From: Rhodanobacteraceae bacterium
GTDB lineage: Bacteria; Pseudomonadota; Gammaproteobacteria; Xanthomonadales; Rhodanobacteraceae
Direction of reading: 5' to 3'
DNA length: 64,000 bases
Assembly: GCA_009996615.1 (NCBI GenBank)
Contig: JAACZU010000008.1
Span: forward strand, 1 to 64,000
Below, piece by piece: positions 1 to 64,000 of the stretch. The position numbers and the translations under genes were made by a program. A model generated the notes under the pieces. The model made no database searches. It saw only the letters and a program-made list of their open reading frames with translations, and was not told the origin of the DNA. Positions within the stretch are counted from its first letter, which is position 1. The number at the start of each line of letters is the position of its first letter.

Positions 1-27
1 CCCTGGCACGGGGGGCAGTGTCGCCGA

Positions 28-441
28 ATGCGTAGCATCGACGGGGAATTTTCACAGCCTCTCAGGGTGTCCGAGGTGCTGGCGGTCCTGAGCGAGATGC
101 CGACCGGCGCGGCGGCGAGTTCCAGAGGCAGGAGCGAGCCGCACGGCGTCGAGTGGCGTTTCCGGCTGCGCGCCTGGCCGCTGGAATTCGACCAGTGGCC
201 GCGCGAGTGGTGCCGGATCCTGGCCGACATCACGCGACAGGCGCGCCCTCTCGCGGAGATCGCTTCGCGCGTGGACCTCGCACCGTCGGAGGTGGAGCGC
301 TGCATCGTCCAGCTGACGCGCCTGGACCTGCTCGACCGGCTGGCCGAGCGGCGCACCCCGTCCGGCGTTGCAGCCGCTGCGCCGCGCGGCTGGCGCGATC
401 TAGCGACGCGCGTGGGTCAGATACTTGGATTCGCCCGATGA
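28..441 (+). CDS. Small winged-helix-like protein, first gene of the GTPase/globin operon
   Basis: 137 residues, family not recognised. Residues 60-105 contain a WCRILADITRQ...EIASRVDLAPSEVERCIVQLTRLDLLDRL stretch that reads like a winged-helix fold (helix, turn, recognition helix, wing), so a DNA- or protein-binding role is possible. There is no signal peptide or membrane segment. Its stop overlaps the GTPase start as ATGA, so the two are translationally coupled. The start is the first ATG; the Shine-Dalgarno (GGGGG) is far upstream, and an internal ATG at position 97 is an alternative. Function beyond operon membership is unknown. By analogy with other MglA/roadblock clusters it may be an accessory or effector of the GTPase (inference). 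Confidence 0.6.
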   Translation: MRSIDGEFSQPLRVSEVLAVLSEMPTGAAASSRGRSEPHGVEWRFRLRAWPLEFDQWPREWCRILADITRQARPLAEIASRVDLAPSEVERCIVQLTRLDLLDRLAERRTPSGVAAAAPRGWRDLATRVGQILGFAR

Positions 442-1007
442 AGCAAAGTTACAAGATGGTGTTCGTAGGCGAGCCCGGTGCCGGCAAGACGACCTGCATC
501 GCCGCCCTGAGCGACATCAAGCCAGTCACCACCGACGTGGGTTGCACCGATGAACTGGCCATGATCAAGGAGACCACCACGGTCGCGCTGGACTATGGCG
601 AGCTCGATCTGGGCGACCAGGGGCGGCTGCTGCTGTATGGACTGCCCGGACAATCGCGCTTCCGCTTCATGTTCGACGTGGTCCGCGCAGGTTTGCTCGG
701 CGTCGTCATCCTGGTCGATGCCGCGTCCAGCCACGCGCTCGACGGATTGGCGGAAACGCTGGAGACCTATGCCGACGAGTTGCGCCATCTGCCCTGCGTA
801 CTGGCGCTCAACAAGCATCCCGACCCGCCGGACACGTTCAAGCAGCAGTGCCAGGACCTGCTGCGCAAACACAAACTGGTCACGCCGATCCTGGCCGTCG
901 ACGCGCGCAAGCGCGCCGATGTCATCCGCGTGTTCGAGCTGCTGTTCGTGCTGCTCGAGTACGGCTCGGACGGCGCACCACGACAGGAAGCGCCCGCATG
1001 GCTGTGA
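438..1007 (+). CDS. MglA-like small Ras-type GTPase
   Basis: 189-residue cytoplasmic P-loop GTPase. The G1 motif GEPGAGKT lies at residues 11-18. The G3 region reads YGLPGQ (67-72) where most small GTPases have DTxGQ, so the Mg-coordinating Asp is replaced. The G4 motif is NKHPD (125-129), shifted by one residue from NKxD. Similar divergence occurs among bacterial MglA/Rag-like GTPases. The start is the ATG overlapping the upstream stop; a longer reading of the same frame would only add out-of-frame upstream coding sequence. The next gene encodes a roadblock protein, the usual regulatory partner (MglB-like) of such GTPases. Likely a nucleotide-dependent switch controlling localisation or activity of a partner; the partner is unknown. 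Confidence 0.85.
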   Translation: MKQSYKMVFVGEPGAGKTTCIAALSDIKPVTTDVGCTDELAMIKETTTVALDYGELDLGDQGRLLLYGLPGQSRFRFMFDVVRAGLLGVVILVDAASSHALDGLAETLETYADELRHLPCVLALNKHPDPPDTFKQQCQDLLRKHKLVTPILAVDARKRADVIRVFELLFVLLEYGSDGAPRQEAPAWL

Positions 1008-1399
1008 AAGCACCCGATCGGGCTCGTTGCATCCAGGCGCTGGATGACCTGGTCAAACGCTGCGATGGCGTCAACGCGGCGATGTTGGCATTGCGCGACG
1101 GGCGGCCGTACGCGGAAAGGTCGGGCGGGCGGGTCGAGCCCGGCAAATTCGCTGCGATGGCCAGTTCGCTGCTGGCGCTCGGCAGCAGCGTGCTGCGCGA
1201 ACTCAGTGCCGGCACGCTCGACCATGTGCTGGTCGAAGGTGGCGCCGGCAAGCTGGTGGTGGCGAACGTACCGGGCAGCCATGGCCTGCTGATCCTGGCC
1301 GTGCTGGCCAGCCATGACGCGCGCCTGGGGCTGGTGCTCGGCCAGGCCAAGACCTGCGCGCTCGAGGTCGCGGCGGCCTTTCCGCCCAACGGAGAATGA
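998..1399 (+). CDS. Roadblock/LC7-domain protein, putative GTPase regulator
   Basis: 133 residues, single roadblock/LC7 domain: an N-terminal helix (IQALDDLVKRCDGVNAAMLA), the RDGRPYAE strand, a central helix (KFAAMASSLLALGSSVLREL) and C-terminal strands ending in RLGLVLGQAKTC. In characterised systems (MglB with MglA) such proteins dimerise and act as GAP or GEF of the adjacent small GTPase. Coding overlaps the GTPase end by 10 bases and its own stop overlaps the next gene as ATGA, so the operon is tightly coupled. Product confidence is high; its specific biological output is not known. Confidence 0.85.
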   Translation: MAVKAPDRARCIQALDDLVKRCDGVNAAMLALRDGRPYAERSGGRVEPGKFAAMASSLLALGSSVLRELSAGTLDHVLVEGGAGKLVVANVPGSHGLLILAVLASHDARLGLVLGQAKTCALEVAAAFPPNGE

Positions 1400-2958
1400 C
1401 GGCCATGCCCAGCATCGAGTACCAGGGCAAGCGGTACGGCGCCGAACCGGGCGAGAGCGTACTGGAAGCGCTGCTGCGCCAGGGCGCGGTGGTGAGCCAC
1501 TCCTGCCGCAAGGGCTCGTGCCATGCCTGTGTGCTCAAGCGCGAACGCGGCGAGGTACGCCACAGCCGCGACATCGATCCGTCGCTCGCGCGCGACGGCC
1601 ACATCCTGAGCTGCGTCGCGATCCCGCAGGGCGACGTGGTGCTGGCCGCGGCGGACATGGCCCACCGCTCCATCGCCGCCGAAGTCGTTCATCGCCGCCC
1701 GTTGGCCGAGGACGTGGTCGAACTGGGCATCGCGCCGGCGCAGGACATCGACTTCCTGGCCGGACAGCACGTGCAGGTGCTGCGCGCCGACGAGCTGTCG
1801 CGCCCCTACTCGATCGCCAGCGTGCCGGGCGAGGACTACTACTTCCGCATCCAGGTGCGGCGCGTCGCCGACGGCGCGATGAGCCGCTGGCTGTGCGACG
1901 AGGTGCAGCCGGGACAGAAACTCGCCCTGCGCCGGCCGCTGGGCGACTGCTGCTACCGTCCGTCGATGCGCGAACGGCCGCTGCTGCTGCTCGCCACCGG
2001 CACCGGCGTCGGTGCGCTGGCGGCGCTGGCGCGACAGGCACTGGGCGATGGCCACGCTGCACCGGTCACGCTCTACCACGGCGCGCGCCGCATGGCGGAC
2101 CTGTACCTGCATGCCGAGCTGCACGAACTGCAGCGGCGCCATCCGCATTTCCGCTACGTACCCTGCCTCACGCGCGAAGCCGCGCCCGCGGGCGTGCGCG
2201 CCGGCCGCGTCACCGAGGCCGCGCTCGCCGATCATCCCGACCTGCAGCCGTTCGAGGTATTCCTCTGCGGCCTGCCGGCGATGGTGCAGGAAGCGCGCTA
2301 TCGCGCGATTCTTGCCGGTGCCCAGCGGGCGCGCATCCATGCCGATCCGTTCGAGTTCGCGCATCCGCCGGCGCCGCGCGATGCGGAAAAGATCGCCGCG
2401 ATCGCCGCCGATCCCGCGCTGTGGGCGGCGCTCGAGCAGGGCCCCGGCCTGAGCCGCATCCTCGCCACGTTCTATGACCGCGTCTACGAGGACGCGCGGC
2501 TGTCGCCGTTCTTCCAGGGCGTGGCCAAACCCTTTGTGATCCAGAAGCAGTACGAGTTCCTGGCCAAGCTGTTCTCGGGCGAGACCGGCTATTTCGGCCT
2601 GAACCCGTACAACGCGCACCACTGGATGGTGATCTCGGACGAGCTGTTCGACTATCGCGAGGCGTTGTTCGAAACGGTGCTGCACGAATACGGCCTCGAT
2701 CGGCCGCTGATCCGCCGCTGGATGGCGCTGCAGGAATTGTTCCGCGCCGAGATCGTGAAACCGGCCGCGCGTGGCATCATCTCGGAAGGCACGGAACACC
2801 CGCTGCGCACGCACGTGGTCGAGTGCCTCGACATCGAGGCCGTCTGCGATGGCTGCGGCCAGGCCATTCCGGCACGGGCCCCCAGCCGCTACCACTACCG
2901 CGTCGGCCACCTGCATTGTGCGGACTGCGCCGGCATCGAGCTGAGCGCAAGGGCCTGA
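1396..2958 (+). CDS. Four-domain ferredoxin reductase-truncated haemoglobin fusion with C-terminal Cys4 motif
   Basis: 520 residues. Residues 1-85 form a plant-type [2Fe-2S] ferredoxin with Cys37, Cys42, Cys45 and Cys73 (CX4CX2CX27C). Residues 90-320 form a ferredoxin-NADP-reductase-like module with the FAD motif RPYSIAS (136-142) and a nucleotide-binding loop ATGTGVG (200-206). Residues 333-460 match a truncated haemoglobin (FYDRVYEDARLSPFF; proximal His candidates 408/409 in YNAHHWMVIS). Residues 484-511 hold CX2C-X20-CX2C, a probable zinc-ribbon or rubredoxin-like knuckle. The order suggests NAD(P)H to FAD to Fe-S to haem electron flow, functionally analogous to flavohaemoglobin (NO or O2 chemistry, inferred). 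The start overlaps the upstream stop (ATGA); a second ATG three codons in is possible. An unusual fusion. Confidence 0.85.
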   Translation: MTAMPSIEYQGKRYGAEPGESVLEALLRQGAVVSHSCRKGSCHACVLKRERGEVRHSRDIDPSLARDGHILSCVAIPQGDVVLAAADMAHRSIAAEVVHRRPLAEDVVELGIAPAQDIDFLAGQHVQVLRADELSRPYSIASVPGEDYYFRIQVRRVADGAMSRWLCDEVQPGQKLALRRPLGDCCYRPSMRERPLLLLATGTGVGALAALARQALGDGHAAPVTLYHGARRMADLYLHAELHELQRRHPHFRYVPCLTREAAPAGVRAGRVTEAALADHPDLQPFEVFLCGLPAMVQEARYRAILAGAQRARIHADPFEFAHPPAPRDAEKIAAIAADPALWAALEQGPGLSRILATFYDRVYEDARLSPFFQGVAKPFVIQKQYEFLAKLFSGETGYFGLNPYNAHHWMVISDELFDYREALFETVLHEYGLDRPLIRRWMALQELFRAEIVKPAARGIISEGTEHPLRTHVVECLDIEAVCDGCGQAIPARAPSRYHYRVGHLHCADCAGIELSARA

Positions 2959-2962
2959 CGTC

Positions 2963-3625
2963 ATGCCGAACACGATCACTCCCAGCCACCCCGCGGATCG
3001 GCCGGCGACGACGGCGCGCGCCGCGCGCGTCGTGCTCGGCCATCCCGGCGCGCTGGTTCGGCTGGGCTTCGCCGAACTGATCTCGCGCGTGGCGGACGCG
3101 CAGCTGTGCGCGTCCGCGGAGACGATCGAGCAGACCATCGCCGCGGTGAACCGCCATCGGCCGGATGTGCTCGTGCTGGCCGCCGATTTCCGCGAGGTGG
3201 TCGCGAAGATGCGCCATGCGCCGCGCGTGCTGCTGCTTTCGCCGCACCACCATGCCGGCAAGGGCGGCGCCTGCGCACGCACCTGCGCGTTCTCGAGCGA
3301 GCAGGACTCGACCGAGGCGCTGGTCGATACGCTGCAGCGCGTGATCGCCTGCAGCGAGGCAGGCGTCGGAACGGCCGCGTGCGCGCGCTGCCCGCTCAAG
3401 CTGAGCTTCGCGCCGGCCGAGCTGCCGCTGTCGCGGCGCGAGCGCGAGGTGTTCGAGCAGATCGCCAGCGGCCGCCCGACCAGCCGCATCGCCGCGCAGC
3501 TCGGCATCAGCGTCAAGACGGTCGAAACCTATCGCGGCAACATCAAGAACAAGCTGGGCCTGCCGAGCCCGACCGCGCTGACCGAAGCGGCGCTGCTGTG
3601 GCGGCGCGGCATGCGCCTGCCATAG
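2963..3625 (+). CDS. LuxR/NarL-type regulator with degenerate, cysteine-rich receiver
   Basis: 220 residues. The C-terminal NarL/LuxR helix-turn-helix (about 155-215; LSRREREVFEQIASGRPTSRIAAQLGIS, then VKTVETYRGNIKNKLGL) is canonical. The N-terminal part (21-125) has the outline of a response-regulator receiver (RPDVLVLAADF at 66-76), but no Asp sits at the phosphoacceptor position. Six cysteines occur (49, 104, 108, 130, 140, 143), five of them clustered between the receiver-like core and the HTH in CX3C and CX2C spacing. A metal, Fe-S or redox/NO-sensing linker is plausible (inference). The gene starts four bases after the haem fusion stop, so it probably regulates this operon or related respiratory genes. 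Confidence 0.85.
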   Translation: MPNTITPSHPADRPATTARAARVVLGHPGALVRLGFAELISRVADAQLCASAETIEQTIAAVNRHRPDVLVLAADFREVVAKMRHAPRVLLLSPHHHAGKGGACARTCAFSSEQDSTEALVDTLQRVIACSEAGVGTAACARCPLKLSFAPAELPLSRREREVFEQIASGRPTSRIAAQLGISVKTVETYRGNIKNKLGLPSPTALTEAALLWRRGMRLP

Positions 3626-3649
3626 ACGGCGGGACGTTTGGCGTGGAAC

Positions 3650-3720
3650 GCGGGAGCGGCGCAAGCCGCGATGCCCTGCTCGTGCGCGGGCACGCGCATC
3701 GTGCCCGCCGGCGCTCCCGC
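3650..3720. repeat. REP-like palindrome between convergent genes
   Basis: GCGGGAGCG near the left end is mirrored by CGCTCCCGC at the right end, and GCGGCGCAAGCCGC inside the left arm forms its own hairpin. It lies between the LuxR regulator and the convergent TonB-type lipoprotein, so it may act as a bidirectional transcription terminator. Structure is seen; function is inferred. Confidence 0.5.
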
Positions 3721-3733
3721 AAGCGCGCGATGC

Positions 3734-4192
3734 CTATCGTCCCCGCTCGCGCCGGTCGGCCGGCGACGGCGGCACGTTGAAATTGCGCAGGATCGTGAAG
3801 TCGAACGCGACCGACAGCGGTGAGGCCACCGCCACGCCATCCTTGCGCGCCGGCTCGAAGCGCCAGCCCTTCACCGCGATCGCAAGGTGGCGGCCGAACA
3901 CTTCGCGGTCGGCCGCGACGACATGGATGTCGCGCGTGGTGCCGTCCGCGGCGACCGTGAAGGCGACCTCGGCGCTGCTGGTCTTGCCGGTCAGCAGCTG
4001 GCCGATCGGATAGACCGGCGACTTGCCGCTGACCAGCCGCGCCGGCGTGTCCCACTCCACCGACGCCGGCCCGACGATCGAACCCGGCTCCATCCAGCGG
4101 TTGGCGCGGTGGCCCGTTTCGTGCGTGCCGGCGCAGCCGGCGAGCAGGCCCGCCAGCCCCATCGCGATGGTCCGTCGTAGCAGTCGATGCAT
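3734..4192 (-). CDS. TonB C-terminal-like lipoprotein
   Basis: 152 residues. The signal peptide ends in a lipobox (LAGLLAGC), predicting an outer- or inner-membrane lipoprotein. Residues 55-140 match a TonB_C-type domain: PVYPIGQLLTGKTSSAEVAFTVAADGTTRDIHVVAADREVFGR, then AVKGWRFEPARKDG, the classic beta-alpha-beta energy-transducing or peptidoglycan-associated fold. It lacks the N-terminal transmembrane helix and proline-rich spacer of TonB itself. The start has a strong GGAGGAG Shine-Dalgarno. It lies 34 bases downstream of the S9 peptidase gene and is probably co-transcribed with it. Confidence 0.8.
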   Translation of the reverse strand: MHRLLRRTIAMGLAGLLAGCAGTHETGHRANRWMEPGSIVGPASVEWDTPARLVSGKSPVYPIGQLLTGKTSSAEVAFTVAADGTTRDIHVVAADREVFGRHLAIAVKGWRFEPARKDGVAVASPLSVAFDFTILRNFNVPPSPADRRERGR

Positions 4193-4226
4193 CGTGTACT
4201 CCTCCGTTGCAGGTTCTTGCGGCCGC

Positions 4227-6704
4227 TCATGGCGACGCGGGCGTGTCCAGGTGTTCGCGCAGGAAGCCGGCGATGCCGGACCACGCGGCCTCGATGTGGT
4301 CGATGTCCTCGATGCCGTGGCCTTCGTCCTCGAAGGTCAGCATCACCGGCGGGCGGCCGGCGAGGTTGAGCATGCGCACGAGGCGGCGCGCGTGCTCGTA
4401 GTCCACGCGCGTGTCTTCCTCGCCATGCACGAGCATGACCGGCGCCTTGAGTTCGCGGTAGCGGTACAGCGGGGAGGAGGCCTGCATCGCCTCCAGTTGC
4501 GTGCGCGGGTCGCCGATGACGCGTTCGAGCTGCTCGCGACCCTTGACCGAATGACCGGCGTCGCTGGCGGTGAAGAACAGCACGCGGTCGCTGACGCCGG
4601 CGATCGACACCGCGCAGCGCACGCGCTCGGGCCAGCGGATCGCCGCGACCAGCGCCGAATAGCCGCCGTAGCTTGCGCCGACGACGCACAGGCGCTGCGG
4701 GTCGAGCGGATGGCGGGCGAGCGCGTCGCGGATCGCAATGTCGATGTCGTCCTCGATCAGCGTGCCCCAGCTGCGGAAGCCGGCCTCGCGGAACGCCTTG
4801 CCGTAGCCGTCCGAGCCGCGGAAATTGACCTGCAGCACCGCGTAGCCGAGCGAGGCGAGGAACTGCACCTGCGGGTTGAAATGCCGGCGGTCGCTGACGC
4901 CGACCGGACCGCCGTGCGGCATCACCACCAGCGGCCGCCTGCCCTCGCCCGGCGGCAGGGTCAGGTAGGCCTCGACCGGCAGGCCGTCGCCACCCTTGAC
5001 CGAGAACGGCTCGCTGGCGACGAAACGCTTGCCCTCCAGCCACGGCCGCGCGTCGTCGAGCAGCGACGCCTCGTTCCTCGTCGCGTCGAGGTGGTAGAGC
5101 TTGCCGGGCTGGTCGCTGCCATCGACCCACAGCACGAGCTGCTGGCCGTCGCGGCTGCGGTCGATCACGGCGACGGTGCGGTTGGCGAACGTGTTGCGCA
5201 GCATGCCCGCCAGCTTCTGGTCGCGCTGGTCGAAGTACTCGCTGACGAGGCGGCCGCCCTCGTAGTAGGCGGCGCCGATCGGCCGGCGGCGATCGTCCAT
5301 GATCGGCCCGACGAGATCGACGCCGGGCTTGCTGAACAGCGTGGCGGTGACGCGCCGCTGCGCCGGGTCGAACACGACGAGGTCGCGCTGCGCGCGGCCC
5401 TCATCGGTCAGGCCGTAGACCAGGTCGCCGTCCCACGACAGCGCGCGCGGCTCGAAGCCGTCTTCGGCCTGCAGGCGCAGCACCTCGGTGAACGTGGTGC
5501 CGGTGCCGTGCAGCAGCACGTAGTCGTCGTCGCGCCGGGCCAGCGCCGCGCGCAGGCGGCCGGCGCCGTCGGTGAACCAGGCGACATCGTCCGCCACGCC
5601 CTTGTTGAGCGGCTTGCGTCCGGTGTTGAAGCCGTCCAGCGCGCGCTGGCTGGAGATGTCGATCTCGTGCACCAGCAACTGGTCCTTGTGGCCGTGGCTG
5701 GCGAACAGGATGTGGTCCGGATCGTGCGGCAGCGGGTCGAGCACGCGCCCAGCGTGGCGCAGCTTGAGGATCTCGAAGCCGTGCTGGCCGCCGGCGAGGT
5801 CACGGATGCGGATGATCGTGATCGTTTGCGCGTCGCGCCCGGCACCGGTGCCGACCAGCAGCGTGCGATCGCCCGACCAGGTCATCGACACGTACGGGAA
5901 CGGCGTCTGCGCCAGCCGCACCGAGGTGCCGGCCTTGAGGTCGATCAGGTCGATGCCCCACTCGTCCTTGTCGCGCACGCGCTCGGCGAGCAGGTCGCCG
6001 GCGCCATTGAGGCTGACGTCGCCGATGCGCTCGTCGCGCCACAGCTCGCGGATCGCCAGCGGCAGCGTTCCGGGCGCCGGCGGCTTGCGCACCGTGTCGA
6101 GTTCGGCGACCGCGCGCGGTGCACCGGCGGCGCGCGCGGCGCGGTAGAACGCCGGAAACGGATCCGGGTAATGGCCGGAGTAGCTGAACGAGTACTGCCG
6201 CGCGACCGCCGGATGCTGCGCCTCGAGCCAGTCCATCGCCCGCAGGCCGCGGTTGGAGACCTGCACGCGCGCGCGGAACCAGCCCTGCGGCCGGAACACG
6301 AGATCGCCGCCGTAGGTGATCACGCCGGGCCGCACCTCGAAGTGGTACTCCGGATCGTCCTTCAGCCCGTAGCGGACCGAATTGAATGCGCGGATCTGGT
6401 CCCACGCGTACTGCCCGGCCGGCACGACATAGAGCCGCGCGCTGTGGCCGGCCTTGAGATTGGCCAGCACGCCGCTGCTGAACAGCCGGCCTTCCTTCTT
6501 GACGCTGACCGCGTTCAGGTCGACGTTCGAATCGACCGCGACCAACAGCAGCCCTTCTTCCGCCCCCAGCGTCGGCGTCTCGCCCGGATCGACCACGCGC
6601 ACGCGCGCGCCGGCTTCGATCGACAGCAGCAGCAAGGCCGCCGCCAGCACCGCGCAAATCCTTCCGCACCCGCGGTGCGACGCACCCGGCAGGTTCCTGT
6701 GCAT
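4227..6704 (-). CDS. Secreted S9-family prolyl oligopeptidase-like peptidase
   Basis: 825 residues. An N-terminal signal peptide (hydrophobic stretch through IEAGARV) precedes a region of beta-propeller type, followed by a C-terminal alpha/beta hydrolase. The catalytic triad can be placed: Ser678 in GASYGGYSAL, Asp764 in HGEEDTRVD, His796 in DEGHGIED. This is the acylaminoacyl-peptidase/dipeptidyl-peptidase arrangement, so periplasmic peptide hydrolysis is expected. The chosen ATG has GGGGAG seven bases upstream and directly precedes the signal peptide; upstream in-frame codons encode no signal peptide. Probably transcribed together with the TonB-like lipoprotein downstream. Confidence 0.88.
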   Translation of the reverse strand: MHRNLPGASHRGCGRICAVLAAALLLLSIEAGARVRVVDPGETPTLGAEEGLLLVAVDSNVDLNAVSVKKEGRLFSSGVLANLKAGHSARLYVVPAGQYAWDQIRAFNSVRYGLKDDPEYHFEVRPGVITYGGDLVFRPQGWFRARVQVSNRGLRAMDWLEAQHPAVARQYSFSYSGHYPDPFPAFYRAARAAGAPRAVAELDTVRKPPAPGTLPLAIRELWRDERIGDVSLNGAGDLLAERVRDKDEWGIDLIDLKAGTSVRLAQTPFPYVSMTWSGDRTLLVGTGAGRDAQTITIIRIRDLAGGQHGFEILKLRHAGRVLDPLPHDPDHILFASHGHKDQLLVHEIDISSQRALDGFNTGRKPLNKGVADDVAWFTDGAGRLRAALARRDDDYVLLHGTGTTFTEVLRLQAEDGFEPRALSWDGDLVYGLTDEGRAQRDLVVFDPAQRRVTATLFSKPGVDLVGPIMDDRRRPIGAAYYEGGRLVSEYFDQRDQKLAGMLRNTFANRTVAVIDRSRDGQQLVLWVDGSDQPGKLYHLDATRNEASLLDDARPWLEGKRFVASEPFSVKGGDGLPVEAYLTLPPGEGRRPLVVMPHGGPVGVSDRRHFNPQVQFLASLGYAVLQVNFRGSDGYGKAFREAGFRSWGTLIEDDIDIAIRDALARHPLDPQRLCVVGASYGGYSALVAAIRWPERVRCAVSIAGVSDRVLFFTASDAGHSVKGREQLERVIGDPRTQLEAMQASSPLYRYRELKAPVMLVHGEEDTRVDYEHARRLVRMLNLAGRPPVMLTFEDEGHGIEDIDHIEAAWSGIAGFLREHLDTPASP

Positions 6705-6795
6705 GTCCCGCTCCCCGCACCGCGACGGTGTTCGCGGCGCCCCGCGGGCGAGCATAACCCGATGCCGGAACGGCGTGGCGTGACGCGCGGCACTC

Positions 6796-7533
6796 TCACG
6801 CGCCGGCGGCGAGCGGCTCCAGCTTTGCATCGAGCGCGACGCGCTCGTCGAACACGAAGCAGCGGCCCTCGTAGCCGTAGCCGCCGACCTGCTCGAAGTA
6901 GCCAAGGATGCCGCCGTCGAGCTGCAGCACGTTGTCCATGCCGTCGGCACGCAGCCACAGCGCCGCCTTCTCGCAGCGGATGCCGCCGGTGCAGAAGCTG
7001 ACCACCGTCGCGTCGGCGAGCGCCTCGCGGTGCGGCGCGAGCGCCTCGGGCAGTTCGGTGAACTTGTCGATCGGCAGCGTCAGTGCATCGGCGAAGCTGC
7101 CGTGCGCGATCTCCTCGCGGTTGCGCGTGTCGAGCAGCACCAGGCGGCGGCCGTCATCGTCGCAGCCCTGCGCGATCCAGCGGGAGAGGTCAGCCGGCGC
7201 CACCGCCGGCGCGCGGCCTTCGAGCGGCGAGCAGTCGTCGCGGCGAAAACTGATGATCTCCGGCTTGACCTTGACCTTCAGGCGCGCGAACGGCGGCGTG
7301 GTGCTGCGGCTGAACTTGACCGTGATCGCGGCGAAGCGCGCATCGGCGCGCAGCGCGTCGAGGAAGGCGTGGATCGCCGCGTCGGCGCCGGCGAGGAACA
7401 CGTTGATGCCCTCCTCCGCGACCAGCACGGTGCCGCGCAGCGCGCCCGCTTCGGCCCATTCGCGCACGCGTGCGGCGAGCTGCGGCGGATCGGCGACGGC
7501 CGCGAAATGATAGGCAGCAATATTCAGGATCAT
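6796..7533 (-). CDS. trhO: tRNA uridine(34) hydroxylase TrhO (YceA-type rhodanese)
   Basis: 245 residues. An N-terminal UPF0176 acylphosphatase-like domain (about 1-95; GTVLVAEEGINVFLAG, FARLKVKVKPEI) is followed by a rhodanese domain (about 115-215) with the active-site loop CTGGIRC (Cys181, Cys187). TrhO performs prephenate-independent, O2-dependent hydroxylation of U34 in certain tRNAs on the way to mo5U/cmo5U. Length and domain order fit the short TrhO form. It stands alone on the minus strand, 91 bases from the S9 peptidase start. Cytoplasmic. Confidence 0.92.
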   Translation of the reverse strand: MILNIAAYHFAAVADPPQLAARVREWAEAGALRGTVLVAEEGINVFLAGADAAIHAFLDALRADARFAAITVKFSRSTTPPFARLKVKVKPEIISFRRDDCSPLEGRAPAVAPADLSRWIAQGCDDDGRRLVLLDTRNREEIAHGSFADALTLPIDKFTELPEALAPHREALADATVVSFCTGGIRCEKAALWLRADGMDNVLQLDGGILGYFEQVGGYGYEGRCFVFDERVALDAKLEPLAAGA

Positions 7534-7573
7534 CGGGAATGGGTACGTGGGCGGCGGCCGGAACGGAACGGCC

Positions 7574-7948
7574 TCAGGCGCCGACGCGACGGCGCACCGT
7601 GTCGATGTCGCGTACCGGGCGCACCTCGATGCAGCCCACGCGCGTCCACGGGAAGCTCTGCGCGATGCGCACCGCCTCGTCCATGTCGGCCGCCTCGATC
7701 AGGTTGAAGCCGCCGAGCACTTCCTTGGCCTCGGCAAACGGGCCGTCGACCACGCGCGTGCGGCCATCGCGCACGCGCACCGAGCGCGCCGTCGCGGCCG
7801 CCTCGAGCTGCTGCGATTCGATCAGGCAACCCTCGGCCTGCAGTTCGTCGGCATGTCCGAGGCAACCGCGCATCATCGCGTCGAACTCGCTGGCCGGCAG
7901 CGCATCGAGCAGGGCTTCGTCGATGTAGACCAGCAGCAGGAACTTCAC
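7574..7948 (-). CDS. YCII/DGPF-domain protein (YciI family)
   Basis: 124-residue alpha-beta barrel protein of the YCII superfamily. The signature DGPF occurs in VDGPFAEAKEVLGGFNLIEA, and the N-terminus MKFLLLVYIDEALLDALPA is typical. These proteins are small cytoplasmic enzymes or binding proteins, often near ECF sigma factors; none is seen here. The start codon overlaps the stop of the upstream DUF3297 gene (ATGA), so the two are co-translated. A second DGPF paralogue lies about 15 kb away. The substrate is unknown. Confidence 0.85.
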   Translation of the reverse strand: MKFLLLVYIDEALLDALPASEFDAMMRGCLGHADELQAEGCLIESQQLEAAATARSVRVRDGRTRVVDGPFAEAKEVLGGFNLIEAADMDEAVRIAQSFPWTRVGCIEVRPVRDIDTVRRRVGA

Positions 7949-8196
7949 GGCGCCTCGGCGGCTTCCTGGAAGAACGGCACGACCTCGCCCTTGAGCTTGA
8001 GCGTCATCGGATTGCCGCGGCGGTCGCGCGCCTTGCCGGCGGCGACGCGGATCCAGCCTTCGCTGACGCAGTATTCCTCGACGTTGGTCCGTTCCACGCC
8101 GTTGAAGCGGATGCCGATGCCGCGCGCGAGCAGGTCGGCATCGTGGTACGGGCTCTTGGGGTCGACGGAAAGGCGGTCGGGCAAGGTGTCGGTCAT
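7945..8196 (-). CDS. DUF3297 family protein
   Basis: 83-residue cytoplasmic protein that matches the DUF3297 pattern: an N-terminal DRLSVDPKSPYHDADLLARGIGIRFNG segment, then VEEYCVSEGWIRVAAGKARDRRGNPMTLKLKGEVVPF. Members are glutathione-peroxidase-like only in database naming; the biochemical role is not established. It is coupled to the downstream YCII gene through an overlapping ATGA. The ATG chosen gives the usual length of about 80 residues. Confidence 0.8.
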   Translation of the reverse strand: MTDTLPDRLSVDPKSPYHDADLLARGIGIRFNGVERTNVEEYCVSEGWIRVAAGKARDRRGNPMTLKLKGEVVPFFQEAAEAP

Positions 8197-8288
8197 CGGT
8201 TCAACAAATCTGGGGTGGCGCCAGCGGCCACGCGGGCGCAAAGGATACCCGCCGTCGGCCGGCGTGGCGAACCCCGCAGCGCCGGCGC

Positions 8289-8846
8289 TCAGTGCTGGTA
8301 GGTGCCGACCAGTTCCGCCTGCGCGACGACATGTCCCTTCATCGCCGCGAGCAGCCGCGCCTTGTCCGGCCGGCCGAGGTCGGGCAGCACGGTATCGAGC
8401 GCGTAGAGCTTGAAGAAATAGCGATGCCGCCCGACCGGCGGACACGGCCCGCCGTAGCCGGTGCGACCGAAGTCGTTCCTGCCCTCGCGCGCGCCGGGCG
8501 GCAGCCGCGCCGAATCGACGGCCTCGGGCAGACCGTCCGCAGCGGCCGGCAGGTCGTACAGCACCCAGTGCACCCAGACCGTCTGCGGCGCGGCCGGGTC
8601 GGGCGCATCCGGATCGTCGACGATCAGCGCCAGGCTCTTCGCCTTCGCCGGCACGCCGCTCCACTGCAACGGCGGCGACGCCTCGTTGCCGTCGCAGGTG
8701 TAACGCGCGGGGATCGCGGCATGCGACGCGAACGCCGGCGAACGCAGGTTCAGTGACATGGCGGCCTCCTCGCCCCCGCCGCGCAGGGGCGCCAGCGCGA
8801 GCAGCGCGGCAACGGACAACACTCGGGCGACGACCATCGCGGACAC
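8289..8846 (-). CDS. Periplasmic YbhB/YbcL-type PEBP protein
   Basis: 185 residues. A short signal peptide (ARVLSVAALLALAPL) precedes a phosphatidylethanolamine-binding/Raf-kinase-inhibitor-like fold: IPARYTCDGNEASPPLQWSG, LIVDDPDAPDP, VHWVLYDLPA, FGRTGYGGPCPPVGRHRYFFKLYALD. The conserved DPDAP and GPCPP ligand-pocket motifs are intact. Bacterial members are of uncertain function; ligand or serine-protease binding has been suggested for the family. It lies 24 bases downstream of the DUF3857 gene stop and may be co-transcribed. An internal Met at residue 30 would give the cytoplasmic YbhB length. Confidence 0.85.
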   Translation of the reverse strand: MSAMVVARVLSVAALLALAPLRGGGEEAAMSLNLRSPAFASHAAIPARYTCDGNEASPPLQWSGVPAKAKSLALIVDDPDAPDPAAPQTVWVHWVLYDLPAAADGLPEAVDSARLPPGAREGRNDFGRTGYGGPCPPVGRHRYFFKLYALDTVLPDLGRPDKARLLAAMKGHVVAQAELVGTYQH

Positions 8847-8870
8847 CTCGGCTCGCGCACCGGCGGAATT

Positions 8871-11543
8871 CTACTCCCCCTCTGCCGCCGGCAGGCCGCG
8901 CCATGCCGGCACGGGGACGGCGACCGGTACCGCCGGCCGTTGCGGGCGCGCACGGATGAAGGTCGACTGCACGCGCCGGGAGACGCGGAAGTAGGCGATC
9001 CAGGCGACCACGCCGAACAGGCCGCCGAACAGCTTGCCCCACGCGCCGGCGTCGACTGCAGCGCTGGCGGCCGGCAGCGCCGCGGCAAACAGCAGGTCGG
9101 CCGCCTGCACGCCAAAGCATCCCAGCAGGAACGTGCTGTAGACGAGTGGCACGCTGCGCCGCCGCTGGAAGAACAGCACCGCCAGCAGCAACGAGCAGAC
9201 GATCAGCGCGAGGTTGGCGCCGAGTTCGAACAGCAGGAACGGCGCCCACAGCGGATGGTAGGCCGCGCCGCCATGCGTCGTCAGCGCCGCCCAGGTGTCG
9301 GCCGCGAACGGATCGGTGGTGCCGATGAAATCGACCACCAGCCGGATCGGCGTCACGACGACGCCGATCGCCGGCAGCACCAGCCAGCCGCGGATGCCCT
9401 GCAAGGCCGGATCGACGGCGCTTGCCGGCGCGGCCGGGTCGTAGCGGTAGACGCCCGCGGCGAGGTGGATCCACAGCAACAGCAGCAGCGCGCCGAGCAT
9501 GGCGATCGTCCAGTTGAAGCGCTCGAAGCCGCCGGCCGCCGCGGCCGGATCGCGCCAGGAGAGCCGGTAGCCCATTTCGTCGCGGGCCAGCGCAAGGCTC
9601 TCCAGATAGCGCGGCATGTCCGCGCTGGCGACCTCGTCGGTGCGCGCCTGGTAGCGGTCCGCGAAGACGATGTGCTTGTCGTCGCCGCTGATGCTGCGCT
9701 CGAACGAAAACGCCGCATCTTCCACGCGCACCGTGTCCGGCGTGAACGACCATTCCTCCGGCAGCAGCACCTCGGTCACCTGCGTGACCTCCAGCGGATG
9801 CAGCAGGCCGAGCGGCGCGCGCCGGATCGACGGCGTCGGATCGCGCAGCATCTCGTCCATGTCCGGCGTTTCGATCGCGACCTGATGGCGCTTGTCGCTT
9901 TCCGACCACGACGCGAACTCGGCGATGTCGTAGTGCTCGGTCGTCGTGATGCGATTGTTCGGTTCGTCCTCGGCCACCTCCAGCGGCGCCGCGATCGCGA
10001 TCTTCGGGTAGTAACGCGCGTAGTAGTTCAGGTACTGCAGCTGCAGGTCAGCCAGGTTCGACGAGGCGAGCGTGTTTCGCAGCGCTTCGGCGCGGCCGCC
10101 CTCGACCGTCGTGGTGACGGTGTAGCGCACGGTCTTGTCGAATCCCGCATGTGCATCGAACACTGCGCGGATGCTGCGCCGGCTCAACGCCGAGGAAGCA
10201 TTGGCCATCGGCACCAGCGCGCGCGTGCCAGGATCGACGATCAGCGCATGGCCGTAGTCGGGCTGGTACAGATGCTCGATGTCGCCCTTCTGCGGCGCGC
10301 GGGTCGGATCGATCCAGAAGCGCCGGCCGTTGATGCGCGCCTCGACCAGCACGTGGTCGAACGCGCCCGGCATCGGCTGCTGCTCCTTGACGCCGCGCCG
10401 CACGTCCGTGGCGACCAGCGCGGCGCGTGCCTCGATGCCGAGCCCGCGCAGCATCGCCAATGCCAGCAGCGCCTTGTCCTTGCAATCGCCGAAGCGCCGC
10501 TCGAGCACCAGCGCGGGCGGATTGGGCGCGTGCGAACCGGCCCCGATCTCGACCCCGAGATAACGAATCTCGCTCTGCACGAAACGCAGCGCCGCCAGCA
10601 TGCGGCCGGCCGGATCAGACTGCTGGCGGGCAATCGCGTCGATCTCCGCCTGCACGCCGGCGCCCGGTCGCGCCGGCACCTCGTACAACGGCGCGGCCCA
10701 GCGCGCCACCGCGCCCCAGTCGGGATACTCGCTCCATTCGACGGACGCGTAAGGCGCATACCAGCCAGGCGCGCCCGCATCGACGACCAGTGCCGTCGCG
10801 TTCGGCTGGCTCCACTCGTACTCGCGATAGCCATCGCGCGTCGCGACGAGCGGCGCGGGCGGCGCGTTGCGCGGCTTGATCGCGACGTCGCGATCGAGCG
10901 GAACCAGCAGCCGCGCGCGCAGAAGCTGCGCCGGCTCGGCGTACTGCAGCCGGAACACACCGGCCTCGCGGTTGCCGAACACCGGATTGCCACCTTGCAC
11001 GGTGTAGGCGTAGTCGACCGTATCGCCGACGCGCACGTCGTCGAGGAACACGTGCACGGTCTTGCTGCCGTCGAGGATGCGGCGGTCGAGCGCGGTCTCG
11101 CGCTGCAGCACGTGCACCTTCGCGCCCGCCAGCTTGGGCAGCACGCGGCCGTCGCGGACGATGTCGATCGAATGCAGGGTCAGCGTCTGGTACGACGGAT
11201 CGAAGCCGATCTCGATGTTGGCGATCGCCTCGACGCCGCTCCCGTTGACCGCCTTCGACGCGAACCGGCGATACGTCTCGCGTCCCTGCGGGGCAAGGCG
11301 GACCTGCGCATCGCTCAGCAGGTAATACGTGCCGTCGCTGATCTGGCCGAGCGGAACCTCGCCTGCGTCCGCCACCGGCGCCGGCTTGACCCAGGTCGCC
11401 GCCGGTCCGGTCCGATATTCAGCCGCGTACCCCGCCCCCGGCACGGACAGGCCGGAAGCCAGCAAACCCAGGACGAAGAAGCAGCGGGCAACGCGCCCGC
11501 GCCGCGATCCCCTCGCGGTCCATCGCTGTGCGTGATCCAACAC
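8871..11543 (-). CDS. DUF3857/transglutaminase-like membrane protein
   Basis: 890 residues. Signal peptide (FFVLGLLASGLSVPGAGYA), then a DUF3857 domain (about 60-260), then a transglutaminase-like domain with Cys354 in RFGDCKDKALLA, a His in AFDHVLVEA and an Asp in WIDPTR, the intact catalytic triad. The last 220 residues hold several transmembrane helices of DUF2569 type (NWTIAMLGALLLLLWIHL onward). Such fused proteins are widespread in Xanthomonadales and Bacteroidota; peptide or polyamine crosslinking or hydrolysis in the periplasm is presumed. The start is GTG with GGGGA five bases upstream; no ATG precedes the signal peptide. Confidence 0.85.
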   Translation of the reverse strand: MLDHAQRWTARGSRRGRVARCFFVLGLLASGLSVPGAGYAAEYRTGPAATWVKPAPVADAGEVPLGQISDGTYYLLSDAQVRLAPQGRETYRRFASKAVNGSGVEAIANIEIGFDPSYQTLTLHSIDIVRDGRVLPKLAGAKVHVLQRETALDRRILDGSKTVHVFLDDVRVGDTVDYAYTVQGGNPVFGNREAGVFRLQYAEPAQLLRARLLVPLDRDVAIKPRNAPPAPLVATRDGYREYEWSQPNATALVVDAGAPGWYAPYASVEWSEYPDWGAVARWAAPLYEVPARPGAGVQAEIDAIARQQSDPAGRMLAALRFVQSEIRYLGVEIGAGSHAPNPPALVLERRFGDCKDKALLALAMLRGLGIEARAALVATDVRRGVKEQQPMPGAFDHVLVEARINGRRFWIDPTRAPQKGDIEHLYQPDYGHALIVDPGTRALVPMANASSALSRRSIRAVFDAHAGFDKTVRYTVTTTVEGGRAEALRNTLASSNLADLQLQYLNYYARYYPKIAIAAPLEVAEDEPNNRITTTEHYDIAEFASWSESDKRHQVAIETPDMDEMLRDPTPSIRRAPLGLLHPLEVTQVTEVLLPEEWSFTPDTVRVEDAAFSFERSISGDDKHIVFADRYQARTDEVASADMPRYLESLALARDEMGYRLSWRDPAAAAGGFERFNWTIAMLGALLLLLWIHLAAGVYRYDPAAPASAVDPALQGIRGWLVLPAIGVVVTPIRLVVDFIGTTDPFAADTWAALTTHGGAAYHPLWAPFLLFELGANLALIVCSLLLAVLFFQRRRSVPLVYSTFLLGCFGVQAADLLFAAALPAASAAVDAGAWGKLFGGLFGVVAWIAYFRVSRRVQSTFIRARPQRPAVPVAVPVPAWRGLPAAEGE

Positions 11544-11658
11544 GAATCCCCATCGCGTGAAAGTCGTCGTTGCCGCTCTGCAGCGTCGGCGATCTTGCCA
11601 CAGGCGCCAGCCCTTGCGACGCGGGCGTCACGCCGCCGGGAGGGGCGCAGCGCTCGTG

Positions 11659-12000
11659 TCAGGCCTTGCGCAGGAAGCAGGTCTTGAGCACCAGGCCCTT
11701 GATCTTGTCCGAGTGGCCTTCGATGTGCTCGGCGTCGTCCTCGACCAGGCGGATGTTCTTGATCACGGTGCCCTGCTTGAGCGGGATCGACGAGCCCTTG
11801 ACCTTGAGGTCCTTGATCACGACCACCGTGTCGCCGTTGGCGAGCAGGTTGCCGTTGCTGTCGCGCACGACCATGGCCGCCTCGCCGGCCGCCTCGGCCG
11901 CGATCGGCCATTCGTAGCCGCAATCGGCGCAGACGTAGTTGTCGCCGTCGGGATAGGTGTTTTCGAGCGTGCACTGCGGGCAGGCGGGAATCGTGGGCAT
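11659..12000 (-). CDS. yjdM: YjdM/PhnA-type zinc-ribbon protein
   Basis: 113 residues. An N-terminal zinc ribbon (CPQC at residues 7-10, CADC at 24-27) is followed by the PhnA/YjdM beta domain: NGNLLANGDTVVVIKDLKVKGSS, LKQGTVIKNIRLVEDD, GLVLKTCFLRKA. Length and motif order match the E. coli YjdM family, historically misnamed as phosphonoacetate hydrolase. Cytoplasmic, function not established. It is a single gene with clear gaps on both sides. Confidence 0.9.
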   Translation of the reverse strand: MPTIPACPQCTLENTYPDGDNYVCADCGYEWPIAAEAAGEAAMVVRDSNGNLLANGDTVVVIKDLKVKGSSIPLKQGTVIKNIRLVEDDAEHIEGHSDKIKGLVLKTCFLRKA

Positions 12001-12149
12001 GCGCGTGGATCTTCGATGAGCCGAGGAACTGCGTATTTTAGCGGTCGCCGCCGCGGGCCGACCGTTTCACCGGTTCCCGCGGCGCTACGCCGCAGCGCGT
12101 GCCGACTATCGGCGCGCGCCATCGCGCCGGCCACGAGTGGCCTGTGCGT

Positions 12150-12416
12150 TCAGCGCAACTGGCTGTCCTTGCTGCCGCGACGGTTGTAGCCGCTGGCGGC
12201 CTTCTGTTCCTGGTCGTGCGCCGCCTGGCAGGCCACGCACAGGCGCACGCCCGGCACCGCGCGGCGGCGCGCTTCCGGAATCGGCGCGTCGCATTCCTCG
12301 CAATGCGTCAGGCCCGGGCCGCGCGCGAGCTGGCTGCGCGCACGCTTGACCGCATCCTCGACGGTCGCGTCGATCTGGTCCTGCACGGCGCCGTCGCCGG
12401 CCCAACCGGTAGCCAT
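12150..12416 (-). CDS. DksA/TraR C4 zinc-finger protein
   Basis: 88 residues. A short N-terminal helix (QIDATVEDAVKRARSQL) is followed by CEECDAPIPEARRRAVPGVRLCVACQ, the C4 zinc finger with two CXXC pairs characteristic of the short TraR/YbiI-like DksA relatives. It lacks the long coiled coil of full DksA, so it may enter the RNA polymerase secondary channel as TraR does, or have another role; the latter cannot be excluded. The chosen ATG follows a GGGA element. It lies 89 bases downstream of the DUF2058 gene. Confidence 0.8.
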   Translation of the reverse strand: MATGWAGDGAVQDQIDATVEDAVKRARSQLARGPGLTHCEECDAPIPEARRRAVPGVRLCVACQAAHDQEQKAASGYNRRGSKDSQLR

Positions 12417-12505
12417 CGTCGTCCCAACCCTGATCCGAAAACGTAACCTGTCCCGATATCGGAGCCGATCGCCGCCGTCACAAGGCCTCGCCGCGGCGAG
12501 CCGGC

Positions 12506-13045
12506 CTACCAGACGAGATCGTCCGGCACCTGGAACTGCTTGTAGAACTCGTCGTCCTCGTCCGTCGCGCCGGCCGCATCGGCGCGGCCGTGGTCGAGCA
12601 CGACCATCGCGGCATCGCGCTCGTAGACCTTGTCGGCCACGGCGCGCGGCAGCAGCGCGTAGCCTTCGTCGTGGCGGACGATCAACAGCGCGCCGCTGGC
12701 CAGTTGCGCGCGCAGCGCGGCGTTGACCGGCACGCTCCTGATCTTGTCGGCGTCGGTGAAGCGATAGTCGATCTCGCCCGCGTGCGCGACCTTGTGGCTC
12801 TCGACGATCTGGCGGACCTGCGCGCGCAGCTCGTTCGCACGCGCCTGCGCGTTGCGTTCGGCCGCCAGCGCGCGATCGCGCTCGGCACGTTCGGCCTGCA
12901 GCCTCTTGGCATCGACCTGCTCCGCGGCGGCCGGCGTCGGCGCCTTGCCCTGGCGCTGCCTGGCCTGCTCGCGCGCGACCTGGTCGACCTTGGACTTCTT
13001 GACCAGGCCGGCCTTGAGCAACTGGTCCTGCAGCGGATTGCGCAT
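12506..13045 (-). CDS. DUF2058 family protein (YaiL-like)
   Basis: 179 residues. The N-terminus MRNPLQDQLLKAGLVKKSKV is diagnostic of DUF2058 (E. coli YaiL). A charged coiled-coil follows (AREQARQRQGKAPT, then KRLQAERAERDRALAAERNAQARANELRAQ split over residues 20-85), then a globular C-terminal domain (YRFTDADKIRSVPVNAALRAQL; HDEGYALLP). The family is described as nucleoprotein or polynucleotide-associated, but no activity is proven. The start chosen gives the family-typical length; a longer reading would add an unrelated arginine-rich tail. Confidence 0.88.
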   Translation of the reverse strand: MRNPLQDQLLKAGLVKKSKVDQVAREQARQRQGKAPTPAAAEQVDAKRLQAERAERDRALAAERNAQARANELRAQVRQIVESHKVAHAGEIDYRFTDADKIRSVPVNAALRAQLASGALLIVRHDEGYALLPRAVADKVYERDAAMVVLDHGRADAAGATDEDDEFYKQFQVPDDLVW

Positions 13046-13220
13046 GGGAACGGGGATCGCGACGAACGAGATGGGGACTCGGGATTGTAGCGTCTGGATC
13101 CGCTGCGCACCGGACTTGCGATGGCCTGAGCAAGGAAACGTTCCATGTGCCGGCTTCGCCACCCCGGCCCATCGACGGAGCGACGCGCATGCGATGGGAC
13201 GCGGCGACGGCAAATCCCGC

Positions 13221-14624
13221 CTACGCCGGCACGCCCTTCCGAACCGCCCGCCACACGCGCACGATCGCCGCCGCGCTCCTTGCCACATCCTCCTCCGACG
13301 TGGCCCAGTTCGACACCGAGATGCGCATCGCGGCGAGGCCGTGCCAGGTGGTGCCGCTGAGCCAGCAGGTGCCCTCGTCCTGCACGCCGGCGACGACCGC
13401 GCGGGTCGTGTCGTCGTCGTTGCCGAAGCGCACGAGCACCTGGTTCAGCACGACGTCGTTGAGAACCTGCACGCCCGCCTCGGCGGCGAGGAGTCCGGCG
13501 ATCTGGCGCGCGCGGGCGCAGCAGCGGTCGACCAGGCCCTCGATGCCGTCGCGACCGAGCGCGCGCAGTGTCGCGTACACCGGTACGCCGCGGGCGCGGC
13601 GTGAGAACTCCGGCCCCCAGTCGACCGCATCGCGTTCGGCGCCCTGCGTCTGGATCAGATATGCCGCGGCCGAAGTCATCGCCGCGCGCTGGTCCGCGGC
13701 GTGGCGGACGATCGCGACGCCGCAGTCGTACGGCACGTTGAGCCACTTGTGCGCGTCGGTGGCCCAGGAGTCGGCCAGCTCGATGCCGTCGGCGAGCGCA
13801 CGGTGGGCGCGACTGGCGCGCGCCCACAGGCCGAACGCGCCGTCGACGTGCAGCCACGCGCCGTGCGCGTTGGCGATCGCGGCGATCTCGCGCAGCGGAT
13901 CGAACGCGCCGGTGTTCACGTTGCCCGCTTGCGCGCAGATGATCGTCGGTCCGTCCAGCGTGGCGAGCAGTTCGCGCAGGTGGTCGGCGCGCAGGCGTCC
14001 CTGCGCATCGCTCTCCACGCGCCGCAGCGCGCGCGTGCCGAAGCCGAGATAGCGCAGCGCCACATCGATCGTGACGTGCGATTCGGCCGAGGCGACAACA
14101 TTCACGCGCGGCGCGCCGTGCAGCCCGTCCGCCTCGACATCCCAGCCGGCGCGACGCAGCACGCCGTGGCGGGCCGCGGCGAGGCAGGTGAAATTCGCCA
14201 TCTGGCAGCCGGTGACGAAGCCGAGGCCGGCGTCGCGCGGCAGGTCGAACAGGTCGAGCAGCCATTCGGCCGCCACGTCCTCGACGACCGACGCCAGCGG
14301 CGAGGTCGCGTAGATGCCGGCGTTCTGGTCCCAGGTCGCGGCGAGCCAGTCCGCGGCGAGCGCGACTGGATACGTGCCGCCGATCACGAAGCCGAAGTAA
14401 CGCGGCGACCCACTGGCGACCGCGCCGCGCTCGCCCTGCGCGGCTAGCAGGTCGATCACTGTATCGGCCGGCTCACCCCGCTCCGTCAGAGGCGCGCGCA
14501 ACGCGGCCAGCAGTTCATCGCGGCTCGCGCGTGCGCCGACGTGACGATCGGGCTGCTCGCGCAGATAGTCGATCGCGCGCGCGTGGACCCGACCGAGCAG
14601 GTCTTCGAAGGTATCGGTGGACAT
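13221..14624 (-). CDS. PLP-dependent group II decarboxylase
   Basis: 467 residues, fold-type I PLP enzyme. The Schiff-base Lys293 lies in ATDAHKWLNVPYDCG, preceded by HVDGAFGLW (PLP-pyridine Asp) and AQAGNVNTGAFDP; SAESHVTID supplies the ring-stacking His. This matches the aromatic-L-amino-acid/glutamate decarboxylase family, which releases CO2 from an L-amino acid; the substrate cannot be read from sequence. Cytoplasmic. The ATG follows a GGGAGG Shine-Dalgarno. It faces the divergent M61 peptidase gene across about 200 bases. Confidence 0.88.
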   Translation of the reverse strand: MSTDTFEDLLGRVHARAIDYLREQPDRHVGARASRDELLAALRAPLTERGEPADTVIDLLAAQGERGAVASGSPRYFGFVIGGTYPVALAADWLAATWDQNAGIYATSPLASVVEDVAAEWLLDLFDLPRDAGLGFVTGCQMANFTCLAAARHGVLRRAGWDVEADGLHGAPRVNVVASAESHVTIDVALRYLGFGTRALRRVESDAQGRLRADHLRELLATLDGPTIICAQAGNVNTGAFDPLREIAAIANAHGAWLHVDGAFGLWARASRAHRALADGIELADSWATDAHKWLNVPYDCGVAIVRHAADQRAAMTSAAAYLIQTQGAERDAVDWGPEFSRRARGVPVYATLRALGRDGIEGLVDRCCARARQIAGLLAAEAGVQVLNDVVLNQVLVRFGNDDDTTRAVVAGVQDEGTCWLSGTTWHGLAAMRISVSNWATSEEDVARSAAAIVRVWRAVRKGVPA

Positions 14625-14831
14625 GCCGTGAACCTCCCGTCATCGCGGAAAACGGCGTCGCCGCATCGCTGAGGCAGCGCTCGTCGCGGTCGTACGCAGG
14701 CGTGAGCGACGAATCATCGCGCAGGAGCAGCGCGCTCGCCATCGGGGCGGCGCATGGATCGATGCCGCCGGCTTTCTTCGATCGGCGCGCGCCGGCTACG
14801 ATGGTGGATTCGTTCGAGGAGACGCCGCCAC

Positions 14832-16730
14832 ATGTCCAGGACCTTGCCGCTGCTGCTGTCGCTGTTGTTCTGCCTTCCGCTGCCTGCCGGCGCGCAGGCC
14901 GCCGAAGCCAAGGTCGCGGACGCGGACTATCCCGGCACGATCCGCCTGCAGGTCGACGCGCGCGACATCGACCGCAACATCCAGCGCGTGCGCGAGAGCC
15001 TTCCGGTGCGGCCGGGCGCGCTGACGCTGCTGTATCCGCAGTGGATCCCCGGCAACCACGCGCCGACCGGGCCGATCAACCAGATCGCCGGGCTGGTGCT
15101 GCACGGCAACGGCCAGGTGCTGCGCTGGCGGCGCGACAGCGTCGACATGTACGCGTTCCATGTCGACATCCCCGCCGGCGTGCAGGTGCTCGACATCGAG
15201 TTCCAGTATTTCTCGCCGACCGCCAGCGACCAGGGCCGCGTCGCGATGACGCCGCAGCTGCTGTCGCTGCAATGGCATCGCGTGCTGCTGTATCCGGCCG
15301 GTTACGCGGCCAGCCGCATCCGCGTCGTGCCGGAGCTGAAGCTGCCGGACGGCTGGCCGTTCGCGACCGCGCTGGAACGCGACGACGCCGCGCCCGGTAC
15401 CGCCCGCTTCCGCGAGACCACGCTGGAAGCGCTGGTCGACTCGCCGGTCTACGCCGGCCGCCATTTCCGCCGCTTCGCGCTCGACGACGGCAAGGCCTCG
15501 CCGGTGCGCCTGAACGTGGTCGCCGACGCGCCCGAGCTGCTCGACGCGAAACCGGCCGTGCTCGCCGCGCACACGGCGCTGGTCACGCAGGCCGACCGCC
15601 TGTTCGGTGCGCGGCCGTTCGCGCACTACGATTTCCTGCTCGCCGCGTCCGATCATTTCTCCGGCATCGGCCTCGAGCACCAGCAGTCGAGCGAGAACGG
15701 CCAGCACGCCGGCTACCTGCTCGGCGAGCCGCCGTTCACCGACTACGACCTGCTCGCGCACGAATACGTGCACGCGTGGAACGGCAAGTTCCGCCGCCCG
15801 GCGCCGACGTCGACGCCGCACTACAACACGCCGATGCGCAACGACCTGCTGTGGCTGTATGAAGGCCAGACCGCCTACTGGGCGTTCGTGCTGACCGCGC
15901 GCGCCGGCCTGTGGCAGCGCGACCAGGCGCTGGCCGTGCTGGCCGCGATGGCCGCGGCCGCCGAGCACCGTTCCGGGCGCCACTGGCGCAACCTGCAGGA
16001 CACGGTCAGCCAGGGCATCATCGACTTCAACGACGCGCCGCAGGCGTGGGAGAGCTGGCAGCGCGCGTTCGACTTCTACAACGACGGCGCGCTGCTCTGG
16101 CTCGACGTCGACGCGCGCCTGCGCGAGCTGTCCAGCGGCCGCCGCTCGCTCGACGATTTCGCGCGCGCATTCTTCGCCGGCCCGGCCGGCCTGCGCGCGA
16201 TCTCCACGTTCGACGAAGCGGACGTCGCGACCGCGCTGGCTGCCGTGCAGCCCGGCGAGGACTGGGCCGCGTTCCTGCGCGAGCGCCTCGACGCGCACGA
16301 TGCGGACCCGCTGCAGGGGCTGGCGCGCAGCGGCTGGCAGCTCGTCTACACCGACACGCCCAACGCCGCGATCGCCGATGCGGAAGCCGCGCAGGGCGTG
16401 CGCGACTTCAGCTATTCATTGGGCCTGAAGATCGCCGACAAGGGCGGCCGCCTCGACGCGGTGCTGTGGGACAGCCCGGCCTGGCATGCCGGCCTCGCAC
16501 GGGACATGCGGCTGGTCGCGATCAACGACGGCGCCTACAGCGGCGAGCGCCTGCAACGCGCGCTGCTCGCGGCCAAGGCGAACGCGGCGCCGCTGAAGCT
16601 GCTGGTCCGCCGCGGCGACGATTTCCGCACGGTGGAAATCGCCTACCGCGACGGCCCGCGTCATCCGCATCTGGTGCGCGACGATGCCCGGTTCGATCGC
16701 CTGACGCCGATCCTGGCGCCGCGGCGCTGA
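14832..16730 (+). CDS. Secreted M61-family metallopeptidase with PDZ domain
   Basis: 632 residues. Signal peptide (LPLLLSLLFCLPLPAGAQA), N-terminal beta domain, then the zinc site H310-E311-Y-V-H314 in AHEYVHAWNGKFRRP and E344 in LYEGQTAYW, the M61 glycyl-aminopeptidase signature. The C-terminal 130 residues include a PDZ-like fold (SLGLKIADKGGRLDAVLWDSPAWHAGLARDMRLVAIND). Expected to trim peptides in the periplasm. The start ATG directly precedes the signal peptide; earlier in-frame codons are not supported by a ribosome-binding site. It converges with the serine hydrolase gene over a clear hairpin terminator. Confidence 0.9.
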   Translation: MSRTLPLLLSLLFCLPLPAGAQAAEAKVADADYPGTIRLQVDARDIDRNIQRVRESLPVRPGALTLLYPQWIPGNHAPTGPINQIAGLVLHGNGQVLRWRRDSVDMYAFHVDIPAGVQVLDIEFQYFSPTASDQGRVAMTPQLLSLQWHRVLLYPAGYAASRIRVVPELKLPDGWPFATALERDDAAPGTARFRETTLEALVDSPVYAGRHFRRFALDDGKASPVRLNVVADAPELLDAKPAVLAAHTALVTQADRLFGARPFAHYDFLLAASDHFSGIGLEHQQSSENGQHAGYLLGEPPFTDYDLLAHEYVHAWNGKFRRPAPTSTPHYNTPMRNDLLWLYEGQTAYWAFVLTARAGLWQRDQALAVLAAMAAAAEHRSGRHWRNLQDTVSQGIIDFNDAPQAWESWQRAFDFYNDGALLWLDVDARLRELSSGRRSLDDFARAFFAGPAGLRAISTFDEADVATALAAVQPGEDWAAFLRERLDAHDADPLQGLARSGWQLVYTDTPNAAIADAEAAQGVRDFSYSLGLKIADKGGRLDAVLWDSPAWHAGLARDMRLVAINDGAYSGERLQRALLAAKANAAPLKLLVRRGDDFRTVEIAYRDGPRHPHLVRDDARFDRLTPILAPRR

Positions 16731-16754
16731 CGCGCGCCCGCCCAACCTGCAGCA

Positions 16755-16780
16755 GCGGGCGCCTGTTCGCAGACGCCCGC
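16755..16780. terminator. Bidirectional hairpin terminator
   Basis: GCGGGCG and CGCCCGC form a 7-bp GC stem with a 12-base loop, followed by TCTTGCATTT. It sits in the 66-base gap between the convergent M61 peptidase and serine hydrolase stops, so it can serve both directions. Confidence 0.6.
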
Positions 16781-16796
16781 TCTTGCATTTCGCTAG

Positions 16797-18314
16797 CTAG
16801 CGGCCCGTATCGGCCTGCCGCGACCCGGCCGCCACCAGCAACTCGGCGATGTCCGAGCCGAGGATCTGCGTGAACGGTGCATCGAGGTTGCCGACCACGG
16901 CATACGCGTCGCCGGTCTCCCACACGATCATGGCCTCGGCGTTGATGCCGCTGCCCGGCCCGCCGCCGTTGTGGCCGCGCAGCGTGCGCTTGCCCTTGGC
17001 CACGTGCATGAAGCCCAGGCCGTACTCCTCCTCGCCGCCGGTGTTGAGCGCGGTCAGCGTCTGCGCCATCGCCGGCGACACCAGCTTGCCTTCGCGCAAA
17101 CCGGCCAGGAACGCGAGCAGGTCCGGCGCCGTCGAGTAGCCGCCGCCGGCGCTGCTGCCGCGGTAGGGCAGGAAGGTCCAGTTCGGGCCGCGCCCGTGCG
17201 TGCCGAGCGGATCGCCCTCGCGGAAGCGGTAGCCGACCGCGCGGCCCTCGGCCACCTCGTCCAGCCCCGGCGAGCCGGTGCTGCGCATGCCCATCGGCGC
17301 GAACACGTGGCCGGCCACGTAGTCGTACCAGCTCTGCCCGCTGAGCCGTTCGACCACCGCGCCGAGCACGATGAAACCCTCGTTGCTGTAGGAGCCCTTG
17401 CTGCCAGGCGTGAACTCGAGCGGCTCGGCGGCGAAGACCGGCAACAGCGCGGCGACCGTGGCGTAGTCCCTGGTGCGCTCCCACTTCGGTCGGTCGAACA
17501 GGTTGCCGAGACCGGCCGAGTGCGCCAGCAGGTGGCGGATCGTGATCGCACGCGCGGCCTCGGCATTGGGATAGTCCGGCAGCACGTCGATCAGGTGCGT
17601 ATCGAGCGTGAGCTTGCCCGCCTCGATCAACTGGCCGATCGCGACGGCGGTGAACATCTTGTCCATCGAGCCGATGTTGAAGCGCGTCTGCGCCGCATTC
17701 GGCACGCCCAGGTCGCGGTCGGCGAGCCCGAAGCTGTGCGAATACACCGTGCGGTCGCCCTGGCGCACCAGCACGGTGCCGGCGAAGTCGCCGCGCTCGG
17801 CACTGAAGCGCACGCGTGCATCGATGGCCCTGGCCAGCGATCCGCCGGCCTTGGCCAACGCCTCGTCCATCTTCAGCGGATAGGGTTCCGGCCACGGGAA
17901 CGAAAACACCGCGCCGATCCGGCTCGCATCGACCTCGTCCTCGAGGATGTCGATACGGCTCGAACCGCCCGCCTTGGCACGCACGTAAAGCTTGTCGATC
18001 GGGCCGTCCAGGCGCTTGCGCGTCAGCGTCAGGCCGCCAGCCTCGCGCGCGATCACGGCCAGGCGACCTGCCACCTCCTCACGCTTGCCGGAAGAGACAT
18101 AGGTGTCCACCCACGCCACTCGCGCCGAATCGGAGCCGGCATTGAGCGCGTCGAGCAGCGCCTGCGCACGCGCGCCCTCGTCCACGGTTGAGGCGGACGG
18201 CGCCGCATAAGCCTGCAGCGCGGCCGTGGCCAGGGCGGCAAGAAGAAAACGATGCAGCCGGCCGGCGTGGCGGGGAAGGAAACGGGCCGGAATCGAAACG
18301 GAATGGTGACGCAT
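16797..18314 (-). CDS. Beta-lactamase-fold serine hydrolase (class C/penicillin-binding type)
   Basis: 505 residues, secreted (signal FLLAALATAALQAYA). Residues 40-165 are an extra N-terminal domain. The serine-hydrolase domain has Ser216 and Lys219 in GSMDKMFT (SxxK), YSNEG (YxN) and HNGGGPGSG (HxG in place of KTG), typical of esterase/DD-peptidase-like class C relatives, not true resistance enzymes. The start was set at the ATG with GAGG seven bases upstream; another ATG four codons earlier is possible. It probably acts on peptidoglycan peptides or esters in the periplasm; substrate unknown. Confidence 0.85.
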   Translation of the reverse strand: MRHHSVSIPARFLPRHAGRLHRFLLAALATAALQAYAAPSASTVDEGARAQALLDALNAGSDSARVAWVDTYVSSGKREEVAGRLAVIAREAGGLTLTRKRLDGPIDKLYVRAKAGGSSRIDILEDEVDASRIGAVFSFPWPEPYPLKMDEALAKAGGSLARAIDARVRFSAERGDFAGTVLVRQGDRTVYSHSFGLADRDLGVPNAAQTRFNIGSMDKMFTAVAIGQLIEAGKLTLDTHLIDVLPDYPNAEAARAITIRHLLAHSAGLGNLFDRPKWERTRDYATVAALLPVFAAEPLEFTPGSKGSYSNEGFIVLGAVVERLSGQSWYDYVAGHVFAPMGMRSTGSPGLDEVAEGRAVGYRFREGDPLGTHGRGPNWTFLPYRGSSAGGGYSTAPDLLAFLAGLREGKLVSPAMAQTLTALNTGGEEEYGLGFMHVAKGKRTLRGHNGGGPGSGINAEAMIVWETGDAYAVVGNLDAPFTQILGSDIAELLVAAGSRQADTGR

Positions 18315-18470
18315 GGACGACCTCATGGACGGGACCGCCTGAAGCAAGCAAGCCCCATGCCATAAAGCAAATCATTGATTCAAAAACACTCCAACAGCCA
18401 GACCCGCACACATCTGGCGTCCGCCGGGCACCGTGTCCGCCTCCGGACAGGGCGAATCGCCGGCGGGACG

Positions 18471-20156
18471 TCACGCCATCTGTTCCCCGTCTGGGGACCC
18501 CGCATGCACGACACGATCGCGCCCGGCGCCCTTGGCTGCGTACATCGCCTCGTCCGCGCGCTTGAGCAGCGCGGTCACGTCCTCGCCCGCCTGCTGCGTG
18601 GCGGCGCCGATGCTGGCGGTCTGCGCGATGCGCAAGGGGCCGGCCGCCGAGCGCTCGTGCAGGCGCCGGCGGATGCGGTCGGCGACACGCAGCGCGTGTA
18701 CGCGATCGGCTCCGGGCAGCGCGATCACGAACTCCTCGCCGCCGTAGCGGCCGATCAGGTCCTGCTCGCGCAACTCCTCGCGCATGGCCGCGGCGAGCGT
18801 GCGCAGCGCCTCGTCGCCGGCCTCATGGCCGTGGCGGTCGTTGAGATCCTTGAAATGGTCCAGGTCGAGGAACAGCACCGACAGCGGCTGTCCCGACTGG
18901 CTCATCGCTTCGTTGAGCAGGTACACGCGCTCGATCCAGGCGCGGCGGTTGAGCAGGCCGGTCAGCGCGTCGATGTCCGCCAGCTCGCGCGCGCGGTCGC
19001 GGTCGCGGCGCAGCGCGAGGCTGCGGTCGGCCAGGCCGAGCGACAGCACCAGCGCCTCCAGTGCGCCGGTGCCGAGCATCGCCTCCTCGCTCCACGTCCA
19101 GCCGGGCGCGAAGCCACCGGACTGCAGGCTGCCGAGCACGGTCGTCACCAGCAGCGGCGTCCAGCCGATCAGGAAGAACAGCGCATGGCGCGAGCCGCGC
19201 CATGCCGCGAGCACGCCCATCGCGAGCAGCAAGGGCCCGCCCAGCACCAGCAGCGGGTTGATCGCCGCGCGCGCGAATGCATCGACGGACTCGATCGGCA
19301 ACAGGCGCAGCGTCAGCAGCAGCACGATGACCGCAGCGTAGGCGAACAGCAACCGGCGCCCGCCCGGCGCATGGCGGCGCAGCTCGGTGAAGCGGTCCTG
19401 GAACAGGATCGCGAACACCACCGAAACGGTGGTGGCCAGGCCGCCCCAGGTGCGCACCTGGGCCACCGACGCGCTCCAGCCGAGCGGCTCGACCGCATAG
19501 CCGGTCTGCAGGCCAAGGATCACCGCGTAGGCGAGCACGAACAGCGCGTAGTACAGGAACGTCGGATCGCGCAGGCGCACGCCGAACACCAGCGCCATCA
19601 GCGCCATCGCTGCCATCACCGCAAGGCAGGCAGTGGCCAGGACGAGCCAGCGCGCATCGCCGCGCAGGTAGTCGGCAATGGTGCGTACCGTGAACGTCAC
19701 GCTGGTCGGGATCACGCCGCGTGCCTCGATATGCAGGCGCAGCGGCTCGCCGTCCGCCGGCGCGGTGTGTACGAGGAACGCCAGGCGGCCGTGCGCCGGC
19801 CAGCCCGTCTCATCGGCCTGCATCAGCTGCGCATGGCGCGGCGCGGCGCCGGGCGGATACCAGGTAAACGTCTGCAGGCCAGGCGCCTTGACCTCGAGCA
19901 TCCAGGGCACCTGCGGCCAGTGGCCCTGCGCGGGCCACAGCAGGACCCAGCTGCCGTGCTCGCCGCTGCCGAAACCCTGCTTGCGCGCCGGATCGAAGCG
20001 CTGCAGGCGCGGATCGTCGCGCCCCACGCTGGCCGCGACCTCGCCGGCCTCGGCCGCGCGCCAGGCGCCCTCGAGCGCCAGGTCCGCCGCGCTGGCCCGC
20101 ACGGGCAACAGGGACAGCAGCCCAAGCAGTAGAAGCAGCATGATCCGCGTATCCAC
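18471..20156 (-). CDS. 7TM-DISM sensor diguanylate cyclase
   Basis: About 561 residues. Signal peptide (MLLLLLGLLSLLPVRASA), a periplasmic 7TMR-DISM extracellular-type domain (about 25-175), seven transmembrane helices (about 185-385; LVLATACLAVMAAMALMALVFG onward), and a C-terminal GGDEF domain (about 400-545). The active site is GGEEF in RYGGEEFVIAL, and DIDALTGLLNRRAW and FLDLDHFKDLND are intact, so c-di-GMP synthesis is expected, gated by a periplasmic ligand. The start is uncertain: a GTG with GGAG upstream was chosen; the ATG five codons later also works. Confidence 0.85.
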   Translation of the reverse strand: MDTRIMLLLLLGLLSLLPVRASAADLALEGAWRAAEAGEVAASVGRDDPRLQRFDPARKQGFGSGEHGSWVLLWPAQGHWPQVPWMLEVKAPGLQTFTWYPPGAAPRHAQLMQADETGWPAHGRLAFLVHTAPADGEPLRLHIEARGVIPTSVTFTVRTIADYLRGDARWLVLATACLAVMAAMALMALVFGVRLRDPTFLYYALFVLAYAVILGLQTGYAVEPLGWSASVAQVRTWGGLATTVSVVFAILFQDRFTELRRHAPGGRRLLFAYAAVIVLLLTLRLLPIESVDAFARAAINPLLVLGGPLLLAMGVLAAWRGSRHALFFLIGWTPLLVTTVLGSLQSGGFAPGWTWSEEAMLGTGALEALVLSLGLADRSLALRRDRDRARELADIDALTGLLNRRAWIERVYLLNEAMSQSGQPLSVLFLDLDHFKDLNDRHGHEAGDEALRTLAAAMREELREQDLIGRYGGEEFVIALPGADRVHALRVADRIRRRLHERSAAGPLRIAQTASIGAATQQAGEDVTALLKRADEAMYAAKGAGRDRVVHAGSPDGEQMA

Positions 20157-20191
20157 GATCCATGACTCCAGCACGCGCACCGGCTCGCACC

Positions 20192-22321
20192 TCACCCTAT
20201 CACGCGCCGGAACGGCGGCAGCGCATCGAGGATGCGGCGGCCGTAATGGCGCGTGAGCAGGCGCGAGTCGAGGATGATCACGCGGCCGCGATCGGTCGAG
20301 GTACGGATCAGGCGGCCGGCGAACTGCGTCAGCGTGCGCAGCGCGTGCGGGATCGCGATCAGGTTGAACGAATTCTGCCCACGGCTTTCCAGCCACTCGC
20401 TCATCGTCGCGGTCTGCGGATCGGTCGGCACCGCGAACGGCACCTGCGTGATGACGACCGTGGTGCAGGCCTCGCCGGGGAGGTCCAGGCCCTCGCCGAA
20501 CGAGTTCAGGCCGAACAGCACCGACCCCAGGCCCGCCTCGACGCGGCGCAGGTGCTCGGCGATCAGCTCGGACTTGTTGCGCTCGCCCTGCACCAGCACG
20601 GCCAGGCGCAGGCGCGGCGGCAACAGACTGGCGACCTTCTCCATCTTCCAGCGCGAGGTGAACAGCACCATCGAGCCGCGGCTCCACTCGAGCTCGCGCT
20701 CCAGGTACAGCGCGACCTCGCGCGGATGGCCCTCGCGATCGTCCGGCGTGACCGGGAACGGCGGCACCACCAGTTCGGCCTGGTTGGGCAGGTCGAACGG
20801 CGAATCGAGCGCGACCGTCTCGGCCTCGGCCGGCAGGCCGGTGTCGATCGCGAGCGAGCGGAAGCCGCCGCCGCCGGTCAGCGTGGCCGAGGTCATCACG
20901 ACCGAATCGACCTTGTGCCACAGCAGCGTGCGCAGCACGTGCGCGGCCGACACCGGCGAGCAGTGGCAGACGAGGTCGCCGTCCGGCGCACGCGTGATCC
21001 AGCGCGCGGTCGGCGGCTGGCCTTCGGCGTCCTCACGGCGCCAGCCGCTCCACAGCGCGTACTGCTGTTCGACCTGCTCGAACGCCATGCCGAGCGCGCG
21101 CTGCAGGCGGTCGCGCGCGCCGTCTTCCTGCTTGGCCTTGCTCACCTGCTGCAGCGCCGACGACAGCCAGTTCGACAACGCCTGCGTGTCGTCGCCGAGC
21201 GACTCGACCGCCGGCCGCCACTCGTCCGGCAGGCGCCCGTTCGGCGCGCGCCAGAGTGCGTCGCGCTCGTCCGCGGCGGGCGACCAGGTGTTCGCGATGT
21301 CGGCGTGGAAAGCGCGCAACTGCTTGGCGACACCGGCCGCCAGCTCGACCGCCTCGCTCGGCACGAGGCTGCCGATCTTCTCCTTCTCGAGCACGCGGTA
21401 AGCGTTGGCGATCAGGTTGTGCAGGCGCCCGATGCGCGTGGCACGGTCGGCCAGCGGCACGCTGGCCGCGCCCTGGTCGACCGCGACGCCGGGCACGTGA
21501 TGCCCTTCGTCGAGCACCAGCAGCATGTCCTCCGGCGCGGCCAGCAGCGGCTGGCCGTTGTCGTTGTCGCCGAGCGCGAGCGTCGCCAGCAGCAGCGCAT
21601 GGTTGGTCACCACGATCTGCGCCTCGCGCACGTCCTGGCGCGCCTTCAGCACCGGGCACTGCGCCGCGTAGCCACAACGCCGGCCGGCGCAGCTCGACGC
21701 CGGCGTGGTGATGCGCACGCGCAGCGACGGCGGCACCGTTTCCGGCGCGCTGTCGAGGTCGCCATTCCACTGCCTGTCCGCATACGCCTGCGCCAGGCGG
21801 CGCGCGAGCTCGGCGTCGCCCTTGCTCAGTGGCTGGTCGAACAGCACCGCGTCAGCCTCGAACAGTGCGTCCTGCTGCGCCTCGCCGTGCAGCTCGGCGA
21901 CGTTGCGCGTGCACAGGTAGCGCGTGCGGCCCTTGGCCAGCGCGACCGTCGCCGCGAGCCCGGTCGCCTTGAGGAACGCCGGGATGTCGCGCTCGACCAG
22001 CTGCGACTGCAGCGCGACCGTGCCGGTGCTGATGACGAGCTTCTTCTTCGCCGCCAGTGCGATCGGCACGCCGGCGGTCAGGTAGCCCAAGCTCTTGCCG
22101 ACGCCGGTCGGCGCCTCGACCACGCCGACGCCGCCGGAGGTCGCCAGCGCACGCGCGACCACGCCGATCATCTGGCTCTGCGCGCGCCGCGTCGTGAAGC
22201 CCGGCGTGTTCGCCTGCAAGGCGCGATAGGTGTCGCGGATGCGGCCCTTGAGCTCCTCGGTCAGCCTGCGCTGGGATTGGGATTGTTCTGCGCCGTTGGG
22301 CGGATCGACCGCGTCGTACAT
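20192..22321 (-). CDS. dinG: DinG-type ATP-dependent DNA helicase
   Basis: 709 residues, XPD/DinG superfamily 2 helicase. Walker A is APTGVGKS (70-77), the DEAH-box variant is DEGH (271-274), and four cysteines of the [4Fe-4S] cluster are Cys137, Cys211, Cys216 and Cys222. Motifs V-VI (LFGLNSFGEGLDLPG; QFAGRLIRTSTDRGR) are intact. DinG unwinds R-loops and forked DNA in the 5'-3' direction. The start at MYDAV is one choice; an ATG five codons upstream (MRKWAMYDAV) is equally possible, and neither has a strong Shine-Dalgarno. It lies 35 bases upstream of the diguanylate cyclase start. Confidence 0.9.
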   Translation of the reverse strand: MYDAVDPPNGAEQSQSQRRLTEELKGRIRDTYRALQANTPGFTTRRAQSQMIGVVARALATSGGVGVVEAPTGVGKSLGYLTAGVPIALAAKKKLVISTGTVALQSQLVERDIPAFLKATGLAATVALAKGRTRYLCTRNVAELHGEAQQDALFEADAVLFDQPLSKGDAELARRLAQAYADRQWNGDLDSAPETVPPSLRVRITTPASSCAGRRCGYAAQCPVLKARQDVREAQIVVTNHALLLATLALGDNDNGQPLLAAPEDMLLVLDEGHHVPGVAVDQGAASVPLADRATRIGRLHNLIANAYRVLEKEKIGSLVPSEAVELAAGVAKQLRAFHADIANTWSPAADERDALWRAPNGRLPDEWRPAVESLGDDTQALSNWLSSALQQVSKAKQEDGARDRLQRALGMAFEQVEQQYALWSGWRREDAEGQPPTARWITRAPDGDLVCHCSPVSAAHVLRTLLWHKVDSVVMTSATLTGGGGFRSLAIDTGLPAEAETVALDSPFDLPNQAELVVPPFPVTPDDREGHPREVALYLERELEWSRGSMVLFTSRWKMEKVASLLPPRLRLAVLVQGERNKSELIAEHLRRVEAGLGSVLFGLNSFGEGLDLPGEACTTVVITQVPFAVPTDPQTATMSEWLESRGQNSFNLIAIPHALRTLTQFAGRLIRTSTDRGRVIILDSRLLTRHYGRRILDALPPFRRVIG

Positions 22322-22352
22322 GGCCCATTTTCGCATGCGCGGCCACGGCCGG

Positions 22353-22382
22353 GCTCCTGCGCAGGTCACGCTACGCAGGAGC
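22353..22382. repeat. Inverted repeat upstream of dinG
   Basis: GCTCCTGCG and CGCAGGAGC are perfect 9-bp arms with a 12-base loop, in the gap between the second DGPF gene and dinG. It could terminate the upstream gene or be a small REP-like element; no T-run follows. Confidence 0.45.
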
Positions 22383-22443
22383 GGGCTTCATGTACGCGCC
22401 GGCACCGTGCGCGGCGACCGCGCTGCCGCCGTGGCGCGGACGG

Positions 22444-22809
22444 TCAGCGCGCGTCCGGCCCGCACTGCTCGTCCAGCGCACGCACCTCGCACTCGACCTC
22501 CCACTCGTCGCCGTGCACCCTCAGGAAGCGCTCGGTCAGCGCGAGCGCCTCCCGCATCGACGCCGCCTCGAGCAGCGCGTAGCCGCCGATCACTTCCTTG
22601 CTCTCGGTGAACGGACCGTCGGTCGTCGTCAGGCGGCCGCCGGACAGCCGCATGCGCGCGCCCTCGGCCGTCGGGCGCAGGCCGGCGGTTTCGATCAGCT
22701 GGCCGGCCGCGCTCATTTCCTCGATCAGCGTGCCCATGTCGGCCATCAGTTGCTCGCTCGGCCGCAGGCCGCTGTTCTCGTTGATCCGGACCATCGAAAG
22801 GAATCGCAT
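22444..22809 (-). CDS. YCII/DGPF-domain protein, second copy
   Basis: 121 residues. DGPF signature in TTDGPFTESKEVIGGYALLEA and an N-terminal MRFLSMVRINENSG. It is a diverged paralogue of the DGPF protein near 7.6 kb. The start has GAGGAG eight bases upstream. Cytoplasmic; substrate unknown. The upstream side faces a divergent glutathione S-transferase gene across a 66-base nested palindrome, which may hold a shared regulatory site. Confidence 0.88.
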   Translation of the reverse strand: MRFLSMVRINENSGLRPSEQLMADMGTLIEEMSAAGQLIETAGLRPTAEGARMRLSGGRLTTTDGPFTESKEVIGGYALLEAASMREALALTERFLRVHGDEWEVECEVRALDEQCGPDAR

Positions 22810-22883
22810 CCTGGTATCTCCTCGGGTGGGTCGAAGCCGGCCGGCCGGACGATCCGGCACCGAACATCCGGCTTCCATCCAGG

Positions 22884-22949
22884 CGACGAACGAGCGTGCG
22901 GCAGATCGACACGCCCGATGACGTCGATCGGGCGCACACTCGTTCGTCG
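22884..22949. repeat. Nested palindrome in a divergent intergenic region
   Basis: Outer arms of 17 bases differ at a single position (CGACGAACGAGCGTGCG against the reverse complement CGACGAACGAGTGTGCG). Inside, CGCCCGAT and ATCGGGCG form a second stem. The element lies between the divergent DGPF and GST genes, so it is either a REP-like element or a shared cis-regulatory structure. Only the symmetry is seen directly. Confidence 0.5.
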
Positions 22950-23003
22950 AAGCCAGTGCGGGGCCGGACGGCCCCGCAGCCACCGTCCTTGCCGGAGATC
23001 CGC

Positions 23004-23702
23004 ATGCCGCATGCCACGCCCACGAACCCGCCGCAGGCTCCATCCGCGACGAAGCCGGTCCTGTACGCGCATCCGTTTTCGTCCTATTGCCAGAAGGTGC
23101 TGACCGCGCTGTACGAGCACGGCACACCGTTCGAGTACCGCATGCTGGACAGCGCCGAGCGCGCGCGCGAGCTCGAGGCCCTGTGGCCGATCAAGCGTTT
23201 TCCGCTGCTTGTCGACGCCGGCCGCACGCTGGTCGAGGCGACTATCATCATCGAGCACCTAGACCTGCATCATGCGGGGCCGGTGCACCTGATCCCGCCC
23301 GATCCGCAGGCCGCGCTCGAGGTGCGCATGATGGACCGCTTCTTCGACAACTACGTGTCCACGCCGCAGCAGAGGATCGTGGCCGACCGCCTGCGGTCCG
23401 AGGGCGTGCGCGATGCGCATGGCGTCGGCGAGGCGCGCGCGATGCTCGACACCGCCTACGCCTGGCTCGACCGGACGATGGCCACGCGCACCTGGGCCGC
23501 CGGCGAGGCATTCTCGCTGGCTGACTGCGCCGCCGCGCCGTTCCTGTTCTACGCGGACTGGACGCACCCGATCGACGAGGCCTTCGCGAACGTGAAGGCG
23601 TACCGTCGGCGCCTGCTGGCACGGCCGTCGTTCGCGCGCGCGGTCGACGAGGCACGCCCGTACCGGCCGCTGTTCCCGCTCGGCGCGCCCGATCGCGATT
23701 GA
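23004..23702 (+). CDS. Glutathione S-transferase family protein
   Basis: 232 residues. The N-terminal thioredoxin-like domain (about 18-95) has SSYCQKVLTALYEHG with a possible catalytic Ser/Cys, and the G-site residues PLLVDAGRTLVEATIIIEHL; the C-terminal alpha domain (about 105-220) carries AGEAFSLADCAAAPFLFYAD, the N-capping box/hydrophobic staple. It probably conjugates or reduces electrophiles with glutathione in the cytoplasm; the substrate is unknown. The ATG has GGAG seven bases upstream. It is divergent from the DGPF gene and converges with a lipoprotein gene. Confidence 0.88.
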   Translation: MPHATPTNPPQAPSATKPVLYAHPFSSYCQKVLTALYEHGTPFEYRMLDSAERARELEALWPIKRFPLLVDAGRTLVEATIIIEHLDLHHAGPVHLIPPDPQAALEVRMMDRFFDNYVSTPQQRIVADRLRSEGVRDAHGVGEARAMLDTAYAWLDRTMATRTWAAGEAFSLADCAAAPFLFYADWTHPIDEAFANVKAYRRRLLARPSFARAVDEARPYRPLFPLGAPDRD

Positions 23703-23733
23703 ACCGGGACGTCCCGCGCGCCGCCTCGGGCCA

Positions 23734-24276
23734 TCAGTACTCGATCGTTACGGTCGTCGTCCAGCTGCCGCCGGCCGCACTCGTGTGGCCGCGGTATTTC
23801 GCGTGCCCCTGGATATGCCGGTACTTCCCGGTACCGCCCGTGAAATGGAGCTCGCCTTCGTACGGAGCCTCGGCCCCGTCGTGGGCGAGCGCCTGATGCC
23901 TGCCGTCGAAGCGGATCGTCACGGTATCGCCGCTCTTGAGCTTCCATACGGCGTAGCCATGGTGCGTGCCGGCTCCGTTGATCGAGTCGCCCTGCGCGAA
24001 GTTCGTCGTCGTCGCGCCGTCGAAATCCGCGGCGTCGGCGCTGGATACCGTGTACGAATACACGCGCTGCGCGACTTCATGGTTCGGAACATCGCCGACA
24101 TCGGCGACCGAAGTGCTGATGTCCACCGCGCCGCGCATGCCCGTCAATGTGATCGTTTCGACCCTGTGTCCGGGTGACGCTTCGGCCGGTTCCTTCGCAG
24201 CCGGGGCCGAACACGCCGCGACCATGACCAGCACCAGCCACCCCAACAGCCTCATCCGCGTAACGACGGTCTTCAT
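23734..24276 (-). CDS. Predicted lipoprotein, jelly-roll-like
   Basis: 180 residues. Signal peptide with lipobox (LVLVMVAAC), so a membrane-anchored lipoprotein. The mature part is rich in beta strands and glycine (GRHQALAHDGAEAPYEGELHFTGGTGKYRHIQGHAKYRGH), a pattern resembling allene-oxide-cyclase-like/DUF3224-type barrels in which a FxGGTGxY motif recurs. No catalytic residues can be assigned. An AGGAGG Shine-Dalgarno lies ahead of the ATG. It is separated from the TPR-methyltransferase gene by about 170 bases. Confidence 0.7.
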   Translation of the reverse strand: MKTVVTRMRLLGWLVLVMVAACSAPAAKEPAEASPGHRVETITLTGMRGAVDISTSVADVGDVPNHEVAQRVYSYTVSSADAADFDGATTTNFAQGDSINGAGTHHGYAVWKLKSGDTVTIRFDGRHQALAHDGAEAPYEGELHFTGGTGKYRHIQGHAKYRGHTSAAGGSWTTTVTIEY

Positions 24277-24444
24277 GTCTTCTTCCTCCTTGCGCGTGAA
24301 GGAAATCACCATGCGACGATCCGAGACACATGAAGCGCGACCATTTTCCACGTTTGGAGGGCGGCCGCCAGCCGAGCGGACGAGGGCGGGCCACACGCAA
24401 CGCCCAGGCCTGCAGCCTGGACGCGAACACCGATCGCCAGCGGA

Positions 24445-25932
24445 TCACGCCACCGGCTGTCGCCGCGCGAGCAGCAGCTCGCCGGCGACCGGCTCGCCCG
24501 ATTCGAAACGCAGCACGACGGCCTCGCGCACGACGTCGAAGAACCCGGCCGTGGCCAGCTCGCGCGCGAGCCGATCCGGCGCGTGGCGGAAGCGCCCGGT
24601 GGTTGGCAGCACCTCGGTACCATCGCGCGCGCTGCATTCGACCGAGAACGCGAAGCAGCCGCCCGGTGCCAGCCGCTCGAACACGGCCGCGAATACCGGC
24701 TGCAGGTCGGCGACGTAGATGAACACGTCGGCGGCCACGACCAGCTCCCAACGCGCCGGCGTGCCGTCCAGGAACTCGATCAGCTCGGCCAGATGCAGGT
24801 CGCGGTACAGGCCCTTGGCGCGCGCGAAGTCGAGCATGCGCGGCGACAGGTCCACGCCGTCGATGAAGCGCCCGGGGCGCGCCAGCTCCCGCGCCATCAG
24901 GCCGGTGCCGCAGCCCAGGTCCAGCACCGTGTCGGCGACATCCGCGCCGTGCTGGCGCAGGAACTGCGCCAGCTTGGTCGGCGTGGCATAGGCCAGCCGC
25001 TGGACCAGCGTGTGGTCGAAGTGATCGGCGAAATCGTCGAACAGGTGGCGGATGTAGTCGCGTTCGACCGCCTCGGGCAGCTCGCCGCGGATCGAGGCCA
25101 GCGTATGGGCGATCTCGGCGTCCGCGGGGTCGTGCGCGCTCGCCTGCTCGAAGGCCTCGCGTGCGCCCGCCTGGTCGCCCAGCTTCAGCCGTGCGCGCCC
25201 GAGCCAGGCCCACGCCTGCGCATCGCCGGCCTCGCCCTGTGCCAGCGCCGCCAGGCGCTGCGCCGCCTCGGCGACCTGTCCCAACCACAGCAGCGCGATC
25301 GCGTGCTCCAGCACGACCTCGCGATCGTGCGGTGCCAGCTCGAGTGCACGCTGCCGGCTGCGCAGGGCCGGCTGCAATTGGCCCAGCACGGACTGCACCT
25401 TGGCCAGTCCGCGCCAGCCCTCCAGCAGTTGCGGGTCGGCCTGCACCACGCGCGCGAAGATCGGCAGGGCCTCGCCTGCACGGCCCAGCCGGCGCAGGCA
25501 ATGGCCGCGGTGCAGCTCGAGCGCGAGATGCCCGGGCGCCAGGCGCAGGCCGGTTTCGAACGCCGCCAGCGCCTCGTCGATGCGGCCGAGCTCGAGCGCG
25601 GCCAGGCCACGCGCGTTCCACGCCGGCGCCTGCCCGGGCGCGAGCGAGCAGGCGCGCGTCGCCGCCAGCAACGCCTCCTCGATGCGCTTGCAGTGGCGCA
25701 GCGCCACCGACAGGTTCACGGCGACGTCGGCATTGTCCGGCGCGGTCGCGGCGAGCGGTTCCAGCACCTCGACCGCCTCGGCGTAGCGTGCCTGCTGCAG
25801 AAGCAGCACGCCCAGCGGAAAAGCGGCGTTCGCCTCGCCCGCAAGCAGGCACTCGCGATAGCCGGCCTCGGCTTCGTCGAAGCGGCCGGCGCGATGCAGG
25901 GCGAGGACGGCGTCGAATCGGGATGGGGTCAT
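24445..25932 (-). CDS. TPR-repeat/SAM-dependent methyltransferase fusion
   Basis: 495 residues. About 300 N-terminal residues are tetratricopeptide repeats (PDNADVAVNLSVALRHCKRIEEALLAATRA and following units). The C-terminal 170 residues are a class I methyltransferase with motif I VLDLGCGTGLMARELA, DGVDLSPRMLDFARAKG and VVAADVFIYV. The TPR part presumably recruits a protein or complex to be methylated. The family occurs in proteobacteria and is often annotated as a TPR methyltransferase; the substrate is unknown. The start ATG begins the first repeat; a much longer upstream reading is out of character. Cytoplasmic. Confidence 0.85.
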   Translation of the reverse strand: MTPSRFDAVLALHRAGRFDEAEAGYRECLLAGEANAAFPLGVLLLQQARYAEAVEVLEPLAATAPDNADVAVNLSVALRHCKRIEEALLAATRACSLAPGQAPAWNARGLAALELGRIDEALAAFETGLRLAPGHLALELHRGHCLRRLGRAGEALPIFARVVQADPQLLEGWRGLAKVQSVLGQLQPALRSRQRALELAPHDREVVLEHAIALLWLGQVAEAAQRLAALAQGEAGDAQAWAWLGRARLKLGDQAGAREAFEQASAHDPADAEIAHTLASIRGELPEAVERDYIRHLFDDFADHFDHTLVQRLAYATPTKLAQFLRQHGADVADTVLDLGCGTGLMARELARPGRFIDGVDLSPRMLDFARAKGLYRDLHLAELIEFLDGTPARWELVVAADVFIYVADLQPVFAAVFERLAPGGCFAFSVECSARDGTEVLPTTGRFRHAPDRLARELATAGFFDVVREAVVLRFESGEPVAGELLLARRQPVA

Positions 25933-26058
25933 GCACGGACCGGAGGGCGGATGGAACCCCCGATGGTACACGGCCCTGCCGGCGTCGACCGCGCGACCAA
26001 GCGATGACCGATTTCCGGTTACGCTAGGCGACGGGAACGTACATCCCAGGGGATCGAC

Positions 26059-27045
26059 ATGCTGGATTTCCGTCTCGGCCAGGTCATCGGCCTGCTGCTG
26101 CGCACGCTGCCGTTCCTGGTGCTGCGCCTGCTGGTCTACATGGCCATCACGCTCGCCTATGTCGTCCTCACCGGCACCGGTGCCGGCATCGGCTGGCTGC
26201 TCGGCACGGCGGGCGGCGATGCCGGCGGCGGCGCGTTCTGGGGCGGCCTGGCCGGCTTCGGCCTGACCAGCGGCGTGCTGTACTGGGCGCGCGAATACCT
26301 GCTGTATCTGGTCAAGGCCGGGCACATCGCGGTGTTGACGCAGCTGCTGGACGGCAAGGCCATTCCGGACGGACGCGGCCAGATCGATTACGCCGGCACG
26401 ATGGTCAGGGAGCGTTTCGCGCAAAGCTCGGTGCTGTTCGGCATCGACCAGCTGGTCAAGGGCATCCTGCGCGTGTTCAACCGCGTCACGCTAGGCGCCG
26501 CCAGCGTACTGCCGCTGCCGGGACTGGAACCGCTGATGAAACTGGTCAACGCCGTCATCAACACCTCGCTGACCTACGTCGACGAGGTGGTGCTGGCGCA
26601 CAACATCCGCACGCAGTCGACCAACCCGTGGGCGGCCAGCCGCGATGCGGTGGTCCTGTACGCGCAGAACTACAAGGCGCTGCTGAAGAACGCGGTGTTC
26701 CTGACCTTCATCGCGTGGGGCCTGACGCTGCTGATCTTCCTCGTCGTGTTCGCGCCGGTGGCCGCGCTGGTCGGGCTGTTCCCCGGCGTCGCCGGCTTCT
26801 GGACGTTCGCGCTCGCCGCGGTCACGGCGTGGGGCCTGAAGGCCGCGCTGGTGGACCCGCTGGCGATGACCGCGCTGATGCAGGCCTACTTCAAGCTCAC
26901 CGAGGGACAGGTTCCGAGCGCGGACTGGAGCGCCCGCCTCGAAACGATATCCGACAGATTCCGCGCGTTGAAGGACAAGGCCGCCGCCACGCGCGCACCC
27001 GCGGACGCTCCGTTGCCCATGCCACGGACAGGTGCAGGCACCTGA
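26059..27045 (+). CDS. Multi-pass membrane protein of unknown function
   Basis: 328 residues, not assigned to a named family. Hydrophobic segments around 10-40 and 45-75 and two more near 210-265 predict four or more membrane helices. Between them is a soluble stretch with the conserved-looking DEVVLAHNIRTQSTNPWAASRDAVVLYAQNYKALLKNAVFLTF. The C-terminal tail (about 290-328) is charged and cytoplasmic. The ATG has AGGGGA seven bases upstream. Neighbours are unrelated (TPR methyltransferase and a GGDEF protein), giving no functional clue. Confidence 0.8.
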   Translation: MLDFRLGQVIGLLLRTLPFLVLRLLVYMAITLAYVVLTGTGAGIGWLLGTAGGDAGGGAFWGGLAGFGLTSGVLYWAREYLLYLVKAGHIAVLTQLLDGKAIPDGRGQIDYAGTMVRERFAQSSVLFGIDQLVKGILRVFNRVTLGAASVLPLPGLEPLMKLVNAVINTSLTYVDEVVLAHNIRTQSTNPWAASRDAVVLYAQNYKALLKNAVFLTFIAWGLTLLIFLVVFAPVAALVGLFPGVAGFWTFALAAVTAWGLKAALVDPLAMTALMQAYFKLTEGQVPSADWSARLETISDRFRALKDKAAATRAPADAPLPMPRTGAGT

Positions 27046-27215
27046 CCAGTCGCGCCCTTTGGCCGCTATGATGCCCCACGTCGCCATTGCGAGCCGCCGG
27101 GATTCGGGGCCTGGTCGCGGCGACAACCGTTGAATCCACCCGCCACCGCCATGCCGTCACGACCACACCTCCCATCCGGGCGCACGAGTGCGCATGCCCA
27201 GGTGCCGTCAAGGTA

Positions 27216-28550
27216 ATGTCCGTCGTCGTCCCGACCACTCCGACGCTGCCGCCGCTGGCCGAGGTGCTGGACCTGGTTCCCGACGCCGTCTGCGTCGTGG
27301 ACGGCGAGGGCCGCTACCTGTTCGTCAACGCCAGCTACGAGCGCATCTTCGGCTATCGTCGCGACGAGATGCTTGGCCGCAACATGCTCGAGGTGGTGCA
27401 CCCGGACGATCGCCCGGCCAGCCTGGAAGCGGCCGCGCGGGTGATGGACGGCATCTTCCAGCCGCATTTCCGCAATCGCTGCGTGCGCAAGGATGGCCGC
27501 ATCGTGGACATCCAGTGGTCGGCCAGCTGGTCACCCGAGAATGCCGTGCGCATCGCGGTCGGCCACGAGATCACCGAACTGCGGCGAGCCGAAGTCATGC
27601 AGTCCGTGCTGCTCGACATCGCCGAGGCCGCCAACGCAGAAATCGACCTGCCGTCCCTGTTGGCGCGTATCCACGCGCTGATCGCACAGGCCTTGCCGGT
27701 CACGGAGTTCCGAGTCGCGCTGCTGCAGCCCGATGGGCGCACGCTCACGTATCCGTACTGGTCCGGAACCGGCGCTGCAGGCTCGCCGCCGGCACGCGCA
27801 CTCAAGCACGATGCGCTGATCGCACGGGCAGTGGGCAGCGAGCACACCGTGCTGGCCGAGTGCGGCGACGTGCCGGCCGGCTGCCTGGCCCTGGCGGTAC
27901 CTCTGATCGCGGGACACAGCGTGATCGGCGCGCTGGAGATCCGCTGCCGCGCGGACGACGACACGTGGTCGCCCTCCGATCGCCAGCACCTGGAGATCGT
28001 CGCCTCCCAGATCGCGACCGCCCACGAGCGCTATCGCTATCGCCGCAAGCTCGAGCACCTCGCCAACCACGACACGCTGACCGGCCTGCTCAACCGGCAC
28101 CGCCTCCAGGTCGAGCTGGAGTACGCGCTCGCCATGGCGAGCGAAACCGCGGGCCGTATCGCGCTGCTCTACATCGATCTGGATGGCTTCAAGGCCGTCA
28201 ACGACACCTGTGGACACGAAGGCGGCGACCAGTTGCTGCAGGAAGTCGCGCAGCGGCTGCAGGACGCCGTGGCCCGTGCCGACCTTGTCGCCCGGATCGG
28301 TGGCGACGAGTTCGCGGTGCTGCTGCCCTCCTGCGAAAGCGCCGCCGCGGCCCGTGCGGTCGCCGACGGCCTGCGCGACGCGGTGCGCCTGCCGTACCGG
28401 GTCGGCGAGTTCGAGGTGTGCATCGACGCCAGTGTCGGCATCGCCTGCTATCCGGAGGACGGCGCCACGCCGGAGGCCCTGCTGCGGCATGCGGACTCCA
28501 CGATGTACGGAGTCAAGCGCGGCGAGCGCCGGCCGGACGACGCGGCGTAG
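27216..28550 (+). CDS. PAS-GAF diguanylate cyclase
   Basis: 444 residues, no membrane helix, so cytoplasmic. PAS domain (about 10-120; GRYLFVNASYERIFGYRRDEMLG, VVHPDDR), GAF domain (about 130-270) and GGDEF domain (about 285-435) with the intact site GGDEF in RIGGDEFAVLLPS and HDTLTGLLNRHRLQ. It is predicted to make c-di-GMP in response to a PAS/GAF-bound ligand or redox state. The start is the ATG just after AAGG; a GTG further upstream is less likely because it would place arginine-rich sequence before PAS. It converges with the histidine phosphatase gene. Confidence 0.9.
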   Translation: MSVVVPTTPTLPPLAEVLDLVPDAVCVVDGEGRYLFVNASYERIFGYRRDEMLGRNMLEVVHPDDRPASLEAAARVMDGIFQPHFRNRCVRKDGRIVDIQWSASWSPENAVRIAVGHEITELRRAEVMQSVLLDIAEAANAEIDLPSLLARIHALIAQALPVTEFRVALLQPDGRTLTYPYWSGTGAAGSPPARALKHDALIARAVGSEHTVLAECGDVPAGCLALAVPLIAGHSVIGALEIRCRADDDTWSPSDRQHLEIVASQIATAHERYRYRRKLEHLANHDTLTGLLNRHRLQVELEYALAMASETAGRIALLYIDLDGFKAVNDTCGHEGGDQLLQEVAQRLQDAVARADLVARIGGDEFAVLLPSCESAAAARAVADGLRDAVRLPYRVGEFEVCIDASVGIACYPEDGATPEALLRHADSTMYGVKRGERRPDDAA

Positions 28551-28565
28551 GACGGTACCCGCGCT

Positions 28566-29318
28566 TCAGGGCTGCGACGCACGCACCACGGGCCGCGCGG
28601 CTTCCGGCGCGGTGGAGCCGTCCATCGGCAGTGGCGCGATCGCCAGGCCCTGCTCGCCGTCGCCGCTGGCGCCCGATTGCAGGCCCGGCGGCAGATGCCC
28701 GACGTCGCCGACGCCGATCACCTTGAAGCGGCCGTCGGGCTCGACGCGGATGCGCGTGATGCTGGCATTGCCGACCGACATCCCCAGCCACGCCGCGCCG
28801 TCCACGCCGAGCGCGCGCGTGACCAGGTAGCGGATCACGTTGCCGTGGCAGACCAGCAGCTCCGTGCGCGGCGCGCCGGCAGCCGGCTGGAAGTAGCGCG
28901 CGAACACGCGGTCGAGCCGCGCCTTGCACGCGACGAGCTCCTCCGGCTTCTCGCGCGCGGTCACCTCGGTGCGGTGCGTGGGCGGCGTGCATTCGGCGAG
29001 GTCGTCGACGACCTCGAAGCGACGGCCCGGCATGTCGGCGGCGATCGCCGCCGCGGTATCGCGCGCGCGCTGCATCGGGCTGACGCGCAGCGCGTCGAAG
29101 CGCAGCGGCAGGCTGGCCAGGCGCGCGCCGGCCAGACGCGCCTGCGCCACGCCGAGCGGCGACAGGTGCGGCCCGACGCGCTCGTCGATGTTCGGATCGG
29201 GTTCGTAGTGGCCGTGGCGCACCAGCACCAGCGTGCGCGCTGCCGGCGCCCCCGCCTCGGCGCCGAGGAGCGGAGCGGACAGCAGCAGGCCAGCGACGGC
29301 TGCAAAGAAACGGTTCAT
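28566..29318 (-). CDS. Secreted histidine phosphatase family protein
   Basis: 250 residues. Signal peptide (FFAAVAGLLLSAPLLGAEA) followed by a histidine-phosphatase domain with the catalytic RHG motif in LVLVRHGHYEP and a second His in LLVCHGNVIRYL. Periplasmic phosphomonoesterase or phosphoserine-type activity is presumed; substrate unknown. The start chosen leads directly into the signal peptide; a longer in-frame start does not. The C-terminal 30 residues are low-complexity. It converges with the PAS-GAF cyclase over 15 bases. Confidence 0.82.
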   Translation of the reverse strand: MNRFFAAVAGLLLSAPLLGAEAGAPAARTLVLVRHGHYEPDPNIDERVGPHLSPLGVAQARLAGARLASLPLRFDALRVSPMQRARDTAAAIAADMPGRRFEVVDDLAECTPPTHRTEVTAREKPEELVACKARLDRVFARYFQPAAGAPRTELLVCHGNVIRYLVTRALGVDGAAWLGMSVGNASITRIRVEPDGRFKVIGVGDVGHLPPGLQSGASGDGEQGLAIAPLPMDGSTAPEAARPVVRASQP

Positions 29319-29514
29319 CGGCAGAGCATCCGGAAGTGGCGTGCCGCCGTCCAACAAGGTGGCGGCGCGCGTGGAACGAGGGCGGACATGGCCCGCCGAT
29401 GATGCATGATCGCCGCCTGGCCGCCCGGGTCGATCGTCACGGCGCGGGCAATCGACGCCGCACCTGCTTTCGGGTAAAAGTCACGAGCAGCAGGTTCGAC
29501 ATTGCCGGGGAGTC

Positions 29515-29778
29515 ATGTCGATACGAAGGGTCGCGGCGATCGCCGCATGGCTGATGCTCGTCCTCACGGCCACGGCTGGAAACGCCGGCCATCACGCAGT
29601 CACCAGCGCCGGCGGCACGGTCGCGGCGGGCAACCTGCGCTTGTCGTACAGCATCGGGCAGCCCGTCGCCGGCACGGTCGCTGCCGGCGATACCGTGCTG
29701 AGCGCCGGCTTCCTCGCGCTGTTCGCGGCGGCGCCGGGCGCGGCCGACGCCATCTTCCGCAGCGGCTTCGAGCCGTAA
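29515..29778 (+). CDS. Small secreted IFRxGFE-tailed protein (module copy 1)
   Basis: 87 residues. A signal peptide (AAWLMLVLTATAGNAG) is followed by a short beta domain SAGGTVAAGNLRLSYSIGQPVAGTVAAGDTVLSAGFLALF and a tail ending AIFRSGFEP. The IGQPxAG...GF pattern is seen in many secreted proteins of Gram-negatives. The terminal IFxxGFE motif recurs in the paralogue at 56 kb and resembles a C-terminal tail repeated on secreted proteins of Dokdonella-like bacteria (inference from memory). It has GGGGAG ahead of the ATG and lies 25 bases before a collagen-like gene, so the pair forms an operon. Confidence 0.75.
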   Translation: MSIRRVAAIAAWLMLVLTATAGNAGHHAVTSAGGTVAAGNLRLSYSIGQPVAGTVAAGDTVLSAGFLALFAAAPGAADAIFRSGFEP

Positions 29779-29803
29779 TCCGCACATTCCGGAGATCTTC
29801 AGG

Positions 29804-30679
29804 ATGCTTCGCACCCTCGCCTTCCTGGCCCTGTGCCTGCTCGTCCCGGGGCCTGCCGCGCTCGCCGCCGACGCCACCGCCGCGCAATTGCCGGACTTCA
29901 CCTACCAGGGCCGCCTCGAACGCGGCGGGCAACTGGTGAACGGCACGACCGATCTCGTCTTCACGTTGTGGGACGCACCCAGCGGCGGCAGCCAGATCGG
30001 AACCGCGATCGTCGAGAACGCGTATCCGGTCGTCGGCGGACTGTTCTCGGTCAACCTCGCATTCCCCGGCGCGTTCGCCGGCGAGCAGCGCTATCTGGAA
30101 GTCAGCGTCGACGGCACCGTCCTGCCGAGGCAGCCGGTCGCCACCGCGCCCGTCGCCCAGTACGCGCTCGGCGGAGCGGCCGGCCCGCAAGGCCCAGCGG
30201 GGCCGCAAGGTCCGAGCGGTCCGCAAGGTCCCGCCGGCACGACCGGCCAGAACGCGTGGACCGTGTACGGCACCGGCCAGCTCGTGGTCGGCCCGGCCAC
30301 CTCCAGCTACACGCTGATCCCGGGCCTACGCCAGACCGTGGACGTGCCGGCCAACGCGAAGATCTTCATTTCCACCGACGGCGGCGCGCAGCACACGCAG
30401 ACGGGAACGACCTATTCGATCGTCGACGTCGCGATCTTCATCGACGGCGCCGCCGCACCAGGCGCCGGCCAGCGCCGCCTGGTCCTGTCCAACACCCCGG
30501 CCATCGCGCAGGTCGTCGGCAACTGGAGCATGAGCGTCTCGCAGCAACTGCCCGCCGGCACGCACACGATCGACGTGCGCGCCAGCAACGGCGGCACCGG
30601 CAACGCGAACGCCAATGTCAGCAGCGGTTCGGCGCCGCAACTGCAAGGCCAGCTGACGGTGATGATCGTCAAACTCTGA
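29804..30679 (+). CDS. Secreted collagen-like protein (module copy 1)
   Basis: 291 residues. A signal peptide (LAFLALCLLVPGPAALAA) precedes a conserved N-terminal beta domain (FTYQGRLERGGQLVNGTTDLVFTLWDA at about 32-57, through LPRQPVATAPVAQYAL), then six collagen-type GXY triplets (127-145), then a C-terminal beta domain of about 145 residues ([54 protein letters not shown]). It probably trimerises through the short collagen stem and is displayed or secreted. It follows the small IFRSGFE protein. A paralogue at 56.5 kb has the same architecture with 20 triplets. Confidence 0.82.
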   Translation: MLRTLAFLALCLLVPGPAALAADATAAQLPDFTYQGRLERGGQLVNGTTDLVFTLWDAPSGGSQIGTAIVENAYPVVGGLFSVNLAFPGAFAGEQRYLEVSVDGTVLPRQPVATAPVAQYALGGAAGPQGPAGPQGPSGPQGPAGTTGQNAWTVYGTGQLVVGPATSSYTLIPGLRQTVDVPANAKIFISTDGGAQHTQTGTTYSIVDVAIFIDGAAAPGAGQRRLVLSNTPAIAQVVGNWSMSVSQQLPAGTHTIDVRASNGGTGNANANVSSGSAPQLQGQLTVMIVKL

Positions 30680-30893
30680 GCGCGGCGTTGCGCGCTCGCC
30701 GCGGCGAAAGCAGGGTCGCCGCTCGATGCATCGCGAGCCCAGCTGTCTAGCGGAACCGGCGCTCGCCGTTCCTGCCCCCGCGAAGCGGGAAAGGTGGCGG
30801 CAGCGCCGGAAGGGGGTAACGCTGCAGGTGCGTGGATCGGTTCCAGCAGATTGAGAAACACCTCGCCGGCGCCGCGCTGCCGCGCGCTTCCGA

Positions 30894-31385
30894 TCAGTTC
30901 ACGACTCCGGCCGACGGCTCAAGCCGATTGCGCAGCGCACGCGCGACCGCCAGCGCGATCGGCCCGCCGAACAGCAGCATGTGCGACAGCAAGTCCAGCG
31001 TGGTCGCCAGCGGCGCGAAGCTGACCGGCCGCGGGTAAGCCGACAGCGGCAGCACGACCAGCCGCATCGCCAGGAACACGACGACGCCGAACACGGCTCC
31101 GGCCAGGAGCGGCCGCCGCGCCAGGCCCGGAACGCGCCACGCCGCGGCCGCGAACAGCGCCGCCCACAGGAGCGAAAGGCCGAAGTGGCAGCCGAACCCC
31201 AACGCCATCGTCGGTACGCCGCCCGCGAACGCGGCGTTGCCGAGCAGGCCGCTGGCGATGATCTGCAGCAGACGCCCCGGCGGCACGCCGTTGTAGCCCG
31301 CAAACGAAAACGCAAACACCAGGTCGAGCGCCCCGCCGACCGCACCGCCGGCCAGGATGGCCGACGGCATCGAAGTTGATCGCAT
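30894..31385 (-). CDS. Four-helix membrane protein of unknown function
   Basis: 163 residues with about four predicted transmembrane helices (AGGAVGGALDLVFAFSFAGY; FGLSLLWAALFAAAAW; LLAGAVFGVVVFLAMRLVV; MLLFGGPIALAVARAL). No catalytic motif is visible and no family name can be given confidently. Stop and start are well defined, with codon use like its neighbours. It lies 46 bases downstream of the M14 peptidase start side and shares its strand. Confidence 0.75.
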   Translation of the reverse strand: MRSTSMPSAILAGGAVGGALDLVFAFSFAGYNGVPPGRLLQIIASGLLGNAAFAGGVPTMALGFGCHFGLSLLWAALFAAAAWRVPGLARRPLLAGAVFGVVVFLAMRLVVLPLSAYPRPVSFAPLATTLDLLSHMLLFGGPIALAVARALRNRLEPSAGVVN

Positions 31386-31430
31386 GACGATTCCCCTTGG
31401 TTGGCAGTCCCGCCCGGCCGGTCGCGCGCG

Positions 31431-32363
31431 TCAGCCTTGCGCCAGCACGAAATCCAGCGCCGCCCGCACCGCCGCCACCTGCGCTGCATTGCACTGCGCG
31501 GGCGTGGCGCGCGGGCTGTCCGGATACACCTCGGTCGTGGTCGTGTAGCGCGCGTTGGTGACGCCGGCGCACAGGCCGAGGGACTTCAGCGGATAGCGGA
31601 TCACGCCCGGCGCGACCACCGGCGAGCCGATGATCTCGCCGTTCGCGTCCGCCGGCGCGATGTGCGTGACCTGCGCGACCGCCTCGATGATCGCCTGCTG
31701 GAACATCGGCTGCGGATTGTCGGTGTCGTCGACGAGGTAAAAACCGTCCGGAATCTCGCCCGGTTCGAACGGCTTGCCGTCGCGCGCGGCCAGCGCAGGG
31801 CGGAACTCGGACTCGTCGCTGTCGGTGGTCTCGTGCAGGTCCACGTGCACGAGGAAGCGATCGCGCAGCGGCGCGACCAGTTGCATCAGCGCCGCCGACT
31901 CCGCGGCCGGGCTGTCCTCGCGGAACGAGCGGTTCGGATCGATCGCGTGCGGATTCCAGCGATGGATCCGCTCGTAGGCCCATGGGCTGATGCACGGCGC
32001 GACCAGCAGGTTGGCGCGGCCTTCGTAGTCCGCCATGTGCCGCTCGACGAACTGCAGCGCACCGTGCACGCCGCTGGTCTCATAGCCGTGCACGCCGCCG
32101 GTGACCAGCATGCTCGGCAGGTCCTCGCGCCAGTCGCGGCTGCGGATCGCGAACAACGGGAACGTCTCGGGTGCATAGTCGAGCAGCCCGTACTGCTCGA
32201 CGTCGAAGCGCGCCCGCAGCCGGTCGATCACGCCGAGCACGTCGTCGGCGTAACTGCGCTGGCGGCGCTGCCGCGCCAGCCATGCAGCCTTCTCCGCATC
32301 GCCCCAGGGCTGGCCGGGCGTGCCGATCGGATAGCAGGCAGGCATTGTCATCGGCTCGCTCAT
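31431..32363 (-). CDS. M14-family metallocarboxypeptidase-like protein
   Basis: 310 residues. The zinc ligands His92 and Glu95 (GGVHGYET, an HxxE motif) and His173 or His177 (LVHVDLHETTD) are present, with Arg145 in DPNRSF and a likely catalytic Glu in TTTTEVYPD. The motif order fits the M14 carboxypeptidase/succinylglutamate desuccinylase clan, soluble and cytoplasmic since no signal peptide is seen. It probably removes an acyl group or C-terminal residue; substrate unknown. It starts 10 bases after the frmA stop, so it may belong to the frmRA transcript. Confidence 0.8.
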   Translation of the reverse strand: MSEPMTMPACYPIGTPGQPWGDAEKAAWLARQRRQRSYADDVLGVIDRLRARFDVEQYGLLDYAPETFPLFAIRSRDWREDLPSMLVTGGVHGYETSGVHGALQFVERHMADYEGRANLLVAPCISPWAYERIHRWNPHAIDPNRSFREDSPAAESAALMQLVAPLRDRFLVHVDLHETTDSDESEFRPALAARDGKPFEPGEIPDGFYLVDDTDNPQPMFQQAIIEAVAQVTHIAPADANGEIIGSPVVAPGVIRYPLKSLGLCAGVTNARYTTTTEVYPDSPRATPAQCNAAQVAAVRAALDFVLAQG

Positions 32364-32372
32364 CGTCGCAAA

Positions 32373-33778
<1,406 letters not shown>

Positions 33779-33795
33779 GGGAATGCCTCGATCTT

Positions 33796-33814
33796 TATAC
33801 TAGGGGGCAGTATA
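33796..33814. promoter_or_regulatory. FrmR operator
   Basis: TATACTAGGGGGCAGTATA is a perfect 6-bp inverted repeat around an AGGGGGC core, the known form of FrmR/CsoR-type sites (T/A-rich arms flanking a G-tract). It is centred about 27 bases upstream of the frmR start and overlaps a TATAAA-like minus-strand -10. Binding is inferred from the match. Confidence 0.75.
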
Positions 33815-33878
33815 TCATGCGCTGGCCACATGACCGTGGCGCGCGCAGACGCTCGCCGCGAGGCAAGCGCTTTTTCCG

Positions 33879-33966
33879 TCATCGCGGCGAAGGCCGGGAT
33901 CCAGCTCCTGCTTTATCTGTTTGTTTTCATAAGCACAAACTGGATCCCGGCCTTCGCCGGGATGAT
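33879..33966. repeat. REP-type inverted pair (BIME-like)
   Basis: Two arms share CGGCGAAGGCCGGGATCCAG in inverted orientation, separated by 35 AT-rich bases that include tttgttttcat. This forms a long hairpin between frmR and the M23 peptidase gene. The arm sequence is of the kind read in other genomes as HPGEGRDP/LDPGLRRDD or IPAFAGM when translated, a Lysobacterales hallmark (recall-based). It may terminate or stabilise the flanking transcripts. Confidence 0.7.
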
Positions 33967-34021
33967 GAGATTGGGAAGAATTTGCGGCGCCGTGGCCGTT
34001 CGTCGAATTTTTCACAAACCC

Positions 34022-35197
34022 TCAACGCGACGGCGCGAAGTTCAGCACCGACAGCGTCAGCGGCATCTCGCGTTGCCGGGCCAGCGGCTTCGGCTCGGCG
34101 ACGAAGCGCTCGCTGTCGACATCGACGCGGCCGACCAGGTCGTAGTTCGCGAACACGAACGGCATCCCCTGCGCCAGCGCGAAATTGCGCGTATCCATCA
34201 ACTGGAAGTGCAGATGCGGCAGGTCTGAATTGCCGTTGTTGCCGACCGCGCCCAGCACTTGGCCGGCGCGCACCTTGTCGCCCGCGCGCACGCGGACGCT
34301 GCCGGCCTTGAGGTGTCCATACATCGCCCACACGCCGCCGCCGAGATCAAGGATCACGTGGTTGCCGCCCGCCTCGGGCAGCGTCGGCGGCGGCAGCGGC
34401 TGGCGCGGCGGACGGTCCTGCTGAACCGTATACACGTCGGCGACGACCGCATCGGCGACCGCGAGCACCGGCTGGCCAAAGCTGTGGTAGTCCTCGTTGC
34501 GCGTGCCGTCGCCGCGGTGCAACTCGCCCTGCGCATCGAGCTGGACGAAGTCGATCGCGTAGCGTTCGGGCAGGCGCAAACGGCCGTCGACCGCACGCTG
34601 GCCGCGGCGATGGTGGTTGGCAGCATCACAGCAGGCCTCGAACGCGGCCCAGTACGCGCCCTGCAGCGGCGGCCGCAGCACGCGCGGCGCGCGCGGATCG
34701 GACGCCACGCGCACGCTCGAGCGGCCGCTGCCCTGCGGTCCGGCGCCGACCGCGGCGATCGTCGTCTCGAGTTCCACCGGCACCGATGCCCCGGCATCGA
34801 GCACGACGTCGAGCCAGATCGTCGCGGTCGCGCTCGGCGCGATCTCGTCGACGCCGCGCTGCCAGTCCGCCAGCGCGCTCATGTGCGCCTTGATCGCTGA
34901 CTCGCCGTGGCGCAACAGCGTCGCCCCACCGGCATCGGCGCGCACCTCGATCGACTGCACCTTGAGCGGCACCGCACCGAGGTTCGTCGCCAGCACCTCG
35001 TAGGTGAGGTGCCGGCGCTGGTCGCTGCCGACGACGGCCTGCGGCGGCAGCGGGATCGCCAACACCAGCGGATACAACGACAGCGGCGCGCTTGACGGCG
35101 GCACCTCGGCCGCCCCGACCGCACCGCACGCCAGCGCCAGGCCGGCCAGCCACAACGCGAATCCCCCGATCCGATGCCGCACGTGTCCGTCGATCAT
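34022..35197 (-). CDS. M23 (LytM-type) metallopeptidase
   Basis: 391 residues. Signal peptide (ALWLAGLALACGAVGAAE), an N-terminal Ig-like beta domain (about 35-200), then a LytM domain (about 230-360) with RYAIDFVQLD, AMYGHLKAGSVRVRAGDKVRAGQVLGAVGNNGNS and HLHFQLMD, the zinc and catalytic histidines. It is predicted to cut peptidoglycan peptides in the periplasm or outside. The ATG has GGGGAG ahead; an upstream in-frame start would lack a signal peptide. It is on the minus strand beyond the REP pair. Confidence 0.85.
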   Translation of the reverse strand: MIDGHVRHRIGGFALWLAGLALACGAVGAAEVPPSSAPLSLYPLVLAIPLPPQAVVGSDQRRHLTYEVLATNLGAVPLKVQSIEVRADAGGATLLRHGESAIKAHMSALADWQRGVDEIAPSATATIWLDVVLDAGASVPVELETTIAAVGAGPQGSGRSSVRVASDPRAPRVLRPPLQGAYWAAFEACCDAANHHRRGQRAVDGRLRLPERYAIDFVQLDAQGELHRGDGTRNEDYHSFGQPVLAVADAVVADVYTVQQDRPPRQPLPPPTLPEAGGNHVILDLGGGVWAMYGHLKAGSVRVRAGDKVRAGQVLGAVGNNGNSDLPHLHFQLMDTRNFALAQGMPFVFANYDLVGRVDVDSERFVAEPKPLARQREMPLTLSVLNFAPSR

Positions 35198-35427
35198 CCC
35201 GACTCTCCCCGCTCGCGCCGGCTGGCGCGTGGGGCAGCCAATCACATCGGCGTGGCGGCGGCAAGCGGCCGCGAAATGCGGCTGTGTTCCGAAACGGTAC
35301 TGCCGGATTGTTTGCCTTTGTCCGGTTTTCCAAACCGGGTGATCCGGCACATGGCCGGCGATCGCCGTGCCGGCAGACTCCGCGCGCCGCTCGAGTCGGC
35401 CTCCTGTTCCCCGTATGGGGATGACTC

Positions 35428-35793
35428 ATGAATCGTCGCGTCGCGCTCGTCATGTTGCTGGTCGGTGCAGTCGGGTTTTCCTCGCTGTCGAGCGCGGCCG
35501 AGAAGGGCTGGTTCGGATTTGGCGTCAGCATCGAGACGAAGGGCTTCTCGTTCAATCCGACGATCCAGTCGGTCACGGTGGCCAAGGTCGCCCCCGCATC
35601 GCCGGCGGCAGCCGCCGACGTGGCGTCAGGCGATGCCATCGTCGCCGTGCAAGGCATCGTGGTAGACGGCGCCAAGGCCGACGAGTTGAAGAAGGCGATG
35701 GCCGTGCCGGTCGGCGAGACCCTGCGGCTTCGCCTCAAGCGCGGCAGTGCCGAGCCCCGTGAAGTGGCGCTGGTTGCCGCGGCGAAGCCTTGA
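35428..35793 (+). CDS. Small periplasmic PDZ-domain protein
   Basis: 121 residues. Signal peptide (ALVMLLVGAVGFSSLSSA), then one PDZ domain (about 45-115; VAKVAPASPAAAADVASGDAIVAVQGIVV, GETLRLRLKRG). It lacks a protease domain, so it is a free periplasmic PDZ protein possibly binding C-termini or acting in regulated proteolysis. The ATG follows GGGGATG. It is flanked by a methyltransferase on the same strand, 120 bases downstream. Confidence 0.8.
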   Translation: MNRRVALVMLLVGAVGFSSLSSAAEKGWFGFGVSIETKGFSFNPTIQSVTVAKVAPASPAAAADVASGDAIVAVQGIVVDGAKADELKKAMAVPVGETLRLRLKRGSAEPREVALVAAAKP

Positions 35794-35913
35794 GCGAGCA
35801 ACCGGCCACGCTCAAACCCCTCGCCCTGTGAGTTTCGACAGCAGCACTCTCGGCCCCCCCCCCACCGGCGGCAGGCCTTATCCTCCCGCCCTTCCCTCCT
35901 CGAGATCCCCGCC

Positions 35914-36756
35914 GTGTCGCACTACTCCGGCCCACTGCTGACCCGCCCGACCGCCGCGGCGCTGCTCGCCGCCCGCGATGCGGGAGCGGATGCCTGGAAC
36001 GGGTCGCTCGATCTGGAGCACAGCAGCGGCGAAGCGCGACTGTACGCGGACGGCTGGGAATGGCAGGGCCGGTCGTATCCGTATCCGCCGGCGCTGAAGG
36101 ACCGCACGATCTACTACTGGGAGGGCGAGGCGTTCGCGCCGGTGTCGCGCTATTCCGGATCGTTGATCAAGCTGGTGCCGACCGAGTGGGGCGTGCCGAC
36201 GTTCGAGATCGACGGCATCAAGATGCTGCCGACCGCGAAGGCCTCGCCGCTGGAGGATGCACGGCGCAAGGTAGCGCTGGTCGAGCCGCGCGGCAAGGTG
36301 GTGCTCGACACCTGCGGTGGGCTCGGCTACTTCGCCGCCTGCTGCCTGGAGGCCGGCGCGGCGCAGATCCGTTCGTTCGAGAAGAATCCGGACGTGCTGT
36401 GGCTGCGCACGCTCAACCCGTGGTCGCCGGACCCGGACGATCCGGCCCATGGCGGGCGCCTGGTGCTGGTGCACGCCGACGTGTCGCAGGCGATCGCGCA
36501 GGTCGCGGACGCCTCGGTCGATGCGCTGCTGCACGATCCGCCGCGCTTCGGCATCGCCGGCGAGCTCTACTCGCTCGCGTTCTACCAGCAGCTCGCGCGC
36601 GTGCTGCGCCGCGGCGGCCGCCTGTTCCACTACACCGGCAGCCCGAACAAGCTGACCAGCGGCCGCGACGTGCCGCGCGAGGTCGCGCGGCGGCTGGAAA
36701 ATGCGGGATTCCGCGCGCAGACGGCGCTGGACGGCGTGCTCGCGCTGCGGCGCTGA
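35914..36756 (+). CDS. Class I SAM-dependent methyltransferase, COG2521-like
   Basis: 280 residues. The SAM-binding motif I is VVLDTCGGLGYFAACCLEAGA (split as VVLDTCGGLGYFAA then CCLEAGA), and the acidic loop is RSFEKNPDVLWL. LLHDPPRFG replaces NPPY/DPPF-type catalytic motifs. The N-terminal 90 residues (SLDLEHSSGEARLYADGWEWQGRSYPYP) are unusual. Sequence features resemble a spermidine-synthase-like family mainly known from archaea (COG2521-like; recall-based), so the substrate is unclear. Cytoplasmic, single gene. Confidence 0.72.
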   Translation: MSHYSGPLLTRPTAAALLAARDAGADAWNGSLDLEHSSGEARLYADGWEWQGRSYPYPPALKDRTIYYWEGEAFAPVSRYSGSLIKLVPTEWGVPTFEIDGIKMLPTAKASPLEDARRKVALVEPRGKVVLDTCGGLGYFAACCLEAGAAQIRSFEKNPDVLWLRTLNPWSPDPDDPAHGGRLVLVHADVSQAIAQVADASVDALLHDPPRFGIAGELYSLAFYQQLARVLRRGGRLFHYTGSPNKLTSGRDVPREVARRLENAGFRAQTALDGVLALRR

Positions 36757-36914
36757 GCGTCACGGCCTGACCGTTCGGGATATCGCCCCGGGCGAGGGTT
36801 TTCCACGGTGCCTCGCCGCTCGGCGCCGCTTGTCGCGCTCGACGCGAACGCGCGCGACCACGTCGCGCCGTCGCCCGCATTGAACCCGCGCGCGGGGTTG
36901 CACGGCCGCCGGCT

Positions 36915-37250
36915 TCAGGCCTCGCCGATGACCGTGTCGATCAGCATGCCCACCGAACAGTGCGCCTCGACCGGATGGCGCAACGGCGCGTCGCGGTTGA
37001 TCGAGTAGCGGTTGCGGCGTCCCTCGCGCTCGCGGCTGAGCACGCCGGCGGCCTCCAGCTCCGCGATGATCCGCTGCACGGCCCGCTCGGTCACGCCCAC
37101 GCGCGCAGCCACCTCGCGCAGCAGCATGTCCGGCTCGCCGGACAGGCAGAACAGCACGTGGGCGTGATTGCTGAAGAAGGTCCAGTCCGCCGGCGGCGGC
37201 GCCTCCCGCACGGCGCGGCTGCGCGCCACGGTCTTGACATCGCCTTTCAT
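36915..37250 (-). CDS. Winged-helix (MarR-like) transcriptional regulator
   Basis: About 111 residues (118 if the upstream ATG at 37271 is used; a GTG at 37229 is also possible). HTH motif in MLLREVAARVGVTERAVQRIIAELEAAGVLSRERE (split over residues 45-80), followed by a wing RRNRYSINRD. None of the starts has a clear Shine-Dalgarno. It is divergent from the isocitrate dehydrogenase gene, whose -35/-10 elements overlap this gene's start region, so it may regulate that gene and itself. A C-terminal Cys-containing segment could bind a ligand. Confidence 0.72.
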   Translation of the reverse strand: MKGDVKTVARSRAVREAPPPADWTFFSNHAHVLFCLSGEPDMLLREVAARVGVTERAVQRIIAELEAAGVLSREREGRRNRYSINRDAPLRHPVEAHCSVGMLIDTVIGEA

Positions 37251-37262
37251 GCGATATTTAAT
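37234..37262 (+). promoter_or_regulatory. Sigma70 promoter of the isocitrate dehydrogenase gene
   Basis: TTGACA and TTTAAT are separated by exactly 17 bases, a near-consensus sigma70 promoter, the best found in the window. The predicted start is about 40 bases before the icd ATG, which has an AAGGAG site. The -35 overlaps the N-terminal codons of the divergent winged-helix gene, a layout suited to autoregulation. Confidence 0.7.
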
Positions 37263-37308
37263 ACGCGACATTGATTTCGTGTTTCACTTTACGTGATAAG
37301 GAGACCGC

Positions 37309-38802
37309 ATGAACGCCCAACTCTCGCCCACCCTGCAGCCGGTATCCAGCCCCTGCGAGGCCATCGCGGTCGCCCATGGCGACGGCATCGGCCCCGAGAT
37401 CATGGATGCGGTGCTGCACGTACTTCGCCACGCCGCCCCTGCGCTGCGCCTGCAACCGGTCGCGATGGGCCATGCGGCCTATCTGGACGGCCATTCGACC
37501 GGCATTCTCCCACAGACCTGGGACGTGCTGGCCGAACATCCGGTGTTGCTGAAGGGGCCGATGACGACCCCGCAGGGCGGCGGCTACAAGAGCATCAACG
37601 TGACGCTGCGCAAGACGCTGGGCCTCTACGCCAACGTGCGGCCTTGCGTGGCCTACCACCCGTACGTGGCCTCGCCGCACCCGGGCATGGACGTCGTCAT
37701 CATCCGCGAGAACGAGGAGGATACCTACGGCGGCATCGAGCACCGGCAGACCGACGAAGTGGTCCAGTGCCTGAAGCTGATCACGCGGCCAGGCTGCGAG
37801 CGCATCGTGCGCTACGCGTTCGAATACGCGGTCGCGCACCGGCGCGGGAAGGTCACGTGCATGACCAAGGACAACATCATGAAGATGACGGATGGCTTGT
37901 TCCACCGCGTCTTCGACGAGATCGCCGCCGAGTATCCGCAGATCCAGGCCGAGCACCGCATCATCGACATCGGCGCCGCACGGCTGGCGACGCGCCCGCG
38001 CGACTTCGACGTCATCGTGACGCCGAACCTGTACGGCGACATCATCTCCGACATCGCCGCCGAGATCGCCGGCTCCATCGGGCTGGCGCCGTCGGCCAAC
38101 ATCGGCCTGCACGGTGCGATGTTCGAGGCGGTCCACGGCTCGGCTCCGGACATCGCCGACAAGAACATCGCCAACCCGTCGGGCCTGCTGCTGGCGAGCG
38201 TGCAGATGCTGTTGCACATCGGCCAGGCCAATGCCGCCCAGGCGATCCACAACGCATGGCTGCGCACGATCGAGGACGGCCTGCACACGCACGACCTGTT
38301 CAACGAACGCACCAGCCGGCGCCGCGTCGGAACGCGCGAGTTCGCGCACGCCGTGATCGAGCGCCTCGGCCAGCAGCCGCAGCACCTGCCGAAAGTCGCC
38401 TACGACGGCGCGCCCGCTTCCGCCACGTCCACCCGCGCGCCGGCGCCCGTGCGCGCGCGGGCCGACAAGCAGCTTGAGGGCGTGGACGTGTTCCTCGACT
38501 GGAACGGCCAGCCGCGCGACCCGGATGAACTGGCGCGGCGCCTGCAGGCGGCCACGCCGGCCGGCTTCCGCCTCGCGGTCATCACCAACCGCGGCGTGAA
38601 GGTCTGGCCGAACGGCCATCCCGACACGTTCTGCACCGACCACTGGCGCTGCCGCTTCAAGGCGACCCAGGGCTGGCTCGACGCGTGCCGGGTGCCCGAA
38701 TTGCTCGGCCGGCTGGTCGAGCAGGGCTTCGAGGCGGTCAAGACGGAAAACCTGTACCGCTTCGGCGACCAGGCGGGCTACTCCGCCGCGCAGGGCGAGT
38801 GA
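37309..38802 (+). CDS. icd: NADP-dependent isocitrate dehydrogenase, Thermus-type
   Basis: 497 residues. The isopropylmalate/isocitrate dehydrogenase core (about 20-340) has NVRPCVAYHPYVAS, DVVIIRENEEDTYGGIEHR and the signature NLYGDIISDIAAEIAGSIGLAPSANIG. A C-terminal extra domain of about 140 residues follows (ADKQLEGVDVFLDWNGQPRDPDELARRL), as in the 496-residue Thermus thermophilus enzyme, unlike the E. coli type (416 residues). It oxidatively decarboxylates isocitrate to 2-oxoglutarate in the TCA cycle. The ATG follows AAGGAG. A strong promoter lies in the divergent gap. Cofactor (NADP versus NAD) is inferred from the family. Confidence 0.88.
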   Translation: MNAQLSPTLQPVSSPCEAIAVAHGDGIGPEIMDAVLHVLRHAAPALRLQPVAMGHAAYLDGHSTGILPQTWDVLAEHPVLLKGPMTTPQGGGYKSINVTLRKTLGLYANVRPCVAYHPYVASPHPGMDVVIIRENEEDTYGGIEHRQTDEVVQCLKLITRPGCERIVRYAFEYAVAHRRGKVTCMTKDNIMKMTDGLFHRVFDEIAAEYPQIQAEHRIIDIGAARLATRPRDFDVIVTPNLYGDIISDIAAEIAGSIGLAPSANIGLHGAMFEAVHGSAPDIADKNIANPSGLLLASVQMLLHIGQANAAQAIHNAWLRTIEDGLHTHDLFNERTSRRRVGTREFAHAVIERLGQQPQHLPKVAYDGAPASATSTRAPAPVRARADKQLEGVDVFLDWNGQPRDPDELARRLQAATPAGFRLAVITNRGVKVWPNGHPDTFCTDHWRCRFKATQGWLDACRVPELLGRLVEQGFEAVKTENLYRFGDQAGYSAAQGE

Positions 38803-38897
38803 TCGCAGGCCGCCCCGACCGGCCGGGCCGAACGGCCGCCCGCGCCGGCGCGGGCCGCCCTGCCCGCCGCAAGACGGCGCAACGATCCGGACACCCC

Positions 38898-39893
38898 ATG
38901 AGCCACGCCCGACCCGACACGTCCGCTTCGCAAATCGAACAAGCCGCCGCCCTGCTCGCGCAGGGTCGGCTGGTCGCGATCCCGACCGAAACCGTCTACG
39001 GCCTCGCCGGCGATGCGCGCAATCCCGACGCGGTGCGCGCGATCTTTGCGCTCAAGGGGCGTCCGGCGGACCATCCGCTGATCGTGCACATCGGCACGGT
39101 GGCCGAGATCGCGGCCTGGGCGGCGCGCGTTCCGCCAGCCGCGATGGAGCTGGCCAGCGCGTTCTGGCCCGGTCCGTTGACGCTGGTCCTGCCGGCCGCC
39201 CCGGACGTGCCGCGCGTCGTCACCGGCGGGCTGGACACCGTCGCGCTGCGCATGCCCGCCCATCCGCTCGCGCTGGCGCTCCTGCGGCGCCTCGGCCGTG
39301 GCCTGGCCGCGCCGTCGGCGAACCGCTACGGCCGCGTCAGCCCGACCTGCGCGCGCCACGTGCGCGAGGAGTTCGGCGAAGGCGTCGCCATGGTCGTGGA
39401 CGGCGGCGCCTGCACGATTGGCATCGAATCGACGATCGTGGACCTCAGCGCCGGCACGGCGCGAATCCTGCGCCCGGGCGCGATCACGCCGGAGCAGATC
39501 GAGCGCTGCCTGCACGCGGCCGTCGAGCGGCAGCCGGCGCCCGGCACGCGCAGCCCGGGCCTGAAGGCATCGCACTACTGCCCGCGGGCGCGGGTCGTGT
39601 GCACGGCACCGGACCAGGCGGCGGCCACCGCGGCGCACTGGCTGGCGCGGGGCCACCGCGTATGCGTCCTCTCGCCCGCTGCGTGCGACCAGATGCACGC
39701 CGGCCTGGTGTGGCTGCGCGTATCGGACGATGCCTCCACGCTGGCGCGCCAGCTCTACGCGAAGCTGCGCCAGGCCGACGACCTGCAGGCCGACGTGATC
39801 GTCGCCGCCCTGCCTGCCGCCGCCGGCATCGGCGCCGCGGTCCGCGACCGCCTGCGCCGGGCCGCCGGCGGCGGCGAGGAGTTCCGCGCGTGA
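38898..39893 (+). CDS. L-threonylcarbamoyladenylate synthase (Sua5)
   Basis: 331 residues. The YrdC domain (about 12-205) has AIPTETVYGLAGDARNPDAVRAIFALKGRPADHPLIVHI and GLAAPSANRYGRVSPT. The linker SPGLKASHYCPRA leads to a C-terminal Sua5 domain (about 235-330). It makes threonylcarbamoyl-AMP from threonine, bicarbonate and ATP, the first step of t6A at tRNA position 37. Its stop overlaps the GTG start of the next gene, so the two are co-translated. Confidence 0.92.
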   Translation: MSHARPDTSASQIEQAAALLAQGRLVAIPTETVYGLAGDARNPDAVRAIFALKGRPADHPLIVHIGTVAEIAAWAARVPPAAMELASAFWPGPLTLVLPAAPDVPRVVTGGLDTVALRMPAHPLALALLRRLGRGLAAPSANRYGRVSPTCARHVREEFGEGVAMVVDGGACTIGIESTIVDLSAGTARILRPGAITPEQIERCLHAAVERQPAPGTRSPGLKASHYCPRARVVCTAPDQAAATAAHWLARGHRVCVLSPAACDQMHAGLVWLRVSDDASTLARQLYAKLRQADDLQADVIVAALPAAAGIGAAVRDRLRRAAGGGEEFRA

Positions 39894-40756
39894 CGGCGCA
39901 GGTCGCGTTCGACCTGCGCGGCAAAACCGCGGTGCTGGCCACCATGCACGGCAAGGAGGCCGCGATCAGCCCGCTCCTGCAGCGCCTCCTCGGCCTGCGC
40001 GTGATCGTGCCGGATGGGCTCGACACGGACCGCTTCGGCACGTTCAGCCGGGAGATTCCGCGCGCCGGCTCGGCGCTGGACGCGGCGCGCGCCAAGATCG
40101 AGGAAGGTTTCGCGCGAGTCCCGGGCAGCACGATCGGAATCGCCAGCGAAGGCAGCTACGGGCCGCATCCCGACGTGCCCTACCTGCCCCTCGGTCACGA
40201 ACACGTTCTGCTGATCGACCGGCACACCGGCCTGGAACTGGTCGGACGCCACGTCGGGGCGGCGCTCCACATGGCAGCCGCGCGCGCGACGAGCGTGGAC
40301 GAGGCGATCGCGCTGGCCGAACGCTGGCGATTCCCCGCGCAGGGCGTGCTCGTGATGCGGCTCGACGGCGAGCAGCCGTCGCCGCGCCGCGGCATCCACA
40401 AGGAGCTGCGCACGCTGCCGGCGCTGCAGCAGGCCGTCGCCCGCATCGTGGCCGAGGACGGCGCCGCCTGGCTGGAAACCGACCTGCGCGCGCATCGCAA
40501 CCCGCCCCGCATGCGCTGGATCAGGCGCGCCACGCTCGATCTCGTGCGCGCATTCCGCAGCCGCTGCCCGGCCTGCGAGCGTCCCGGCTTCGTGCGCAGC
40601 AGCAGCGTCGAAGGCCTGCCATGCGCGTCGTGCCGGCAGCCGACATCGACGATCAAGGCGTTCGTCCGCGCGTGCGTGTCGTGCGGTCACCAGGCCTGCG
40701 AGCCGGTGGACGTCGCCTGGGCCGACCCGGCCCTGTGCGACCTGTGCAATCCGTGA
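39890..40756 (+). CDS. DUF6671-like zinc-cysteine protein coupled to sua5
   Basis: 288 residues. N-terminal alpha/beta domain (KTAVLATMHGKEAAISPLLQRLLGL, then IASEGSYGPHPDVPYLPLGHE) and a C-terminal 65 residues with four CXXC pairs (CPAC, CASC, CVSC, CDLC), two probable zinc knuckles. It resembles DUF6671 (recall-based). The start is GTG overlapping the Sua5 stop, which suggests a tight functional link, possibly with tRNA t6A synthesis or another nucleic-acid step. No catalytic role can be assigned. Confidence 0.72.
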   Translation: MTAQVAFDLRGKTAVLATMHGKEAAISPLLQRLLGLRVIVPDGLDTDRFGTFSREIPRAGSALDAARAKIEEGFARVPGSTIGIASEGSYGPHPDVPYLPLGHEHVLLIDRHTGLELVGRHVGAALHMAAARATSVDEAIALAERWRFPAQGVLVMRLDGEQPSPRRGIHKELRTLPALQQAVARIVAEDGAAWLETDLRAHRNPPRMRWIRRATLDLVRAFRSRCPACERPGFVRSSSVEGLPCASCRQPTSTIKAFVRACVSCGHQACEPVDVAWADPALCDLCNP

Positions 40757-40774
40757 CGGACCGCTCCCAAGCGC

Positions 40775-41998
40775 TCAGGCCGGCGCGCACGCTTCGCGCG
40801 GCGTGCGCAACGTCGCGGCGGCCCAGGCGTAGATCGCGGTGCCGAGCAGCGCGGTCGCCGCGCCGACGTAGCCGGTCGAGGTCCAGCCCCAGCCGGCGCC
40901 GATCGCCAGGCCGCCGAGCCATGGTCCGAGCGCATTCGCCGCGTTGAACGCGGCATGGTGCGAGGCGGCCGCCAGCGTCTGCGCCTCGCCGGCCACGTCC
41001 ATCAGGTGCGTCTGCAACACCGGGCCGAGCCCGCCCATCAGGCCGACGGCGACGGTGGCCGGCAGCAGCGTCCACAGCGAGCCCGCCGCGGACGCGAACA
41101 GCAGCAGCATCGCCGCCGCGCCGAGCAGGATCACCGGCACCGCGCGGAAGCGCAGGCGGTCGAACAGCCAGCCGCCGGCGACGTTGCCGATCACGCCGCC
41201 GAGGCCGAAGCCGGCCAGCCCGAGCGGAATCCACGCCGCCGACACGCCGGTCACCTGCAGCATCGTCGGCGCGAGGTAGCTGAACACGCAGAACAGGCCG
41301 GCGAAGCCGATCGCGCCGATCGCCAGCGCCTGCCATACCGGCAGGCGGTTGAACGCGCGCAGTTCGTCGCGCGGGCGCGTGGGCGCCTCGGCGCGCTGGC
41401 GCGGCAGGAATGCCGCGATCAGCAGCACGGTCGCCACGGCGACCGCCGACACCAGCACGAACGCCCAGCGCCAGCCGATCGTCTGCCCCATCCACGTCGC
41501 CAGCGGATTGCCGACGAGGATCGCCAGCGTCAGGCCGACCATGGTCAGGCTGACTGCCTTGCCGCGTTCCTCCGGCCGGCTGATCGCGACCGCCGTCAGC
41601 GCCGACACGCCGAAATAGGCGCCGTGCGGCAGGCCGGCGACGAAGCGCGCCAGCAGCATGCTGGCGTAATCGGGCGCGCCCGCGCTGGCGAGGTTGCCCA
41701 GCGCATAGAACGCCATCAGCGCCAGCAGCAGCGCGCGGCGCGGCAGCCGCCCGCCGAGGATCGCCAGCAGCGGCGCGCCGACCACGACGCCGAGCGCATA
41801 GGCGCTGATGATGTGGCCGACCTGCGGCTCGGTCACGCCGAAGCCCTTCACCATGTCGGGCATCAGCCCCATGGCGGAGAACTCGCTGGTGCCAATGGCG
41901 AAGCCGCCGAGGGTCAGGGCGGTGAGGATCAGGGCGCGATGGCGACGCGATACCGCTGCGGCGGACGCCGCAGCATCAAGCGGGGAAATCGAGTGCAT
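40775..41998 (-). CDS. MFS efflux transporter (DHA1-type)
   Basis: 407 residues, 12 predicted transmembrane helices. MFS motif A-like GGRLPRRALLLALMAFYALGN and the N-terminal GTSEFSAMGLMPDM are characteristic of the arabinose-efflux/multidrug DHA1 group. It probably exports a small hydrophobic or sugar compound using the proton gradient; substrate unknown. It converges with the DUF6671-like gene over 18 bases. Confidence 0.87.
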   Translation of the reverse strand: MHSISPLDAAASAAAVSRRHRALILTALTLGGFAIGTSEFSAMGLMPDMVKGFGVTEPQVGHIISAYALGVVVGAPLLAILGGRLPRRALLLALMAFYALGNLASAGAPDYASMLLARFVAGLPHGAYFGVSALTAVAISRPEERGKAVSLTMVGLTLAILVGNPLATWMGQTIGWRWAFVLVSAVAVATVLLIAAFLPRQRAEAPTRPRDELRAFNRLPVWQALAIGAIGFAGLFCVFSYLAPTMLQVTGVSAAWIPLGLAGFGLGGVIGNVAGGWLFDRLRFRAVPVILLGAAAMLLLFASAAGSLWTLLPATVAVGLMGGLGPVLQTHLMDVAGEAQTLAAASHHAAFNAANALGPWLGGLAIGAGWGWTSTGYVGAATALLGTAIYAWAAATLRTPREACAPA

Positions 41999-42236
41999 GG
42001 CGCATTATGCTGCAGGGCAGCAAGAACGTGCCAATGCACCCGGGCGACGGACGCCGCGTACCCGTGCCGCCTTCCGCGCGACAGTCGAAGCCCTGCCCGT
42101 TCGCAGCCATCCGCTCGACGCAGCGCGCAAGCCGGCTGCTTTGCGGGGAACGGGATCTGCGCTGCTTCCACTTTTTTTTCTTCTTGCATTTGCGACTTGC
42201 CGATGGCCCACTCTGGTGTCCGACAAGGGGGGCAAC

Positions 42237-42614
42237 ATGAAGAAGATCGCACTGGCCTGCGCGTTCGCGCTGGCCATGGTTTCGCCTGCCATCGCAGCCG
42301 ACTTCCGCAGCGGCGACTGGGTGCTCGCGCAGTGGCAGGGCGCGCAGTACTGGTTCCCGGGCGTCGTCGACGACGTGCGCGGAAACATGATCACGGTCCG
42401 CTACGACGACGGCACCACCGACCAGCGCCCGGCCAACCAGGTCCGTCGTTACGACTGGCGCGTCGGTTCGCGCGTCGAATGCCGCTGGCAGTCGGGCGAC
42501 GACTGGTATCCGGGCCGCATCACGGGAGAGAGCAAGGACGGCCAGATGATCAGCGTGCGCTACGACGACGGCGACCAGGAACACACCAGCACCGGCAAGT
42601 GCCGCTCGCGCTGA
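42237..42614 (+). CDS. Small secreted tudor-like (SH3-fold) protein
   Basis: 125 residues. A signal peptide (KIALACAFALAMVSPAIA) is followed by two similar units (DWVLAQWQGAQYWFPGVVDDVRGNMITVRYDDGTTD and RVECRWQSGDDWYPGRITGESKDGQMISVRYDDGDQE), a tandem tudor/SH3-type barrel that usually binds peptides or ligands. AAGGGGGGCAAC precedes the ATG. Unknown function; a periplasmic binding protein is possible. Confidence 0.78.
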   Translation: MKKIALACAFALAMVSPAIAADFRSGDWVLAQWQGAQYWFPGVVDDVRGNMITVRYDDGTTDQRPANQVRRYDWRVGSRVECRWQSGDDWYPGRITGESKDGQMISVRYDDGDQEHTSTGKCRSR

Positions 42615-43309
42615 GTCGCATACCGGGCCCTGCTGCGAGGCGGCCGACTGCCGGATAGCCCTGCTCGTCACGCCGCCCCGGGCTGCCGCAACGCCCGCCA
42701 CGTGAGTCTCGTCGTCCCGGCGAGACGCTTTTCGACAGCCGAAGGCTGGTCACGCCGGGACCCAGTGTCTTGTTGGCAACGAGCCGGGAGCCGGGTTCCG
42801 GCCTTCGCCGCAATGGCGAGCCTGCAAGGCTCGGCAAGCACGGCGCCGTCCGGAAACACCCAGTCCCGCCACCGGCGGCCGGCTTGCAGCCCGCGCCAGT
42901 ACTTGCCAAATGCTGCCGGTTCCGATTCCGCCGCACCTCATGATCGCATCCACCACGCCAGCCACGCCGCCGTCCTTGCTGGGCGATGTACGCGATCAAG
43001 CGCGCGCGCAGGTCGGCGCGCGGCTGAGCAGCGCGCACGCGAGGGCGCGCGGCCCGATGCGGCGCGCGTACGTCGTTTCGGATCTTCGGCGTCTCGCTCC
43101 GTTCCCGAAGGTTCAACCTTTGCCGGGATGACGAATCCTGAAGCCGCGGGCAAGCGCGCTGGCGGCCTCTTCCCGCACGAAGCATCGCCCTGCTCCCGAC
43201 CCGCGGCCGGGTTTAGGGCGCATTCACCCCGACGGTTCCATCGTGCGCACCCGCGCAGACGGAAGCCGCGCCGAGGAGCCTCAGGCAGTCCTGACTGGAG
43301 TGATCGGCC
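42615..43309. other. 695-base region without a supported gene
   Basis: It contains REP-like inverted repeats: a 60-base element with CGTCGTCCCGGCGAGACGC and a partner CGAGCCGGGAGCCGGGTTCC, plus CCGGGATGACGAATCC near 43125. No open frame shows coding-type sequence. It probably represents accumulated REP elements between two operons. Confidence 0.6.
42709..42768 (+). repeat. 60-bp REP-like element, copy 1
   Basis: A near-identical copy (about 4 mismatches in 58 bases) lies in inverted orientation at 44409-44468. The shared core includes CGTCGTCCCGGCGAGACGCT and GGTCACGCCGGG. The two copies flank the redoxin-DsbA gene pair. Confidence 0.75.
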
Positions 43310-43828
43310 ATGACCATCCTTGCCGCCGGCACGGTGGCGCCGCAGTTCACGCTCCACTCCACCCTTGACCAGTCCGTGGCGCTGAAGGAATTCCGCGGCC
43401 GCAACGTGATCCTGGCGTTCTATCCGGCCGACTGGAGCCCGGTGTGCAGCGACCAGCTGGCGCTGTACAACGAACTGCTGGACGAGTTCGCCCGGCTCAA
43501 CGCGCAACTGCTGGCGATCTCGGTGGATGGCGTGTGGAGCCATGCCGCGCTGGCGCGCGAGCGCAAATACCACTTTCCGCTGCTGTCCGACTTCGAGCCG
43601 AAGGGCGAGGTCGCGCGCGCATACGGCGTCTACAACGCGCAGCACGGCCTCGCCGAGCGTGCGCTGTTCGTGATCGACGGCGACGGCGTGATCCGCTGGA
43701 GCTACCTGTCACCGATGGGCGTGAATCCCGGCGCGGCCGGCATCGTCAATGCGCTGGAGGCGCTGCCGTCCAACAACATCCAGAAGACGCTGGACGCGCC
43801 GGCGCGCAGCGCGCGGGAGCCCTCATGA
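43310..43828 (+). CDS. Redoxin-domain peroxiredoxin-like protein
   Basis: 172 residues, AhpC/TSA (thioredoxin) fold. The peroxidatic Cys46 lies in ADWSPVCSDQL, typically PxxxTxxC, here with Ser in place of Thr. LLSDFEPKGEVARAYGVYNAQHGLAERALFVID matches BCP/1-Cys-like members. It probably reduces peroxides in the cytoplasm. The stop overlaps the next gene start as ATGA, so it is coupled to a DsbA-like protein that could serve as its reductant or partner. Flanked by an inverted repeat pair. Confidence 0.82.
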   Translation: MTILAAGTVAPQFTLHSTLDQSVALKEFRGRNVILAFYPADWSPVCSDQLALYNELLDEFARLNAQLLAISVDGVWSHAALARERKYHFPLLSDFEPKGEVARAYGVYNAQHGLAERALFVIDGDGVIRWSYLSPMGVNPGAAGIVNALEALPSNNIQKTLDAPARSAREPS

Positions 43829-44376
43829 TCGTCGAGGACGCGCGGCTGGCGCTGCCGGTTTCCGACAGCGACCACGTCCAAGGCAGCGCCCATGCGGTGG
43901 TGACCCTGGTCGAATACGGCGACTTCCAGTGCCCGGCCTGCGGCATGGCCTATCCGCTGGTGAAACAGGTGCAGCGCCACTACGCCGGCAACCTGCGTTT
44001 CGTGTTCCGCCACTTTCCGCTGACGCAGGCGCACCCGTATGCGCAACTCGCCGCCGAACTGGCCGAGGCCGCGGCCGTCACGGGCCGGTTCTGGGCGATG
44101 CACGACTGGCTGTACGAGCACCAGGACGAATGGGTGCCCTACGGTGCCGCCGGCCTGGAGGCCGGCGCGCGCGCGCTGGGGCTGGACGAAGAGGCGCTGG
44201 CCGCCACGCTGCGCAACACCGCCATCGACGCGCGCATCCGCCGCGACTTCATGGGCGGCGTGCGCAGCGGCGTCAACGGCACGCCCAGCTTCTACGTCGA
44301 CGGCTACCTGTACCAGGGCGATTTCGACGGGCTGGTGCACGGCCTCGGCCGCGTGATCGCCCGGCGGGAGCATTAG
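43825..44376 (+). CDS. DsbA-like thioredoxin-fold protein
   Basis: 183 residues. The thioredoxin motif Cys36-Pro-Ala-Cys39 is in YGDFQCPACGMA, with FVFRHFPLTQAHPYA and SGVNGTPSFYVDGYLYQGDFDG (cis-Pro loop) as in the NhaA/DsbA-type DSBA family. No signal peptide, so cytoplasmic oxidoreductase or FrnE-like. Its ATG overlaps the redoxin stop. Together they may form a redox pair; the electron donor is unknown. Confidence 0.85.
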   Translation: MIVEDARLALPVSDSDHVQGSAHAVVTLVEYGDFQCPACGMAYPLVKQVQRHYAGNLRFVFRHFPLTQAHPYAQLAAELAEAAAVTGRFWAMHDWLYEHQDEWVPYGAAGLEAGARALGLDEEALAATLRNTAIDARIRRDFMGGVRSGVNGTPSFYVDGYLYQGDFDGLVHGLGRVIARREH

Positions 44377-44408
44377 CGGTACCCAGCGTCCTCACTGCGT
44401 CGCAAAGG

Positions 44409-44468
44409 CACTGGGCCCCGGCGTGACCGGCCTTCAGCTGTCGAACAGCGTCTCGCCGGGACGACGAC
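44409..44468 (-). repeat. 60-bp REP-like element, copy 2 (inverted)
   Basis: Its reverse complement, CGTCGTCCCGGCGAGACGCT onward, matches 42709-42768 with few changes. It lies between the DsbA-like gene and the DUF2231 gene. Confidence 0.75.
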
Positions 44469-44523
44469 TTGAAGAGAACTTCCGCAGCGCGATCCGTTCC
44501 TCCCACCCACCGAGGCAGCCGCC

Positions 44524-44958
44524 ATGAGCACCCCGCATCGCTCCGTCGTTGCCAACGCGTTTTACGGCGTCCTCAATCCGATTCCGTTCGGCTGCTTCGT
44601 CGCCGCGCTCGTGTTCGACATCCTCTACCTGCGCACGGCCGTGATGCTGTGGGACAAGGGCGCGGCCTGGCTGATCGTCATCGGCCTGCTGTTCGCGATC
44701 ATCCCGCGCCTGGTCAACCTGGCACAGGTGTGGATCACCTCGCGGCGCAGCGCGCTGCGCGCCGACCGACTCGACTTCTGGCTCAACCTCATCGCCATCG
44801 TGGCGGCGATCTTCAACGCGTTCGTGCACAGCCGCGACGCCTATGCGGTGGTCCCCACCGGCGTCTGGCTGTCGGCCTGCACGGTCGCGCTGCTCGCGAT
44901 CGGCCGCATCATCGTGGCGGTGCAGCCGTCTGCCGAGGGAGGACTCGTCCATGAATGA
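44524..44958 (+). CDS. DUF2231 membrane protein
   Basis: 144 residues, about four transmembrane helices (FGCFVAALVFDILYLR; AAWLIVIGLLFAIIPRLVN; LDFWLNLIAIVAAIFNAFVHSRDA; GVWLSACTVALLAIGRII), matching DUF2231. This family often sits next to PQQ/heme-containing dehydrogenases. Its stop overlaps the next gene start in ATGAATGA, so it is coupled to the sugar dehydrogenase. Confidence 0.82.
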   Translation: MSTPHRSVVANAFYGVLNPIPFGCFVAALVFDILYLRTAVMLWDKGAAWLIVIGLLFAIIPRLVNLAQVWITSRRSALRADRLDFWLNLIAIVAAIFNAFVHSRDAYAVVPTGVWLSACTVALLAIGRIIVAVQPSAEGGLVHE

Positions 44959-46261
44959 CATCGCCTTGGGCAGCGCACTGGCGCTGCTCGCCGGCGTACT
45001 GGCCGGCTGCAGCGGAGGCGCCACACTCGATCCGGCGCAGCAGTCGGGCGACAACCCGCCACTGCCCGCCCCGCGCGACTTCCTGGTGCCACCGATGCAG
45101 GTGCCCATCGGAGTCGGCTGGAAACCGGGGCAAGCGCCCAAGGTGGCCGCCGGGCTGACGATCGAGAAGATCGCCGGCGACCTGATGCACCCGCGCCAGT
45201 TACTGACGCTGCCCAACGGCGACGTGCTGGTGGTCGAGTCCAATGGCCCGGGGGAGGAACCGGTCACGACGCCGAAGCAGCTGATCGCCAACAAGGTCAA
45301 GAACCGCTCCGGCAAGGGCGGCAAGGGCGGCAACCGGATCACGCTGCTGCGCCCGAAACCCGCGGGCGGCGGCGAATGGGAGCAGCACACCTTCCTCGAG
45401 CACCTGCACTCGCCGTTCGGCGTGCAGCTAATCGGCGACACGCTGTACGTCGCCAACACCGGGGCCATCGTCAAGTTTCCGTACCAGGCCGGGGAGACGC
45501 GGATCACGGCACCGGGCGTGGAGTTCACGGACCTGCCGAGCACGATCAACCACCACTGGACCAAGGCGCTGCTGGCGAGCCCGGATGGCACGAAGCTGTA
45601 CGTCGGCGTCGGTTCCAACAGCAACATCACCGAGAACGGGCTGGAGATCGAATATCGGCGCGCGGACGTGCTGGAAGTGGACGTCGCCAGCGGGGGCAGC
45701 CGCATCTATGCCGCCGGCCTGCGCAATCCGACCGGCCTGCAGTGGGAGCCGCAGAGCGGCAAGCTGTGGGCCATCGTCAACGAACGCGACGAGATCGGCG
45801 CGGACCTGGTGCCGGACTACATGACCTCGGTGCAGGACGGCGGATTCTACGGCTGGCCGTACAGCTATTTCGGCCAGCACGTGGACCGCCGCGTCGTGCC
45901 GCAGCGGCCGGATCTGGTCGCCAAGGCGCTCAAGCCCGATTACGCGCTCGGCTCGCACGTCGCCGCGCTGGGGCTGCTGTTCTCCACCGACAACGCGCTG
46001 CCGGCGGCGTACCACGGCGGCGCGTTCGTCAGCGAGCACGGCAGCTGGGACCGCTCGCCGCTCAGCGGCTACGCGGTCGTGTTCGTCGCGTTCCAGCAGG
46101 GCAAGCCGGTTGGCCTGCCGCAAACGCTCGTCAGCGGCTTCCACTCCGACGACGAGACGCAGCTGTACGGCGCGCCGGTCGGCCTGGCGCAAGACTCGCA
46201 GGGCGCACTGCTGATCGCCGACGACGTCGGCGACACGGTGTGGCGGGTGACGGCGCAGTGA
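44951..46261 (+). CDS. PQQ-dependent sugar (sorbosone-type) dehydrogenase lipoprotein
   Basis: 436 residues. A lipobox (LLAGVLAGC) predicts a periplasmic lipoprotein. The beta-propeller region has HSPFGVQLIGDTLYVANTGAIVKFPY, VGVGSNSNITENGLEIEYRRADVLEVD, AAGLRNPTGLQWEP and GGAFVSEHGSWDRSP, the quinoprotein glucose/sorbosone dehydrogenase (GSDH) signature with PQQ-binding residues. It oxidises a sugar or aldehyde and passes electrons to a carrier. It is coupled to DUF2231, probably its membrane anchor or electron partner. Confidence 0.85.
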   Translation: MNDIALGSALALLAGVLAGCSGGATLDPAQQSGDNPPLPAPRDFLVPPMQVPIGVGWKPGQAPKVAAGLTIEKIAGDLMHPRQLLTLPNGDVLVVESNGPGEEPVTTPKQLIANKVKNRSGKGGKGGNRITLLRPKPAGGGEWEQHTFLEHLHSPFGVQLIGDTLYVANTGAIVKFPYQAGETRITAPGVEFTDLPSTINHHWTKALLASPDGTKLYVGVGSNSNITENGLEIEYRRADVLEVDVASGGSRIYAAGLRNPTGLQWEPQSGKLWAIVNERDEIGADLVPDYMTSVQDGGFYGWPYSYFGQHVDRRVVPQRPDLVAKALKPDYALGSHVAALGLLFSTDNALPAAYHGGAFVSEHGSWDRSPLSGYAVVFVAFQQGKPVGLPQTLVSGFHSDDETQLYGAPVGLAQDSQGALLIADDVGDTVWRVTAQ

Positions 46262-46337
46262 GGCGTCCGCTCCGCAACGCAGCAAACGAACCTGCGGCCA
46301 GTGAACCCGGCCTCGTTACGACAGCGGAGAAACGGAC

Positions 46338-47102
46338 ATGACACAGCGAGTCCTGGTGACGGCAGGCGCCGGCGGCATCGGCAAGGAAGTCGCACGCGCC
46401 TTCGCCGCGCAGGGCGCGAAGGTCTGCGTCTGCGACATCGATGCGCCAGCCCTGGAGGCGGCGGCGAAGGAGATCCCCGGCCTGGTGCCCCTCGTGTGCG
46501 ACGTGTCGAAGCGACCGGACATCGAGCGCATGGTCGCCGCCGCCGCCGAGGCGCTGGGCGGCCTTGACGTGCTGGTGAACAACGCCGGCATCGCCGGCCC
46601 CACCGCGTCCGTCGAGGAGGTCGATCCCGAGCAGTGGGAAGCGGTCATGACCATCGACGTCATCGGCACCTTCCACGTCACGCGGCTCGCCATTCCGCAC
46701 CTGAAGCAATCCGCGGCCGGCAGCATCGTCATCATGTCGTCGGTCGGCGGCCGCTTCGGCTATCCGAACCGCAGCGCCTACTGCGTCGCGAAGATGGGAC
46801 TGATCGGCTTCGCCAAGACGCTGTCGCGCGAACTGGGCCGCTACGGCATCCGCTGCAACGCGATCGCGCCGGGCGCGGTCGGCGGCGAGCGCATCGAACG
46901 CGTCCTGCAGGGGCGCGCCGACGCGGAACACAAGACGCTGGAAGAAGAACGGACAGCCGCGATGAGCATCCAGTCCGTCAAGCGCTTCGTCGACCCGAAG
47001 GACATCGCCAGCCTGATCGTGTTCCTGACGTCGGATGCGGGGAAATCGATTTCCGGCCAGATCCTGCCGATCGACAATGACGCACAGACCTCGGCCTACT
47101 GA
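46338..47102 (+). CDS. Short-chain dehydrogenase/reductase
   Basis: 254 residues. NAD(P) loop TAGAGGIGKEVA (Gly-rich), NNAGIAGPTA, and the catalytic Tyr and Lys of SAYCVAKMGL with the active-site Ser in IMSSVGG. The C-terminus has the classical substrate-binding insert SIQSVKRFVDPKDIASLIVFLTSDAGKSISGQILPID. It is a soluble oxidoreductase; substrate unknown. It stands 76 bases after the sugar dehydrogenase. Confidence 0.87.
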   Translation: MTQRVLVTAGAGGIGKEVARAFAAQGAKVCVCDIDAPALEAAAKEIPGLVPLVCDVSKRPDIERMVAAAAEALGGLDVLVNNAGIAGPTASVEEVDPEQWEAVMTIDVIGTFHVTRLAIPHLKQSAAGSIVIMSSVGGRFGYPNRSAYCVAKMGLIGFAKTLSRELGRYGIRCNAIAPGAVGGERIERVLQGRADAEHKTLEEERTAAMSIQSVKRFVDPKDIASLIVFLTSDAGKSISGQILPIDNDAQTSAY

Positions 47103-47165
47103 CCGCCAGAGCGGTTTCCAGCGGCCATCGCTACACTCGCGTTCTTCCACTTGTGGAGCGAAGCG

Positions 47166-48008
47166 ATGACCCGGTATGTCCTTGTGCTGATGGCGGCCCT
47201 CGGCGTCCACGCCGTGCATGCCGACGACACCGTATTCGACACCCACGTGCATCTGCGCGATGGCGAGGTTTCGCTGCGCGCGTACGAGGCCGAGGTCGCC
47301 GCCGCGCACATCGAGCTCGCCGGCTTCGGCGCGATGTGGTTCGGTGGTCCGAACCAGGCGCTGCAGGGCGATCCGGCCAAGGTGCGGGCGAACAACGACG
47401 CGCATCTCGCACTGGCGGCCAAGCACCCGCGGATGCTGCCGATCGCGACCGTGCATCCCTACGACGGCCAGGCGGCGCTCGACGAACTCGCACGCGTGGC
47501 CGCGCGCGGCGTGAAGGTGCTCAAGCTCCATCCGCACACGCAGAAGTTCGATGCGGCCGATCCGCGCGTGCTCGCGCTGGTACGCAAGGCGGGCGAACTC
47601 GGCCTGGTCGTGCTGTTCGACAACGCGAACATCCTGCCCGGCGACAGCGAGCGCCTGTTCAACCTCGCGCTCCAGGCGCCGAAGACGAAGTTCATCTTCG
47701 CCCACATCGGCGGCATGAATTTCCGCTTCTGGAACATGCTCGCGCTCGCGCGCACGGCCGACAAGTTCTTCTTCGACAACATCTACTTCGACATCTCGGC
47801 CACGCTGATCCTCGCCGCCGATTCGCCGATCAGGGACGAGTTCGTGTGGACCTTGCGCAACGTCGGCATCGACCACGTCCTGCTCGGTTCCGACTACCCG
47901 CAGATCTCGCTCGGCAAGACGCTCGACGCGCTCCACCGCCTCGGCCTCAGCGACGAGGAGCAGGCGAAGATCCGGGTCGACAACGCGCGCAAGCTGTTCG
48001 GCCGCTGA
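47166..48008 (+). CDS. Secreted amidohydrolase (TIM-barrel)
   Basis: 280 residues. Signal peptide (YVLVLMAALGVHAVHA), then an amidohydrolase_2-type barrel: metal ligands in DTHVHLRDG, VLKLHPHTQKF, FAHIGGMNFRFW and DHVLLGSDYPQ. It hydrolyses or decarboxylates a substrate (family includes metal-dependent TIM-barrel hydrolases); which one is unknown. A GGAG site precedes the ATG. It converges with DUF2189. Confidence 0.82.
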   Translation: MTRYVLVLMAALGVHAVHADDTVFDTHVHLRDGEVSLRAYEAEVAAAHIELAGFGAMWFGGPNQALQGDPAKVRANNDAHLALAAKHPRMLPIATVHPYDGQAALDELARVAARGVKVLKLHPHTQKFDAADPRVLALVRKAGELGLVVLFDNANILPGDSERLFNLALQAPKTKFIFAHIGGMNFRFWNMLALARTADKFFFDNIYFDISATLILAADSPIRDEFVWTLRNVGIDHVLLGSDYPQISLGKTLDALHRLGLSDEEQAKIRVDNARKLFGR

Positions 48009-48029
48009 GGCATGCCCTGACCGGGCCGC

Positions 48030-48812
48030 TCACGCCACGTCCGGCAACTCCGGCAACTCCGGCCACAGGCCGGTGACCAGCGTGGCGCGGTAGGCGTGCC
48101 AAGCCGAATAGGCCAGCCACGGCATCAGCCAGACGAAGCCGACGAACGCGGTGGCGAAGCCGACCGCGGTGAGCGCCACGATGCATGCGGCCCATACCGC
48201 CATCGCGGCCTTGTTGCGCAGCACCGCGTTCACGCTGGACAGCACCGCGGTGACCATGTCGGCATCGCGGTCGACCAGCATCGGCAGCGACAGCGCCGCG
48301 CTGGCGAACACCAGCGCGGCGAAGCCGGTGCCGATCAGGCTGCCGACGCCGAGGAACTCGGCCAGGATCCGCGGATCGCCGCGCTCCACCTCGAAGAACG
48401 CGTACAGCATCATGCCGGCGCGCGACCAGGTGAACAGCACCACCAGCAGGATCAGCGCATACACCGCCGCCTGCCCCAGCGCCCGCGACTGTTGCCGCAG
48501 CGCCCGCCGCAGCGACGGCACCTGCCCGCGCTCGAGGTCGCGCGCCACCGCGTGCAGCCCGATCGCAAGCATCGGCGCGATGAAGATGAAGCCCGACAGC
48601 AGCATCGCCAACAGCGCGAAGCGGCCCAGCCACCACGCCAGCAGCGACACGCCCCAGCTGACCACGAACGCGGCCAGGCCGAAGACCAGGGTCAGGCGCG
48701 GCGTGCGGCGCAGATCGCGGGCGCCTGCCTTGAGCCAGGTGAAACCTGCCCGCCACGACAAGGCGCGGCACTCGGCAACGAACGGCAGCTCATCGCGCGG
48801 GATGTTGGTCAT
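48030..48812 (-). CDS. DUF2189 multi-pass membrane protein
   Basis: 260 residues with about six membrane helices (LVFGLAAFVVSWGVSLLAWWLG; FALLAMLLSGFIFIAPMLAIGL; AVYALILLVVLFTWS; AALVFASAALSLPML; AVWAACIVALTAVGFATAFVG). It matches DUF2189, sometimes annotated as a cytochrome-c-oxidase-subunit-I-like membrane protein; no haem ligands can be assigned. It is 59 bases from the FUSC gene on the same strand. Confidence 0.85.
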   Translation of the reverse strand: MTNIPRDELPFVAECRALSWRAGFTWLKAGARDLRRTPRLTLVFGLAAFVVSWGVSLLAWWLGRFALLAMLLSGFIFIAPMLAIGLHAVARDLERGQVPSLRRALRQQSRALGQAAVYALILLVVLFTWSRAGMMLYAFFEVERGDPRILAEFLGVGSLIGTGFAALVFASAALSLPMLVDRDADMVTAVLSSVNAVLRNKAAMAVWAACIVALTAVGFATAFVGFVWLMPWLAYSAWHAYRATLVTGLWPELPELPDVA

Positions 48813-48871
48813 CCGGCCGGACGCTAGCACTCCGGCACGGCGGCACGCAAACCTCCTGAACATCTTCGCCA

Positions 48872-50002
48872 TCACTCCGTTTCGTCCACTTGCCGCGCGC
48901 GCGCATCGAAGCGCCGCGGCAGCAACGCCCGCAGCGCACGCGTCACCACGGCGCGCATGGGCAGGCTGTGCAGGCACACGCCGCCGAGCAGGCCGACGAC
49001 GCAACCCAGCGCCGTGTCCACGAAGCGGGCACGGATCAGCTCATCCACCGAAGCGCCGGCGCCCAGGACGGCGGCGTCGGCGAGCAGGATGGTCAATGGC
49101 GTGATGAACACCGCCGCCAGCCCATAGTGGCGCACGACCAGCCATTCCACCAGGAAGGACAGGATCATCATCGCGAACGCGATGCGCCACGGATCGAGCG
49201 GCAGCGATAGCAGCGCGCCGGCGACCAGCATGCCCACCGCGGTGCCAACGACGCGCTGCACCTGGCGGTTCCACACGGCGCGCAGCGTGACGCCCTGCAG
49301 CACCGCCATGCAGCTCACCGGCACCCAGTACGGGCGTGGCAGGCGCAGCAGTTCGGCGAGCAACAGCGAGGCGCCGACCGCGACGGCGATCACCACGGCG
49401 TCCACCACCACGTAATCGAACGTCGGCGCGGGCCGCTCGGGCACCGGCGCCGACGGCCCGCGCGAAAGCATCGCCAGGCTGTAGACGAAGGCGACGACCG
49501 CGGCGAGCAGCACGCCGAGGAACAACACGCCCACCTGCGCAGGCAGCCGCTCGACCGGCACCGGCGCATAGGCGCCGATCGCCGCGGCCATCACGAAGAA
49601 CAACGGGCCCGGCGGCGGCAGCCGGTAGTAGCGGATGGCCACCGTCACCAGCAATGCCACCAGCGCCAGGAGAGGTGCCCGCGCGCCGGCGGCGCCCAAC
49701 GCCTGCACGCCCAGCCCGAGCGCGTAGCACGCGGTCATCGCGAAGCCGCACGCCATCAGCGTGACCATGCGATGGTGCATCGGCGTCTCGGGCAGGTACA
49801 GGAACACCAGGCCCCCGAGCGACCCGGCCAGCCCGGACGGGATGTCACCCAGCGCCGCGCCGATCAGCAGCGGCAACCCGCTCGCCAACGCCGCGGCGAC
49901 CGGCATCGGCCAGCGCCGGCGCGTCGGCTGGACGTGGACCAGATGCTGCCATTCCGCGTGCAGGGCACGGCGTAGTCGAGCACGCCAGTCGGTGGAGGCC
50001 AT
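48872..50002 (-). CDS. FUSC-family transporter
   Basis: 376 residues. N-terminal membrane bundle of about five helices (AAALASGLPLLIGAALGDI; LAGSLGGLVFLYLPETPMHHRM; PLLALVALLVTVAIRYYRL) and a second bundle at residues 195-330 (VVVDAVVIAVAVGASLLLAELL), the FUSC half-and-half arrangement of aromatic-acid exporter-like proteins (AaeB/YccS). Exports small organic acids, probably. A decayed partial copy of its N-terminal part lies about 2 kb away. Confidence 0.85.
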   Translation of the reverse strand: MASTDWRARLRRALHAEWQHLVHVQPTRRRWPMPVAAALASGLPLLIGAALGDIPSGLAGSLGGLVFLYLPETPMHHRMVTLMACGFAMTACYALGLGVQALGAAGARAPLLALVALLVTVAIRYYRLPPPGPLFFVMAAAIGAYAPVPVERLPAQVGVLFLGVLLAAVVAFVYSLAMLSRGPSAPVPERPAPTFDYVVVDAVVIAVAVGASLLLAELLRLPRPYWVPVSCMAVLQGVTLRAVWNRQVQRVVGTAVGMLVAGALLSLPLDPWRIAFAMMILSFLVEWLVVRHYGLAAVFITPLTILLADAAVLGAGASVDELIRARFVDTALGCVVGLLGGVCLHSLPMRAVVTRALRALLPRRFDARARQVDETE

Positions 50003-50153
50003 GCGGCAATTATCGACGAAACGTTGGCCGGATCACGCCGCTGCGGCCGCCAATCGACGTCGAGACGGTCGCTCTGGCCCAGGCGCGATCAAGCCGTTTC
50101 GGCAAGCTGTCACACCGCATCCGGACAATTCGCCGATTGCCCGGGAGTTCCCG

Positions 50154-51980
50154 ATGTATCCGAATCTGCGCGTCCTGTCCCGCGTCCTTCCCGCCACGCT
50201 TGGCTGCCTCGGCATCGCCGCCTGCTCCACGCCCGCGATGCGCACGAACGCGAGTCGCGCCGCGATCGAAGTCGCCTCGATCCAGCACCCGCACGAAGAA
50301 ACCGCGCAGTGGTGGTTCCGCAGCGGCGCCGCCGCGGCCGCGGCGAATGCGCCTTCGCGCGCGCAGGCGAAGAACGTGATCGTGTTCGTTGGCGACGGCA
50401 TGAGCATCGCGACGATCAGCGCGGCGCGCATTCTCGACGGCCAGCGCAAGGGCGGATCCGGCGAGGAGAACCGGCTCGCTTTCGAGACCTTCCCGGCGAG
50501 CGCGCTGATCAGGACCTACGAGACCGACCAGCAGACGCCCGATTCCGCCGGCACGATGACCGCGATCATGAGCGGCATCAAGACGCGTGCCGGCGTGATC
50601 GGCATCGACCAGGCCGCGACGCGAGGCGACTGCGCGTCGGGCCGCGGTCATGAGGTCGTGACCGCGCTCGAGCTCGCGGCGCAGGCGGGGCTGTCGACCG
50701 GCGTCGTCACGACGACGCGGATCACGCATGCGACGCCGGCCGCGACCTACGGGCACCTGCCCGAGCGCGACTGGGAATACGACATGGCGATCCCGCAGCG
50801 CGAACGCGATGCGGGTTGCGTCGATTTCGCGCGCCAACTGGTCGAGTTCCCGTTCGGCGGCGGCATCAACGTCGCGCTCGGCGGCGGCCGTACCGGGTTC
50901 ATGCCGGCCGAGCAGCGCGATCCGGAATATCCGGGCCTGCCCGGCAAGCGCCTGGACGGCCGCGACCTGCTCGCCGAATGGCAGCAGAAGGACGGCGCGG
51001 CCTATGTCTGGAATGCGCAGCAGCTCGCCGCGATCGACCCGGCGCGCACGCGCCACCTGCTCGGCCTGTTCGAGCCCGAGCACATGAACTACGAAAACGA
51101 GCGTGCGCAGGATCCGGCCGGCGAGCCGAGCCTGACGGAGATGACGCGCGCGGCGCTGGCGATGCTGCAGAAGAATCCGCGCGGCTATTTCCTGATGGTC
51201 GAAGGCGGCCGCATCGACCACGGCCATCACGCCGGCAACGCGTACCGCGCGTTGAACGAGACGATCGAGTTCGCCCGCGCGGTGCAGGTCGCGAACGAGA
51301 TGACCGCGGCCGACGATACGCTGATCCTCGTCACCGCCGACCACAGCCACACGCTGACCTTCGCCGGCTATCCGGCGCGCGGCAATCCGATCCTCGGCAA
51401 GGTGCGCGGTTCGAGCGGCGAGGGCCTGCCGAGCGGCGACCTCGCGCGCGACGCGACCGGCCTGCCCTACGCGACGCTCGCCTATGCGAACGGCCCCGGC
51501 TACGCCGGCGCGAGCGACCGCCAGCCCGAGGGCGCGAAGCATTATCCGCACGAGGCGACCGCGTTCTCGGCCGCGCGCAAGGGGCGGCCGAACCTCGCCG
51601 AGGTCGATACCGAGCATCCCGACCACGAACAGGAAGCGACGATGCCGCTCGGCGCGGAAACGCACGGCGGCGACGACGTCGCGGCGTTCGCGCGCGGCCC
51701 GGGCTCGGCCGCGGTGCGCGGCTCGATGGAGCAGAACGCGCTGTTCCACGTGATCGCGCAGAGCAACGACGCGATCCGCGCGCAGTTGTGCAAGCTCGGC
51801 GCGTGCAATGCGGACGGTGTGCCGGTCGATGCGCCGGAGATGGGTAAGGCTCGCCAGGCGAGGTTCAAGCGGCGGGCTGACGCTCGCGTCAAAAGGGGCT
51901 CACGCGCGGAGCCCTGGTGGCGGGGGAAAGTCGACTCCGACCCCACTTTTTCCAGGCTGGCCGGCGGCTCCACGCGGTAG
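50154..51980 (+). CDS. Alkaline phosphatase lipoprotein with read-through C-terminus
   Basis: 608 residues. A lipobox (LGCLGIAAC) suggests a lipoprotein. The alkaline-phosphatase core has VIVFVGDGMS (metal/Asp), the nucleophile Ser in DSAGTMTA, RIDHGHHAGNA, LVTADHSHTLTF and ETHGGDDVAAFARGP. It hydrolyses phosphomonoesters in the periplasm. The last 45 residues (RQARFKRRADARVKRGSRAEPWWRGK and onward) are Arg/Lys-rich and unlike the family; they run into the FUSC pseudogene, so the native stop was probably lost. A GGGAG precedes the ATG. Confidence 0.85.
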   Translation: MYPNLRVLSRVLPATLGCLGIAACSTPAMRTNASRAAIEVASIQHPHEETAQWWFRSGAAAAAANAPSRAQAKNVIVFVGDGMSIATISAARILDGQRKGGSGEENRLAFETFPASALIRTYETDQQTPDSAGTMTAIMSGIKTRAGVIGIDQAATRGDCASGRGHEVVTALELAAQAGLSTGVVTTTRITHATPAATYGHLPERDWEYDMAIPQRERDAGCVDFARQLVEFPFGGGINVALGGGRTGFMPAEQRDPEYPGLPGKRLDGRDLLAEWQQKDGAAYVWNAQQLAAIDPARTRHLLGLFEPEHMNYENERAQDPAGEPSLTEMTRAALAMLQKNPRGYFLMVEGGRIDHGHHAGNAYRALNETIEFARAVQVANEMTAADDTLILVTADHSHTLTFAGYPARGNPILGKVRGSSGEGLPSGDLARDATGLPYATLAYANGPGYAGASDRQPEGAKHYPHEATAFSAARKGRPNLAEVDTEHPDHEQEATMPLGAETHGGDDVAAFARGPGSAAVRGSMEQNALFHVIAQSNDAIRAQLCKLGACNADGVPVDAPEMGKARQARFKRRADARVKRGSRAEPWWRGKVDSDPTFSRLAGGSTR

Positions 51981-52265
51981 TCGCGGCAGGCCATCGTGAC
52001 CAGCACCGCGATCACCGCCAGCAGCGGCATCGTCGCCACCGCCGCCGCGTGGGTCATCATGCCGAACGCATGGCACGCCGAAGCTGGCGAACGCACAGGC
52101 CATCAGCCTGGCCATGCGGTGGTGCATCGGCGTCTCGGGCAGGTACAGGAACGCCCGTCCGCCCAGCGACGAGACCAGTCCGTAGTCGACCGGCGCGAGG
52201 GATGGAACATGGACAGCTGCTGCCATTCGGCGCGCAGCCAGCGCCCTAGCGCCGAGCCTTGCGGC
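51960..52265 (-). pseudogene. Decayed partial duplicate of the FUSC-family gene
   Basis: On the minus strand, SSLGGRAFLYLPETPMHHRMARLMACAFAS followed, in another frame, by HAAAVATMPLLAVIAVLVTMACRDYR matches LAGSLGGLVFLYLPETPMHHRMVTLMACGFAM and PLLALVALLVTVAIRYYRLPPP of the intact FUSC protein. There is a frameshift between the two and a deletion relative to the N-terminus. No functional product. Confidence 0.8.
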
Positions 52266-52472
52266 GCCTGGCTCATGGGCCGGCGGACACCGCGGGCACG
52301 CCACGGTGCAGCTGCGGGCCGCCATCACGCAGGGCATGAAGCGGTGAACCGATCGCCTTCATCGAATCCTCACGGCCAGCAAACCGGAACGCATCGTTTC
52401 AATAACCGAGCCTGTCAAATTCACTTTTCGCCTCCATGCTCATGGTGAACCCCAGCGAAGGAGAACACTCGC
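51981..52472. other. Gap with pseudogene and no intact gene
   Basis: The left part is the FUSC relic. The remainder up to the SDR gene shows no coding frame; it contains AGCCTGTCAAATTCACTT near 52406, which resembles the RAYT-type terminal motif, and the probable promoter region of the SDR gene. Confidence 0.5.
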
Positions 52473-53243
52473 ATGAAACGCCTGCAAGACAAGATTGCCA
52501 TCATCACCGGCGGCTCCGGCGGCATCGGCAAGGCGACCGCGGCGCGCCTGCTCGAGGAAGGCGCCCGCGTGATCCTGGTGGACCTGGACCAGGCCGGGCT
52601 GGACGCCACCGTCAGGGAACTCGACGCCGGAGACCGCGTCCTCGCGGTGCAGGCCGACGTCGCCAGCGAGGCGGACGTCCAGCGCTACGTGCAGGCCACG
52701 CTCGACCGCTTCGGGCGCATCGACGTGTTCTTCAACAATGCCGGCATCGAAGGCAAGGTGGCCCCGCTCGAGCAGCAGGACACCGCGATGTTCGACAAGG
52801 TCATCGCGATCAACGTGCGCGGCGCCTACCTCGGGCTGAAGCACGTGCTGCCGCACATGTACCGGACCGGCAGCGGCAGCGTGATCAACACCTCGTCGGT
52901 CGCCGGCCTGGACGGCTCGGCCGACGTGCTGCCCTATGTCACGTCCAAGCACGCGCTCACCGGCATGACCAAGGTCGCCGCGATCGAGGCGGCGCGGCAC
53001 GGCGTGCGGGTCAACTCGGTGCATCCGTCGCCGGTCAACACCCGCATGATGCGTTCGCTGGAAGCGGGCTTCGCCCCGGACGACGCCGAAGCCGCCAAGG
53101 CCGCCATGGAGAAGGCGATCCCGCTGGGCCGTTATGGCGAGCCCGGCGACATCGCCAACCTGGTGCTGTTCCTGGCCTCGGACGAGAGCCGCTTCATCAC
53201 CGGCGCGCAATACCGCATCGACGGCGGCATGGGCGCGCTGTAG
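52473..53243 (+). CDS. Short-chain dehydrogenase/reductase
   Basis: 256 residues, classical SDR: ITGGSGGIGKATAARLLEEGA (NAD(P) loop), FFNNAGIEGKV, active-site Ser in VINTSSVAGLDG, Tyr and Lys in PYVTSKHALTGM, and a C-terminal TGAQYRIDGGMGAL typical of FabG-like oxidoreductases. Cytoplasmic; substrate unknown. The ATG follows GAAGGAG. It is adjacent to and convergent with the MFS gene. Confidence 0.88.
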   Translation: MKRLQDKIAIITGGSGGIGKATAARLLEEGARVILVDLDQAGLDATVRELDAGDRVLAVQADVASEADVQRYVQATLDRFGRIDVFFNNAGIEGKVAPLEQQDTAMFDKVIAINVRGAYLGLKHVLPHMYRTGSGSVINTSSVAGLDGSADVLPYVTSKHALTGMTKVAAIEAARHGVRVNSVHPSPVNTRMMRSLEAGFAPDDAEAAKAAMEKAIPLGRYGEPGDIANLVLFLASDESRFITGAQYRIDGGMGAL

Positions 53244-53362
53244 CCGCCGGCCTGGGCGGGGCGCGGCAGGTCCGCCGCGCCCTGCGGTTCCGGGGAAATC
53301 CGCACGCGGGCATCGCGACCATCGCCAGAGCCCACCCGCCGGATGGGCCGGCGCCATAGCGC

Positions 53363-54844
53363 TCAGCCGTTCGCCTTGCGGCCCGGCGGGACGGTCAGGA
53401 CGATCGAGACGATCGCCGCGACCACCATCAGCAGATTGAAGCTCAGCGCCACGAAGGCGGCTTCGCGCACCGCCAGGTTGTCCTGGCGGCCGGCGAAGGT
53501 GATCACGCCTTCCAGCCAGCGCACGCCGCCGCGGTCGCCGGCCAGCGCGGTGAACACGGCGGCGGAGATCGCCACGCCAAAGGCCGCGCCCAGCGACGAG
53601 GCCATCTTGTAGATGCCTGAGCCCGAACCGCCCTGCGCCGCCGGCAGGTTCGACAGCGCCGCGTCGGTGGACGGCGTGGCGTAGAAGGCCAGGCCCAGGC
53701 CGAACAGCGCGTAGCCGATCACCGCCAGCACCGTGTACTGGGCGAGCAGCAGTTGCGTCGGCATCAGCAGCGCGATCGCCACGCCGGTGATGAGGCAGCC
53801 CCAGATCATCGGCTTGCGCGGACCGAAGCGTTGCAGCAGCTTCTCGCCCACGCGGATGAAGGCGATGATCGCGATCGCGTAGCCCAGCGTCAGCAGACCC
53901 GCCTGCTGCGCATTCATGCCGCCGCCCAGCTGCACCAGTTGCAGCGAGACGATCAGCGTGCCGGCGGTGGCGTTGATCAGGAAGTTCGAGATCGACGCAC
54001 CGGTGTAGGTCGAATTGCCGAACAGGCGGAAATCGAAGAACGCGTTGGCCGAGCGGCGCTCGATCACCACGAACAGCGCGCCGAACACGAGCGTCGCGGC
54101 GATCAGGCCGAGGCTGGCCGGGCTGGTCCAGCCCAGCGTGTTGCCCTGGGTCACCAGCACCTGCAGCGCCAGCATCGCGACCATGAAGGCCAGCACCCCG
54201 GGCAGGTCGAATCGGTAGTTGCCGTGAGACTCGGCCTTGTTCTCCGGCGTGCCGCGCATCAGCCATAGGCCGAGCACGTTTACCGCGATCGCCAGCCAGA
54301 AAATCGAGCGCCAGCCGAGGTTCTGCGACATCAGCCCGCCGACCAGCGAACACAGCCCGCCGCCGCCCCACGAACCGATCGACCACAGCGACACCGCGCG
54401 CTGGCGCGCGGCGCCGTCCCAGTACGCCTTCACCAGCGCCAGGCTGGCCGGCATCACGCAGGCCGCCGACAGTCCCTGCAACGCGCGCCCCACGAGCAGC
54501 ACCGGTGCCGCCATCGCGCCGCTGGGCGTGACCGCCACCAGCAGCGAACCGGCGATGCTCAGGTAAAAACCGACGCGGGTGATCCGCAGCCGCCCGACCC
54601 GGTCGGCGAGCCCGCCGAACACCACGATGAAGATGCCCGAGAACAGCGAGGTCAACGCGACCGCGATGTTCATCGTGGCCGCGTCGATTCCGAGGTCGCG
54701 CTGCATGTCGGGCGCGATGTTGAGCGTGGTCTGGGCGAACAGCCAGAACGCGACCACGCCCATGATGATGCCCAGCAACAGGCGGTCGTTGCCCTGGAAG
54801 TGGACGGGCGCCGGGCCGGCCGCGGGCGTGGCGACGGTGTTCAT
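53363..54844 (-). CDS. MFS transporter, DHA2 (EmrB/QacA) type
   Basis: 493 residues, 14 predicted membrane helices. Motif A-like LADRVGRLRITRVGFYLSIAG and GRALQGLSAACVMPASLALVKAYW fit the DHA2 14-TM multidrug efflux group. It probably exports drugs or other amphiphiles with proton exchange. Its AAGGAGG site precedes the ATG, and the start lies just 29 bases from the terminal motif of a RAYT relic, so its promoter region has been rebuilt by the insertion. Confidence 0.88.
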   Translation of the reverse strand: MNTVATPAAGPAPVHFQGNDRLLLGIIMGVVAFWLFAQTTLNIAPDMQRDLGIDAATMNIAVALTSLFSGIFIVVFGGLADRVGRLRITRVGFYLSIAGSLLVAVTPSGAMAAPVLLVGRALQGLSAACVMPASLALVKAYWDGAARQRAVSLWSIGSWGGGGLCSLVGGLMSQNLGWRSIFWLAIAVNVLGLWLMRGTPENKAESHGNYRFDLPGVLAFMVAMLALQVLVTQGNTLGWTSPASLGLIAATLVFGALFVVIERRSANAFFDFRLFGNSTYTGASISNFLINATAGTLIVSLQLVQLGGGMNAQQAGLLTLGYAIAIIAFIRVGEKLLQRFGPRKPMIWGCLITGVAIALLMPTQLLLAQYTVLAVIGYALFGLGLAFYATPSTDAALSNLPAAQGGSGSGIYKMASSLGAAFGVAISAAVFTALAGDRGGVRWLEGVITFAGRQDNLAVREAAFVALSFNLLMVVAAIVSIVLTVPPGRKANG

Positions 54845-54872
54845 GCGACCTCCTTGGACTCAAGCCAGAGAG

Positions 54873-55190
54873 ACGGGGTCAGGATCACTGTAAGGCGGAT
54901 TCGCTGACGGGACGCCGACCAGGTCGCCGACTCGAAAATCGGCGCCCACCGCTCCCGCTGGGCGCCGCCCGACGGCGAAACTCGCCGCATGGCACGCCTG
55001 CCCTGCCTCTTCGATGACATCCACCGGCAGCGCCATCTGCATCTGCCGCGCGAAGCCCTGCTCGACACCTCGCGCGCCGAACGCGCCGCGACCTGTTGAT
55101 CCTTGCTCCGCGAACCGCTATCGGACGACGATCTCCAAGCCATCCGCGCGTACCGAAGCCAAGCCCCGCGGCTTCGCATGCACCCGCAAG
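54873..55190 (+). pseudogene. RAYT (REP-associated tyrosine transposase) relic, copy 1
   Basis: The end motif ACGGGGTCAGGATCACTGT is followed by a leader of about 98 bases containing GGCGGATTCGCTGACGGG and GGCGAAACTCGCCGC, then ATG at 54989. The frame reads MARLP, then a piece RQRHLHLPREALLDTSRAER, and stops after 36 residues; a second frame further on gives LLREPLSDDDLQAIRAYRSQ. These are N- and C-terminal pieces of a RAYT (known form MARLPRL...RYLHLLREALLDTGC; FREPLSDxDLQAIR) with the catalytic middle deleted. It shares leader and start with the relic at 57.6 kb. Confidence 0.7.
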
Positions 55191-55252
55191 GCTCCTCGCC
55201 GTGCATCCGGGACCGGATAGTGCACTTCAGGACAATGCTACCCGTCAACGTC

Positions 55253-55272
55253 ATGCCCGCGACCGCGGGCAT
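55253..55272. repeat. REP palindrome
   Basis: ATGCCCGCGACCGCGGGCAT, preceded by GTC and followed by CC. A near-identical copy lies at 62155-62174. Confidence 0.7.
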
Positions 55273-55476
55273 CCATGGAAGACCGGCGGCAACTAGGGCA
55301 GGTCTACTTTGGAGTCGGCAGAGTCGACTTGTGGAGTTTTCCACGCGAATCGACACGCCGCCCCGGTATCCTGCGGAACGATCGCGGATACCGCAGATGG
55401 CTGACGATAGTATGGGATCCGGAGCAGCCAGACTGTCCGGCCTGAAGCCGATCCGCCCTGATTCGGGAGAAACGAG

Positions 55477-55956
55477 ATGGCCAGCAAGAACACGATATGC
55501 CTGTGGTACGACGGCACCGCGCTGGAAGCCGCGACGTTCTACGCCGAGACGTTCCCGGACAGCGCGGTCACCGCGGTCCATCGCGCGCCGGGCGACTATC
55601 CGTCGGGCAAGCAGGGCGACGTGCTGATGGTCGAGTTCACGGTGCTCGGCATCCCCTGCCTCGGCCTGAACGCAGGCCCGGCGTTCAAGCACAGCGAGGC
55701 GTTCTCGTTCCAGGTCGCGACCGACGACCAGGCCGAAACGGACCGCTTGTGGAACGCGATCGTCGGCAACGGCGGCGAGGAAAGCGCCTGCGGCTGGTGC
55801 AAGGACAAGTGGGGCCTGTCCTGGCAGATCACGCCACGTGCCCTGACCGCCGCAATCGCCGATCCCGACCGCGCGGCGGCCAAGCGCGCGTTCGAAGCGA
55901 TGATGGGCATGCGCAAGATCGACATCGCCGCGATCGAAGCGGCGCGGCGCGGCTGA
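55477..55956 (+). CDS. VOC-family (PhnB/UbiE-like) protein
   Basis: 159 residues. A vicinal-oxygen-chelate fold of the PhnB type: CLWYDGTALEAATFYAETFPDSAVTAVHRAPGD, EFTVLGIPCLGLNAGPAFKHSEAFSFQV, CGWCKDKWGLSWQITPRAL. Members are often annotated as 3-demethylubiquinone-9 methyltransferase-like without proof. Metal binding by His/Glu is not clearly conserved here. Cytoplasmic; start preceded by GGGAGAAACG. Confidence 0.82.
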   Translation: MASKNTICLWYDGTALEAATFYAETFPDSAVTAVHRAPGDYPSGKQGDVLMVEFTVLGIPCLGLNAGPAFKHSEAFSFQVATDDQAETDRLWNAIVGNGGEESACGWCKDKWGLSWQITPRALTAAIADPDRAAAKRAFEAMMGMRKIDIAAIEAARRG

Positions 55957-56131
55957 GGCTGGCGTCGACCGAGGTCACGACGCGGGGCCGGAGCGGCGAC
56001 TCGGCAAGTGAACCTGGCTCCGTTTTCGGAACGTCGACGCAGACCTGGTTTCTCGCTGCGAACGTCCCTTTGCCGCGCTGCACAAGTCGCCTATAGTGCC
56101 GCCCCATCCAAGAGGGGGCGGGGAGCGCGGC

Positions 56132-56455
56132 GTGAGAGCATGGGGTCTTCTTGTGTGCGGGCTTGTGTTCTCCGCACCCGCGCCGGCGCAATTTGAAATG
56201 GATCGTTTCGTCATCGCGAGCGGTGGCGGTCAGTCAGCGGGCGGCGCGTGGTCGCTGTCCGGAACGATCGGGCAGAGCGACGCCTACGTGATCCCGCTGT
56301 GCTCGGCCGATGGCGCGCCCACCGGCCTGTGCGAGGGCGCGTCGTTCGAACTCTTCGGCGGATTCTGGGCCGGGATGGCGCCACTGGCGCCGCACCCCAA
56401 CTGCGCGGACCTGGCCGAGTGCATTTTCCGGGACGGTTTCGAGTTGGTCCCGTGA
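56132..56455 (+). CDS. Small secreted IFRxGFE-tailed protein (module copy 2)
   Basis: 107 residues. A GTG start with GGGGAG upstream leads to a signal peptide (WGLLVCGLVFSAPAPAQ). The mature part contains ASGGGQSAGGAWSLSGTIGQSDAYVIP and GASFELFGGFWAGMAP, and the tail is CADLAECIFRDGFELVP. The IGQxxA...GGFW pattern and IFRDGFE tail match the paralogue at 29.5 kb. It is followed after 90 bases by a collagen-like gene, as in copy 1. An internal ATG in another frame gives no signal peptide. Confidence 0.72.
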   Translation: MRAWGLLVCGLVFSAPAPAQFEMDRFVIASGGGQSAGGAWSLSGTIGQSDAYVIPLCSADGAPTGLCEGASFELFGGFWAGMAPLAPHPNCADLAECIFRDGFELVP

Positions 56456-56545
56456 GGTCATGCAAACCATTGTCGAATCCGGCGCCCATCGCGATGCGCG
56501 CGGCGGGTCCGGATCCGGGTATTCGTCCCATGCGGGAGGCGTTTC

Positions 56546-57514
56546 ATGCGTAAATCGTTCTGGCCGGGCCTGCTGGCCGCATTCCTGCTATGCGTCGCGA
56601 TGCCGCTGTTGGCGGCGCCGCAGTCCACGGCCTTCACCTACCAGGGCCAGCTCAAGCAGCAGGGTAAGCCGTTCACCGGCACCGTCGATCTGCAGTTCCG
56701 GCTTTGGAACGACTCGGTCGCGGGCAGCGAGGTGGCGCCCATGGTGAGCCGTGGCGCCGTTCCGGTACAGGACGGCGTCTTCACCGTCGAGATCGATTTC
56801 GGCTCGGCTTTCGGGACCGAGCAACACTGGATCGAGGTCATCGCCAACGGCACGCCGCTGCTGCCGCGCCAGCCGGTAACCGCGGCACCGATGGCCGTGT
56901 TCGCGCTCACGGGCCTGCCAGGACCAACGGGGCCCGCGGGGCCGATCGGTCCAGCGGGGCCACAGGGGGAGGCCGGTCCCACTGGCGCACCCGGCGCGCC
57001 GGGACCCGAGGGCCCTGCCGGACCGCAAGGTCCCGCCGGGCCCGAAGGGGCGCCCGGAGCGACCGGGCCGACGGGTCCCGCCGGGACCACCGGGCAATAT
57101 GCGAATACCGTGTTCTCTACCGGTCAATTGGCGTTGACAGAGACGGTGACCAGTTACACCTTGATTCCCGGCTTGACGCAAACGGTCTCGGTGCCCGCGA
57201 ATGCCAAGGTGTTCGTTTCGACCAACGGGGGGTTCCAAAATACAGGAACGGGCTCCTCATGCGCGATTGCCGACTTTGCAATCTTCATCGACGGAGCCGC
57301 AACATCCGTACAGCGTCAGGTTACAGCGGCAAATACGACCGCGTTAAGTCAGATGCTCTCGCAATGGACGTTGTCCGGGGTATTCAACCTCGCGCCTGGC
57401 TCTCACACGATCCAGGTGCGAGCCAGGGATGCAGGCGGCTCAGCCGATGGCAGTGCAGGAGGCTCAAACGACCTTCTCAAAGGGAATCTTTCCGTACTGA
57501 TTATCAAGGAGTAG
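56546..57514 (+). CDS. Secreted collagen-like protein (module copy 2)
   Basis: 322 residues. Signal peptide ([17 protein letters not shown]), conserved N-terminal domain ([45 protein letters not shown]), 20 collagen GXY triplets (123-182), then a C-terminal domain homologous to copy 1 ([55 protein letters not shown]). The GXY stretch is about three times longer than in copy 1, and the 3' third of the gene is less GC-rich than its neighbours. It probably forms a trimeric surface or secreted fibre. Confidence 0.82.
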
Positions 57515-57869
57515 GCGGAAACGGGATCAGACTTCAGGGCGGATTCGCAGACGGGGCGCCGAGCAGATCTCCGGATCTAGAGCCGGCATCCGCCGCTGAC
57601 GCCGTGCCCCACCCGGCGGCGAAACTAGCCGCATGGCACGCCTGTCCCAGCTCGATCTTCCCCGAATACCGCAGCACATCGTCCAGGGCAGCAAAAATCG
57701 CCTGCCTACCTGCAGCAGTAACGCGCATGGGGTCGGGACGACTTTCGCGCCATGATCGAAGCCAAAACCCACCGCTTCACAGGCACCCGCCGCGCGCATC
57801 GACCTCGCGCCCGACCTGCCTCTAGGTAAGTGAACCTGCCCCCCGTTTTCGTACGCCGCTTTCGTTGAT
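57515..57869. other. 355-base gap made of a RAYT relic
   Basis: Carries the second RAYT relic and its right end motif AAGTGAACCTGCCCCCCG. No other gene is seen. Confidence 0.6.
57530..57850 (+). pseudogene. RAYT relic, copy 2
   Basis: After a leader homologous to that of copy 1 (GGCGGATTCGCAGACGGG ... GGCGAAACTAGCCGC), ATG at 57633 gives MARLSQLDLPRIPQHIVQGS, the conserved RAYT start; then a frameshift and a C-terminal piece FRAMIEAKTHRFTGTRRAHR, the known RAYT C-terminus, ending at a TAA at 57827. The catalytic HxH and Tyr region is deleted, so it is non-functional. A terminal motif AAGTGAACCTGCCCC follows. Confidence 0.75.
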
Positions 57870-58115
57870 TCATCCGCGAACAAGGTAGCGCCCGCGGGAA
57901 ATCCTGAAAAAGATCGCGCGATCAGACAGTGCGCACTCACATGCGCCCAAGCACGAATGGTTATCGCAATGATCGGATGGATGTACCCAATCTACATTCA
58001 ATTCGGGGAAGCTTTCGGAAAACAGTTTCTTGATCTCGCTGGTTGTAAGCTCCTGCCCTTTCGAGGCAGCCATACTTTTCCTAAGCTGATCATGATGCCG
58101 TGCGAACGTGCTCAT
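57870..58115 (-). CDS. Small DUF7225-like protein
   Basis: 81 residues. MSTFARHHDQLRKSMAASKG is followed by TTSEIKKLFSESFPELNVDWVHPSDHCDNHSCLGACECALSDRAIFFRISRGRYLVRG; the SDHCxNH...GxCxC cysteine-histidine pattern looks like a metal site and the ending RYxVR is typical of this family, which is found next to mobile and defence genes (recall-based, family name uncertain). It has AAGG eight bases ahead of the ATG. AT content is higher than its surroundings, suggesting recent transfer. Confidence 0.65.
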   Translation of the reverse strand: MSTFARHHDQLRKSMAASKGQELTTSEIKKLFSESFPELNVDWVHPSDHCDNHSCLGACECALSDRAIFFRISRGRYLVRG

Positions 58116-58404
58116 CGAAGGGCCTTGGATCCAGTCCTGATTAGTAGAAGACGCTAACACTTTCGCTAGGGGCGGGAAAACCCCTTCGAGGCTGAGGTTT
58201 CTCCACGAATCTCATAGTCGGATCAGTGCTTTGCAGCGCATCCGTGCGAACTGAACGCGCATGACGCGGTATGTTTCCTCACGGTCACCACACCAAGAGG
58301 AACCGCGCCATGCGCGCAACGCAAATATTGCAGAAGTGCCTCATTGGAGCGTTGGACGGCATGCACGCGCTGCGTCGGAACGTATTGCTCAGAGCGGGTC
58401 AGAT
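58116..58404. other. 289-base gap holding a transposase relic
   Basis: Contains the IS4-like start fragment described separately and, next to the following gene stop, the motif GGGTCAGATTCACTT near 58395. The left part has an inverted repeat GGGGCGGGAAAACCCC of terminator type. Confidence 0.5.
58310..58400 (+). pseudogene. Fragment resembling an IS4-type transposase N-terminus
   Basis: An ATG with AGAGGA upstream gives MRATQILQKCLIGALDGMHA and then LRRNVLLRA, resembling the opening of IS4-family transposases (MRAsxiLxxCL...HAxRxxxL). It is cut by the dispersed GGGTCAGATTCACTT motif. No catalytic DDE residues remain. Assignment is tentative. Confidence 0.4.
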
Positions 58405-59064
58405 TCACTTATACGCCCCTTGCCTGCCCTGCATTTTCTTAAACTGCTCCCTCACCTCCGGCGCCACCACATCCACCTGCCGCTTCGCCTGCATGAACGC
58501 ACGCTCGTCCTCCGGCAGCTGACAATTGCGCGACAGCGTCATCGCCTCGTCGCCATTCTTTGCAGTCGCGTCCTGCACGTTCACGACCACCGCCAGCGTG
58601 TCGCCCAGCGGTTCGAGCGCGAGGCAGACCTGGTCGATCATGTCCATGCTGCGGTGGCGCTGGCCGTCGACCATCACGATCAGGTTGGCGGCATCGAGCC
58701 ACACCGCCGAGCGCACGCCAGGCAGCGGGCGCACGGCGGCGCGTGCAGCTTCGCGGTCGATCGGGCGATGCGCGTCAGGCATGCGCGCCGAGCGCGTGAT
58801 ATCACGCGCCATCGCGTTGACGTGTGCCTCGGCCGCGCGTGTATCACCGGTCAGCACAGCCACGCGGGCGCCCATGATGTGGCCGGCGGTCGCATACGGA
58901 TCGATCGGCTGCCCGGCTTGCTGCGGGCGGCGTTTGTCAGCGACGGCCTTGTCGGATGCGCGCTGCTCGCAGGCTGCGACGCAGGACGCGATGAGACCGA
59001 TCAAAACGATATGGAAGGAAATGCGCGGCGCTCCCCAGCGCCGGACTCCCGCAACGGAATCCAT
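58405..59064 (-). CDS. Predicted lipoprotein of unknown function
   Basis: 219 residues. Signal peptide with lipobox (LIASCVAAC). The mature part is alpha/beta-like with SMDMIDQVCLALEPLGDTLAVVVNVQDATAKNGDEAMTLSRNC and PEVREQFKKMQGRQGAYK at the end; no family is recognised. The stop codon lies inside the RAYT-like end motif (TATAAGTGAATCTGACCC read on the minus strand), so the C-terminus may have been reset by the insertion. GGAGATTCGGG precedes the ATG. Confidence 0.7.
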   Translation of the reverse strand: MDSVAGVRRWGAPRISFHIVLIGLIASCVAACEQRASDKAVADKRRPQQAGQPIDPYATAGHIMGARVAVLTGDTRAAEAHVNAMARDITRSARMPDAHRPIDREAARAAVRPLPGVRSAVWLDAANLIVMVDGQRHRSMDMIDQVCLALEPLGDTLAVVVNVQDATAKNGDEAMTLSRNCQLPEDERAFMQAKRQVDVVAPEVREQFKKMQGRQGAYK

Positions 59065-59378
59065 CCCGAATCTCCGCCCCCTGTAGCGTCGATTCGGGGA
59101 GTAGGCAACAAAAGTGCCGGCTGTTCAAGCTGCAGCGCATGAGTACCCGCCTGAACATGGCCACCTGATCCGCCCGCACGAGCTGGCTATCGCAGCCGCG
59201 ACGACGTGCACGCTATCGCGCCTTCATCATGGCTGATGTCACGCCCGCGGAATCCGCTACCGCGCAGGTCAAGTCAACACCAACCCCGACTTCGATCTTC
59301 GCCCTGCCCGCGCCGTCCGGGAATGTATAGTTCGGGCACGGTGGGCACGGTGCCCGGCCACGCATCGCGGGAGGTTTC
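59065..59378. other. 314-base gap, probable promoter region
   Basis: No coding frame is seen. GAATGTATAGTT around 59321-59332 could be a -10 element for the SPFH operon; GGGCACGGTGCCC is a small hairpin before the ATG. Confidence 0.35.
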
Positions 59379-60521
59379 ATGGGTCTTGTGCAGGCAGTCG
59401 TGGGTTCGATCGGCGGTACGCTCGCCGACCAGTGGAAGGACTTCTACACGGTTCCGGGCGGTTTGCCGTCGACTGCGGCGCTGTTCGCCGCCGTGCCACA
59501 GGGCACGAATGCCGGACGCGGTTCGAATACGAAAGCTTCCTCGAACATCATCACCAACGGGTCGAAGATCGTCGTTCCCGAAGGCTACGGGCTGCTGCTG
59601 TTCCAGGATGGCGCGATCACCGGCTTCGCCGCCGAGCCGGGCGGCTACGAATGGCGCTCGGACGACATCAACTCGAAGTCGATCTTCGCCGGCGACGGCC
59701 TGGTCGATGCGCTGGTCAAGCAGAGCTGGGAGCGCTTCAAGTTCGGCGGCCAGCCGGGCTCGCAGCAGGCCGCCTTCTTCGTTTCGCTGAAGGAACTGCC
59801 GGACAACCGCTTCGGCACGCAGTCGGAAATCTACTGGGACGATGCCTTCTTCAATACCCAGGTCGGCGCGGTGACGCGCGGCTCCTACACGTTGAAGATC
59901 GTCGACCCGATCCTGTTCGTGAAGAACTTCGTGCCGGCCGCGTATCTGCAGCCCGGCCAGGTCTTCGATTTCACCGACCTCGACAACGCCGCCGCCAGCC
60001 AGCTGTTCAACGAAGTGGTCGGTTCGCTCGCGCCGGCGTTCAGCCTGTACTCGAACGACCCGGGCAAGGGCAACCGCATCACCAGGCTGCAGCAGGATTC
60101 GGTCGGCTTCGCCAAGAGCCTGTCCGATGCGGTCGAGGCCGCTTATCAGTGGAAGTCCGATCGCGGCCTGGCCATCGTCAAGACCGCCATCGTGTCGATC
60201 GAGTACGACGCGAACACGCGCGAACTGCTCAAGACCGTGCAGCGCGCCGACGCACTGGCCGGCGCGCGCGGCAATTCCAACCTGCAGGCCAGCGTCGCCG
60301 CGGGGATCCAGTCCGCAGGCGAGAACGGTGGAGCAGCGGGCATCGTGGGCCTGGGCATGGCGACCGGCATGATGGGCGGCATCGGCGGCTTGCAGCAGCC
60401 GGTCGCGCCGGCGGCCGATGATCCGGTCGCCAAGCTGAAGAAGGCCAAGGAGATGCTCGATCTCGGCCTGATCACGCAGGGCGATTACGACACGCTCAAG
60501 GCCAAGGCGCTGGGTCTGTAA
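59379..60521 (+). CDS. SPFH-domain protein with SHOCT C-terminus
   Basis: 380 residues. An N-terminal virion-core/YdjI-type SPFH domain (about 40-280; GSKIVVPEGYGLLLFQDGAITGFAAEPGGYEW, FDFTDLDNAAASQLFNEVV) is followed by a glycine/methionine-rich linker and a C-terminal SHOCT motif (KLKKAKEMLDLGLITQGDYDTLKAKAL). It may oligomerise at membranes under envelope stress, as in B. subtilis YdjI. The ATG follows GGGAGG. It is the first gene of an operon with the zinc-ribbon and small membrane protein (21-base gap). Confidence 0.82.
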   Translation: MGLVQAVVGSIGGTLADQWKDFYTVPGGLPSTAALFAAVPQGTNAGRGSNTKASSNIITNGSKIVVPEGYGLLLFQDGAITGFAAEPGGYEWRSDDINSKSIFAGDGLVDALVKQSWERFKFGGQPGSQQAAFFVSLKELPDNRFGTQSEIYWDDAFFNTQVGAVTRGSYTLKIVDPILFVKNFVPAAYLQPGQVFDFTDLDNAAASQLFNEVVGSLAPAFSLYSNDPGKGNRITRLQQDSVGFAKSLSDAVEAAYQWKSDRGLAIVKTAIVSIEYDANTRELLKTVQRADALAGARGNSNLQASVAAGIQSAGENGGAAGIVGLGMATGMMGGIGGLQQPVAPAADDPVAKLKKAKEMLDLGLITQGDYDTLKAKALGL

Positions 60522-60542
60522 GCCACCCAGCGCACAACGCCC

Positions 60543-61853
60543 ATGTCGAACGCCACGACTCCGCCGCCGCCGGCGGCTCCCACCGGCCCGGGATCACCGC
60601 GGGACGTGCCACCGCTGCCGGGCACGTTCCCGATGGACCCGGCCACGCTGCCCGAAGCGATCCGCGACGAAGTGCTGGTGCCCGATCCGGTCGCCATCGA
60701 CACGGCTGCCGCCGAACTCAAGGACGGCGTCAACCGCTGCCCGAAATGCGGCGCCAGCGAGATCCGGCAGAAGCCCGGCAGCGATCTGCTGATCTGCCTG
60801 TACTGCCGCAACGAATGGGCGAGTGCTCGCGTCGAGGAAGAATTCGGCCTCGGCGAGGGCATCGACCAGCTCGAGGGCACGGTCATCGCGTCGGGCGCAC
60901 GCGACATCGCGGCCGACACCGCCAGCCTGATGACCTTCAAGTGCAACGGCTGCGGCGCCGAGGTGACGGTCAATACCGAAAACGCGATGACCGCGCGCTG
61001 CCATTGGTGCCGCCATGTCCTCGGCGTCAACGAGCAGATCGCGAACGGCGCGGTGCCGGACGCGGTGCTGCCTTTCCACATCAAGAAGGACGACGCGGTC
61101 GCGCGCATCCGTCAGTTCGTGGACAAGCGGCGCCTGTTCGCGCTGAAGGCGTTCAAGGAGCAGTTCACGCCGGAGAACGTCGTTCCGGTCTACCTGCCCT
61201 ACATGATCGTCGACGCCAACGCGAGCGCCGCCGTCGCCGGCAAGGGCGAGATCAAGACACGCGAGTACACGCAAGGCAGCGGCAACGACAGGAAGACCTA
61301 CTACGACGCCGACGTGTACCAGGTGGAGCGGCACGTGGATTTCACCGTGGACGACCTGCCGCTGGAATCTTCCGCCGAGCGCGGCAACCTCGACACGCGC
61401 ACCAACACCAACAACATCATCAACACGATCCTGCCGTTCGACACCAAGAACGCGGTGAAGTGGAACGCCTCCTACCTGGTGGGCGTCACCTCGGAGAAGC
61501 GCGACCGCGACGTGGAGCAACTGCGCCCGCGTCTGGAGGACCAGTTGCTGTCGATCGCCCGTGCGCAGGTCGAGGCGTCCGTAAACCGCTACGACCGCGG
61601 CGTGCGCTGGGAACGCGAACGCCTCGACGTGCGCGGCACGCGCTGGGTGTCGATGTACCTGCCGGTCTGGCTCTATTCCTACCACCAGCCGGGCAGCAAC
61701 GGCGGCCTGCTGCACTACATCGCGGTGAACGGCCGCACCGGCGAGACGATGGGCAGCGTGCCGGTGCAGCAGTGGAAGCTGCTGATGACCGCGCTCACCG
61801 TCGGCACCATCCTCGAAGGCATTGCCCTCTGGATCCTGGGGAACTCCGCATGA
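60543..61853 (+). CDS. TFIIB-type zinc-ribbon membrane protein
   Basis: 436 residues. Two zinc-ribbon segments (CPKC...CLYC; CNGC...CHWC) in residues 65-170, then a soluble domain (LPFHIKKDDAVARIRQFVDKRRLFALKAFKEQF; PVYLPYMIVDANASAAVAGKGE) and a C-terminal membrane helix (LLMTALTVGTILEGIALWIL). The arrangement is common in SPFH/YdjI-associated proteins. It follows the SPFH gene and overlaps the next start (ATGA); probable scaffold or membrane partner. Substrate or ligand unknown. Confidence 0.8.
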   Translation: MSNATTPPPPAAPTGPGSPRDVPPLPGTFPMDPATLPEAIRDEVLVPDPVAIDTAAAELKDGVNRCPKCGASEIRQKPGSDLLICLYCRNEWASARVEEEFGLGEGIDQLEGTVIASGARDIAADTASLMTFKCNGCGAEVTVNTENAMTARCHWCRHVLGVNEQIANGAVPDAVLPFHIKKDDAVARIRQFVDKRRLFALKAFKEQFTPENVVPVYLPYMIVDANASAAVAGKGEIKTREYTQGSGNDRKTYYDADVYQVERHVDFTVDDLPLESSAERGNLDTRTNTNNIINTILPFDTKNAVKWNASYLVGVTSEKRDRDVEQLRPRLEDQLLSIARAQVEASVNRYDRGVRWERERLDVRGTRWVSMYLPVWLYSYHQPGSNGGLLHYIAVNGRTGETMGSVPVQQWKLLMTALTVGTILEGIALWILGNSA

Positions 61854-62110
61854 GCGACGACAGCGGACTGTGGCTGCTGCTCGCCGGTCCGGCCGGCGGG
61901 ACCGCGCTGTACTGGGCCTTGTACCGGTACTACCGCAACACCGACAAATCGCACGCGTTCGAGCGCGAGACGAAGATCGAGGCCAAGCCGGTGACCGGCT
62001 CGGACCGGAAGGTCGACGAGGTGACCGGCACGCGCGAGACGCGCATCCGCGGAGACAACGTGCGTGAGTACCGCAAGCGCGTGGAGCGGATTCGCGGCGG
62101 TAGCGGTTGA
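61850..62110 (+). CDS. Small membrane protein of the SPFH operon
   Basis: 86 residues. One membrane helix (LWLLLAGPAGGTALYWALYRYY) and a charged, glycine-poor tail (ERETKIEAKPVTGSDRKVDEVTGTRETRIRGDNVREYRKRVERI). Its ATG overlaps the stop of the zinc-ribbon gene, so it belongs to the SPFH operon. Family not recognised. Confidence 0.75.
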   Translation: MSDDSGLWLLLAGPAGGTALYWALYRYYRNTDKSHAFERETKIEAKPVTGSDRKVDEVTGTRETRIRGDNVREYRKRVERIRGGSG

Positions 62111-62154
62111 GCTCGCTTCGCCACTACCGAAGACCTGGACACATCTGCGACGTC

Positions 62155-62174
62155 ATGCCCGCGAACGCGGGCAT
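62155..62174. repeat. REP palindrome
   Basis: ATGCCCGCGAACGCGGGCAT, a one-base variant of the element at 55253. It lies between the SPFH operon and the ATPase gene. Confidence 0.7.
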
Positions 62175-62321
62175 CCTTTGAAAAAGACGTCATGGGCGAG
62201 GACTACCCCAGCGAAACCTTCCGCGCCCTCAAGAACAACGAGCTGCGCGAATTCGGCGAATACCGCACCCGCCGCCTGATGCCGGAGGCGTGGACACGCT
62301 GCAATCAGGAGAGCTGCACTG

Positions 62322-63719
62322 ATGCTCACGCACCTGCACATCAAGAATTTCAAGGCCTGGCAGGACACCGGGCCGATCCGCCTTGCACCGTTGACCGTGA
62401 TCTTCGGCGCCAACAGCGCCGGCAAGAGCAGCCTGGGCCACCTGTTGCTCGGTCTCAAGCAAACGACCCTGTTGGCGGACAGAAGCCGCGCGCTGCATCT
62501 GGGCGATGCGCACTCGCTGATCGACCTGGGCAGCTTCGAGGACTGCCTGCACGGCCACAACCTCAAGGCCAAGCTGGAGTTTTCGCTGGGTTGGCGCCTG
62601 CCGCGAGCGGTTGAGATACGCGATCCCCTGACGCCGGGAAAAACGTATGCAGGCGAGCGGATGCGGCTGGAATCCGTGCTTCGCGCCGGAACCCGCCACC
62701 AGCCCGAACTGGAGTCGTTCGGCTACCTGCTCGAGGATGGGAGCGGCGCCGAACAGCTGCACGTGCGTCATGGCGTCCATGAAAATGGCAAGGCCTATCT
62801 CGACGTCGAGCCAATGAAGCTCGTCAAGAAGCAGGGGCGCACGTGGCCCATCGAAGCACCGGAAAAGTTCTACCGCTTTTCCGATGTGACGTTGGCGCGC
62901 TACCAGAACGCCGATGCGCTCAGCCAGTTTCCGCTCGAACTGGAACGGCTGCTGGCCGGCCTGACCTATCTCGGCCCGCTGCGCGAGCCGCCGCGGCGAA
63001 CCTACTCGTGGGCAGGCGACACCGTGCCGGATGTGGGCGCGCGCGGCGAGTTTGCGATTCCCGCCTTGCTGGCCGCCGCGCAAGCGGGGCGATCATTGAA
63101 TCGCGGCTACAAGAAGGCCAAGGCGAGATTCGACACGTTCATCGCGGGCTGGCTGCACGAGCTCGGCGTGATCGACAGCTTTCGGGTGCAACCGCTCGGC
63201 AAGGGGCGCAAGGAGTACGAGGTGCTGGTGCGCTCCCGCAACGGCTCGTCGGAAGTGAAACTGACGGATGTCGGCTTTGGCGTGTCGCAGGTGCTGCCCG
63301 CGCTGGTGCAGGCGTTCTATGCCCCGGCCAATGCCACGGTGTGGATGGAGCAGCCGGAAATCCACCTGCACCCGCAGGTGCAGGCGGAGCTTGCAGATGC
63401 CTTCATCAGCGCGGTGCAGGCTTACGAGAACGGCGCGCCGCGCAACGTCCAGCTCATCGTTGAAAGCCATTCCGAGCATTTCCTGATGCGACTCCAGCGC
63501 CGGATTGCCGAAGGCGTCATTTCGCCGGACGAGGTTGCCGTGTACTTCGCAAGGCAGTCGAAGGAAGGGCTTGATCTGGAGGCACTCAGGCTGGATCGAT
63601 ACGGCGACATTGAAAACTGGCCCGACGACTTCTTCGGCGACGAGATGGCCGAGATTGCGGCACGGACGCAGGCCGCGGTGAATCGGCGCATCAAGGAACG
63701 GGGAACGAATCGTGGCTGA
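62322..63719 (+). CDS. AAA-family ATPase (DUF3696-like), OLD/RecF-type
   Basis: 465 residues. N-terminal MLTHLHIKNFKAWQDTGPIRLAPLTVIFGANSAGKSSL carries Walker A (GANSAGKSS, 29-37). Walker B-like MEQPEIHLHP is about residue 345, and ESHSEHFLMRLQRR is the H-loop. This is an ABC/RecF-like ATPase with DUF3696 C-terminal features. AGGAG precedes the ATG. It overlaps the next gene start by eight bases and shares its promoter, as in ATPase-nuclease pairs found in defence islands. Target unknown. Confidence 0.8.
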   Translation: MLTHLHIKNFKAWQDTGPIRLAPLTVIFGANSAGKSSLGHLLLGLKQTTLLADRSRALHLGDAHSLIDLGSFEDCLHGHNLKAKLEFSLGWRLPRAVEIRDPLTPGKTYAGERMRLESVLRAGTRHQPELESFGYLLEDGSGAEQLHVRHGVHENGKAYLDVEPMKLVKKQGRTWPIEAPEKFYRFSDVTLARYQNADALSQFPLELERLLAGLTYLGPLREPPRRTYSWAGDTVPDVGARGEFAIPALLAAAQAGRSLNRGYKKAKARFDTFIAGWLHELGVIDSFRVQPLGKGRKEYEVLVRSRNGSSEVKLTDVGFGVSQVLPALVQAFYAPANATVWMEQPEIHLHPQVQAELADAFISAVQAYENGAPRNVQLIVESHSEHFLMRLQRRIAEGVISPDEVAVYFARQSKEGLDLEALRLDRYGDIENWPDDFFGDEMAEIAARTQAAVNRRIKERGTNRG

Positions 63720-64000
63720 GGTCGTGGTGGATACGAACGTGCTTTTGGTCGCCGAGGGCAAGCACGAGGACGCCAGTGAAGAGTGCGTTCTATCATGCGT
63801 GGCCCGGCTGCAGAAGATCATGCAGGGCGAGATCGTGGTACTGGACGACGGTTATCGCATGCTCGGCGAATACCAGCACAAACTCGACGCCAGGCGCGGC
63901 AAGGGCGTGGGCACGGTGTTCCTGAAGTGGTTGTTGCAACGGCAGTCCAATGCGAATCACGTAGTGCAGGTGGCCATTACCGAGCACGCCAACGACTGCT
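63712..64000 (+). CDS. PIN-like protein partnered with the ATPase (truncated by window end)
   Basis: Partial: 96 residues are visible from a GTG start. VVVDTNVLLVAEGKHED opens like a PIN nuclease (first catalytic Asp in VVVDTNV), then ECVLSCVARLQKIMQGEIVVLDDGYRMLGEYQHKLDAR and TVFLKWLLQRQ, a PIN-like fold. It overlaps the ATPase stop, so the two are co-translated. The end of the gene lies outside the window, so other catalytic residues cannot be checked. Toxin- or nuclease-like role is inferred. Confidence 0.7.
   Translation, partial: MAEVVVDTNVLLVAEGKHEDASEECVLSCVARLQKIMQGEIVVLDDGYRMLGEYQHKLDARRGKGVGTVFLKWLLQRQSNANHVVQVAITEHANDC

Follow-up and report, generated by a model that had tools for sequence, protein, structure and literature searches.

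A rare fused ferredoxin reductase-truncated haemoglobin-Cys4 protein and its apparent tie to a G-protein/phosphatase module

Described relatives and the architecture of C0

Reductases of the GcoB/BenC/T4moF type, which are built in the order ferredoxin (Fer2), FAD domain, NAD domain, reduce a separate oxygenase: GcoB is a cytochrome P450 reductase and feeds a P450, while BenC feeds a Rieske dioxygenase. Flavohaemoglobin (Hmp) carries a globin and an FAD/NAD reductase in one chain. A truncated haemoglobin is combined with an FNR-type reductase in the NO-metabolising, NO-detoxifying NR2-2/2HbN protein of Heterosigma, and in Legionella glbN shares an NsrR-controlled operon with a ferredoxin reductase gene; in the passages of the article drawn on here, electron donors are named for few haemoglobins (PMC3820574). 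On the signalling side, group 3 MglA systems of beta- and gammaproteobacteria combine MglA and one or two adjacent MglB with a further protein whose N-terminus is receiver-like and whose C-terminus is a winged helix; the DAR motif is common to MglA groups 2 and 3, and the passages used of this article give no input signal for the group 3 systems (PMC4316618). In a Snodgrassella with a group 3 mglA, the alleles of an orphan mglB are reported to affect gut colonisation (PMC11112851). A globin and a roadblock domain are fused in HGbRL, a putative sensor reported only in Methylacidiphilum (PMC4476040, in part). GTPase and roadblock genes also form an operon in the actinobacterial conservons.

The window, by which we mean the whole 64,000-nucleotide stretch of Rhodanobacteraceae DNA analysed here, encodes a 520-aa protein, C0, at 1396..2958 of the plus strand (as are all window features below), delineated by its open reading frame, Pfam, alignment and an AlphaFold2 (AF2) model. 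The original prediction, that a ferredoxin, a reductase, a truncated globin and a Cys4 motif are joined in one 520-residue chain, was borne out by the reading frame and by Pfam, which matched all four of the domains expected. In order, these are a [2Fe-2S] ferredoxin domain (Fer2, 3.3e-10; residues 12-78, 1429..1629), an FAD-binding domain with an RxYS motif at residues 136-139 (FAD_binding_6, 7.5e-10; residues 114-187, 1735..1956), an NAD(P)-binding domain (NAD_binding_1, 3.7e-17; residues 198-301, 1987..2298) and a Bac_globin match at residues 353-440 (1.9e-4; its 22.1 bits lie a little above the cut-off of 21). This match falls within a group 1 truncated globin, which spans about residues 342-455 (2419..2760) according to a PDB profile search and Foldseek. 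There follows the Cys4 motif, C484-X2-C487-X20-C508-X2-C511 (2845..2928), read from the alignment columns, with exactly the CX2C-X20-CX2C spacing that had been foreseen.

It had also been foreseen, correctly as judged by Pfam, that C0 would differ from flavohaemoglobin in domain order and globin type. The two share the linkage of globin and reductase and, likely, NO/O2 chemistry. In contrast to Hmp, which has a full-length globin at the N-terminus, an FAD/NAD reductase and no ferredoxin, C0 has an N-terminal Fer2 domain, a C-terminal truncated globin and a Cys4 tail, and no Pfam "Globin" match was found in it; the reading of C0 as a common flavohaemoglobin was rejected on these grounds. The GcoB/BenC/T4moF-type reductases have the same Fer2-FAD-NAD order, but C0 continues with globin and Cys4 in the same chain. 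The Heterosigma and Legionella systems differ in being a nitrate reductase fusion or two genes, and no signalling module is mentioned for them in the passages used (PMC3820574). Among the matches listed in a search of the open-licence PubMed Central literature, we found neither the C0 architecture described nor a globin associated with a group 3 MglA cluster. C0 is a real, conserved and rare protein made of parts of known kinds in a new assembly.

Globin, reductase and the globin-Cys4 core

Fourteen full-length C0 sequences, the window's own included, were aligned. Invariant in 14 of 14 are the ferredoxin cysteines Cys37, 42, 45 and 73, the RxYS residues Arg136, Tyr138 and Ser139, the globin residues Tyr360, Phe373, Gln385, His408, His409 and Trp410, and all four cysteines of the Cys4 motif, which is therefore not a chance pattern. 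Position 381, presumably E7 in helix naming as judged from the alignment, is variable (V, I, A or L).

A profile of the globin and Cys4 part (A2) retrieved the Tetrahymena group 1 truncated haemoglobin from the PDB with an E-value of 2.5e-14 (hmmsearch), and the possibility that the globin call, with its Pfam E-value of 1.9e-4, was noise was rejected on this basis. His408 aligns with the histidine of known truncated haemoglobins that we take to be the proximal haem ligand. Tyr360 and Gln385 likewise have counterparts in the alignment with Mycobacterium HbN and the Tetrahymena globin, presumably the distal residues named Tyr B10 and Gln E11. In the AF2 model of the globin and Cys4 part (191 residues, mean pLDDT 77.9, pTM 0.62) the closest folds among those listed by Foldseek are group 1 truncated haemoglobins over 114 columns (1dlw, TM 0.85 by target length). 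By best similarity and by its His, Tyr and Gln, the globin of C0 is assigned, from alignment and model, to group 1 of the truncated haemoglobins, and both haem binding and O2/NO chemistry are predicted for it.

The model of full-length C0 (mean pLDDT 84.3, pTM 0.80) matched best the fold of GcoB, followed by those of carbazole and benzoate dioxygenase reductases; GcoB (5ogx) was the top match of the reductase by both sequence and fold. In this model the loop preceding His408 (residues 396-405) has pLDDT below 50. With an N-terminal [2Fe-2S] domain of four cysteines, RxYS and an NAD domain, the reductase half is of the BenC/GcoB type. None of the 25 NCBIfam families listed scored C0 above its cut-off, and the type therefore does not give C0 a named function.

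The reductase is absent from the genes at L043, L044 and L132 (the last in the G529 cluster), which consist of globin and Cys4 alone. The stand-alone form in L043 keeps the Cys4 motif, and in L044 one Cys column is changed; a further relative (L128) retains Fer2 without the FAD and NAD domains. Globin plus Cys4 is thus the constant part of the C0 family, and the reductase domains are sometimes missing. In a tree, the C0 family split from four single-domain globins with 100/100 support, and the stand-alone globin-Cys4 forms were nested among the fused ones, which fits, though it does not prove, a loss of the reductase within the family.

Reductase relatives that are not fused were found as well. 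At L040, L041, L042 and L045 they are 37-41% identical, and a gap of 18-22 bases separates their start from the truncated globin gene that precedes them; at 23 other loci (L008-L030) no globin gene was found within the flank examined, up to 1.5 kb. Such a gene pair is thus seen at four of the 27 unfused reductase loci examined, and since the four globins concerned are close kin (88-93% identical to that of L041), it may stem from a single event. A truncated globin and this type of reductase are therefore paired in two ways, by adjacent genes in a narrow set of loci and by fusion in one chain. The unfused relatives that were read end soon past the NAD domain. This weakens the earlier proposal that C0 is a reductase for an external partner reached through the Cys4 tail, as does the fact that Cys4 stays with the globin in L043, L044, L132 and L128.

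The four forms with absent or reduced reductase are what one would expect if the haem of C0 were purely a sensor of O2, NO or CO that passes its state on via Cys4, the reductase only keeping the iron ferrous; HGbRL offers a putative sensor in which globin and roadblock are likewise linked (PMC4476040, in part). We nevertheless hold this view to be doubtful: most members keep the costly reductase, and the models show no exit route for a signal, the Cys4 tail being partly of low pLDDT and the best 50 Foldseek matches listed for the globin and Cys4 part being haemoglobins throughout.

Gene neighbourhood and co-inheritance

The genes of the window run in the order C6 remnant, GTPase, roadblock, C0, LuxR. 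The first is the C-terminal part of a winged-helix protein, C6 (62..441; tblastn), with a weak Pfam match to HTH_IclR (6.1e-5); a Pfam match to MarR_2 (2.1e-5) lends the winged helix of the cluster further weak support. It is followed by a small MglA-like GTPase with the G5 motif DAR (438..1007; ATP_bind_1 7e-10, Arf 4e-5 and motifs) and by a Roadblock/LC7, MglB-like protein (998..1399; Robl_LC7 2.2e-10 on a longer reading frame at 848-1396, gene call and tblastn). The stop codon of the roadblock gene overlaps the start ATG of C0 in the sequence ATGA (1396-1399), a usual sign of co-translation. Nine bases downstream, at 1405, there is an alternative in-frame ATG for C0, from which a protein of 517 aa would be made. 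Downstream of C0 lies a LuxR-type regulator in which the pattern of four cysteines is conserved (2963..3625; GerE 7.4e-17 and alignment). As judged from this arrangement, C0 closes a predicted operon of a winged-helix gene, an MglA-like GTPase gene and a roadblock gene. The original prediction had left out this operon, and with it the co-inheritance with C4 and C5 described below.

An MglA homologue with an adjacent MglB homologue is thus present (Pfam, tblastn), and with GTPase, adjacent MglB-like roadblock, a putative winged helix and DAR at G5 the cluster fits the gene content of group 3 MglA systems. It differs from them in the globin, in an ABC-ATPase/phosphatase fusion and in C5, which are unnamed in the passages used of PMC4316618. 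Compared with C0, HGbRL also links a globin to a roadblock, but its globin is of another kind, it is a single chain and it has no reductase, as far as described in the passages used (PMC4476040). The Pfam scans of cluster genes recognised no histidine kinase, which sets the cluster apart from conservons.

The clusters of relatives also hold C4, C5 and a four-cysteine LuxR regulator. Neighbours were counted by tblastn of the cluster proteins, since gene calling passed over C0 in L037 and L122 in favour of other reading frames, and the loci include C0-family genes or fragments. At least one module gene was found at 19 of the 30 C0-family loci in the stretch examined per locus (the window, L046, L034, L035, L049, L053, L031, L122, L051, L052, L124, L129, L123, L126, L125, L128, L130, L131 and L132). 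The other 11 comprise four loci at a contig end (L127, L048, L038 and L054), a fragment (L133) and six loci (L121, L047, L050, L037, L043 and L044) without a module gene in the stretch searched by tblastn; in L044, from a Vicinamibacteria bin, C5 and C4 are on the contig of the globin gene, 11.7 kb off.

In C4, an ABC ATPase and a dual-specificity phosphatase are joined in one protein (Pfam ABC_tran together with PF22785/PF22784). The phosphatase motif HCx5R is present in 13 C4 proteins, which were found by that motif, so that losses of it are invisible. C5 had no match in Pfam, NCBIfam or PHROG, its best PDB match (ribosomal protein S5, E-value 0.042) is not convincing, and hhalign detected a weak resemblance to the roadblock proteins of the cluster (probability 54.9, E-value 1.2e-4). 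Among 15 GTPases from 14 loci, 14 have DAR at G5 and the one from L132 has DPR. As to the receiver-like and winged-helix protein of group 3 systems, three of four C9 proteins from other loci went unmatched in Pfam, and the fourth gave a single match at 0.19. A PADLOC scan left C0, C5 and the roadblock protein unmatched, and for C4 and the GTPase it returned nothing beyond weak, partial matches to ATPases; a defence system was therefore rejected as a reading of the cluster.

Four cysteines occur in the same order in all 13 cluster LuxR regulators examined, which were tblastn matches of about 1e-30 or better only (eight recognised by two regular-expression matches, the rest by eye); the pattern is absent from a weaker LuxR protein of L049. 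It points to redox, metal or NO sensing by these putative sensors. A site of this kind, or another substrate or metal centre, might be what C0 acts on as a redox enzyme, with the globin activating O2 or relaying electrons. The conserved LuxR cysteines and the service of kindred reductases to oxygenases speak for such an enzyme, but no substrate gene recurs in the neighbourhoods examined, and we regard it as the least probable of the readings considered here.

A search for homologous architectures returned relatives and showed the architecture to be rare. With A2 at E <1e-60 as the C0 marker, 15 of 398 genomes of the order were positive, as were five of 369 in the class sample and two of 398 in the phylum sample, the last two counts including G000 and G029. 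Left out of the order count were G393 (a fragment, 4.6e-10), G092 (2.2e-10), G119 (3.3e-9) and a weaker second match in G039; most of the weaker class-sample matches that were read lacked Cys4 and consisted of one or two globins. These counts rule against a common architecture.

C5, scored in the order by its profile A3 at E <1e-30, was found in 27 of the same 398 genomes, leaving out G019 (3.5e-17) and G140 (2.9e-17). It is present in 14 of the 15 genomes with C0 and in 13 of the 383 without (Fisher 1.3e-17), or, counted by genus, in 10/10 versus 8/88 (Fisher 3.1e-9), values that overstate independence, the genomes being related. The one exception in the order with C0 in which no C5 was found, G196, is 74% complete; conversely, C0 is missing from 13 of the 27 C5 genomes. 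With each genome taken once, C5 occurs in 24 of 26 C0-family genomes: 14/15 of the order sample, 3/3 of the class sample (G714, G601 and G529) and 7/8 others (G011, G008, G1144, G1146, G1147, G1150 and G1151; none was found in G1145). At 1e-6 or better, C5 is present in nine of the ten genomes behind the loci taken from genome contigs. The Myxococcales bin belongs to these nine, and so does one Vicinamibacteria bin out of two. In the phylum sample C5 was detected at <1e-60 in five of 339 genomes, in G000 and G029 together with C0 and in G048, G628 and G949 without a strong A2 match.

Co-inheritance extends to genes that are not adjacent. C0 and C5 are on different contigs in G029, G038, the Myxococcales bin and G1147, and more than 1 Mb apart in G332. 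In G029, G038 and G332, C0 stands apart from the cluster and C4-C5 lie elsewhere, in G029 and G038 also with GTPase, roadblock and C6. Near C5, only C4 and C5 were found in G332, G008, G048, G030, the Myxococcales bin, the Vicinamibacteria bin G1146 and one G1147 contig; GTPase and roadblock were not found there with gammaproteobacterial queries at E-values up to 1e-3, with which divergent genes could be missed. The tie of C0 to the GTPase is thus weaker than that to C4-C5. Judged by these neighbourhoods, C4-C5 would be the tightest partner of C0, and the GTPase part would often join them in gammaproteobacteria. The C4-C5-globin trio was seen in three phyla, and among the matches listed we found no description of it in open-licence PubMed Central.

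Should C0 simply be an NO dioxygenase, a flavohaemoglobin analogue assembled from other parts, the signalling genes would regulate or protect it or be bystanders. That Tyr and Gln are invariant in this group 1 globin, and that a reductase is covalently attached to it, is consistent with such an enzyme, for which the truncated haemoglobins with FNR-type reductase of Heterosigma and Legionella are precedents (PMC3820574, in part). But the bare globin-Cys4 form of G529 (L132) sits in the same cluster, co-inheritance with C4-C5 even at a distance sits badly with a detoxifier that works on its own, and no NO-metabolism neighbour was recognised among the annotated genes of the loci examined. We consider a plain dioxygenase possible, though rather improbable.

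We give about an even chance to C0 being a self-sufficient, NAD(P)H-reduced truncated haemoglobin that acts as the gas or redox arm of a C4-C5 signalling module. Domain order and kin suggest that electrons would pass from NAD(P)H through FAD and [2Fe-2S] to the haem of the group 1 globin, which, once ferrous, would bind O2 or turn over NO. The role of C0 as the gas- or redox-responsive arm of a module of C4 and the weakly roadblock-like C5 is suggested by co-inheritance and gene order; in many gammaproteobacterial members the module would add the MglA-like GTPase, the MglB-like roadblock, the winged-helix protein and the four-cysteine LuxR. With its invariant cysteines, the Cys4 tail may bind metal, and as it stays with the globin it is a likely docking or relay element. 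The evidence for C0 comprises sequence, domains, conservation, gene order and co-occurrence, and from it we infer cofactor loading, electron path, ligand and direction of the signal.

In bacteria with C0, a haemoglobin may thus inform a signalling system of oxygen, nitric oxide or redox state. In a more tentative version, the self-reducing truncated haemoglobin would report O2, NO or redox state via Cys4 to a core of ABC-ATPase/phosphatase and putative roadblock protein, from which the signal would reach a Ras-like GTPase switch and transcription in gammaproteobacteria. If true, haem would here gate a small-G-protein system, which would set it apart from globin-coupled kinases, cyclases and chemoreceptors. 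The surprise lies in the apparent tie of C0 to a G-protein/phosphatase module. With a globin-reductase chain co-inherited with such a module, the input of group 3 MglA systems and the electron donors of haemoglobins become testable together.

Contig break and a second cluster

The window begins at the start of its contig. Another contig of the same genome, C15 (L150), carries at its end C4, C5 and the 5' part of C6 together with a LuxR gene that is divergent. Inverted copies of one repeat end are present at the break on both contigs, at 51..61 of the window and at the end of C15, as established by sequence comparison, and a 21-base form of the repeat occurs at four places in the genome, each at most 61 bases from a contig end. 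A repeated element therefore appears to interrupt the C6 gene of the window copy. The same genome has a second cluster, on contig C24 (L046), which encodes a C0 protein 70% identical to that of the window and a C6 protein of 214 aa.

Variants and separate counterparts of the fused globin protein

One bin, G176, carries an in-frame variant of the fused protein C0 (Fer2-FAD-NAD-truncated globin-Cys4) that is composed of Fer2, globin and Cys4 without the FAD and NAD domains (L128:8948-9871, minus strand), and a full-length C0 is present in G235, a genome of the same genus. In G127, the C0 open frame (L124:7190-8788) starts downstream of the Fer2 domain, whereas the tblastn match at this locus covers the entire C0; either the frame is broken or the assembly is at fault here. 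As unfused counterparts of the window's C0, a truncated globin gene and a Fer2-FAD-NAD reductase gene form two-gene units in gammaproteobacterial bins (L040, L041, L042 and L045, around 7557-9080). Other proteins combine two globins. A full-length globin is joined to a truncated one in proteins of ca. 310 aa at L134 (8405-9361; Pfam Globin and Bac_globin) and, as judged by eye, at L080 and L098. Two tandem truncated globin domains were recognized by eye in a 278-aa frame (L100:1054-1887, minus strand, reverse-strand coordinates).

Regulators and the apparently interrupted winged-helix gene

Four cysteines upstream of the HTH (one, one, then CxxC) are common to all 13 LuxR-type cluster regulators examined (window 2963-3625, L150, L034, L035, L051, L052, L124, L129, L155, L152, L156, L163 and L168), a pattern that could form a metal or Fe-S site. 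The cluster's winged-helix gene, C6, looks to be split in the window's copy by a repeated element, whose end lies at window 51-61 and at the end of L150 (contig C15 of the same genome, G000). TCA flanks the break on both sides, and copies of this element end occur at four places in the genome, each near a contig end.

Associated gene sets

C4, an ABC ATPase-dual-specificity phosphatase fusion, adjoins C5, a protein without a Pfam family, at L046:12258-13442, L034:4795-5934 and L131:11298-12650. The pair is also present at L158 and L165, where neighbouring GTPase, roadblock and globin genes were not found. Beside the main cluster of L031 lies a second set (1803-4195), in which a GTPase and a roadblock protein are accompanied by two further proteins of 321 aa and 120 aa, the shorter of which appears by eye to be roadblock-like; this set resembles the plain group 3 MglA layout.
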